This document shows positions 1-45,842 of a stretch of DNA of 45,842 bases, piece after piece. The translations under genes were made by a program, and so were the position numbers. Location: positions 1 through 45,842 of the forward strand of contig JAFGQW010000205.1 of the NCBI GenBank assembly GCA_016935485.1. The letters are read 5' to 3'. Every line of letters starts with the position of its first letter. The stretch's first letter is position 1. Below the pieces are notes generated by a model. The model was not told the DNA's origin and searched no databases. It saw nothing but the letters and a program-made list of their open reading frames with translations. This DNA is from Planctomycetota bacterium (GTDB taxonomy: Bacteria > Planctomycetota > JAFGQW01).

Positions 1-477
1 CGTGACGATGCAGATGTCCATGCCCTGCTGGAACTCCAGCTTGTCGAGATCGATCTCCGGAAAGACCGACTGCTCCTGCAGGCCGAACGCATAGTTACCG
101 CGACCGTCGAAGGCGCGCTGGCTCAGCCCGCGAAAGTCCCGAATCCGCGGAATGACCACGGCCACCAGACGATCGAAGAACTCGTACATCCGGTCGCGCC
201 GAAGCGTCACCTTGCAGCCGATCTCCATGCCCTGGCGCAGCTTGAAGTTCGAGACGCTGCGGCGCGCCCGTGTGATCTGCGGCTTCTGGCCCGCGATCCG
301 GGCGAGGTCCGCCACGGCGGCCTCGAGCCGCTTGCGGTTGTCCACGGCCCGGCCGACTCCCATGTTGACGACGATCTTGTCGAGCCGTGGAATCGCCATG
401 GGATTCTGCCGGCCCAGCTTGCGCTTGAGATCGGGGAGGATCTCCCTGTCGTATTTGTCCTTGAGCCTTGCCACCAT
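1..477 (-). CDS. rplE: 50S ribosomal protein L5 (partial, C-terminus outside window)
   Basis: Minus-strand translation [44 protein letters not shown]...[46 protein letters not shown]5 motifs; spc operon position. Confidence 0.95.
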
Positions 478-509
478 GATCCGGTCCAGCCCTTCCTTGC
501 CGCCGGCCG

Positions 510-896
510 CTACCCTTTCGGCAGCGGAATCTCCTGGCCGCATGCGGAACACAATCGCGTCCGCGAGCCGTCCGTGCGCCGGCCGACCTTGCGGCGCGAC
601 GGCCGGCCGCAGGACGGGCACACCAGCCGCACCCGGGCCAGCGCAATCGGCGCCTCCTTCTCCACGCGCCCGCCGCGCGGATGCTCCTGGCTCTTGCGCA
701 CGTGGCGAAAGACCTTGTTGATCCCTTCCACCAGGACGCGCGCCTGCTCGAGGTGCACGTGCAGCACACGCGCCCGCCGCGGATGGTCCCGCGTGCCGGC
801 CTCGTCGCCGCTCATCACCTGGACCGTGTCGCCGGCGCGGATCCAGTTGCGGCTCGGCGCCCCCACCGGACCCCGGAACTTGCGCCGTCTTGCCAT
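510..896 (-). CDS. rplX: 50S ribosomal protein L24
   Basis: KOW-type [58 protein letters not shown]...CSACGQEI; order L14-L24-L5. Confidence 0.95.
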
Positions 897-909
897 GCCC
901 CACCTCCGA

Positions 910-1278
910 TCAGACCACTTCCGCCGCCAGCGACAGGATCTTCATGAAGTTCTTCGCCCTGAGCTCGCGGGCCACGGCGCCGAAGATCCGCGTGCCCTTG
1001 GGGTTGCCGTCGTTGTCGATGATCACCATGGCATTATTGTCGAAGCGGATGTACGAGCCGTCGCGCCGGCGCACGAGCTTCTTGGTGCGCACGATCACGC
1101 CGCGCACGATCTGGCCCTTGGAGACCTCCGAGTTCGGGTTGGCCTTCTTCACGGAGGCCACGATCACGTCGCCCAGCGTCGCATAGCGCCGCCGGCTGCC
1201 GCCCAGCACCTTGATGCACTGGGCGACGCGGGCGCCGGTGTTGTCCGCCACGTCGAGCTGGGTCTGCATCTGGATCAT
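910..1278 (-). CDS. rplN: 50S ribosomal protein L14
   Basis: [46 protein letters not shown]... Confidence 0.97.
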
Positions 1279-1284
1279 GGCCGC

Positions 1285-1623
1285 CTATCCCTCCTCGAGT
1301 CCGTCCCCGGCCGGCTCCTCCGGCACGGCTGCGGCGCTCGCCGACGCGCTGCGGACCACCCGGACCAGGCGCCAGCGCTTGGTCCGGGAGAGCGGGCGCG
1401 TGAATGCGATCTCGACCCGGTCGCCATCCCGGGCCGTCCCGTGCTCGTCGTGCGCCTGCAGCGTCATCCGCCGGCGGACGTACTTGCCGTACTTCGGGTG
1501 CTTCACGCGACGTTCCACGCGCACCGTGATGGTCTTCATCCTCCGGGTGCTCGTCACCACGCCGATCTCTTTCTTGGCCTGTGCGCGTCGCTCCGCCCTG
1601 GCCATCAGGCCCTGCCTTTCCAC
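1285..1623 (-). CDS. rpsQ: 30S ribosomal protein S17 (exact start uncertain)
   Basis: GVVTSTRRMKTITVRVERRVKHPKYGKYVRRRMTLQAHDE...; operon position. Confidence 0.93.
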   Translation of the reverse strand: MERQGLMARAERRAQAKKEIGVVTSTRRMKTITVRVERRVKHPKYGKYVRRRMTLQAHDEHGTARDGDRVEIAFTRPLSRTKRWRLVRVVRSASASAAAVPEEPAGDGLEEG

Positions 1624-1639
1624 CAGCCGCCATCCATCG

Positions 1640-1846
1640 TCAAACCCCGCTTCCTCGCACCCCGGCCCGCTCTCCGAACACGGTCTCGATGCGGGCCAGG
1701 TCCTTGATGATCTGCCGGATCCGCGCCGGGTTCTCGAGTGCCTCGGTCGCCGCCTGGACGCGCAGCGCGAAGAGCTCCTTCTTGAGATCGGCGCGGGACT
1801 TCAGGATCTCCTCGTCCCCCACCAGCCGCCAGTCGCGCGCCCTCAT
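1640..1846 (-). CDS. rpmC: 50S ribosomal protein L29
   Basis: 68-aa ORF with [36 protein letters not shown]; between L16 and S17. Confidence 0.93.
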
Positions 1847-2262
1847 AGCTTCGGTCTCCTGCGCACCATCTTGCAGCGAATCGGGAACTTGTGCGCGGCC
1901 CGGTTCAGCGCCATCTTCGCCCGATCCTCCGTGAGCCCCTGGACCTCGAAGATCACGGTCCCGGGGCGCACCACGGCCGCATAGTACTCGGGCTCGCCCT
2001 TGCCCTTGCCCATCCGGGTCTCGGCCGGCAGCCCGGAGACGGGCTTGTGGGGAAAGATGCGGATGAAGAGCTTGCCCTCGCCCTTGACGATCTGGTTGGC
2101 CGCGATCCGGGCCGCCTCGATCTGGCGGGCGGTGACCCAGGCCGGATCGAGGGCCTGAAGGCCGAAATCCCCGAACTCGACCGTGTGGCCGCGGTGGGCA
2201 TTGCCCTTCACGCGGCCTCGCTGCTGTTTGCGGTACTTAACCCGCTTTGGCATCAGCGCCAT
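1843..2262 (-). CDS. rplP: 50S ribosomal protein L16
   Basis: [51 protein letters not shown]...[16 protein letters not shown]. Confidence 0.97.
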
Positions 2263-2920
2263 CGGTCGCCGTCCCTCTCCGCTTGGCCATCGGATACTCG
2301 CCGAGATAGATCCAGCACTTCACGCCGATCGTGCCGTACGTGGTGTGCGCCTCGGCCAGCCCGTAGCTGATGTGGGCCCGCAGCGTCGACAGCGGAATCC
2401 GCCCCTGGCGCTGCTTCTCCTGGCGGGCCATCTCCGCGCCGCCCAGCCGCCCGCCGATGTGGATCTTGCAGCCCAGCGCCCCGGGCACCTGCATGGTCGT
2501 CTGGATCGACCGCTTGAGCGTCCGCCGGAAGCTCTGGCGCCGCTGGAGCTGCTCCGCCACGCTCTCGGCGACGAGCTGCGCGTTGAGCTCCATCTTGGAG
2601 ATCTCCTTGATCTTCAGCTCGAGATCCGCGGAGCCGGCGAGATCCCGGAGATCGTCCCGGAGCTTGTCCACCTTGGCGCCCTTCTTGCCGATCAGCACCC
2701 CCGGTCGCGCGGTCTGGACGATCACCCGGATGTTCTCGCCGCGGCGCTCGATCTCCACCTCGGGAATCGCGGCGAACCCGTAGTTCTTCTTGATGTGCTC
2801 GCGGATCTTGTGGTCCTGGACCAGGAACTTGCCGAAGTCCTGCTTGGTCGCATACCAGCGCGAGCGCCATTCCTCGGTGATCCCGACCCGGAATCCGGTC
2901 GGATGGACTTTCTGCCCCAT
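2237..2920 (-). CDS. rpsC: 30S ribosomal protein S3
   Basis: [45 protein letters not shown]... Confidence 0.97.
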
Positions 2921-3387
2921 TATCCTTCGGCCCCCTCTCCCGTCGGGCTCCCGGCCGGCGCGCTCGGCTCCGGGGCCGCGGCCGCACGCCGCGCCTTCGG
3001 ACGGCGCCCGGCGCCGCGCGCGCCGCGCGCCACCGCCTCCTCCTCGGCTTCGGCCAGAGCCACGTGGATGTGGCTGCGCCGCACCTTGATCGGCATGTAA
3101 CGTCCGCGCGGACCGGGCACGTAGCGGAACCCCGGCAGATCCGGCCCCTCGTCCACCCAGGCGCGCGCCACGTACAGGCGGTTGAGATCGACCTCCTGGT
3201 CCTCACGATCCTCCGCACTGGCCAGCGCGGCCCTGATCACCTTGGCGGTCATGACGGAGGCGCGCTTGTTCGTGACCCGGAGCAGCTCCAGCGCCTGGTT
3301 CACGGGGCGCCCCCGGACGAGATCCACGACCCGCCGGGCCTTGCGGGCCGCGATGGGCGCGAACCGATGCGATGCCTGAAACTCCAT
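2920..3387 (-). CDS. rplV: 50S ribosomal protein L22 (C-terminally extended)
   Basis: FAPIAARKARRVVDLVRGRPVNQALELLRVTNKRASVMTAKVIRAALASAED...; operon position. Confidence 0.95.
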   Translation of the reverse strand: MEFQASHRFAPIAARKARRVVDLVRGRPVNQALELLRVTNKRASVMTAKVIRAALASAEDREDQEVDLNRLYVARAWVDEGPDLPGFRYVPGPRGRYMPIKVRRSHIHVALAEAEEEAVARGARGAGRRPKARRAAAAPEPSAPAGSPTGEGAEG

Positions 3388-3451
3388 GACAACCTCGTCG
3401 CAACTCGAGCCCGCCCCGCGGCGGGCAGGATGGTGTCCGAGCGGCGGTCGC

Positions 3452-3715
3452 TCACTTCTTCTGGCTGTGACCGCGATAGGTGCGGGTGGGCGCGAACTCG
3501 CCCAGCTTGTGACCGACCAGCTCCTCCGTCACGTAGACCTTGTGGAAGATCCTGCCGTTGTGCACCATGAACGTGTAGCCCACCATGTCGGGCACGACCG
3601 TGGAGGCCCGCGCCCAGGTCGTGATGGGCTCTTTCGAGCCCTGTTCCTTGCGGCGCTTGAGGTGCTTCATCACCTTGGCGTCCACGAAGGGCCCCTTCTT
3701 CAGGCTCCTTCCCAT
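3452..3715 (-). CDS. rpsS: 30S ribosomal protein S19
   Basis: [21 protein letters not shown]...[51 protein letters not shown]. Confidence 0.97.
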
Positions 3716-3793
3716 GCGCGCGTCCTCTCGAACCAGACCTCCTCGAAGCCGCCGCCGCGGGACTGCCGCCCGCCGGCGCCACCGGCCTCCTCG

Positions 3794-4630
3794 CTACTTC
3801 CTCTTCTTCTTGCGCCGCAGGATGTACTTGCTCGAAGTCTTGCGCGGATTGCGCGTCTTGCCGCCCTTGGACAGCTTGCCCCAGGCCGAGCACGGATGGC
3901 GCCCGCCCTTGGTGCGGCCCTCGCCACCGCCCATCGGATGGGAGACCGGATTCATGGCCGTGCCGCGCACATGCGGGCGGCGGCCCTTCCAGCGGGAGCG
4001 GCCCGCCTTGCCGAGCTTGACGAGGTTGTGCTCCGGATTGGACAGCGCGCCGATCGTGGCGCGGCAGTTGAGATGGACCTTGCGCACCTCGCCGCTCGGC
4101 AGCGTGAGGATCGCGTACTCCCCCTCCCGGGCCATGTAGTTGATGGCGCTGCCGGCGCTCCGGCCGAGCTGGCCGCCGCGGCCCGGACTGAGCTCGACGT
4201 TGTGCACCACGAGGCCCACGGGAATGTCCCTGAGCCGGTTCGCATTGCCGTCCCTGGGCTCGGCGCCCGGACCGCTCATCAGCAACATGCCCGGCTTGAC
4301 CCCCCGCGGCGCGAGGATGTAGCGCTTCTCGCCGTCGCGGTAGTGGAGCAACGCGATGTAGCACGTCCGGTTGGGATCGTACTCGATCGAGTGCACCCGG
4401 GCAGGCACGCCCTCCTTGTCCCGCTTGAAGTCGATCAGACGGTACTGCCGCCGGGCGCGGCCGCCGCGCTGCCAGCTGGTGATGTGGCCGTGCGCGTTGC
4501 GGCCGCCCGTCTTGGGCAGCTTGCGGAGCAGCGACTTCTCCGGCCGGGTGCGGGTGAGCTCCTCGCTGTGGAGGATCACGCTCCCCTGGCGGCGTCCGGG
4601 CGAGGTGGGCTTGTAATACTTGATGGTCAT
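3794..4630 (-). CDS. rplB: 50S ribosomal protein L2
   Basis: [13 protein letters not shown]...[31 protein letters not shown]...[17 protein letters not shown]. Confidence 0.97.
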
Positions 4631-4642
4631 GGACTCTTGCCC

Positions 4643-4921
4643 CTAGAACAGGTCGATCCGCTCGCCTTCGGCCAGCTTGACCACCGCCTTCTTCCAGGCG
4701 GGCTTCTTGCCGCGGATCCAGCCGATGCGCCGTGACTTGCCCCGCATGTTCATGGTGCGCACCCGCACCACCTTGACCTTGAAGAGCGCCGCCACCGCGC
4801 GGGCGATCTCGATCTTGTTGGCGCCGCGTGCCACTGCGAAGGTGTACTGGTTGCGGTCCTCGACGTGGGCCATCCCCTTCTCGGAGACGCGCGGGCTGAG
4901 AACGATGGCATGCGGGTCCAT
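4643..4921 (-). CDS. rplW: 50S ribosomal protein L23
   Basis: MDPHAIVLSPRVSEKGMAHVEDRNQYTFAVARGANKIEIARAVAALFKVKVVRVRTMNMRGKSRR; start taken at internal ATG. Confidence 0.93.
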   Translation of the reverse strand: MDPHAIVLSPRVSEKGMAHVEDRNQYTFAVARGANKIEIARAVAALFKVKVVRVRTMNMRGKSRRIGWIRGKKPAWKKAVVKLAEGERIDLF

Positions 4922-4922
4922 C

Positions 4923-5537
4923 TCAGAACTGCTCCAGCAACTTGGCACAGGCACCGCTCGAGAGCACAATGTGCCGGTAGCGCAAGACGTCGTACGCGTT
5001 GAGATCCGCCACCGGAAGGCACCCCACGTACGGCAGGTTCCGGCAGCTCAGATACACGTTCGCGTCGCGGTCGGCGGTGACCACCAGGCCGCTCCGGGAG
5101 ACCCCCGCATCGCGGAGCAACGCCGCCATCCGCTGGGTCGAAGGGTTCGCAAACGCCAGTTCCTCCACCAGGCGCACCTCGTCGTCGCGGAACTTGCTGA
5201 GCACGGCGCTCCGGAGCGCCTCCTTGAGCGCCTTGCGCGGCAGCGCGTAGCTGTAGTCGCGCGGCCTGGGACCGTGGGTGATGCCGCCGCCCCGCCAGAT
5301 CGGGCTCTGCCTGGCGCCGGCCCTGGCCCGCCCCGTGCCCTTCTGGCGCCACGGCTTCTTGCCGGAGCCGGCGACTTCGGCGCGCGTCTTCGTCGCCGCG
5401 GTGCCCACGCGCTTGCGCGCCTCGTACATGTGCACGGCATCGAACAGCAGCCGGCGCTTCACCTTGTCGCCCAGTCGGGTCACGTCGATCTCGGTCGTGC
5501 CCAGCGTGCGGTCTGCCTTGAGCTGCTTGACTTCCAT
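4923..5537 (-). CDS. rplD: 50S ribosomal protein L4
   Basis: MEVKQLKADRTLGTTEIDV...KKPWRQKGTGRARAGARQSPIWRGGGITHGPRPRDYSYALPRKALKEALRSAV. Confidence 0.96.
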   Translation of the reverse strand: MEVKQLKADRTLGTTEIDVTRLGDKVKRRLLFDAVHMYEARKRVGTAATKTRAEVAGSGKKPWRQKGTGRARAGARQSPIWRGGGITHGPRPRDYSYALPRKALKEALRSAVLSKFRDDEVRLVEELAFANPSTQRMAALLRDAGVSRSGLVVTADRDANVYLSCRNLPYVGCLPVADLNAYDVLRYRHIVLSSGACAKLLEQF

Positions 5538-5550
5538 GGCCGCCTCTCCT

Positions 5551-6204
5551 CTACCCCCGAACGGAGTCGCTGACGAGGACCAGTCCGCGGCGCGGACCGG
5601 GGACCGCGCCCCGGACCAGCAAGAGGTGGCGGTCCGGATCCACCCGGACCACCTCCAGGTTGCGCACCGTGCGGCGGGCGTTGCCGTAGTGGCCCGCCAT
5701 GCGCTTGCCCTTGCCCACCTTGGTGGGCACCTCGCCCTTGCCGCCCGTGGCGCCCGGCTCGCGCACGTTCTTCGAGCCATGCGTCATGGGTCCCCGCTTG
5801 AACCCCCACCGGCGAATGCACCCGGAAAAGCCGCGCCCCTTGGTCGTGCCGACGACGTCGACCCGCTTTCTCTCCTGGAACATCGCGACCGTCAGGACCT
5901 CGCCGGGCGCCGCGGTGGGGTCCTGCCGGAGCCTGACCTCCTTCAACACCCGCATCGGCGGCACCGTCGCGCGCCGGAAGTGTCCCTGGCGCGACCGGTT
6001 CACGCGCTTGAGCTTCGGCTTGGAGACCTCCTCGAGGCCGAGCTGCAGCGCGCTGTAGCCGTCGGTCTCCCGCGTCTTGACCTGGGTGACCCGGCAGGGG
6101 CCCGCCTGGATGACCGTCACGTGGATACAGGCTCCCGTCGCGGAGTCGAACACCTGGGTCGACCCCAGCTTGCGGCCCAGGAGGCCGGTGTGGCACTGGC
6201 GCAC
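5551..6204 (-). CDS. rplC: 50S ribosomal protein L3
   Basis: LLGRKLGSTQVFD...GTTKGRGFSGCIRRWGFKRGPMTHGSKNVREPGATGG...KRMAGHYGNARRTVRNLEVVRVD. Confidence 0.96.
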   Translation of the reverse strand: MRQCHTGLLGRKLGSTQVFDSATGACIHVTVIQAGPCRVTQVKTRETDGYSALQLGLEEVSKPKLKRVNRSRQGHFRRATVPPMRVLKEVRLRQDPTAAPGEVLTVAMFQERKRVDVVGTTKGRGFSGCIRRWGFKRGPMTHGSKNVREPGATGGKGEVPTKVGKGKRMAGHYGNARRTVRNLEVVRVDPDRHLLLVRGAVPGPRRGLVLVSDSVRG

Positions 6205-6220
6205 GGCGGCTCCCCTCCGT

Positions 6221-6529
6221 TCAGGCTTTGATCCGGATGTGAACGCCCGCGGGAACGTTCAGCTTGTTGATGGCGTCGATGAACTTCGGATTCGGACTCG
6301 TGATGATGATGATCCGCTTGTGGGTCGACAGCTCGAACTGCTCGCGCGATTTCTTGTCGATGTGCGGGCTGCGCAGCACGGTGTAGATCTCCCGGCGCGT
6401 CGGCAGCGGAATCGGCCCGGCCACCCGCGCTCCGGTTCGCTTCGCCGTCTCCACGATGTCGACGGCCGAGCGGTCGAGCGCCTCGAAGTCGTAGGCTTCC
6501 ATCCGGATCTTGATCTCACCAGGACGCAT
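6221..6529 (-). CDS. rpsJ: 30S ribosomal protein S10
   Basis: [71 protein letters not shown]. Confidence 0.97.
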
Positions 6530-7024
6530 GGCTCACCACCTCGGCGCACCTCGGGTCGTGCCCCGCCCGAGCCGCCCGGGTCATTCCGGACGCACTCCGC
6601 GGAGCGCGCAAGCAAACGAACCACTTACGGCACATCCGCCCGCCCTCACACGGACGAACGCGACCGCCACTGACGCATCACGATCCGCCGGCGCGCCGCC
6701 CGCATCCACGAGGGACGCCGCGGCCGCAAGCCGGCCGGAAACGTGGGGCGAACGAGGATCTCAGGCAGGAAGAAAGCCCGTGCTCCCTGTGCCGAAAACC
6801 ACTCCACTCCCGCGGGAGGATTGGTTTCCTCGCCGCTCATCCGCAACCCGCCGACGACGCGCCTATCCCTCCGCCGCCCACCGCACGGGCGCGCTCCCGC
6901 GCACCTCGCGACGGCGTCCGGCCAACTCCCACTTCCTCGCCCGCGCTCGCGGCCGGGCTCCGCGCTGGATCGACGCTGCCGGATCGACGGTTGCGCGATG
7001 GCAACTCAGTCCGGAAGAGCGGAG

Positions 7025-7053
7025 AATGTAATCGATAAGAAAAAGGGCGTCAA
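7025..7053 (-). promoter_or_regulatory. Putative sigma70-type promoter for the S10 operon
   Basis: Minus strand TTGACG-N17-TACATT (-35 5/6, -10 4/6); located about 490 nt upstream of rpsJ. Confidence 0.5.
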
Positions 7054-7171
7054 CGGATTTGGCCCATTTTTCTTCAAAGGCCTTCCGGAAAGTGGTTTAG
7101 GCGAGTTGTCCCGGAACGTCTTCGGCCGGCGGCCGGCCGGGTGGCGGCGGCCAGCCCCGCCCGGCGGGCCG

Positions 7172-9223
7172 TCAGACCACCAGGCGGTCCTGCTCCTCCC
7201 TGGGGACCGGCCGGAATTCGCACGGCTCCATGCTGAAGCCGGCCCGCCCCTGGCTGAGCGAGCGGACCGCCGAGGAGTACCCGAACAGGCAGGCCAGCGG
7301 CGCGCGGACGCGCACGAGAGCCGGCGTGCGATCGGCGAGCGATTCCTCGATCGTAGCCCGGCGGGCGTTGAGATCGCGGATGATCTCCCCGAGGCACTCC
7401 ACGGGGGTGCGGACCTCGAGCCGCATCACCGGCTCGAGAATCGCCACTCCGCCCGCCTCCAGACCGGCGTGAAACGCCCGCACGGCCGCCTCCTCGAAGG
7501 CGGCCTCGCTGGAATCGACCTCGTGCAGCGCGAAGTCGCGCAGCGTCGCGCGGACGTGGATCACGGGATAGCCCAGCGGACCGGTCACCGCGCCCCGCAT
7601 CCCCTCCTCGATCGCCGCGAGAAAGAGCCGCGGCAGCCCCTCCCGGGAGAGACCGTTCACGAAGCGAACCCGCGGCGCCTCCGGATCCGGCGCCATCTCC
7701 AGGGTCACCCCGGCGAAGAAGCCGCGGCCGCCGGCCTGCTTGTCCACGCGTCCCTCGACCGCACAGGCGCGCCGGATGCTCTGCCGGTAGGCGACGTACG
7801 GCCGCCCGACTCTGGCCTGGACGCCGAAGTCGCGCGTCACGCGGTTGACGAGGACCTCGATGTGAAGCTCGCCCATGCCGGAGATCAGCAGCTGGCCGGT
7901 CTCCTCGTCCAGCCGCCTCTCGAACGTCGGATCCTCCCGCTCGAGCGCCGCCAGCGCCGCCTCGAGCCGCTCGCGGTCCGCGGTCGTGTGCGGCTCGATC
8001 GCGACGCGGATCACCGTCTCCGGAAAGCGGATGGGCTCGAACCGGATGGGGTGGTCCCGGTCCGCGAGCGTGTCGCCGGTGAACGTCATGCGCAGCCCCG
8101 TCGCGGCCACGATATCCCCGGCCCGGATCCGCTCGATCGCCTCCCGGTGGTTGGCGTGCATCCGGAAGAGCTGCGCCAGACGTTCCGGCTTGCCGCGGCT
8201 GACGTTGCGCACCTGGTCGCCCTGCCGGGCCGACCCGGAGTAGACGCGCAGGTAGGTCAGGTCGGCATGCCGCAGCGCCACGGTCTTGAAGGCCAGCGCC
8301 GCGAACGGGCCCCCGGGGTCAGCGAATCGCTCCTCGATCCGCGCCTTCGCGCCGGGCACCTCCCCCCGGGCGGGCGGGACCTCGGCGGGACTCGGCAGGT
8401 AGTCCACGACCGCATCGAGGAGCGGCTGGACGCCGAGATCGTGGAGGGCGCTGCCCCCGAAGACCGGCACGATCGCGTTCTTGAGCGTCGCCCGCCGAAT
8501 GGCCGCCCGCAGCTCGTCCGCACTCACGAGCTCCTCGGCAACGTAGCGCTCGGCCAGCGCGTCGTCGACCTCCGCCACCGCCTCCACCAGCGCCTCACGC
8601 TGCTTGGCAGCGAGAACCGCCAGATCGCCCGGAATGGGCTCCCGGAACACGGTCGCGCCCTGGGTGGCCGGGTCGAAGCGGAGCGCGCACCGCTCGACGA
8701 GATCCACCACCCCGGCGAGCGTCTTCTCGATCCCGATCGGCAGCTGCACTGCCACCGCCACCCGTCCCAAACGGGTCCGGATCTCGCGGATTACGCGCTC
8801 GAATCCCGCGCCCACCCGATCCAGCTTGTTGACGAAGACCAGGCGGGGCACGGCGTGCTCGTCGGCCTGATGCCAGACCGTCTCGGACTGGGCCTCGACG
8901 CCCTCGACGCCGGACAGCACCACGATCGCGCCGTCGAGCACCCGGAGGCTCCGGGCGACCTCGGCGGTGAAATCGACGTGACCGGGGGTGTCGATCAGGT
9001 TGACGGTGTGCCCGCGCCACAAGAGCGTCGTCGCCGCGGCGGTGATCGTGATGCCGCGCTCCCGTTCCTCCTCCATCCAGTCCATGGTGGCGGTGCCGTC
9101 GTCGACCGCGCCGATGCGGTGCTCCTTGCCGGTGTAGAAGAGAAACCGCTCCGTGAGCGTGGTCTTGCCGGCATCGATGTGGGCGATGATGCCGATGTTG
9201 CGCGTCTTCTGGAGGGCCTTCAT
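7172..9223 (-). CDS. fusA: Elongation factor G (divergent)
   Basis: MKALQKTRNIGIIAHIDAGKTTLTERFLFYTG...DTPGHVDFTAEVARSLRVLDGAIVVLSGVEGVEAQSETVWHQAD...VFVNKLDR; str-operon position after rpsG. Confidence 0.93.
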   Translation of the reverse strand: MKALQKTRNIGIIAHIDAGKTTLTERFLFYTGKEHRIGAVDDGTATMDWMEEERERGITITAAATTLLWRGHTVNLIDTPGHVDFTAEVARSLRVLDGAIVVLSGVEGVEAQSETVWHQADEHAVPRLVFVNKLDRVGAGFERVIREIRTRLGRVAVAVQLPIGIEKTLAGVVDLVERCALRFDPATQGATVFREPIPGDLAVLAAKQREALVEAVAEVDDALAERYVAEELVSADELRAAIRRATLKNAIVPVFGGSALHDLGVQPLLDAVVDYLPSPAEVPPARGEVPGAKARIEERFADPGGPFAALAFKTVALRHADLTYLRVYSGSARQGDQVRNVSRGKPERLAQLFRMHANHREAIERIRAGDIVAATGLRMTFTGDTLADRDHPIRFEPIRFPETVIRVAIEPHTTADRERLEAALAALEREDPTFERRLDEETGQLLISGMGELHIEVLVNRVTRDFGVQARVGRPYVAYRQSIRRACAVEGRVDKQAGGRGFFAGVTLEMAPDPEAPRVRFVNGLSREGLPRLFLAAIEEGMRGAVTGPLGYPVIHVRATLRDFALHEVDSSEAAFEEAAVRAFHAGLEAGGVAILEPVMRLEVRTPVECLGEIIRDLNARRATIEESLADRTPALVRVRAPLACLFGYSSAVRSLSQGRAGFSMEPCEFRPVPREEQDRLVV

Positions 9224-9417
9224 GAGCGGGCTGCTTTCGGGCAGGGCGGGAAAGGAACGGGCCGCGGTGCGCGCAGCTTCACGCCGGCGCGCCGGTGCTC
9301 GTCACCCCGGATCCGTGGCGGCTGCCATGACACCCCCCGGTCCGAAGACCGGCCCTTCCGCCGCCGCGGCGCCGAGCCGCACTTCCGGCACGTCGCCGGG
9401 TCGGGACCGGCCCGGGC

Positions 9418-9891
9418 CTACCAGGCGAAGTGCGCGAACGCCTTGTTCGCCTCGGCCATCTTGTGGGCGATCTCCCGCTTGTTGATCGCCTCGCCCTCCT
9501 TGTTGTAGGCCGCCTGCAGCTCGTCCGCGAGCCGCCGCGCCATCGGCCGGCCGCGCTTCTTGCGCGCCGCATCGATGATCCAGCGGAAGGCGAGCGCCTG
9601 CTGGCGGTTCTTCTTGACCTCCATCGGCACCTGGTAGGTAGCGCCGCCCACGCGCTTGGAGCGGACCTCGATGAGCGGTTTGACATTCTCGACCGCCTGG
9701 GTGAACACCTCGTCGGGGCGCTGGTCCTTCACGCGCTTCTCCAGGATCGCCAGCGCCTCGTAGAGGATCTGCTGGGAGACCGACTTCTTGCCCTCGACCA
9801 TGAGGCTGTTGATGAACTTGGAGACCAGCCGGCTGCCGTACTTCGGGTCGGGCTTCAAGAAACGCTCCGGCGAATCGTACTTGCGTGGCAT
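9418..9891 (-). CDS. rpsG: 30S ribosomal protein S7
   Basis: MPRKYDSPERFLKPDPKYGSRLVSKFINSLMVEGKKSVSQQILYEAL...GGATYQVPMEV...; start at internal ATG, 157 aa. Confidence 0.96.
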   Translation of the reverse strand: MPRKYDSPERFLKPDPKYGSRLVSKFINSLMVEGKKSVSQQILYEALAILEKRVKDQRPDEVFTQAVENVKPLIEVRSKRVGGATYQVPMEVKKNRQQALAFRWIIDAARKKRGRPMARRLADELQAAYNKEGEAINKREIAHKMAEANKAFAHFAW

Positions 9892-9905
9892 CGGATCTGT
9901 CCCCC

Positions 9906-10277
9906 CTACTTGGGCCGCTTGGCCCCGTACTTGCTCCGCGACTGCCGGCGGTCGTCGACGCCGGTGGCATCGAGCGTGCCGCGAATCACGTGGTAGCGCA
10001 CCCCGGGCAGGTCCCGCACGCGGCCGCCGCGCACCAGCACGATGGAGTGCTCCTGGAGGTTGTGGCCCTCGCCAGGGATGTAGACGGTGACCTCCTTGCC
10101 GTTCGAGAGCCGCACGCGCGCCACCTTGCGGAGTGCGGAGTTCGGCTTCTTGGGGGTCATGGTCTTCACCTGCAGGCACACGCCGCGCTTCTGCGGACAG
10201 CCATCCAGGACCGGCGACTTCGACCGGCGCCGGACCGGCTGGCGTCCCTTGCGGACGAGCTGGTTGATGGTGGGCAT
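9906..10277 (-). CDS. rpsL: 30S ribosomal protein S12
   Basis: [78 protein letters not shown]. Confidence 0.97.
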
Positions 10278-10496
10278 TGCCACTCCGACGGCTGAGGCCC
10301 CGGAAGCCCTGAGTTGGTCGCAGGGCGGGGGCCGATTCCGGGCGGCCTCCCGGACCGCCTTCTCCACCGTGAGCCGGCGACGGCACACCCGCCGCGGGCC
10401 GATCGTTCCGGGCTCCGCCACCGGGCCCCGGGATGCTTCCTCTTGCGACATCTTGCCGCGAAAATCAAACCCTCCCCGGACGGCCGGCCGTACCGG

Positions 10497-13400
10497 TCAC
10501 GCCGCATCGCCACCCGCGGCGGCCGCCGCGGACGCCTCCGGGTCGTCCACCGGCAGCTCGGACGGCGCCGTTCCGCCGAGCAGCTCCGCGGCCATCTCCT
10601 GTGCCGGCCGCCGCTTGATGAGCTCGGAACGGTAGTAGCGCTTGAAGCCGGTTCCCGCCGGCACCAGGTGGCCGAGGATCACGTTCTCCTTGAGTCCCGC
10701 CAGGCGGTCCACCTTGCCGGCGATCGCCGCCTCCGTGAGCACCTTGGTGGTCTCCTGGAAGCTCGCGGCCGAGATGAAGCTGTCCGATTGCAGGCTCGCC
10801 TTGGTGATCCCGAGCAGGACCGGCGAGGCCTTGGCGGGCTTGCCGCCCTCGCCCAGCACCCGCTCGTTCTCCTGGCGGAACCGGACCTTGTCGACGACGA
10901 TGCCCGGCAGGAACTCGGTGTCGCCGGCGTCCTCGATCTTCACCTTGCGCAGCATCTGGTTCAAGATGACCTCGATGTGCTTGTCGTCGATGCTCACACC
11001 CTGTGAGCGGTAGACATTCTGGACCTCGCGCAGCAGGTACTCCTGGAGCTTGGTTTCCCCCGAGATGCGCAGGATGTCCTGCGGCACCATCGGCCCGTCC
11101 ACCAGCGCATCCCCGGCCCGGACCGGATCGCCCGAGTGGACGCGGAGGTGCTTGCCGTGCGGCACCAGGTGCTCCTTCTCGATGCCGGACTCGTTGCGGA
11201 CGATGACGGTGCCCTTGCCGCGTCGCTTCTCGCCGAGCTGGCAGATCCCGTCGATCTCCGCGATCACCGCCGGGCCGCGCGGCTTGCGCGCCTCGAAGAT
11301 CTCGGTCACCCGCGGCAGGCCGCCGGTGATGTCCTGGGTGCCGGTGATGGCGCGCGCCGTTTTTGCGAGCAGCGTGCCGGCCACCACGCGGGCGCCGTCA
11401 TCCACCTCGATGTGCGCCTTCTCGGGAATGGAATACCACGCGAGCGGCTTGCCGTCGTCGTCCTTGACCGCGATCTGCGGGTGGAGGTCACCCTTGTGCT
11501 CCATGATCACCTTGCGGAGCTTGGCGGAGCCGGGGTCCTGCTCGTACTTGAGGGTTTCGCCCTCGACGATGTCCTCGAACGCGATCACGCCGTCGGTCTC
11601 CGCCAGGATCGGGATGTTGTGCGGATCCCAGTGGACGAGCGCCGTGCGGGCCTTGACTTCCTGGTCCTCCTCGACCAGCACGTTGCTGCCAACCGGCACG
11701 GTGTAGCGGTCGAGCTCGCGGCCCTTCTGGTCCTCGATGATGATCTCGCCGTTGCGCTTGAGGACGACCTTCTGGCCCTCGGGATTGACCACGACCCGGA
11801 GGTGGATGAACTTCACGACGCCGCCGCGCTTGGCCTTGATCTCGGCCTCCTCCACCGCGCGACTCGCGGTGCCGCCGATGTGGAAGGTGCGCATGGTGAG
11901 CTGGGTGCCGGGCTCGCCGATCGATTGGGCCGCGATGATGCCGACCGCCGTGCCCACCTCGACCAGGCGGCCGGTGCTGAGGTCCGCGCCGTAGCAGCGC
12001 GCGCACAGCCCGTGCGGCGCTTCGCACACGAGCGGGCTTCGCACCCGGATCTTCTCGTGGCCGAGCGCCTCGATCTGGCGGGCCACGTCCTCGGCGATGA
12101 CCTCGTTTTCGCGCACGATCAGCTCGTCGTTCACGACGTCGCGGATGTGGTCGCGCGCGGAGCGACCGGTGATGTTGCGCGCCAGCGACACCTCCACCTT
12201 GTCGCCCTTGTAGACGATGCCCTTGGCCGCGCCCTGGAGCGTGCCGCAATCCTCGATCGTGATCACCACGTTCTGCGCCACGTCGGCGAGCTTGCGGGTG
12301 AGGTACCCCGAGTCCGCCGTCTTGAGCGCCGTGTCCGCCAGCCCCTTGCGCGCGCCGTGCGTGGAGCTGAAGTACTCCAGCACCTTGAGCCCCTCGCGAA
12401 AGCTCGCCTTGATGGGCGTCTCGATGATGATGCCGGACGGCTTGGCCATGAGCCCGCGCATGCCCGCCAGCTGGCGGATCTGCTCGATCGAGCCGCGGGC
12501 GCCCGACTGCGCCATGAGGAAGACCGGATTGACGTAGGGGCGGCCGTCCCGCACGTCGTTCTTCAATTCCTCCATGAGCGCCTCGCCGATCACCTGGCGC
12601 ACGTGCGTCCACAGATCGATGACCTGGTTGTAGCGCTCGCCGTCGGTGATCACCCCCTTCGTGAAGTTGGCCTCGATGCCGGTGACCTGCTTGTCGGCCG
12701 CCGCGAGGATCTTCTTCTTCTGCGACGGCACCAGCATGTCGCTCTTGGAGAAACTCAGCCCCGAGCGGGTCGAGTAGTGGAAACCGAGGTCCTTCAAGTT
12801 GTCCAAGAGCTCGATCGTGCGCCGGTGTCCGAGGAACTTGTGACACTCGTAGATCGCCTCGTGGATGACGTTCTTCTTGAGCTCGAGGTTGAAGAACGGG
12901 GCGTCGGGCGGAATGATGTCGTTAAACAGCACCCGCCCCACGGAAGTGACGACGGGCTTGTCTCCCGCCGGCCGGCGGCCCTCGCGCGACACCACGATCC
13001 GCCTTCGCTCCAGCCGGAGCTTGATCTTGGCGTGCACCGCGACCTTGCCCTCCTCGAAGGCGAGGATCGCCTCGTGCGGGTCGGCGAACACCATTCCCTC
13101 GCCCCGCTGGTCGGGAAGCTGGATACTCAGGTAATAGCAGCCGAGCACGATGTCCTGACTCGGCGCGATGATCGGATTGCCGTGGGCCGGCGAGAAGATG
13201 TTGTGGGTCGACAGCATCAGCGTGCGGGCCTCGAGCTGCGCCTCGAAGCTCAGCGGCAGATGCACCGCCATCTGGTCGCCGTCGAAATCCGCGTTGAACC
13301 CGGCGCAGACCAGCGGATGGATCCGGATCGCGTTGCCCTCGACCAGCACCGGCTCGAAGGCCTGGATGCCCATCCGGTGGAGCGTCGGCGCCCGGTTGAG

Positions 13401-14651
13401 CATCACCGGGTGGTTGCGGATGACCTCCTCCAGGATGTCCCAGACCTCCTCGTCCTTCCGCTCGAGCATCTTCTTGGCGCTCTTGATCGTGTCGGCGTAG
13501 CCGAGCTCTTTCAAGCGCCGGATGATGAACGGCTGGAAGAGCTCGAGCGCGATCCGCTTGGGGAGCCCGCACTGATGAAGCTTCAGCTCCGGGCCGACCA
13601 CGATGACGCTCCGCGCGGAGTAGTCGACGCGCTTGCCAAGCAGGTTCTCGCGGAACCGGCCCTGCTTGCCCTTGATCATGTCGGTGAGCGATTTCAGCGG
13701 ACGGTTGGAAGAGCCGAGCACCGGCCGGCGGCAGCGCCCGTTGTCGAACAGCGCGTCCACGCTCTGCTGCAGCATGCGCTTCTCGTTGCGGATGATCACC
13801 TCGGGAGCGTTGAGGTCCAAGAGCTTCTTCAAGCGGTTGTTGCGGTTGATCAGCCGGCGGTAGAGGTCGTTGAGGTCGGAGGTGGCGAAGTTGCCGCTCT
13901 CCAGCAGCACGAGCGGGCGGAGATCCGGCGGGATCACCGGAATCGCGTCGAGGACCATCCACTCCGGGCGGTTCCTGGAGTCGCGCAGGTTCTCGACGGT
14001 CTGCAGCCGTTTGATGATGTCCTTGCGCCGCTGCTTGGACTTGGTCTCGGTGAGCTCGGTGCGGAGCTCCTCGCTGAGCCGCTCGAGATCGAGCCGCCCG
14101 AGCAGCTTCTTGATCGCCTCGGCCCCCATGTCGGCCGCAAACGCGTCACCCCACTTCTGGCGGGCCTGGCGGTACTCCTCCTCGCTCAGGAGCTGCTGCT
14201 CCTTCAAGTCGGTCGTGCCCGGGTCGACGACCACGTAGTCCTGGAAGTAGATCACCCGCTCGAGGTGCGAGGTCTTCATGGCGAGCAGCGTTCCCATGCG
14301 GCTCGGCATCGCTTTGAAGAACCAGATGTGGGCCACCGGCGCGGCCAGATTGATGTGGCCCATGCGTTTGCGGCGCACGCGGGAGTGGGTGACCTTGACG
14401 CCGCAGCGATCGCAGACGATCCCCTTGTACTTGATGCCCTTGTACTTGCCGCACGCGCACTCCCAGTCCTTCTCCGGACCGAAGATGCGCTCGCAGAACA
14501 GGCCGTCTTTCTCGGCCCGGTACGTGCGGTAGTTGATCGTCTCGGGCTTCTTGACCTCGCCGTAGCTCCAGCCCCGGATGTCCTCGGGACTCGCCAGGCG
14601 AATGGAGACCGCCGCGAACTCGTTGATGCGTTCGTAGCTCTGCTCGACCAT
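10497..14651 (-). CDS. rpoC: DNA-directed RNA polymerase subunit beta'
   Basis: [43 protein letters not shown]...[24 protein letters not shown]...[16 protein letters not shown]. Confidence 0.98.
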
Positions 14652-14736
14652 CCGGCACGCTCCTCCTGGTCTCGGAGATCCTGTCCGCCTCCCGGTGGCG
14701 GCGGCCGCCCTGCAGGCGACGCGACCGCGCGCCCCG

Positions 14737-18492
<3,756 letters not shown>

Positions 18493-18687
18493 GCCTGTTG
18501 ACTCCTGTTGAGGTTCGCCCACCCTAGGGACATCGCCACTCCCGCCGGTCCGCGCCAGGTCGCCGCCTCGGTACGCACCGCCACCTGCCGTCCCGTTCCC
18601 CGCGGCAAGGACCGGCGCTTGCGCGCGGGATCAGGGCGGCGCGCCCGGCCGAGCGCATCCTGGACCGCCACCGGGCGAGCCCCGCGC

Positions 18688-19101
18688 CTACTTGAGAACG
18701 ACGGTGCCCCCGGCGGCCTCGAGCTCGGCCTTGAGTTTGTCGGCCTCCTCCTTGTCGAGGCCTTCCTTGACCGCCTTGGGCGCCCCATCCACCAGGTCCT
18801 TGGCCTCCTTCAGGCCGAGGTTCGTGTGGGCCCGCACCACCTTGATGACCTGGATCTTCTTGTCGCCCGCCTTCTCCAGGATCACATCGAAGCTGGTCTT
18901 CTCCTCGACGGCCTCCGCCGCCCCGGCCATGGCCGCCGTGGGCGCCACCATCGCCGCCACGGGCGCCGCGGCGCTGACTCCCCAGCGATCCTCCATGGCC
19001 TTGACCAGCTTGGCGGCCTGGCCGAGCGTGAGCCCGTCCAGCCGGGTGAAGATGCTCTCGAGATCGGCATCCAGCTCGATCCGCGTCGCCTCGTCGGACA
19101 T
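18688..19101 (-). CDS. rplL: 50S ribosomal protein L7/L12
   Basis: [72 protein letters not shown]. Confidence 0.96.
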
Positions 19102-19215
19102 GGGAAATGCCTCCATTCGCTTTGCCGGGCCTTCCCGCAGGGAACAGCCCGCTGATTGCACGCTTCGGGAACGGTCCAGCCGCTTCCCGCCGATCGCTCA
19201 CCGGCGGGCGCTCCG

Positions 19216-19755
19216 CTACTCCTCGCCCCCACCCGCCTTGTCGATCCTTGCCTGGATGGCCCGCGCCAGTCCACCCGTCACGCCGGCGATCGCCGCCGCC
19301 AGCCCGCGGGCCGGGCCGAGAACGGCCGCGGCCAGCTGCGCCCTGAGCTCGAGGCGGCCCGGCGTCCGCGCGAGCTGTTCCATGCCCGCCGGACCCAGGG
19401 CCAGGCCCTCCGACAGCCCGCCTTTCACGGTGACTCTGTGCGCCTTGTGCTGGTCGAGGTAGCCCCGGACCGCCTTGGCGGTCTGGACCCCCTCCAGGTC
19501 GCGCCCGTTAAACGCGATGGCCGTGGGCCCCACCAGCAGCGGGCGCACCGCCTCCAGCGTGAGCCCCCCCACCGCGTGGTGGGCCAGGCGATTGCGCAGC
19601 ACCCGGAGCCGCACCTCCCGCTCCCGGAGGTGGCGGCGGAAATCCTCCATCTCGGCCACCGTGAGCGGCGAGACATCCAGCAGCACGCAGGAACTCACGC
19701 CGCGTAGCTCCTGGCGGTACTCCGCGACCATCAGCGACTTGACGAGCTTCGACAC
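19216..19755 (-). CDS. rplJ: 50S ribosomal protein L10
   Basis: LREREVRLRVLRNRLAHHAVGG...LLVGPTAIAFNGRDLEGVQTAKAVRGYLDQHK; between rplA and rplL. Confidence 0.92.
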   Translation of the reverse strand: MSKLVKSLMVAEYRQELRGVSSCVLLDVSPLTVAEMEDFRRHLREREVRLRVLRNRLAHHAVGGLTLEAVRPLLVGPTAIAFNGRDLEGVQTAKAVRGYLDQHKAHRVTVKGGLSEGLALGPAGMEQLARTPGRLELRAQLAAAVLGPARGLAAAIAGVTGGLARAIQARIDKAGGGEE

Positions 19756-19769
19756 GGTCCCACCTCTCT

Positions 19770-20456
19770 CTAACCCGGAACCTGCACGCGAATCCCGGGC
19801 CCCATCGTCGTGGAGAGGGATACGTTCTCGATGTAGTTGCCCTTGGCGGCCGGCGGCCGAAGGCTCTTCACGTGGCCGAGGAACGCCTCGATGTTCAAGC
19901 GCAGGTCCTCGACCGGAAAGGACTTCTTGCCCATCGGGCCGTGGACGTTGCCGCCCGCGTCGGTGCGGAACTCGATCTTGCCCGCCGTGAACTCCCGCAC
20001 CGCCAGGCCGACGTTGTCGGTGACCGTGCCCGCCTTCGGCGAAGGCATCTTGCCCTTGGGCCCGAGCACCTTGCCGAGCTTGCCGACGAAGCGCATCGCC
20101 GCCGGCACGGCGATGGCGACGTCGAAGTCGAGCCAGCCGTCCTCGATCTTCTTCGCGAGCTCTGGGCCGCCCGCGGCCTGCGCACCGGCCGCGAGCGCTT
20201 CCTCGGCCTTGTCGCCCTCGGCGAAGACGATGACTCGCTTCTTCTTGCCGATCCCCTTGGGAAGCGCGATCGCGCCACGCACCATCTGATCGGACTGCTT
20301 GGGGTCGATGCCGAGCTTCAGGGCGATCTCGACGGTCTCGTCAAACCGCGCTGCCGGCATGCCCTTGAGCAGCGCGAGCGCCTCGGCGAGCGGCAACGCG
20401 GCCCGCCGGTCCCGTTTCCCAGCGGCCGCGCGGTATCGTTTGCTGTGCTTGCGCAT
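19770..20456 (-). CDS. rplA: 50S ribosomal protein L1
   Basis: MRKHSKRYRAAAGKRD...ARFDETVEIALKLGIDPKQSDQMVRGAIALPKGIGKKKRVIVFAEGDKAEEA...LGPKGKMPSPKAGTVT. Confidence 0.97.
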   Translation of the reverse strand: MRKHSKRYRAAAGKRDRRAALPLAEALALLKGMPAARFDETVEIALKLGIDPKQSDQMVRGAIALPKGIGKKKRVIVFAEGDKAEEALAAGAQAAGGPELAKKIEDGWLDFDVAIAVPAAMRFVGKLGKVLGPKGKMPSPKAGTVTDNVGLAVREFTAGKIEFRTDAGGNVHGPMGKKSFPVEDLRLNIEAFLGHVKSLRPPAAKGNYIENVSLSTTMGPGIRVQVPG

Positions 20457-20457
20457 G

Positions 20458-20892
20458 TCAGTCCAGCACCTCGATGCCACAGGACCGTGCCGTGCCGGCG
20501 ATGACGCGGCACGCCGCATCCAGCGTCGCGGCGTTGAGGTCCTTCCTCTTGATCTCGGCGATCTCCCGGACCTGCGCCGGGGTGACGCTCCCGACTTTCG
20601 CCTCCCGGACCGCCGCCGCGCCCTTGGCGACGCCGGCCGCCTTCTTGAGCAGGACCGCCGCCGGCGGACTCTTGGTGACGAACTCGAACGTGCGGTCCTT
20701 GTAGACGGTGATCACGACCGGAATGGTCATGCCGGCCGCCTCCCGGGTGGCCTCGTTGAACTTGCGGATGAACTCCCCGATGTTCACCCCGTGCTGGCCG
20801 AGCGCCGGCCCCACCGGCGGGGCCGGCGTCGCCTGTCCCCCGGCGCACTGCAGCTTGATCTTCGCCATCACCTCTTTGGCCATGGGAAACAC
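20458..20892 (-). CDS. rplK: 50S ribosomal protein L11
   Basis: [73 protein letters not shown]. Confidence 0.97.
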
Positions 20893-20913
20893 ACCCTCCC
20901 GGCGGCGGTGCCG

Positions 20914-21453
20914 TCAGAGATTCTCCACCTGCCAGTATTCCAGCTCCACCTGGGTGGATCGTCCGAAGATCGTCAGCATGACTTTGACGATCCCCTTGGC
21001 GGGCACGACCTCCTGGACGACGCCCGTGAAGTTCTCGAACGGCCCCTCCTTGATCTTCACGTTGTCGCCCGCGCTGAACTTGATCTCGAGCTTGGGCTTC
21101 TCGTCCTGACGCTCCATCACGTCAAGGATCTTGGCGACCTCCTCCTTGGACATCGGCGTCGGCCGGCCGTGCGCGCCGATGAAGTCGCCGATGCCGGGGG
21201 TCTCCCGAATCGCAAACCAAGCCTCGTCGTTGGGCTCCATCTCCACGAGGATGTAGCCCGGATACATCTTGCGCTTGGAGATGCGCGTCTTGCCGCCCTT
21301 CATCTCGCTGACGCGCTCGCTCGGGACCACGATGCGCGCGATGTACTGGTCCATGCCGATCAGCTTGATCCGCCGTTCGAGGTTCTCCTTGATGGTGTCT
21401 TCGCGGCCGCTCTGGACCCGAACCACGTACCATTCCTTATCCATGACGGCCAT
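20914..21453 (-). CDS. nusG: Transcription termination/antitermination protein NusG
   Basis: KEWYVVRVQSGREDTIKENLERRI...KMYPGYILVEMEPNDEAWFAIRETPGIGDFIGAHGRPTPMSKEEV...GDNVKIKEGPFENFTGVVQEV. Confidence 0.97.
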   Translation of the reverse strand: MAVMDKEWYVVRVQSGREDTIKENLERRIKLIGMDQYIARIVVPSERVSEMKGGKTRISKRKMYPGYILVEMEPNDEAWFAIRETPGIGDFIGAHGRPTPMSKEEVAKILDVMERQDEKPKLEIKFSAGDNVKIKEGPFENFTGVVQEVVPAKGIVKVMLTIFGRSTQVELEYWQVENL

Positions 21454-21455
21454 CC

Positions 21456-21896
21456 CTACAGCACCAGCCCGGTCAGCCAGCGCAGGATGAAATCGAACAG
21501 GAACAGAAGCAGCGCCAGCAGGATCGTGGTGAAGATCACCACGATGGAGGCGTTGGCCGTCTCCGGCCAGCTCGGCCAGGTGACCTTCTGGAGCTCCGAC
21601 TCGGTCTCGATCAGCAGGTCCGCCGCCTTCGGCCGGCCGAGAATATGGGCGGTCAGAAGCACCCCGCCGACCAACACCGTGACGGCAATCAGCAGCGCCA
21701 GGTTCACCTTGACATCCACCAGCGGCAGCATCAGCCCGGCGAGCGGCTCGCGAAACACCGGCCCCAGCGACGCCACGGTGAAGTAGAGCCCCCAGCAGCC
21801 GAAGGCGAGCAGCGCCGCAATCGCGGCCAGGCCCGTACCGCGAACCACCAGCCCCTGCTCGGACTTGTGCTTGAACAGCAGTTTCTTCAGCAGCAT
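21456..21896 (-). CDS. secE: Preprotein translocase subunit SecE (long form with additional N-terminal TM segments)
   Basis: C-terminal ETESELQKVTWPSWPETANASIVVIFTTILLALLLFLFDFILRWLTGLVL; upstream of nusG. Confidence 0.92.
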   Translation of the reverse strand: MLLKKLLFKHKSEQGLVVRGTGLAAIAALLAFGCWGLYFTVASLGPVFREPLAGLMLPLVDVKVNLALLIAVTVLVGGVLLTAHILGRPKAADLLIETESELQKVTWPSWPETANASIVVIFTTILLALLLFLFDFILRWLTGLVL

Positions 21897-21999
21897 CTCA
21901 CCGACTCAAACGGGATCCGGCCGCGCCGTGGCCTCGGCCGCGGGCCCCCACGCCCGCCGACCGCCACCAGCCGAGCCCGGACACCACCGGCGCGCCTGG

Positions 22000-23220
22000 C
22001 TACTCGATGATCGCGGTCACGACGCCGGAGCCGACCGTGCGGCCGCCCTCCCGGATCGCGAACCGCAGGTTCTCCTCCATCGCGATCGGCGTGATCAGGT
22101 GGATCTCGAAGCGGATATTGTCGCCGGGCATCACCATCTCGACTTCCTCACCCTCGTCGCCGAGTGCCGCGATCGTGCCGGTGACGTCGGTGGTCCGGAA
22201 GTAGAACTGCGGCCGATACCCCTTGAAAAACGGCGTGTGCCGCCCGCCCTCCTCCTTGGAGAGCACGTAGACCTCGGCCCGGAACTTGGTGTGCGGCGTG
22301 ATGCTGCCCGGGGCCGCGAGCACCTGCCCGCGCATCAACGCGTCCTTGTCGACGCCCCGCAGCAGCACCCCGATGTTGTCGCCGGCCTCGCCGTAGTCCA
22401 GCGTCTTCTGGAACATCTCGACGCCCGTGCAGACGGTCTTCGAGATCTGGTCCTGCATGCCGACGATGTCGAGCTGGTCGCCCATCTTGACCCGGCCGCG
22501 CTCCACGCGCCCGGTGCCCACGGTGCCGCGCCCCTTGATGCTGAACACGTCTTCCACGGGCATCAGGAAGGGCTTGTCCACGTCCCGCTGCGGCACCGGG
22601 ATGTAGTCGTCCAGCGCCTGGATCAGCCCGGCGATCGCCGCGTAGGACTCATCCTCCTTCTTGCTGGCATTGACGGCCTCCAGCGCCAGCAGCGCGCTGC
22701 CGCGGATCACGGGGATCTCGTCCCCGGGGAACTCGTACTTCGTGAGCAGCTCGCGGACTTCAATCTCCACCAGATCGAGGAGCTCGGGGTCGTCCACCGC
22801 GTCGCACTTGTTCATGAACACCACGATGCGCGGCACGCCCACCTGGCGCGCCAGCAGGATGTGCTCGCGCGTCTGCGGCATCGGGCCGTCGGTCGCGGCG
22901 ACCACCACGATCGCCCCGTCCATCTGGGCGGCGCCGGTGATCATGTTCTTGATGTAATCGGCGTGCCCGGGGCAGTCCACGTGCGCATAGTGACGGTTGG
23001 GAGACTCGTACTCTACGTGCGCCGTGGCGATGGTGATCCCGCGCTCGCGCTCCTCGGGAGCGTTGTCGATGGAATCGAACGAGCGGAACTTGGCCAGCCC
23101 GCCGTGAAAGGCGAGATAGCCGGTCATCGCCGCCGTCAGCGTCGTCTTGCCGTGGTCGATGTGCCCGATGGTTCCCACGTTGACGTGGGGTTTCTTTCTC
23201 TCGAACTTTTCCTTGGCCAT
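22000..23220 (-). CDS. tuf: Elongation factor Tu
   Basis: [34 protein letters not shown]...[49 protein letters not shown]. Confidence 0.98.
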
Positions 23221-23447
23221 CTCGTCGTCTCCATGCTCGACAGAATCTGCTTCCCAGCCACCGTGGCGACTCCACCTGACAGGGCGAGGGCTCCGGCGAC
23301 AACCGCACACAGCACTGCCCCCGCCCCGCCTCGAGCGCTCCCGAGGCTCCGGTCGGGTAGAGCCGCGACCCTTCGCGTCGCTCCCGTCCACGTGTTCTAT
23401 TCGACTGGCTCCCCGCACGGCGCGAGGAGCACCATCCGGCGAAATGG

Positions 23448-23519
23448 AGCTGCAGGGGGGAATTGAACCCCCGACCTCATCCTTACCAAGGATGTGCTCT
23501 ACCCCTGAGCTACTGCAGC
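23448..23519 (-). tRNA. tRNA-Thr (anticodon GGT)
   Basis: Acceptor GCTGCAG/CTGCAGC; anticodon arm CATCC-TTGGTAA-GGATG; T-arm GGTTCAATTCC. Confidence 0.95.
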
Positions 23520-23655
23520 CCGACAGGGCGAGCGCCGGGCGCGGCGAGCCGCATCCGACGCGGCCGCCCCGGTGCGGCGACGCTCGATCCGCACCCGATC
23601 AGACGGCCGTCCCGGCCGCGCCCGCCGCGGCGCCGGACCGGCACATCGTCGATGG

Positions 23656-23726
23656 AGCGGGTGATGGGAATCGAACCCACACAACCAGCTTGGAAGGCTG
23701 GGGCTCTACCATTGAGCTACACCCGC
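23656..23726 (-). tRNA. tRNA-Gly (anticodon TCC)
   Basis: Acceptor GCGGGTG...CACCCGC; anticodon arm CCAGC-CTTCCAA-GCTGG; GGTTCGATTCC T-loop. Confidence 0.95.
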
Positions 23727-23947
23727 ACTGACCGGCCGGCAGGGGCGGACCAACAGCGCACACTCCTCCCGTCGTGGCAGCCAAGCGCAAAAAGTTAGCG
23801 CGGTGCGAAGCAAAGGCCAGCGAAAATAGCGAATCCCGCTCTTCGACGACGCCGCTGTCCGCTCGCCACGCGAGCGGCCCGTGCGCCACACCGCCCGGAC
23901 GGCAGAAGCCTAGCGGATCCAGACGCCTTCTCTGCGGATCGCAATGG

Positions 23948-24029
23948 TGGGCTGGGGTGGATTCGAACCACCGTAGGCAGTGCCAGCAGATTTACAGTCT
24001 GCCCCCTTTGACCACTCGGGAACCAACCC
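23948..24029 (-). tRNA. tRNA-Tyr (anticodon GTA)
   Basis: Class II tRNA with long variable arm; CAGACTGTAAATCTG anticodon arm; GGTTCGAATCC. Confidence 0.95.
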
Positions 24030-24178
24030 ACCGGGGTGCCAGCGAGCCCGCCCCGGACCTCGCGCCCTGCTGCCCGGACGGAAGCCTGCGGTCGGACTCC
24101 ACTCACCGAAAAGCGCCTATAACCCCTTCCGGCACCGATGGAAACCCAATTCCGACGTTTCTCGCCATCCGAGAAGCA

Positions 24179-24250
24179 AGCCAGCGGAGGGACTCGAACC
24201 CTCAACCCCCCGCTTACAAAGCGGGAGCTCTGCCGTTGAGCTACGCTGGC
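24179..24250 (-). tRNA. tRNA-Thr (anticodon TGT)
   Basis: Acceptor GCCAGCG/CGCTGGC; anticodon arm CCCGC-TTTGTAA-GCGGG; GGTTCGAGTCC. Confidence 0.95.
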
Positions 24251-24306
24251 GCCCTCATGCGGGTCCCGGCCGGTCACTCGACTTTTCCCCCCCGCAAGGG
24301 GCCGAA

Positions 24307-24335
24307 TCCATAACCGTTCCGGGCGAACCCGTCAA
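24307..24335 (-). promoter_or_regulatory. Putative promoter of the tRNA-Thr-Tyr-Gly-Thr-tuf transcription unit
   Basis: Minus strand TTGACG-N17-TATGGA about 57 nt upstream of tRNA-Thr(TGT). Confidence 0.4.
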
Positions 24336-24561
24336 GAACCCTGCCTGTCCGGAAACCGCCGCCTGCGCTGTCGCCGTCGTCCATCTTGACATCGTTAACT
24401 GTCTTTTTGACAGAGACTTGGATCGCCACCGCGCACCTGCGTCCCGGCGCGCCACGGCCCCGGCTACCCCGGGCCGCCGCGGCGAGGGCCCCGGCACGGC
24501 CGCCTCGGTTCACACCACCCGTTCCGCGGTCCGCAGCCCTCCGCCCGCCGCCGGATCTCGC

Positions 24562-26649
24562 TCATCCCTCCTCGGGAAGAACATCCTCGAACGGAATCTC
24601 CATCCAGTTCTCCCCGACCACCAGACGGATGAGCCTTCTTTTCCAGTCGACGCGTACCACCCGCCCCCGGACTCCCAGTCGCGCGATCGCGAGCATCTGG
24701 TGCTTGCGGAGCCTCCGGACGAAGGCTTCCCGGCGGACGGCGAGAGGCGTCAACCGGAGCGCCTCCTCCAGCGCCTTCTCGAGCTTCAGCACCTCCTGGT
24801 CGAACGGTTTCGGGACGCTCCTCAGGCGGGCGAGGATCGGATACAGGCGCTCCCGCGCCTCGCGGAGCTGCTCGTCGACCCGGCGGTCCGCAAAGGACCC
24901 CAGCTCCTCCCGCCGCATCCCCACCTCCCGCGCGGCAATCTCGCTGTCCGCCTGGACCCGGCGCGCGATGGCCAGCATCTCCTCGGAAGCCTGCCGGCGG
25001 CGCTCGGTCTCGACCCGCGTGGCCTGCAATCCGGCGATGAGAGCCTCGACGCGGCGATCCCGGTCGGCGAGCACGCGGCGTGCTTCCGCGAGCACGGCCG
25101 GCTCGAGCCCGAGGCGCTCCGCGATGATCAGGGCGTTGGAGTTGCCCGGCAGGCCCACGCGCAGATGGAAGGTCGGAGCCAGGTTATCCGGGTCGAACTC
25201 GACGCAGGCATTCTCGGTGCGCGCCAGCTCGTAAGCGCACATCTTGAGGTCGCCGAGGTGCGTGGTGACCACCGACGGTGCCCCCCGGTGGACGAGCTGC
25301 GCCAGGATCGCCCGGCCGAGCGCCGCGCCCTCGGCCGGATCGGTCCCCGAGCCCAGCTCGTCCAGGAGCACGAGCACGTCCGGCCCGGCCCGGCGGAGGA
25401 TCCCGGTGATCCGGGTCATGTGGGCGGAGAACGTGCTCAGGCTCTGCTCAATGCTCTGCTCGTCGCCAATGTCGGCCAGCACGTCCTGATAGTCGGGAAC
25501 GGACGACTCCGGATCCGCCGGAATGGGCATGCCGCTAAGCGCCATCAGCGCGAGGAGCCCCACGGTCTTCACGGCCACGGTCTTGCCGCCCGTGTTGGGC
25601 CCCGTGATCACCAGGAGGTCGAAGTCCTCGCCCAGCCGGAATGTGAGCGGCACCACTTCGAACCCCCGTCCCGGGGAGACCGTCTCGCAGCGCGTCCCGG
25701 CGCGATGGGCCCCGGCGCGAACAAGAAGCAGCGGATGGCGCGCATTGCGCAGCGCCAGCACCCGCCCGCCGACCTGCGGCGGATGCAGGTCGAACGCCAC
25801 CGCCATGCGCGCCTTGGCGAGCGTGAAGTCCAACCACGCCACCCGCCTCAGGGTCGCCAGGATCCGCGCTTCCTCGGCCAGCACCGCGCGCGACAAGTCC
25901 CACAGGACCTGCTGGACCTCCCGGGCTTCGCGCACCTTGAGATCCTCGCGCTCGTTGCCGAAAGGGACGAGTTCCCGCGGCTCGATGAACGCCGTCATGC
26001 CGGTCTGGGAGCGGTCGTGCAGGATCCCGTCCACCCGGCGGATGTGCTCCGCCTTGACCTGGAGGAGGAAGCGCCCGCCCCGGAGCACCGGACGGGTCTG
26101 CGCGAGCAGGGCCCGGAAGCGGTCCGACCGCGCGAGCTCCTCGGCCCGGTTGCGCAGGAAGGTCGTGACCGTTTCGAGACGCGCCCGCACCCGCGCCAGC
26201 GCCGGGCTGGCGTCGTCCCGCACGCCGAGCTTGCAGTCGAGCTTCGTCCCGATCTGCTCGATCAGCGCCGCAAACACCTCGATCGGCTGCGTCATCTCCC
26301 GCAGCCGGGGCCACCCGTCGCCGGCCCCGCCAGAGAAGTGCTCGCGCACCCGCCGCGCCGCCTCCAGCAGCTCCTTCACCTCGTAGAGCTCGCCGGGCTC
26401 CAGCGGGCGCCCGTACCGCCGGACGTGATCGAGGTGAGGGCGCACGTCGCGAAAGCCCCCGGTCGAAGGCACCCGATCCACGATCAGGCACGCCTTCAGC
26501 TCGGCGGTCTCCTCCAGGGCGCGACGGGCACGCGCCGCGTCCCAGTAGGGCGCCATCTCCTGAGCGACGGCACGGCCGAGCTCGGAGGAGGCGAACTCCC
26601 GGACGAGGGCGCGGATCTTCGGGTACTCGAGGACTTCCAGACCGGACAT
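24562..26649 (-). CDS. MutS2-like ATPase lacking the C-terminal Smr domain
   Basis: Walker A LLVITGPNTGGKTVAVKTVGLLALMALSGMPIPAD, Walker B DVLVLLDELGSGTDPAEGAALGRAIL, TTHLGDLK; ends after a KOW-like segment RLGVRGRVVRVDWKRRLIRLVVGENWMEIPFEDVLPEEG. Confidence 0.9.
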   Translation of the reverse strand: MSGLEVLEYPKIRALVREFASSELGRAVAQEMAPYWDAARARRALEETAELKACLIVDRVPSTGGFRDVRPHLDHVRRYGRPLEPGELYEVKELLEAARRVREHFSGGAGDGWPRLREMTQPIEVFAALIEQIGTKLDCKLGVRDDASPALARVRARLETVTTFLRNRAEELARSDRFRALLAQTRPVLRGGRFLLQVKAEHIRRVDGILHDRSQTGMTAFIEPRELVPFGNEREDLKVREAREVQQVLWDLSRAVLAEEARILATLRRVAWLDFTLAKARMAVAFDLHPPQVGGRVLALRNARHPLLLVRAGAHRAGTRCETVSPGRGFEVVPLTFRLGEDFDLLVITGPNTGGKTVAVKTVGLLALMALSGMPIPADPESSVPDYQDVLADIGDEQSIEQSLSTFSAHMTRITGILRRAGPDVLVLLDELGSGTDPAEGAALGRAILAQLVHRGAPSVVTTHLGDLKMCAYELARTENACVEFDPDNLAPTFHLRVGLPGNSNALIIAERLGLEPAVLAEARRVLADRDRRVEALIAGLQATRVETERRRQASEEMLAIARRVQADSEIAAREVGMRREELGSFADRRVDEQLREARERLYPILARLRSVPKPFDQEVLKLEKALEEALRLTPLAVRREAFVRRLRKHQMLAIARLGVRGRVVRVDWKRRLIRLVVGENWMEIPFEDVLPEEG

Positions 26650-27102
26650 GGCGCCACGCTGAACTCGGGCGACGCCGGAGGCTCTCGTGGCATCCGGCGA
26701 GGAGATCCAAGGGGCGCGCAGGAATGACTTCCCATCCCGCTGGATCTTCTTGCCCACCTCCGCGCGGCGGAGACGGGTGAAATCGCGGATTTCAACCGGT
26801 TTTCCGCCACCCGAACCTGAACAAGAACCTCGCGGGCTAATCCGGGAAGTTACTCTTGCGCGAACCCTAAGGACGGGCTCGATCCCGTCGGGAATGTCTG
26901 ATAGTGCGAGCTTTGCCCGCAGCCCACCGCGATCGGCTTTCGGCGATCCGCATGCGCCGCGGGCATCGTGCGCAGATCGCGCTCGACAGGAGCGTAGCTG
27001 CGCAGAACGCGAGGCCGGGAGAACGGGCACGGTGTGAGACTCGAGTCCGTCGCGGCCACCCGACCGGCAAGACCGCAGCGCCCTCGATCGAAGCGAGACG
27101 GT

Positions 27103-27483
27103 TCACGGGCGGGGCTCGACGGAAGCGCGTCCCCCATCGCCCACGCGGGCATACTCGGACCGGCCACCCCGGAAAGCCGTCCCGCCGTCCTCCTCCGAAC
27201 CCACGCCCACCCGCTCCTTCATCAGCCGGCCCACCTTGAACTTGACGACGCGCTTGGCCGGCACGTCCACCTTCTCGAGCGTGCGCGGATTCTGCGCCTT
27301 GCGGGCGGCGCGATCCTTGATCTCGAACACGCCGAACTCCCTAAACTCCAGGCGGTTGCCGCGACCAAGCTCATTGATGATCTCGTCCAGGAACATCTGG
27401 ATGATCTCCTTGGTCACCACCTTGGTCTGGCCCGTCTTCTCCGCAATAACGTTGACCAGCTCCTTCTTTGTGATCGTCGCCAT
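27103..27483 (-). CDS. HU/IHF-family DNA-binding protein with C-terminal tail
   Basis: MATITKKELVNVIAEKTGQTKVVTKEIIQMFLDEIINELGRGNRLEFREFGVFEIKDRAARKAQNPRT...VPAKRVVKFKVGRLMKERV. Confidence 0.96.
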   Translation of the reverse strand: MATITKKELVNVIAEKTGQTKVVTKEIIQMFLDEIINELGRGNRLEFREFGVFEIKDRAARKAQNPRTLEKVDVPAKRVVKFKVGRLMKERVGVGSEEDGGTAFRGGRSEYARVGDGGRASVEPRP

Positions 27484-27707
27484 TAACGCTTCCCTTTCCT
27501 GATCTTCCCTCGTGTTGCCAGCCGCCGGCCCGGACGGACCCGAGGAAAAATCGCGGTCGAACTCTCACCGCGCGCCGAGGTCCGGTAAGATACCCGGCCG
27601 CTCGGGTTCGAGGAGGCGCGCAACTCCTCGACCGGTACCACCACCTGTCGCAGCACAAGCGCGACGTTCCGGGGCTTCGTGCAGACGCTCCTCGGAACGT
27701 GGCTCTC

Positions 27708-27737
27708 AGGATACCGAAGCTATTAACATATTGTCAA
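27708..27737 (-). promoter_or_regulatory. Putative sigma70-type promoter of the HU gene
   Basis: Minus strand TTGACA-N18-TATCCT (perfect -35) in an AT-rich patch, about 220 nt upstream of the HU start. Confidence 0.5.
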
Positions 27738-27815
27738 GTAAGAATTTGCGGAAGTAGCCGGGCATCAGACCCGCGTTGCCAGCGGGCTCGAAGTCGCCTG
27801 GATCACGGTGCGGAA

Positions 27816-28667
27816 GTGGCCACGAAGATCGTCTTACCGCCGGCCCTACGTTCCAATACAGGCGCCCGTGAACGCCTTATCGGCTTTTTTGACAAATACT
27901 TACATTCGCCCATCGAGGCGCCCAAGCCGTTCCAGCAGTCCGCCTCCACCGCCTGTTTCCGCCTCGTCCACCTTCTTTCCGATCGAGACGTGTTCGTCAA
28001 AATCTATTCCTACAAGGGACTTAGGCGCATTCTCCGGGGATTATTCCGGAACACGTTCTGCGGAGCCTCCCGGGCCCGCCACGAATGGACCAACCTGCTG
28101 CGTCTCGCCCGCCTCGGGGTGCCGGTTCCCGAGCCCGTCGCGCTCATCGAGCGGCGACGCCTGCGTACGCTCCGCGCTTGTGCGCTGGCCACCTGCTGGG
28201 AGCCGGACTCCGTGACCGCAGATCACTTCCTCGATCGCGCGCCGCCGGCCGCACGTCTCGTGGTCGCGCGCGAGATCGCCCGCCTCGCCGGCGTCATGCA
28301 TGACGCCGGCTACGCCGACGGCGACCTACATCTCCGCAACCTCCTGGTGATCAAACCCGATTGCGCCGGATTCGGAGCGGCGCGCCCGCGGGTGCTGAAG
28401 ATCGATTCGCCCGCCGGCCGCCTCACGCGATCCCGGCGGCGTCAGATCCACGACCTCGCCAGTCTCGACGTGGGCGCGCGGCGCTTCCTGAGCCGATCCG
28501 AACGGCTACGCTGCTGGCGCCACTACTGCGAAAGCCGCCCCTCGCGGCACGCGCTGCGCCGGAAAGAGCGCCGCTGGCTCCGCGCCGTTCAGGCACGCGC
28601 GGACGCGCTTGAACCTAAGGAGGGCCGCCGTCTCGACACCGTGCGCGCTCTGCGCTGCGGGCGCTGA
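27816..28667 (+). CDS. Lipopolysaccharide kinase (WaaP/KdkA)-like protein
   Basis: FVKIYSYKGLRRILRGLFRNTFCGASRARHEWTNLLRLARLGVPVPEPVALIERR...GYADGDLHLRNLLV...LKIDSPAGRLTRSRRRQIHDLASL; GTG start proposed. Confidence 0.75.
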   Translation: MATKIVLPPALRSNTGARERLIGFFDKYLHSPIEAPKPFQQSASTACFRLVHLLSDRDVFVKIYSYKGLRRILRGLFRNTFCGASRARHEWTNLLRLARLGVPVPEPVALIERRRLRTLRACALATCWEPDSVTADHFLDRAPPAARLVVAREIARLAGVMHDAGYADGDLHLRNLLVIKPDCAGFGAARPRVLKIDSPAGRLTRSRRRQIHDLASLDVGARRFLSRSERLRCWRHYCESRPSRHALRRKERRWLRAVQARADALEPKEGRRLDTVRALRCGR

Positions 28668-28890
28668 CCGAACCCCCGGGCCACAACGAGCCGCCGGCAC
28701 CCCAGGCCGACGGAGCCTGCGGCGTGCGGCTCGGTGACGGGGATGGCGATCGGCTGTTTTCGACTCCACGCCGGCCGGCCGGCATGGTAATCGTCTTGCA
28801 GGTGCGCCAGCGGGGCCGGGCCCGCCGCCGCACCACGCGAGAGCTTGCGGATCGATCCAGGCCGAGGGGCGGCCGGCGAGGACGGTGAGG

Positions 28891-29337
28891 ATGCGCGCCG
28901 TGATCCAGCGGGTGAGTCGGGCCGAAGTGGAGGTGGCGGGCCACTGCGTAAGCCGGATCGACGGGGGCTTGCTCGTGCTGCTCTGCATCGAGAAGGGCGA
29001 CGACGCGGTACGGATCGATCGGGCGGCGGCGAAGATCGCGGGACTGAGGTGCTTCGCCGACGCGCAGGGCCGGATGAACCTCGATCTCAGCCAGATCGGC
29101 GGCCAGGTGCTGGTCGTGCCGCAGTTCACGCTCGCCGCGGAGCTCCAGCACAAGGGACGGCGTCCCGGCTTCGATGCGGCGGCGCCGCCGGCGCAGGCCG
29201 CAGCGCTGTGCCACCGGTTCTCGAGCCGCCTCGCCGAGGCGGGATTGACCGTACGCACCGGGGAGTTCGGCGCGCACATGGCGGTGCATCTCACCAACGA
29301 TGGCCCGGCGACCTTCGTCTACGAGGACCGCGGCTGA
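28891..29337 (+). CDS. dtd: D-aminoacyl-tRNA deacylase (DTD family, variant motif)
   Basis: MRAVIQRVSRAEVEVAGHCVSRIDGGLLVLLCIEKGDD...GRMNLDLSQIGGQVLVVPQFTLAAELQHKGRRPGF...TNDGPATF. Confidence 0.93.
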   Translation: MRAVIQRVSRAEVEVAGHCVSRIDGGLLVLLCIEKGDDAVRIDRAAAKIAGLRCFADAQGRMNLDLSQIGGQVLVVPQFTLAAELQHKGRRPGFDAAAPPAQAAALCHRFSSRLAEAGLTVRTGEFGAHMAVHLTNDGPATFVYEDRG

Positions 29338-29345
29338 TCGCCGCC

Positions 29346-30473
29346 CTACTCGCGGTGGTCGGGTGGGCGCCCCGCGCTGCGGCCCTGCAGATCGGCGAGC
29401 CACCCGCGCACCCGCTCCCGCTGTTCTCCGCCGAGAGCCAGATAACGGGTCCAGTGGTGAGCAGCCTGCTCGCTGAAAGCGCTGGCCCGGCCGGCCCCCC
29501 TGGCCTCCGTTCCGGCAGTCAGGCGCGCGAGATTCTCGTAGGCGATCCCGAGATTGAAATGCGCGTCGGGACACTCCGCGTTCTCCGCGACCGCCTCCTC
29601 GAGCACGCTCACGGCCTTCGGGTACTTGCCCCGCGCCATGAGGATCTCCGACAGGTTCACCCGGGCGGCATACCGGAGCGAACAGCGCTGCTCGTACCGT
29701 CGGAGCTGCTCCAGGGTCAAGACCACATCGCGGCGGTGGATTGCCCGCTCCAGCTCCTCCGGCGCGATGGTGAGCACGGTCGCGTAGGCGTGAAACGCCC
29801 GCTCCTCGTCTCCGACCGCCATGCCGTACTTGAGCCAGTGCAGTGCGTCCTTCGGGCAGAGTTGCAGGTAGTGCTCGTACTGTTTGACCGCCGCGGCTTC
29901 ATCGCCGTTGCGGAAGTGGAGTCTGGCGAGCGCCAGGCGGGCCTCCGGCAGATCCGGATCCAGAGCCACCGCGCGGCGCAGGTGGATCTCGGCCTGCTCG
30001 CGATCCGCGCGGTAGAGTCGCTCGAATCCCAGCCCGAAGTGCGCCCACGCCAGACCGGGATCGGCCTCCACGGCGCTCTCGAGCTGCGGGATTCGGTCGG
30101 CGTCGTCCGCCAGCCGCGCGCCGAGCGCATGCCACAGGGCCGACGGCTCCTGATTGCGCTCGTGCTCCTGGCCCACCCCCATCCCCTGGTACTCCTGGCG
30201 GACCTCCGTCTCCTTGCCCAGCGCGATCATCGTGTCCTGGTAGAGGAGGTGCGCTCGCACGAAGCGCGGCGAGGTCTCGCGGACCGCGCGGAGACGGGCC
30301 ACCGCCTGCGGCAGATCGCCGCGGTCGAGCGCGGCGAGCGCGGCCTCCCACTCCGCTTGCGCCGCTGGAACCGGCTGCTGCAGCGCCGGATCGCACCGCG
30401 CGCCGAGTCGACAGCCCCCGATAGCCGCGACGGCCAGGATCGCCACGACCGCGCGGCAGACGCGCCGGCTCAC
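29346..30473 (-). CDS. TPR-repeat lipoprotein
   Basis: GTG start; signal peptide/lipobox AVVAILAVAAIGGC; TPR-like WAHFGLGFERLYRADREQAEIHLRRAVALDPDLPEARLALARLHFRNGDEAAAVKQYEHYLQLCP. Confidence 0.8.
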   Translation of the reverse strand: MSRRVCRAVVAILAVAAIGGCRLGARCDPALQQPVPAAQAEWEAALAALDRGDLPQAVARLRAVRETSPRFVRAHLLYQDTMIALGKETEVRQEYQGMGVGQEHERNQEPSALWHALGARLADDADRIPQLESAVEADPGLAWAHFGLGFERLYRADREQAEIHLRRAVALDPDLPEARLALARLHFRNGDEAAAVKQYEHYLQLCPKDALHWLKYGMAVGDEERAFHAYATVLTIAPEELERAIHRRDVVLTLEQLRRYEQRCSLRYAARVNLSEILMARGKYPKAVSVLEEAVAENAECPDAHFNLGIAYENLARLTAGTEARGAGRASAFSEQAAHHWTRYLALGGEQRERVRGWLADLQGRSAGRPPDHRE

Positions 30474-30985
30474 TGCAGCGGCCCCTCCCGGTAGTCCCCG
30501 CGAAACACCGCCGTGTTCCCGTTGAGCTCCATGCCGACGGCGTGGGTGACCCGACGGTTGTCGGCCAGGTCGAGGAAGACCACGGTTCCGCGCACCTCGA
30601 GTCGCACCCGATCGCCGTCCGGAGGGAAGACCACCAGGATATGCTCGGCCTCGCGGATCTCCAGCCCCTCGGCGAACTTCGCCCGCGCCAGGCCGAACGC
30701 CTCCTTCATCTTCTTGCCGTCGGCCGTCCAGCGCTTCATCTCGTTGCCCGCGAGAAAAAGCTCGGCTTCGAGGTGGAGCGGAAGCTCCATCCGGACCTCC
30801 CGCGCCAGCAGGACCCGCCTTTCCGCGCGGAGAAACGCCTCGCCCGGAACCGGAGGATAGGCGTGGCGGACCGGCGGGCCCTCCGCGGGCGGGGCGGACG
30901 AGCTGCAGCCGACCCCCACGACACCCGGCGACAGAGCGACGAGCACGACGAGCATCGGACCGGTCCACGAGCGACTGAAATGCAC
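30470..30985 (-). CDS. Small putative lipoprotein of unknown function
   Basis: GTG start, signal peptide MLVVLVALSPGVVGVGC(SSS); stop overlaps start of the TPR lipoprotein (GTGA). Confidence 0.6.
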   Translation of the reverse strand: MHFSRSWTGPMLVVLVALSPGVVGVGCSSSAPPAEGPPVRHAYPPVPGEAFLRAERRVLLAREVRMELPLHLEAELFLAGNEMKRWTADGKKMKEAFGLARAKFAEGLEIREAEHILVVFPPDGDRVRLEVRGTVVFLDLADNRRVTHAVGMELNGNTAVFRGDYREGPLQ

Positions 30986-31458
30986 GTTCCGTCCTTCCCG
31001 AATCAGCGGGCTTCCCTCGACCGCGGATCCCTTCCGACCAGCGCGCCGGCGAGCCGGGCATTCGCGTCGGATCCGGGACCGCTGGGAACAGCCCTCATCG
31101 TAGCGCGGGCTTCGCGCAAAACCCACAGCCATCGGCCATCCGCGGTCCGCTCGCACCCCGATGCCGCCAGCCAGGCGGACAGCCTGCGGCCCGACGCGCC
31201 TGCCCGTTCTTCGGTATCCTGGCTGCGGGTGCCTGCCGGGCTTGCGGTGCGTCCCGCAACCGATGCCGGCCAAGCGACTTGCAGGTTCCAGCCCGCCCGC
31301 GAAGACGTTCGGACCGCACAGTATACTGACATCGACCAGCCCACGAAAGCCCCGGCCGGCCCGCGGCGGCGGTGGGCTCGCGCGGGGCGCTGGGCATGCC
31401 GCGGCCTGCCAGCAGCGACCCTCCGCGTGCCTCCGAACCCCGGTCGGCGCACGGGGAA

Positions 31459-31506
31459 TCGGCCTCGACTCCGCAGCGCGGATCGGCCTTGACTCCACCG
31501 CGCGGA
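31459..31506. repeat. Imperfect tandem duplication, 2 x 24 bp
   Basis: tcggcctcgactccgcagcgcgga / tcggccttgactccaccgcgcgga, 3 mismatches. Confidence 0.8.
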
Positions 31507-31517
31507 TCAGATTGAAT
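31489..31517 (+). promoter_or_regulatory. Candidate promoter of the repeat-lipoprotein/mla cluster
   Basis: TTGACT-N17-TTGAAT on + strand; -35 lies in the second copy of the 24-bp duplication. Confidence 0.3.
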
Positions 31518-31744
31518 GACGGCGTTAGCGGACCGGATGTCTGGGTGGTCATCCGGCCGGCGCCACGTCGGGCAGGATCGCGAGTGCCGGGCGCACCCGC
31601 CGACGGACGGTTTGTGGTTTCTATCCATGCGCCTGCCGTGCGGCGGCCCGATGGCAGACGAGTGGCACGCCGTGCGCGGGAAGCCCATCGTGCCGGGACG
31701 GCTTGCGGCCCAGCGCTAGTCCCGCTTCCGCTCCGGAACGGATA

Positions 31745-33334
31745 ATGCGAGACAAGAGGTTCGGAGCTGCGCGTCTTTCGGGCCCAGTAACGGCGCGGCG
31801 GGGGGGGGGCGCGGCGCGCCGGCAGCCGCCGCCGGCGCGCGTGGCCGCGGCACGTCGCTCCCTCGGCCACCTTGCGCTGCTCGCGCTGGTCGCCGTGCTT
31901 GCCGCCGGCTGCCGGGCCGTCGAGATCGATCTCTATCCGCTCCTCCGCACTGGACCGGTCGACGACTGTGGCGGCTGGGCGTGGGAGGCGCTCGGACCTC
32001 TGGTCTACTTCCACGAGGACCACCCTGACGGCAAGGCTCCGTGCCGGGAGTGGGGCATCCGACCCCTCTTCTCCCACCGCTTTCAGACGGGCAGCGCCCG
32101 CCGCGAGACGGAGGTCGTCTGGCCGCTCGGCCGGTTCCGGCGCGACCCCTCCGGGTGGGAGGACCGGATCCTGCCGCTCTACTGGCACTGGGGCCACACC
32201 ACGTCTGGCGTCGAGGAAAGCTCGTTCTTCCTGCTTCCCGTCTTCTTCCGGCGTACCGGTGTCCTCGGCACGAGCTGGGCCCTGTTCCCATTGTATGGCC
32301 GGGTCGAGCGCTTCCTCGGGATGGACGCAGTCTCGTTCGTGTTGTTCCCGCTGTACGCGTCGCACCGACGCGACCAGAGCACTTCCCACCACGTGGTCTG
32401 GCCGATCTTCGGCTGGGGGTCGGGGCCGCAGCACGGCTGGTACCGCATCTTCCCGTGGATCACCCGCTCCTGGGCGGAGGGCGACCACGACTCGCAGACC
32501 TACCTGTGGCCCATCGTGAACATCAGCCACGATCTCGGCCGCACGGGCCGCCCCCGATCGAGTGTGCTGATCTGGCCTTTCTACGGCTCCTGGACGCGCG
32601 CACAGGCCGCGGGCTGGACCGTGCTGTTCCCGCTGCTGCGCGCCGAGGAGGACCGGCAGAAGTCGTCGGGAGAGCGCAACCTGCCGTGGCCGTTTTACCA
32701 GGCATGGTGGAGCCCCCGAGAAGAGGGCTGGCGGATCTGGCCGCTCTACGGGCGCTACGCGTCCCGACCTTCCGCGAGCGGCTCCTCCCAGCAAAGCCAG
32801 TTCCTCCTGTGGCCGTTCCTGTGGCGTCGCGCCTATCAGTACCTCGACGAGCGACACGAGGAGTTCCGCGTGGTACCGGTCTTTCACCACGGCACCTGGA
32901 CCGACCGGCACGGCGGCGGCACCCGCTGGATGGTCTTCCCGCTCGCCGACGGGGAGCGCCGTGCGGAGGGCTCCGGCAAGTTCGCGATCGGTACCCTGTT
33001 TCCCATCCGCCCCTGGAACGACGCCGTCCAGGCGCACTGGTCGGTCTTCCTGAGTCCTTACCTCCACCGGTGGTGGGCCGACGGCCGCGCGCGTGCCCAG
33101 ACGATCCTCGGCCTGTACCGCCGCTACGAGGCCCCAGGGTTCGTCCGCTGGACGGTGCCGCTCCTCTACGCGCACCGCGCGAGCCGCCGCGGCTCGCTCG
33201 ACCAGTTCCTGCTCGGCGCCATCCGCTGGGAGGTGGCGCCCACGGGTGCCGCGCGCCTGAGGATTCTCGGCGTGCCGATCCCGTTCGGGCGCGGCCCGGC
33301 GCCGGATCCGCCCGTGCTCGCGGAGGACGGCTGA
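31745..33334 (+). CDS. Putative lipoprotein with about 20 [hydrophobic/aromatic]-[FWL]-P-[hydrophobic] repeats, function unknown
   Basis: Lipobox LALLALVAVLAAGC; repeats such as VVWPLGRF, ILPLYWHW, LFPLYGRV, LFPLYASH, VWPIFGWG, LWPIVNIS, IWPFYGSW, PWPFYQAW, IWPLYGRY, LWPFLWRR; alternative GTG start at 31841; stop overlaps mlaE start. Confidence 0.75.
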   Translation: MRDKRFGAARLSGPVTARRGGGAARRQPPPARVAAARRSLGHLALLALVAVLAAGCRAVEIDLYPLLRTGPVDDCGGWAWEALGPLVYFHEDHPDGKAPCREWGIRPLFSHRFQTGSARRETEVVWPLGRFRRDPSGWEDRILPLYWHWGHTTSGVEESSFFLLPVFFRRTGVLGTSWALFPLYGRVERFLGMDAVSFVLFPLYASHRRDQSTSHHVVWPIFGWGSGPQHGWYRIFPWITRSWAEGDHDSQTYLWPIVNISHDLGRTGRPRSSVLIWPFYGSWTRAQAAGWTVLFPLLRAEEDRQKSSGERNLPWPFYQAWWSPREEGWRIWPLYGRYASRPSASGSSQQSQFLLWPFLWRRAYQYLDERHEEFRVVPVFHHGTWTDRHGGGTRWMVFPLADGERRAEGSGKFAIGTLFPIRPWNDAVQAHWSVFLSPYLHRWWADGRARAQTILGLYRRYEAPGFVRWTVPLLYAHRASRRGSLDQFLLGAIRWEVAPTGAARLRILGVPIPFGRGPAPDPPVLAEDG

Positions 33335-34128
33335 TGGGACTGCTGCACCACACCGGACGCGTGGTGGCCGATTACTGCACGGGCGCCGGCTACGCCATCC
33401 TGCTCATGCTGCGGGCCGCGCGCCACATCGACGGGTCCTTCCGGAAGATTCCGGAGATCGCGGGACACCTCTACGTCTACGGCATCCGCACGTTCCCGGT
33501 CACCGCCGTCATGGGAATCTTCTTCGGCGCCATTCTCGCGCTGCAGACCGGCATCGAGCTGGACAAGTTCGGCCAGGTCGAAGCCATCGGCATGGTCGTC
33601 TCGGCCGCCATGTGCCGCGAGATGGGCCCGTTCATCACCGGGCTGGTACTGACGGCCACCGTGGGCAGCAACATGGCGGCCGAGATTGGCACGATGCGGG
33701 TCTCGGAGGAGATCGATGCTCTCGAGATCATGGCCATCGACCCGGTGCGCTTCCTCGTCATGCCGCGACTGCTTGCGCTGGTTCTGGTCTGTCCGATCCT
33801 GACGATCCTGGTCGATTTCCTCGGCGTGACCGGCGGGATGTTCGTGTCGGTCGCCCAGCTCGGCGTGGCGGGCGAGGTGTACCGCGAGCAGGCGCTCGAG
33901 GTTCTGCGCTACTCCAGCACGATCTTCGATCTACCCAAGGACGTCTACACGGGACTGGCCAAGTCGTTCGTGTTCGGTCTGACGATCGGGACCGTCGGGC
34001 TCAGCGCCGGCATGCGCGCCGAGGGCGGCGCACTCGGGGTCGGCCGCGCCGTGCGCCGGGCGGTCATCAACAGCCTGCTCCTGATCATCATCCTCGGCTA
34101 CTACATGACCTGGATCTGCTACCGATGA
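33334..34128 (+). CDS. mlaE: MlaE-type ABC transporter permease (phospholipid/lipid transport)
   Basis: FPVTAVMGIFFGAILALQTGIELDKFG...VSAAMCREMGPFITGLVLTATVGSNMAAEIGTMRVSEEIDALEIMAIDPVRFLVMPRLLAL. Confidence 0.95.
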   Translation: MGLLHHTGRVVADYCTGAGYAILLMLRAARHIDGSFRKIPEIAGHLYVYGIRTFPVTAVMGIFFGAILALQTGIELDKFGQVEAIGMVVSAAMCREMGPFITGLVLTATVGSNMAAEIGTMRVSEEIDALEIMAIDPVRFLVMPRLLALVLVCPILTILVDFLGVTGGMFVSVAQLGVAGEVYREQALEVLRYSSTIFDLPKDVYTGLAKSFVFGLTIGTVGLSAGMRAEGGALGVGRAVRRAVINSLLLIIILGYYMTWICYR

Positions 34129-34883
34129 TCCGCCTGGTGAAGGTCTGCAAGCGCCTCGGGGGCCAGAACATCCTCCGCGAACTCACGCTGCACGTCGAGC
34201 GGGGCGAGGTCTTCGCGATCATGGGCGGCAGCGGCACCGGCAAGTCCGTGACCCTCAAGCACATGGTCGGCCTGCTCGAGCCCGACCGCGGCGAGGTCTG
34301 GATCGACGGGGCGAACCTGGCCGTCCTCAATCGCGCCCAGCTCAAGGGACTCCGGCGGCGCTTCGGGTACCTGTTCCAGTCGGGGGCCCTCATCAACTGG
34401 CTCAACGTCGGGGACAACGTCGCACTCCCGCTCCGGGAGCACACGCGGCTCGGCCGCACGGACATCCAGCAGCGCGTCGCGGAACGTCTGCGCTGGGTGC
34501 GGCTGATCGGCGACGAGCACAAGATGCCCGCCGAGATCTCCGGCGGCATGAAGAAGCGCGTCGGACTCGCGCGCGCCATCGTGCTCAATCCGGACATCGT
34601 GCTCTACGACGAACCGACCAGCGGGCTCGATCCCGTCACCGCCCGCGCCATCCGCGCGCTCATCCGCGAGGTGAACGACCGGCTCGAGGCCACCAGCGTC
34701 ATGGTGACGCACGACATCCTGGACGCGACCGATACCGCGGACCGGATCGGGTTCCTGTTCGACGGGCGCATCGAGTTCGTCGGTACACCCGCGGAGGTCG
34801 AGCGCACCGACAACGCCCGGGTGAAGAACTTCCTGAAGGGGCTGGACGACCAGACGTCGGTCGCGGAGGCCGTCCCCTCCTGA
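34125..34883 (+). CDS. mlaF: MlaF-type ABC transporter ATP-binding protein
   Basis: IMGGSGTGKSVTLKHMVGLLEPDRGEVWIDG...ISGGMKKRVGLARAIVLNPDIVLYDEPTSGLDPVTA; ATGA overlap with mlaE. Confidence 0.95.
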   Translation: MIRLVKVCKRLGGQNILRELTLHVERGEVFAIMGGSGTGKSVTLKHMVGLLEPDRGEVWIDGANLAVLNRAQLKGLRRRFGYLFQSGALINWLNVGDNVALPLREHTRLGRTDIQQRVAERLRWVRLIGDEHKMPAEISGGMKKRVGLARAIVLNPDIVLYDEPTSGLDPVTARAIRALIREVNDRLEATSVMVTHDILDATDTADRIGFLFDGRIEFVGTPAEVERTDNARVKNFLKGLDDQTSVAEAVPS

Positions 34884-34939
34884 GGTGGCCGATGGAGCGG
34901 CAACGTTCCCGGAGGACCCACGCGACCAAGGAGGCACGC

Positions 34940-36136
34940 ATGAACCTCTCCCGCTACGCCGCTGTGGGGCTGCTGTTCCTCGCGGCGCTCGTGCTGCTCG
35001 GGGTGGTGACCATGAAGGTCACCAGCGTCGAGGACCTGCTGGGCAGGAACACCTACTTCCGCGAGATCGAGTTCCCGGGCAGCCTTGCCGACCGTCCCGG
35101 GGAGCGCGGCAAGGGTGGGGTTGGCGGTCTCAGGCGCGGCGACCCGGTCCGGGTGTCCGGCGTCCAGGTCGGCCGGGTCGAGGAGGTCCGCCTGCGCCCG
35201 ATCGAGCTGGAGGCAGCCGCCGCGCGGCGCCGCTTCCTGGTCCGGGTGCGCGTGCAGCTCCGCAGCGACCTTCGGCTCTGCGAGGGCTACTCGATCCGCA
35301 TCACCGACCAGTCACTGCTGGGCTCCAAGCAGATCGAGATCGACCCCGGCGCCGGCCCGGAAACGCGCGACGTGCCGCTGCGGGGCGCGCTGCTGCCCTC
35401 GGCGCTGGAGTCCCTGGGCGAGATCGTCGACCGCAATGCCGACCACGTCCACCAGATCATCCAGAACGTCACCGAGATCTCTGCCGCCGTCCGCCGCGGC
35501 GACGGCACGATCGGCCGGCTGCTCATGGAGCCCGCGCTCCACGACAAAGTCGTGGCCGCTGTGGACCGGGCCGAGAACATCCTCAAGGCCGTAGAGGAGG
35601 GGCCCGGCCTGGTCAGCACGCTGCTCTTCGACCGCGAGCTGCGCGCCGATCTGCAGGTGGTCGCACAGTCAGCGCGCGAGGTGGCGGAGGAGCTCGCCCG
35701 CGGGCGGGGGACCCTCGGCCGCCTCCTGAAGGAGGAAGGCCCCTACAACGACCTGCGGCTCGCCATGGCCGACACGCGCGAGATCGTCGCGCGCATCAAG
35801 AGCGGTCAAGGTCCGCTCGGCACGCTCGTGTTCGACGACCTGCTGGCCCGGAACCTCCGGGATTTCGGCGGCGCGCTCGTCGACCGCGAGACGCCGCTGG
35901 GAAAGCTCGTCCACGACCGCGACCTGGCGCAGCGCCTCGACACGCTGATCGCGCAGGCCGGCGAGGTCGTGGCACACGTGCGGAACGGCCGCGGGACGCT
36001 CGGCCGGCTGTTGATGGACGACGCGCTCGTCCGCGGCCTGGAGGGCGCCGTCAGCGCCTTGACCGGAACGATCAACGAGGCGCGCGAGGCCGCGCCGGTC
36101 AATGCGTTCCTGCAGACGCTCTTCATCTGGTGGTAG
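34940..36136 (+). CDS. mlaD: MCE-domain (MlaD-type) periplasmic lipid-binding protein with C-terminal repeats
   Basis: MNLSRYAAVGLLFLAALVLLGVVTMKV...LRRGDPVRVSGVQVGRVEEVRL...LLGSKQIEIDPG; AAGGAGG RBS; six GxGtLGrLl-type repeats. Confidence 0.9.
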   Translation: MNLSRYAAVGLLFLAALVLLGVVTMKVTSVEDLLGRNTYFREIEFPGSLADRPGERGKGGVGGLRRGDPVRVSGVQVGRVEEVRLRPIELEAAAARRRFLVRVRVQLRSDLRLCEGYSIRITDQSLLGSKQIEIDPGAGPETRDVPLRGALLPSALESLGEIVDRNADHVHQIIQNVTEISAAVRRGDGTIGRLLMEPALHDKVVAAVDRAENILKAVEEGPGLVSTLLFDRELRADLQVVAQSAREVAEELARGRGTLGRLLKEEGPYNDLRLAMADTREIVARIKSGQGPLGTLVFDDLLARNLRDFGGALVDRETPLGKLVHDRDLAQRLDTLIAQAGEVVAHVRNGRGTLGRLLMDDALVRGLEGAVSALTGTINEAREAAPVNAFLQTLFIWW

Positions 36137-36144
36137 CCAGCGAC

Positions 36145-36172
36145 CGCTGCCGGGGCATTCGCTCCGGCAGCG
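36145..36172. terminator. Perfect 9-bp hairpin between convergent mlaD and ribE (no U-tract)
   Basis: CGCTGCCGG-ggcattcgct-CCGGCAGCG. Confidence 0.4.
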
Positions 36173-36250
36173 CGCAGAGCGCGCCGCGGGACACGGCGCG
36201 ATGAGGCGGCGCGAAGAAACACGGGCTGCAGGGCGCGGGCTTCGTCGGCG

Positions 36251-36889
36251 TTACGCGTAGCCGTGCTCCGCGAGCTTGCCGCGATCCAGGCCGCCGCCCA
36301 TCGCCTCGAGGAGCTTCGCCACGTACTTGGCCAGAACGTCCGTCTCCAGGTTGACCGGGCTGCCCACCGGCAGGTGGCCCATGTTCGTGCGCTGCAAGGT
36401 CTCGGGGATGAGCGCGCACGTGAAGTCCGCCGGTCCGACGCGCACCAGGGTCAGGCTGATCCCGTCCACGCAGATCGAGCCCTTGGGCACCATCTGCCGG
36501 GTGAGCCGGCGGTCCGTCTCGACGCGGATCACAGTCTGCCCCGGGCCGGAGTCCCGGGCGCGGAGGATGCCGACGCCGTCCACGTGGCCCTGGACCCAGT
36601 GGCCGCCGAGACGATCGCCCAGGCGCAGCGCGCGCTCCACGTTGACGCGATCCCCGACGCGCAACGCGCCGAGGTTCGTGCGCTGGAGGGTCTCCTGGAT
36701 GACGCGGAACGAGCGCCGCGTCCCGTCCACCGCAGTCACCGAGAGGCAGACGCCGTTGACGGCCAGGCTCCCCCCGGGCTTGAGATCGGCAGCGATCGCC
36801 TCCCCGGGATCCACGGTCAAGTCCAGAGCGCCCGCGAGCCGGCGCACCGCCACCACTGGAACCCACGCTTCCACGAGTCCCGTGAACAT
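36251..36889 (-). CDS. ribE: Riboflavin synthase subunit alpha
   Basis: MFTGLVEAW...GGSLAVNGVCLSVTAVDG...FRVIQETLQRTNLG...GGHWVQGHVDGVG...SICVDGISLTLVRV...LIPETLQRTNMG. Confidence 0.96.
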   Translation of the reverse strand: MFTGLVEAWVPVVAVRRLAGALDLTVDPGEAIAADLKPGGSLAVNGVCLSVTAVDGTRRSFRVIQETLQRTNLGALRVGDRVNVERALRLGDRLGGHWVQGHVDGVGILRARDSGPGQTVIRVETDRRLTRQMVPKGSICVDGISLTLVRVGPADFTCALIPETLQRTNMGHLPVGSPVNLETDVLAKYVAKLLEAMGGGLDRGKLAEHGYA

Positions 36890-37054
36890 CGCTCGCCTCG
36901 ATTGCCGTGCCATTGAGCCACCCGCCGGCCCGCAACCCCGGGTGCCGGCTCCCGGTGCGGAAGCGACCGGCCCGCCGTGGCGCGCCCGCCGTATTTCCCA
37001 CGTAACTTCTTTTCTGCCAACGAGTCAAGTCCATGCACCCCGGCGCTTTTTTTC

Positions 37055-37082
37055 TTGACTTGGGGAGGCGGCGGTATACATT
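37055..37082 (+). promoter_or_regulatory. Putative sigma70-type promoter of the trmD-rplS unit
   Basis: TTGACT-N16-TACATT following a T-rich tract; about 120 nt upstream of trmD start. Confidence 0.45.
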
Positions 37083-37203
37083 TTCGCTCCTGCGTTGCTC
37101 GGTAGGGGTGTGCGCTGCGCGCATCCTTCCATCGCCAGAGCCAGCAAGGGCTTGGGGCGCCGGCGCGGCTTTCCCGGTTGCATCACGCGCCTGGAGATCC
37201 ACC

Positions 37204-37947
37204 TTGGACATCCATGTGTTGACGCTCTTCCCGGAGGTCTTTCCGGCCGTTCTCGATGCGAGCATCCTCCGGATCGCCCGCGCGAGCGGCCACCTCCGCG
37301 TCCACCTCCACAACCTGCGCGACCACGCCGCCGACCGGCACCGCTCGGTCGACGACCGGCCCTTCGGCGGCGGCCCGGGCATGGTGCTCAAGCCGGAGCC
37401 GGTCTTTCGCGCGGTAGAAGCGATCGAGGCGGAGCTCGAGCGGCCGGCGCGGCGGATCCTGCTGACCCCGCAGGGCCGGCGGTTCTGCCACGCGCTGGCG
37501 GCCGAGCTCGCGGCGGAGCCGGCGCTCCTGCTGCTGTGCGGTCACTACGAGGGATTCGACGAGCGCATCCGCACCGGACTGGCGCCCGCGGAACTGAGCA
37601 TCGGCGATTACGTGCTGACGGGCGGCGAGCTGCCGGCCCTGGTCGTCATCGATGCGATCGCCCGCCTGCTGGACGGCGTGCTCGGTCACGAGGAGAGCGC
37701 GGCCTCCGAGTCCTTCAGCCACGGGCGGCTGGATCACCCGCACTACACGCGGCCGGTCGAGTTCCGCGGCATGCGGGTGCCCGAAGTGCTCCGCACCGGA
37801 GACCACGAGCGCATTGCCGCCTGGCGTCTGCGTCAGGCCCTGGAGCACACGCGCGTGCGCCGGGGCGATTTGCTGGGCAAGCCCGAGTCCGGGAACGCAA
37901 GCCCCGATCCGGGCCCTGGATTGCACGTCAAGGAAACAGCACCGTGA
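37204..37947 (+). CDS. trmD: tRNA (guanine-N1)-methyltransferase TrmD
   Basis: LDIHVLTLFPEVFPAVLDASILRIARASGHLRVHLHNLRDHAADRHRSVDDRPFGGGPGMVLKPEPVFRAVE...CGHYEGFDERI...LSIGDYVLTGGELPALVVIDAIARLL; TTG start with upstream GGAG. Confidence 0.95.
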   Translation: MDIHVLTLFPEVFPAVLDASILRIARASGHLRVHLHNLRDHAADRHRSVDDRPFGGGPGMVLKPEPVFRAVEAIEAELERPARRILLTPQGRRFCHALAAELAAEPALLLLCGHYEGFDERIRTGLAPAELSIGDYVLTGGELPALVVIDAIARLLDGVLGHEESAASESFSHGRLDHPHYTRPVEFRGMRVPEVLRTGDHERIAAWRLRQALEHTRVRRGDLLGKPESGNASPDPGPGLHVKETAP

Positions 37948-38390
37948 CCACCATCCGCGATGTCGAGCAGAGCTACCTGAAGGCGGAGATTCCCGGCGAC
38001 CTCCGCGTGGGCGATTCCGTGGCCGTCGGACTGCGGATCCGCGAGGGCGACAAGGAGCGCATCCAGACCTTCCACGGCGTGCTCATCGCCAAGCGTCGTT
38101 CCGGCATCCAGGCGACGATCACCGTGCGCCGCATCGTCGCCGGAGAGGGCGTCGAGCTGACCGTGCCGCTGCACTCGCCGCGGCTGGCCGACGTGAAGGT
38201 CAACCGCCGGGGGCGGGTGCGCCGGGCGAAGCTCTACTACCTGCGCGACCGCGTCGGGAAAGCCACCCGGTTGCGCGAGGATCTGCGGGCCTCCGTCGTC
38301 CGCCGTCGGAAAGACGCCGCCAAGGCGCGCACGGAGCCCGCGGCCGAGGATCGCGCCCGGGTCTCGAACGAGCCGACAACACCGGCCTGA
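37944..38390 (+). CDS. rplS: 50S ribosomal protein L19
   Basis: GTG start overlapping trmD stop (GTGA); DSVAVGLRIREGDKERIQTFHGVLIAKRRSGIQATITVRRIVAGEGVELTVPLHSPRLADVKVNRRGRVRRAKLYYLRDRVGKATRLRE. Confidence 0.95.
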   Translation: MTTIRDVEQSYLKAEIPGDLRVGDSVAVGLRIREGDKERIQTFHGVLIAKRRSGIQATITVRRIVAGEGVELTVPLHSPRLADVKVNRRGRVRRAKLYYLRDRVGKATRLREDLRASVVRRRKDAAKARTEPAAEDRARVSNEPTTPA

Positions 38391-38461
38391 CCGCCCCCGG
38401 GCGGGTCACGCCCGGGTGACCCGCCGCGAGCGAACCCAATACCGAGGGAGCCCGATCGACC

Positions 38462-41341
38462 ATGCTGCCCAACCTGGGGACTCGATTCCTGTTCATCGGT
38501 TTCGTCCTGCTGGTCCCGACGCTCATCCTGCTGTTCGGCGGCCCGTTCAACATGGGGCTGGACATCAAGGGCGGCACCTCGCTGATCTACAACGTGCCCG
38601 GCGACCCGAGCGCCGACGAGCTCGGCGACGTCCGGGATGTGATGACCCAGCGCGTCGATCGCCTCGGCTTGAAGGAGATCACGATCACCACCGATGATGG
38701 CCACAATGACATCATCATCGAGCTTCCCGGCATGACGGCCGCCGACTCGGCCACGGTCAAGAGGACGCTGCTGGAGCTCGGCAAGCTGATCTGGGCGATC
38801 GAGGCCACCGAGCAGGAACTGACCGACCCCGTCGAGGGCCTCGGGCCGAAGTTCAACCTCAACCAGTTCCTCCAGGAGGAGGCCGAACGGACCCGGCGCC
38901 TCGTCGAGGCCAACCCCGAGGAGTACGATCCGCGCGGCTACACCGGAGAGCCCGTCCACCTCTACAAGAATCCCGAGAACTTCCGCGTGGCGAGAAGCCC
39001 GGGAGACCCGGAGCTATTCACGTTCTACCCGCCCTACCGGTGGCGGTCGACGAAGCCGGGGCTCGCCGAGGAGGCCCGCTGGAAGGGGCCCGACGTCGGG
39101 GCGGTGGTGCTGAAGAAGCCCGGCACCGTCATCTCTGGCGAGGAGATCGACAACGTCTACCCCAGCACGGGCCGCTTCGAGCCGGTGGTCGCGTTCGAGC
39201 TCAGACCCGAGTCCAAGGACGCCTTCCGCGATCTGACCCGCCGCTACCTCAAGCGCAACCTCTGCATCATCTTCAACGAGCGCCTCGTCACGCGGCCGGT
39301 GATCCAGGCCGTGCTGCCCGGCTCCGGGGTCATCGAGGGCATCAGCGAGCGCGAGGAGATCCGCAAGCTCATCGTCACGATCAAGTCGGGCAGCCTCAAG
39401 ATCAAGCCCGTGCTCTTCATGGAGCAGCAGATCGGGCCGACGCTCGGCGAGGATGCGATCCGCCGCGCCGTGCTCGCCATGGTCGTCGGCTCGGTGGCGG
39501 TGCTCTTCTTCATGCTCTGGATCTACCGTTTCGCCGGCCTGCTGGCCAACGTCGCCCTGCTCGCGAACCTGCTGGTGCTGCTCGGCGTGATGAAGATGAT
39601 GGGGGCGACGCTCTCGCTGCCCGGCATCGCCGGCATCGTGCTCACCATCGGCATCGCCGTGGATGCGAACATCCTCATCTTCGAGCGCGTCAAGGAGGAA
39701 CGCGACAAGGGCAAGACGTTCATCCAGTCCCTCAAGAACGGCTACGACCGGGCCACGGTGACGATCCTGGACGCCAACATCACCACCCTGCTCACCGGGC
39801 TGGTGCTCTACATGTTCGGCACCGGGCCGATTCGCGGGTTTGCGTTCGTGCTCATCGCCGGCCTGATCATCAACCTGTTCACCGCGATCTACATGACGAA
39901 GACCGTGCTGGCCTGGCTGCTCGACCGCAAGCGCATCACCGATCTCAAGGTGGTCCGTCTGTTCACGCCCCCGCAGTGGGATTTCCTGCGGGCCGGCAGG
40001 TTCGCGCTCCTCGGCAGTGCCGGCGCCATCGCCATTGGTCTGTTCTTCTTCTTCTGGGTCCAGGGCGAGAGCATCAAGGGGCTGGACTTCTCCGGCGGCG
40101 CCCTGATGCGACTGCAGCTCAAGGAACCCGTGGACATCGCCCAGTTCCGGACCCGGATGCAGACGATCGAGGGCGTCGACCCGCACCTGGACGTCGTGAC
40201 GGTGCGCGGGGTCGCGGCGACCACGCTGCCAGGCGGACGGGGCTCCAACATCTTCGAGATCAAGCAGAGTCTCGCCCAGGACGACGTCGAGGCCGCCGAC
40301 GCGTTCTTCCAGCGCGTCCACACGGGCCTGGCCGATCTGCTCGCCGACGAGCCGATCATCCCTTACCGCGCGCCCGCGGAGCACCCCTACCAGTACCAGG
40401 GCGCCGGCGGCGACGATCCGGGGCGGGTGCCCGCCTGGCCGCCCGGCAAGACCCCCCAGACGGAGGAGGAGAGGCTGATCGTCCAGGTCCAGCAGGGCTT
40501 CCGGTTCACGGTCAACTTCTACAAGCCCACGGCCCGGTCCATTCTCGAGCAGAACCTCCGGTACATCGAGGTCGCGCCGGCGCAGATCACGCCGCGGGAC
40601 GCGGCGGATGGCGAGGGACGGCACAAGAGCTACGAGGTCTGGTGCACCGCCGGACCGTTCCTGCCGGGAGTGGCGAAGCTGAGCGAGCTTGGCGGGCGGC
40701 TGGCGGTCAAGCTCAAGGAGGAGCGGCCCAATCCGATCCACCTTTCGGAGCCCGTGCCGGTCCAGCGCTTCATCGGACCGCGCGTGGCGAGAGACCTCGT
40801 CAAGAAGGCGATTCTCGCCGTCCTCGTCGCGCTCGTCGCCCTCATGATCTACATCCGCATCCGCTTCCACGACCTGCTCTACGGCATCGGGGCCGCCACG
40901 GCGCTGCTCCACGACGTGCTCCTCACCATGGGATTCATCGCCGTGTTCGACTCGCTGGGGGTGGTCAACGTAAAGATCACTCTGCCGATCATCGCGGCCT
41001 TCCTCAGCCTCATCGGCTACAGCCTGAACGACACGATCGTGATCTTCGACCGGCTGCGCGAGAACCTGGCCCGGGTGAACATGCCGCTCAAGGAAGCCAT
41101 GAACCTCAGCATCGCGCAGTCGCTCACGCGCACGTTCTTCACCTCGCTCACCACGTTCTGCGTGGTGGCGTGCCTGTTCGCGTTCAACTACGGCGAGCGC
41201 GGGGTGCTGGAGGGGCTCGGATTCGCGCTCATGGTCGGGGTCGTCACCGGCACCTACTCGACGATCTTCGTCGCCTGTCCGACCGTGCTGCTTCTCAGCG
41301 CCCTGCGCCGCCGGGGCACGACGGCCGGCAAGGGCTCCTGA
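38462..41341 (+). CDS. secDF: Fused protein translocase subunit SecDF
   Basis: GLDIKGGTSLIYNV...GIAGIVLTIGIAVDANILIFERVKEERDKG...(SecF) GLDFSGGALMRLQL...IGYSLNDTIVIFDRLRENL; one 959-aa ORF. Confidence 0.95.
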   Translation: MLPNLGTRFLFIGFVLLVPTLILLFGGPFNMGLDIKGGTSLIYNVPGDPSADELGDVRDVMTQRVDRLGLKEITITTDDGHNDIIIELPGMTAADSATVKRTLLELGKLIWAIEATEQELTDPVEGLGPKFNLNQFLQEEAERTRRLVEANPEEYDPRGYTGEPVHLYKNPENFRVARSPGDPELFTFYPPYRWRSTKPGLAEEARWKGPDVGAVVLKKPGTVISGEEIDNVYPSTGRFEPVVAFELRPESKDAFRDLTRRYLKRNLCIIFNERLVTRPVIQAVLPGSGVIEGISEREEIRKLIVTIKSGSLKIKPVLFMEQQIGPTLGEDAIRRAVLAMVVGSVAVLFFMLWIYRFAGLLANVALLANLLVLLGVMKMMGATLSLPGIAGIVLTIGIAVDANILIFERVKEERDKGKTFIQSLKNGYDRATVTILDANITTLLTGLVLYMFGTGPIRGFAFVLIAGLIINLFTAIYMTKTVLAWLLDRKRITDLKVVRLFTPPQWDFLRAGRFALLGSAGAIAIGLFFFFWVQGESIKGLDFSGGALMRLQLKEPVDIAQFRTRMQTIEGVDPHLDVVTVRGVAATTLPGGRGSNIFEIKQSLAQDDVEAADAFFQRVHTGLADLLADEPIIPYRAPAEHPYQYQGAGGDDPGRVPAWPPGKTPQTEEERLIVQVQQGFRFTVNFYKPTARSILEQNLRYIEVAPAQITPRDAADGEGRHKSYEVWCTAGPFLPGVAKLSELGGRLAVKLKEERPNPIHLSEPVPVQRFIGPRVARDLVKKAILAVLVALVALMIYIRIRFHDLLYGIGAATALLHDVLLTMGFIAVFDSLGVVNVKITLPIIAAFLSLIGYSLNDTIVIFDRLRENLARVNMPLKEAMNLSIAQSLTRTFFTSLTTFCVVACLFAFNYGERGVLEGLGFALMVGVVTGTYSTIFVACPTVLLLSALRRRGTTAGKGS

Positions 41342-41478
41342 GACGCGTGGACCGCGGCGCCGCGCCGGGGTCCGCACGCGGCCGCCGGGCCGGCGGCCGA
41401 CCCGGGGCCGCGGCAAGCGTGATCGACGGCGGCCGTCGCTGCATCGACCGCGGACGGCCGCGGGAAGAGGGTAACGCC

Positions 41479-41844
41479 GTGCGCTCGCTCCTCGCGCGCC
41501 TCAAGGGCGACCTCGCCACGGCGCTGACCGGCCGGCTCCGGCCGGCCGCAGCGGGCGTGCTTTCGCTCCTCTTCCTGCTCGCGATCACGACCTTCCTCGT
41601 CCGGCGGGAACGCCCCCCCACCCGTCCGGTCCGCGCAACCGAACGTCCCTCGCTCGAACCCGAAAGCGATGCGCGTCCCGGCCGCTACCACGCCGTCCAG
41701 GCCGGCGACACGCTCGAGTCGCTGGCCCGACGCTTCTACGCCGACCCGGCCCGCTGGCCCGAGATCGCACGCGCCAACGATGTGCGCAATCCGCGCGCGC
41801 TGCAGATCGGAACGGTCCTCTGGATCCCGGATCTCCACGAGTGA
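41479..41844 (+). CDS. Single-TM LysM-domain protein
   Basis: GTG start; LSLLFLLAITTFLV TM; YHAVQAGDTLESLARRFYADPARWPEIARANDVRNPRALQIGTVLWIP LysM. Confidence 0.85.
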   Translation: MRSLLARLKGDLATALTGRLRPAAAGVLSLLFLLAITTFLVRRERPPTRPVRATERPSLEPESDARPGRYHAVQAGDTLESLARRFYADPARWPEIARANDVRNPRALQIGTVLWIPDLHE

Positions 41845-41879
41845 CGGCCGGGGTAAGGGCCTCCGCGAATCCCGGGAGG

Positions 41880-43193
41880 CTACTCCCACCCAGGTCCTGA
41901 CCGGGAATCACCCTCGTCGCCGCACACGGCCCCGAGGGATTCGAGCCGGCGCAGATCCGTTTCCAGGATCCGCACCCGCAGCCGCACACGCGGGCCTTCC
42001 GCGCGCCTTGCCAGCACCTGCGCCCGATCTCGCACGAAGGCGAGCGCCTGGCCGTGGTCCACGGCGATGATCACCTCGCACTCGAGCGCGCCCTCATCGG
42101 CGGCAGCCGTGACGATCTGTGCCACCGCCGCGAGGCCGCGGCCGGTCCGTGCCGAGATCTCCAGCGCCCCGGGCAGCGCCGCGCGCAGCTCCGTCAGCTC
42201 CAGTGCATCCGTCACGAGGTCGACCTTGTTGAGCAGGTGCACCCTCGAGACCGAATCGGCGCCCACCTGCTGGATCACTTGCGCCACCGCGGCGGCCTGT
42301 TCCACGGCACGCGCACTCGAAGCATCCACGACGTGCAGCAGCAGGTCCGCCTCGATCACCTCGCCCAGCGTGGCGTGGAAAGACGCGATGAGGTGGTGCG
42401 GAAGCTTCCTCACGAAACCGATGGTGTCGCTGATCACCACTTCCCTGAGGCTCGGCAGCGGCCAGCGGCGCGTGCGGGTGTCGAGCGTCGCGAAGAGCTC
42501 GTCGGCCGCGTACGCCCCGGCCCCGGTCAGCCGGTTGAGCAGCGTCGTCTTGCCGGCATTGGTATACCCGATCAGGGCCACGCGGAACGCGCTCTGGCGA
42601 CCGTGACGTTCGCGCGCGCGCTGCTGCGCGACGCGCGCCAGTGCGCCCCGGAGATCCAGGATCCGCCGATCGATCAACCGCCGGTCGAGCTCCAGCTGCT
42701 TCTCCCCCGGGCCCCGCATGCCAATGCCGCCCTCGTAGCGTTCGAGATGGGTCCACATGCGCCTGAGGCGGGGGCGGAGGTACTCGAGCTGCGCCAGCTC
42801 GACCTGCATGCGCGCCTGTCGGGTGCGGGCCCGCCGCGCGAAGATCTCCAGAATGACCTCGCTCCGGTCGATCACCCGGCAATCGGTGAGCCGCTCCAGA
42901 TTGCGCACCTGGGCCGGGCTGAGATCGTTGTCGAAGATGATCAACCGTGCGACGAGTTCCCGCGCCCGCGCCGCCAGCCGCTCCACCTTTCCCCGGCCCA
43001 TGCAGTAGCCGGAGTCGATCCTCTCGCGTCGCTGGCAGATCGTATCCAGGACCTGGACACCCGCGGCCCGGGCGAGTAGACCGAGCTCCTCAAGCTCCGC
43101 ACGGAGTTCGGACTCCGTTTGACCATCCAGGCCGACTCCGGCCAGAATCGCCCGGCTGTAGGAGCCCTGAATCAGTTTCGATTTCGTCTCCAA
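41880..43193 (-). CDS. hflX: GTPase HflX
   Basis: GVQVLDTICQRRERIDSGYCMGRGKVERLA...YEGGIGMRGPGEKQLELDRRLI...VALIGYTNAGKTTLLNRLTG...FATLDTRTRRWPLPSLREVVISDTIGFVRKLPHHLIASFHATLGEV; TTG start. Confidence 0.96.
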   Translation of the reverse strand: METKSKLIQGSYSRAILAGVGLDGQTESELRAELEELGLLARAAGVQVLDTICQRRERIDSGYCMGRGKVERLAARARELVARLIIFDNDLSPAQVRNLERLTDCRVIDRSEVILEIFARRARTRQARMQVELAQLEYLRPRLRRMWTHLERYEGGIGMRGPGEKQLELDRRLIDRRILDLRGALARVAQQRARERHGRQSAFRVALIGYTNAGKTTLLNRLTGAGAYAADELFATLDTRTRRWPLPSLREVVISDTIGFVRKLPHHLIASFHATLGEVIEADLLLHVVDASSARAVEQAAAVAQVIQQVGADSVSRVHLLNKVDLVTDALELTELRAALPGALEISARTGRGLAAVAQIVTAAADEGALECEVIIAVDHGQALAFVRDRAQVLARRAEGPRVRLRVRILETDLRRLESLGAVCGDEGDSRSGPGWE

Positions 43194-43504
43194 ATGCCTT
43201 TCCTAAAATAACTTACAGGTCTTCATGAAAAAAAAACAGATTTTCTCTTTACTCTCCTCGGGTTTTTCGGTATCGGTTAACCTAACTGATGGCGAATATC
43301 GAAATCATGGATTTCCCGCTCCTCTGTCGAGGCGCTCCCGGCAATGACGCGCGCAGGCCTCAACGTCTCTGAGCCCCCCGAAGTGGTCGACCGCGCCCGC
43401 AGGGCAGCAGTGCGCCTTCGCCTCCTGCTTTCCCGCAGGAGCTCCGACCGCTGCGCCCAGGCGCCGCAAGAAGACCGGTCCCGAACCGAGCGAGGTGACC
43501 CCCA

Positions 43505-43585
43505 GTGCAAGACGACGCGCAATCCCACGCAAGTTCCGTCCTCCTCTTCTTCGGCGTCCTCTTCCTTCTCGCCCTGTTCCTGTGA
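43505..43585 (+). CDS. Candidate 26-aa single-TM microprotein upstream of lexA
   Basis: GTG-initiated VQDDAQSHASSVLLFFGVLFLLALFL*; SD-like GAGGTGA 7 nt upstream; in-frame TGA immediately upstream. Confidence 0.3.
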   Translation: MQDDAQSHASSVLLFFGVLFLLALFL

Positions 43586-43738
43586 CCTCGGCGTCCCGCT
43601 CGGCCCCGGTCTCTTGGCCCGGCGCACCTCAGGCCTTCTCCCCCGCCCGTCTTGCGGGCTTTCGACCAACCGCAAACGCATGCCACGTCCGGCCTCTCTA
43701 CCCCTCTGTCCTCGAGCCCGAAGGAGCCCGTCTGGTCC

Positions 43739-44350
43739 ATGACCACCCGAAAAAAGAGCCTCACCAAGCGCCAGAAAGAGGTCCTCGCCTTCATCGGCGA
43801 CTACCTCCGCACTCGCGGGATCTCCCCGACCCTCAAGGAAATCGCCGAGCATCTCGGCGTCTCCAAGATCACTGTGCACGAGCACGTCAAAGCCCTCGTG
43901 GCGAAAAACTACCTGGCCAAGGAACCGCACATCTCGCGCTCCCTCGTCCCGACGGACCATCGCGATTCCCCCGAGCCTAGCTTCACGATTCCCGTCCTCG
44001 GCACCATCGCCGCGGGCTTCCCGATCGAGGCCGTCAGCGACGAACAGCCTCTCGACCTGGCCGCGTGGTTCCCGCCGCAGCGCCGCCATTTCATTCTCCG
44101 GGTGAAGGGCTACTCGATGATCGACGACCACATCCAGGACGGCGATTACGTGGTCATCGAGCCCCAGCGCGAACCGCGCGACGGCGACCCCGTCGTCGCC
44201 CTGATCGATGGAAACCAGGCCACCCTCAAGCGCTTCTATCGCGAGCCCAATCGCATTCGCCTCCAGCCGTCCAATTCCGAGCTCCGGCCCATCTACAGCC
44301 GCAACGTCGACGTGCAGGGCGTCGTCGTCGGAGTCCTGCGACGTCTGTGA
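43739..44350 (+). CDS. lexA: LexA-type SOS repressor (S24 peptidase)
   Basis: LTKRQKEVLAFIGDYLRTRGISPTLKEIAEHLGVSKITVHEHVKAL; cleavage-site AG in GTIAAGFPIEA; GYSMIDDHIQDGDYVVI; QATLKRFYRE. Confidence 0.95.
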   Translation: MTTRKKSLTKRQKEVLAFIGDYLRTRGISPTLKEIAEHLGVSKITVHEHVKALVAKNYLAKEPHISRSLVPTDHRDSPEPSFTIPVLGTIAAGFPIEAVSDEQPLDLAAWFPPQRRHFILRVKGYSMIDDHIQDGDYVVIEPQREPRDGDPVVALIDGNQATLKRFYREPNRIRLQPSNSELRPIYSRNVDVQGVVVGVLRRL

Positions 44351-44426
44351 ACCGCGCACCGCGACGCTTCTCCCTGCGCACACGCGCCGCTGCTCCGCGC
44401 ACACCCGCCAGTGCGTATTGCCATCC

Positions 44427-45272
44427 TCAATCCCGAGTGCCCCCCTCCCCAGCAACGATCCGCTCGACCTCCTTCCAGTTTCTCGCCACCCATCCCCGCC
44501 CCCCCCGCGCCCTGTCCCGCTGCCAGTCCGCCCTGGGGTCGAGCACGATCCCCGCGACCCCGCACGCCTCGTAGCTCTCCACGTCCGACCACCGATCCCC
44601 GATTCCCCACATCACCCACGGCCAGTCCCCGCTCAGCCCGAGCAGCTTCTTCGTCTTGCTGCCCACCCGCGAGATCGGATCCCGCCACGCATCCCACATC
44701 ACCAGCGGACCGGCAGGGAACCCCCCGGCCTCGAGGAACGCCGCGGTCTCGGCTCGAAATGCCTCCTCCCGCGCCGTGAGATACACCACGCCAAACCGCT
44801 CCGCTAGCCGCCGCAGTACTGCCGCCGCATCCGGCCACGCGTGCTCGAGCCCCGTCCCCGGCCCCTCGAGCAGCCCCCGTCCACCCCGCAGGTAGATCGT
44901 GCCATCCACATCGCACACAATCACCGGAGTACCCCACGCCGCGATCAGCACCTTCCAGACCCCGCCCGAACCCGGCCCCCGGATCGTCACGCGGTGCACC
45001 CCCTCTCTCACCTCCCCCAGCTCCAGCACCGCCGACCCGTCCTCCCCCGTCCGACCGCAGCCGACCACCCGCCCATCGACCTCCGCCACCAGCGCTCGGC
45101 CCGACACCCCTCTCCCCGGCCCGATCCAGCCCGTTCTCTCCACCCGTACCCCGAGCCCCCCCTCCGACCCCGTACCCACCACGCACTGCTCCACCACCAC
45201 CCGCTCGCCGCCGCACGCAACCAGCCCCCCGACCACCGCTGCGCTCAGCCCACGAAAAAAGGCCCGCCACAT
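44427..45272 (-). CDS. HAD-superfamily (LNS2/phosphatidate-phosphatase-like) putative lipoprotein
   Basis: Signal peptide MWRAFFRGLSAAVVGGLVAC; HAD motif I VIVCDVDGTIYL, motif II VVYLTARE, K in SKTKKLLG, motif IV GIGDRWSDVESYEACGV. Confidence 0.75.
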   Translation of the reverse strand: MWRAFFRGLSAAVVGGLVACGGERVVVEQCVVGTGSEGGLGVRVERTGWIGPGRGVSGRALVAEVDGRVVGCGRTGEDGSAVLELGEVREGVHRVTIRGPGSGGVWKVLIAAWGTPVIVCDVDGTIYLRGGRGLLEGPGTGLEHAWPDAAAVLRRLAERFGVVYLTAREEAFRAETAAFLEAGGFPAGPLVMWDAWRDPISRVGSKTKKLLGLSGDWPWVMWGIGDRWSDVESYEACGVAGIVLDPRADWQRDRARGGRGWVARNWKEVERIVAGEGGTRD

Positions 45273-45282
45273 CCGGCGGGCC
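45255..45282 (-). terminator. Rho-independent terminator of the rRNA operon
   Basis: Minus strand GGCCCGCC-ggatgt-GGCGGGCC-TTTTTT, 20 nt after 5S. Confidence 0.9.
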
Positions 45283-45302
45283 TTCTTCCGAAACTCAAAC
45301 TC

Positions 45303-45407
<105 letters not shown>

Positions 45408-45477
45408 AATGATACTCGCAGCCATGTATTCAGAACGACGGGAAACGGCACCGAGACGCAACCCTCGGTTCTTCCTC

Positions 45478-45504
45478 ACGCCCTCGCGCCCCGCGAGGGC
45501 GTGA
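45478..45504. other. Perfect 12-bp hairpin in the 23S-5S spacer
   Basis: CACGCCCTCGCG-ccc-CGCGAGGGCGTG. Confidence 0.85.
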
Positions 45505-45509
45505 AAAAA

Positions 45510-45842
45510 GTGGCCAAGCCGAACGGCTCATTAGTACCGGTCAGCTTAACGTGTCGCCACGCTTACACTCCCGGCCTATCACCTGGTAGTCTTCCAGGAG
45601 CCTTCAGGGACAACTGTTTTTGGAGCAGGCTTCACGCTTATATGCTTTCAGCGTTTATCCGTTCCAGACATAGCTACCCAGCGATGCCGCTAGCGCGACA
45701 ACTGGTACACCAGCGGTCTGTCCACCCCGATCCTCTCGTACTAGGGGCAGCGCTCCTCAGTTCTCCTACACCCACGGTAGATAGGGACCGACCTGGCTCA
45801 CGCCGGTCTAAACCCAGCTCACGTACCGCTTTAATCGGCGAA
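45510..45842 (-). rRNA. rrl: 23S ribosomal RNA (3' part, truncated by window edge)
   Basis: + strand aagccgaacggctcattagtaccggtcagcttaacg...tcctctcgtactaggggcagc...; reverse complement of the conserved 23S 3' domain; 3' end position approximate. Confidence 0.93.

Follow-up and report, generated by a model that had tools for sequence, protein, structure and literature searches.

The window, which is the whole 45,842-nucleotide stretch of Planctomycetota DNA analysed here, carries a gene for a repeat-rich putative lipoprotein followed directly by the three genes of an mlaEFD operon (Table 1). As the initial annotation had read them, the TGA of the lipoprotein gene overlaps the ATG of mlaE (TGATG at 33332-33336), and mlaE overlaps mlaF through ATGA (34125-34128). 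For mlaD, a start at 34940 is more likely than that of a longer open reading frame from 34892, since AAGGAGG lies ahead of 34940. With MlaE, MlaF and an MCE-domain MlaD together, the locus meets the criterion for an MlaEFD (MCE) ABC transporter operon, and, judged from the sequence, the gene for the repeat lipoprotein accompanies those for MlaE, MlaF and an extended MlaD with a special hydrophobic tail. The region 28885-41341 holds dtd, a divergent TPR protein, the repeat lipoprotein, mlaEFD, ribE (on the opposite strand), trmD and secDF, a cluster kept across several Planctomycetota families; the last of these (38462-41341, plus strand) is a single 959-aa open reading frame that reads, on sequence inspection, as a fused SecD and SecF, and a homologous frame is conserved by the operon in relatives. 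Elsewhere in the same genome there is a second mlaEFD set (locus L140, 5529-8613, contig C46), with a STAS-like open reading frame ahead of it, no repeat lipoprotein and no MlaD tail, as well as a third MlaE match on contig C366.

Table 1. Features of the repeat lipoprotein and mlaEFD genes in the window.
Feature	Position	Strand	Remarks
Repeat lipoprotein	31745..33334	+	529 aa with the signal peptide; proposed partner of MlaEFD on the outer-membrane side
Signal peptide hydrophobic core and lipobox LAAG-C56	31841..31912	+	Cys codon 31910-31912
Repeat region, units of strand, WPF tip, strand, polar turn	31937..33004	+	residues 65-420
C-terminal part of repeat lipoprotein	33005..33274	+	residues 421-510; one predicted helix and further strands; conserved in family
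mlaE, permease	33334..34128	+	PF02405, E 6.6e-65; ATG overlaps TGA of lipoprotein gene
mlaF, ATPase	34125..34883	+	PF00005 (ABC_tran), E 6.2e-31; best NCBIfam model is MlaF, below its cut-off
mlaD, MCE domain and long downstream region	34940..36136	+	PF02470, E 2.2e-13
Conserved hydrophobic C-terminal tail of MlaD, INEAREAAPVNAFLQTLFIWW	36071..36133	+	proposed docking peptide

The clear lipobox noted initially, LAAGC ending at Cys56, is in place, and the protein meets the criterion for a bacterial lipoprotein, a signal peptide with a lipobox cysteine. The open reading frame is genuine and encodes a probable lipoprotein, with slight doubt about its start: translation may begin further downstream than 31745, for example at the GTG at 31841, because 38 residues come before the hydrophobic signal-peptide core. 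In a regex survey, a lipobox was present in the window protein and in at least 79 of the 99 homologues of our first set, while a minority lacked a recognisable one, so a lipid anchor is common in the family but not universal. The mature protein is 474 residues long, of which 32 are tryptophan, 52 arginine and 18 histidine. The count of about 20 motifs in the initial annotation stands under a relaxed hydrophobic-Pro-hydrophobic pattern, which finds 21 of them (5000 shuffles gave 4.6 +/- 2.0, with a maximum of 13), mostly 17-24 residues apart in the repeat region. It does not stand under the strict pattern [LIV][FW]P[LIFV][FYLW], which finds 7, against 0.06 expected.

The suggested repeat fold took a definite form, an open beta-meander, in both AlphaFold2 prediction and covariation. 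The models of the window protein (pLDDT 86.1, pTM 0.70) and of one homologue (pLDDT 88.4, pTM 0.74) each have about 45 short strands and one helix near the C-terminus; most of the strands are predicted to be 5-8 residues long, and the connections between them alternate between WPF tips and polar turns. In 1264 pairs of neighbouring repeats, covariation showed that strands pair in antiparallel fashion at WPF tips and polar turns alike. A reading of WPF as a mere kink within a strand, as in a taco or a barrel, was ruled out because covariation shows chain reversal at each WPF and no kink-type pairing. An outer-membrane beta-barrel was also rejected, since it needs strands of about 9-12 residues and those predicted here, at about 6, are too short to span a membrane.

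With Foldseek, no solved structure matched over the whole protein, TM by query reaching at most 0.23. Single-layer sheets gave the best partial matches, namely TCP10/G-box (TM by target 0.35-0.49), OspA and viral MORN proteins (0.13-0.29); matches to WD40 proteins, teneurins and others were dismissed at TM by query below 0.2. The MORN-repeat, TCP10/G-box and OspA sheets have the same kind of antiparallel short-strand meander, but we found no sequence relation to them, and hydrophobic WPF tips are the basis of the unit here. No family member matched the Pfam MORN repeat model, leaving only a partial resemblance of fold.

The initial annotation had not recognised a characterised family, and our searches agree with it. 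Pfam gave no convincing match for the window protein or 23 other aligned members, NCBIfam gave no family match for 18 members, and the PDB held no relative by sequence; no other function has been assigned. Our literature search found no description of the family, with subscription papers and preprints largely outside its scope. The family is new, while the kind of system in which it acts is known. Homologues were found in 27 of 59 genomes of the same phylum (Planctomycetota) by a single-sequence search and in 93 of 196 by a profile search, some of these being only weak matches or long paralogues. Matches, some of them weak, also occurred in 77 of 145 Verrucomicrobiota-phylum and 70 of 198 Desulfuromonas-phylum genomes. 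Named loci come from Planctomycetota, Kiritimatiellota, Verrucomicrobiota, Lentisphaerae, Desulfuromonas relatives and Dadabacteria. The scan of named genomes used a profile from a four-row alignment; a single-protein query against them gave no match. No homologue was found in viral contigs.

A check of gene neighbourhoods bears out the proposed tie to mla genes: about 90% of loci are linked, and the link spans several phyla and two gene orders. In our count set of 104 loci, 100 of them distinct (one, L037, was counted from a partial mlaE at a contig edge), about 90 of the 100 have the repeat lipoprotein gene immediately ahead of mlaE in the same orientation, usually with mlaF and mlaD next. 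This order is found in Planctomycetota, Verrucomicrobiota, Kiritimatiellota, Desulfuromonas and Dadabacteria. Our first impression that the Desulfuromonas phylum had lost the linkage was rejected, because there the gene sits downstream of mlaD: of the 30 best loci in that phylum, 23 have the reversed order mlaE-mlaF-mlaD-lipoprotein. Together with 12 that have the gene ahead of mlaEFD, these 23, all from the Desulfuromonas phylum, belong to a further set of 40 loci, 3 of which come from genomes already sampled. Occurrence on either side of mlaEFD, with different further neighbours, argues for a functional link and not an inherited order. About one locus in ten is unlinked, including two strong members (L038 and L039), and such copies lie amid unrelated genes, for example a glmM-like gene and coaD (named by sequence inspection). 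On a tree of MlaE, the linked proteins need 2 label changes, compared with 17.6 for shuffled labels; the unlinked MlaE sample was drawn mainly from genomes that lack the family, so the clustering partly follows organism relationships. A single clade of linked MlaE had a p-AU of 0.035, by which a single origin is mildly disfavoured. Based on these data we are nearly certain that the repeat lipoprotein is a partner of MlaEFD. Five loci (L050, L112, L113, L117 and L118) have two tandem MlaD matches behind the lipoprotein gene.

In linked operons, MlaD terminates in a hydrophobic peptide that follows a conserved acidic/REQAP segment. Examples are EDAREQAPITTFxSxLFxAF from Planctomycetota, QEQTPITVLGTVLGTVLR from operons with the reversed order and, for the window, EAREAAPVNAFLQTLFIWW. 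With a strict pattern, the tail was present in 70 of 75 linked MlaDs and in none of 16 unlinked ones, and 3 of the 5 that this pattern missed carry the tail by eye. We wrote this pattern after inspecting the sequences, so the comparison is descriptive and not a test.

The suggestion that the protein replaces MlaA and MlaC gains support from the distribution of these genes. The window's genome has neither. Among the 59 Planctomycetota genomes, MlaA occurs in 6 and MlaC in 3, and none of the 3 with MlaC has the repeat lipoprotein. The avoidance of MlaA is strong in the Desulfuromonas phylum, where 10 of 198 genomes have both proteins and 34 would be expected (Fisher p 2.6e-13, uncorrected for relatedness); in the Planctomycetota relatives, where MlaA is rare, the anti-correlation is not significant (2/30 vs 4/29, p 0.42). 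All 10 sampled genomes that have MlaA but no repeat lipoprotein carry a short MlaD of 149-183 aa. Of the sampled genomes that lack both, 7 of 10 have a long MlaD ending in repeated-strand, barrel-like sequence, a judgement that rests on the sequence pattern and PMC10665443, without a model. Within one phylum, the repeat lipoprotein, MlaA and a barrel-ended MlaD would be three largely alternative outer-membrane ends. The planctomycete G013 (locus L156), whose MlaE falls in the linked clade, has no repeat lipoprotein, and the C-terminus of its MlaD is strand-rich. In another genome, a 908-aa open frame (G291:C190, about 2141-4519) has at least 6 MCE-domain matches and is LetB/YebT-like.

MlaEFD occurs in most diderm phyla, whereas MlaA, MlaB and MlaC are mainly proteobacterial and the MlaD of the PVC group has no barrel (PMC10665443), which has left the connection of those transporters to the outer membrane unexplained. 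A 2017 survey of MCE gene neighbourhoods was restricted to Proteobacteria and to Pfam domains (PMC5561183) and therefore could not have named this family. The family is a concrete and widespread candidate for the missing outer-membrane part, and the MlaD tail is a testable contact.

We propose, with a probability of roughly 0.7 and without any experiment, that the repeat lipoprotein serves a variant Mla (MCE) lipid transporter as its component on the outer-membrane side, where it docks the MlaD tail and does an MlaA-like job. The protein would be exported and usually lipid-anchored in the inner leaflet of the outer membrane, and the WPF hairpin tips of its long open meander would form a continuous aromatic edge. 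Six MlaD chains would build a needle across the periplasm, with their tails (EDAREQAPI-TFxSxLFxAF type) docking on the lipoprotein and the outer membrane. By analogy, the aromatic edge would lie against or in the inner leaflet and pass lipids to or from the MlaD channel, the lipid-facing side being inferred; MlaF and MlaE would energise this passage, which could run either way. In this way the lipoprotein would stand in for MlaA or for the C-terminal barrel in Veillonella-type MlaD. We have good confidence in a role on the outer-membrane side, although this rests on genomic complementarity only and the location is inferred. Lipid transfer by the repeat sheet itself is also an inference, without experiment, and we hold it plausible, at about even odds. 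Equally balanced is our view of the wider idea that this is a third kind of Mla outer-membrane terminus, in which an aromatic hairpin edge in the inner leaflet delivers lipids straight into the MlaD channel and which replaces MlaA or the MlaD barrel across Planctomycetota, Verrucomicrobiota, Desulfuromonas relatives and others. The genomes with both MlaA and the repeat lipoprotein, 10 in number, and the neglect of genome relatedness in the co-occurrence counts are caveats on the role as a whole.

Like MlaA (PF04333), which works with MlaC and a short MlaD, the repeat lipoprotein would be the outer-membrane lipoprotein end of an MlaEFD transporter. MlaA is a helical ring, whereas the protein described here is predicted to be an all-beta meander, its partner MlaD is long and tailed, and the window's genome lacks MlaC; no family member matched PF04333. 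With the Veillonella-type MlaD, which carries its own C-terminal beta-barrel (PMC10665443), the system shares an extended MlaD that reaches the outer membrane without MlaA or MlaC, but here a gene of its own would encode the outer-membrane part, and MlaD terminates with a short hydrophobic tail. PqiC of PqiABC is an operon-encoded lipoprotein that forms a ring on the outer membrane and receives the C-terminus of the MCE needle protein PqiB (PMC10897342), and it is from PqiC and the Veillonella barrel that we draw the analogy of a separate dock for a tailed MlaD. PqiC, however, is a small octamer-forming domain, in contrast to about 500 aa of repeats, and the partner here is the ABC transporter MlaEF and not PqiA; no Pfam or NCBIfam match to PqiC-type families was seen among family members.

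The same meander could instead be stretched along or beside the MlaD needle as a bridge from outer to inner membrane, with lipids moving along its aromatic edge. By simple arithmetic, about 45 strands at 4.8 A would cover about 215 A if flat, near the roughly 230 A of PqiB (PMC10897342), and the WPF tips stand in a continuous row; MlaD, however, is already long and would itself form a channel, and single-layer sheets have no closed hydrophobic groove. The pTM values of 0.70-0.74 cannot separate an extended from a coiled form, and among the listed Foldseek matches there is no lipid-carrying bridge protein save a weak ApoB100 (TM by query about 0.12), so we regard a bridge as unlikely. MORN proteins, which have a similar type of sheet, are protein-interaction modules and do not bind membranes (PMC7725318). 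This counts against an edge in the membrane and would suit a non-lipid accessory, a scaffold for the assembly, spacing or peptidoglycan contact of MlaD, and the linkage and tail data are compatible with any partner of MlaD. The complementarity with MlaA and with barrel-bearing MlaD nevertheless indicates a step at the outer membrane, and a scaffold also seems improbable to us.

Much harder to sustain is a merely historical gene cluster, with the protein in some unrelated envelope role. It is true that dtd, ribE, trmD and secDF are likewise syntenic in Planctomycetota without a functional relation, and that some copies of the lipoprotein gene are unlinked. But the link holds in other phyla, where the gene can be on the opposite side of mlaEFD and the other neighbours differ, and a specific MlaD tail accompanies it, which leaves this explanation highly improbable.

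Two very long repeat paralogues, with open frames of 1467 aa (L054, 5267-9667) and 1028 aa (L057, 5991-9074, minus strand), are not linked to mla genes. Their existence suggests that the repeat sheet may have other uses.
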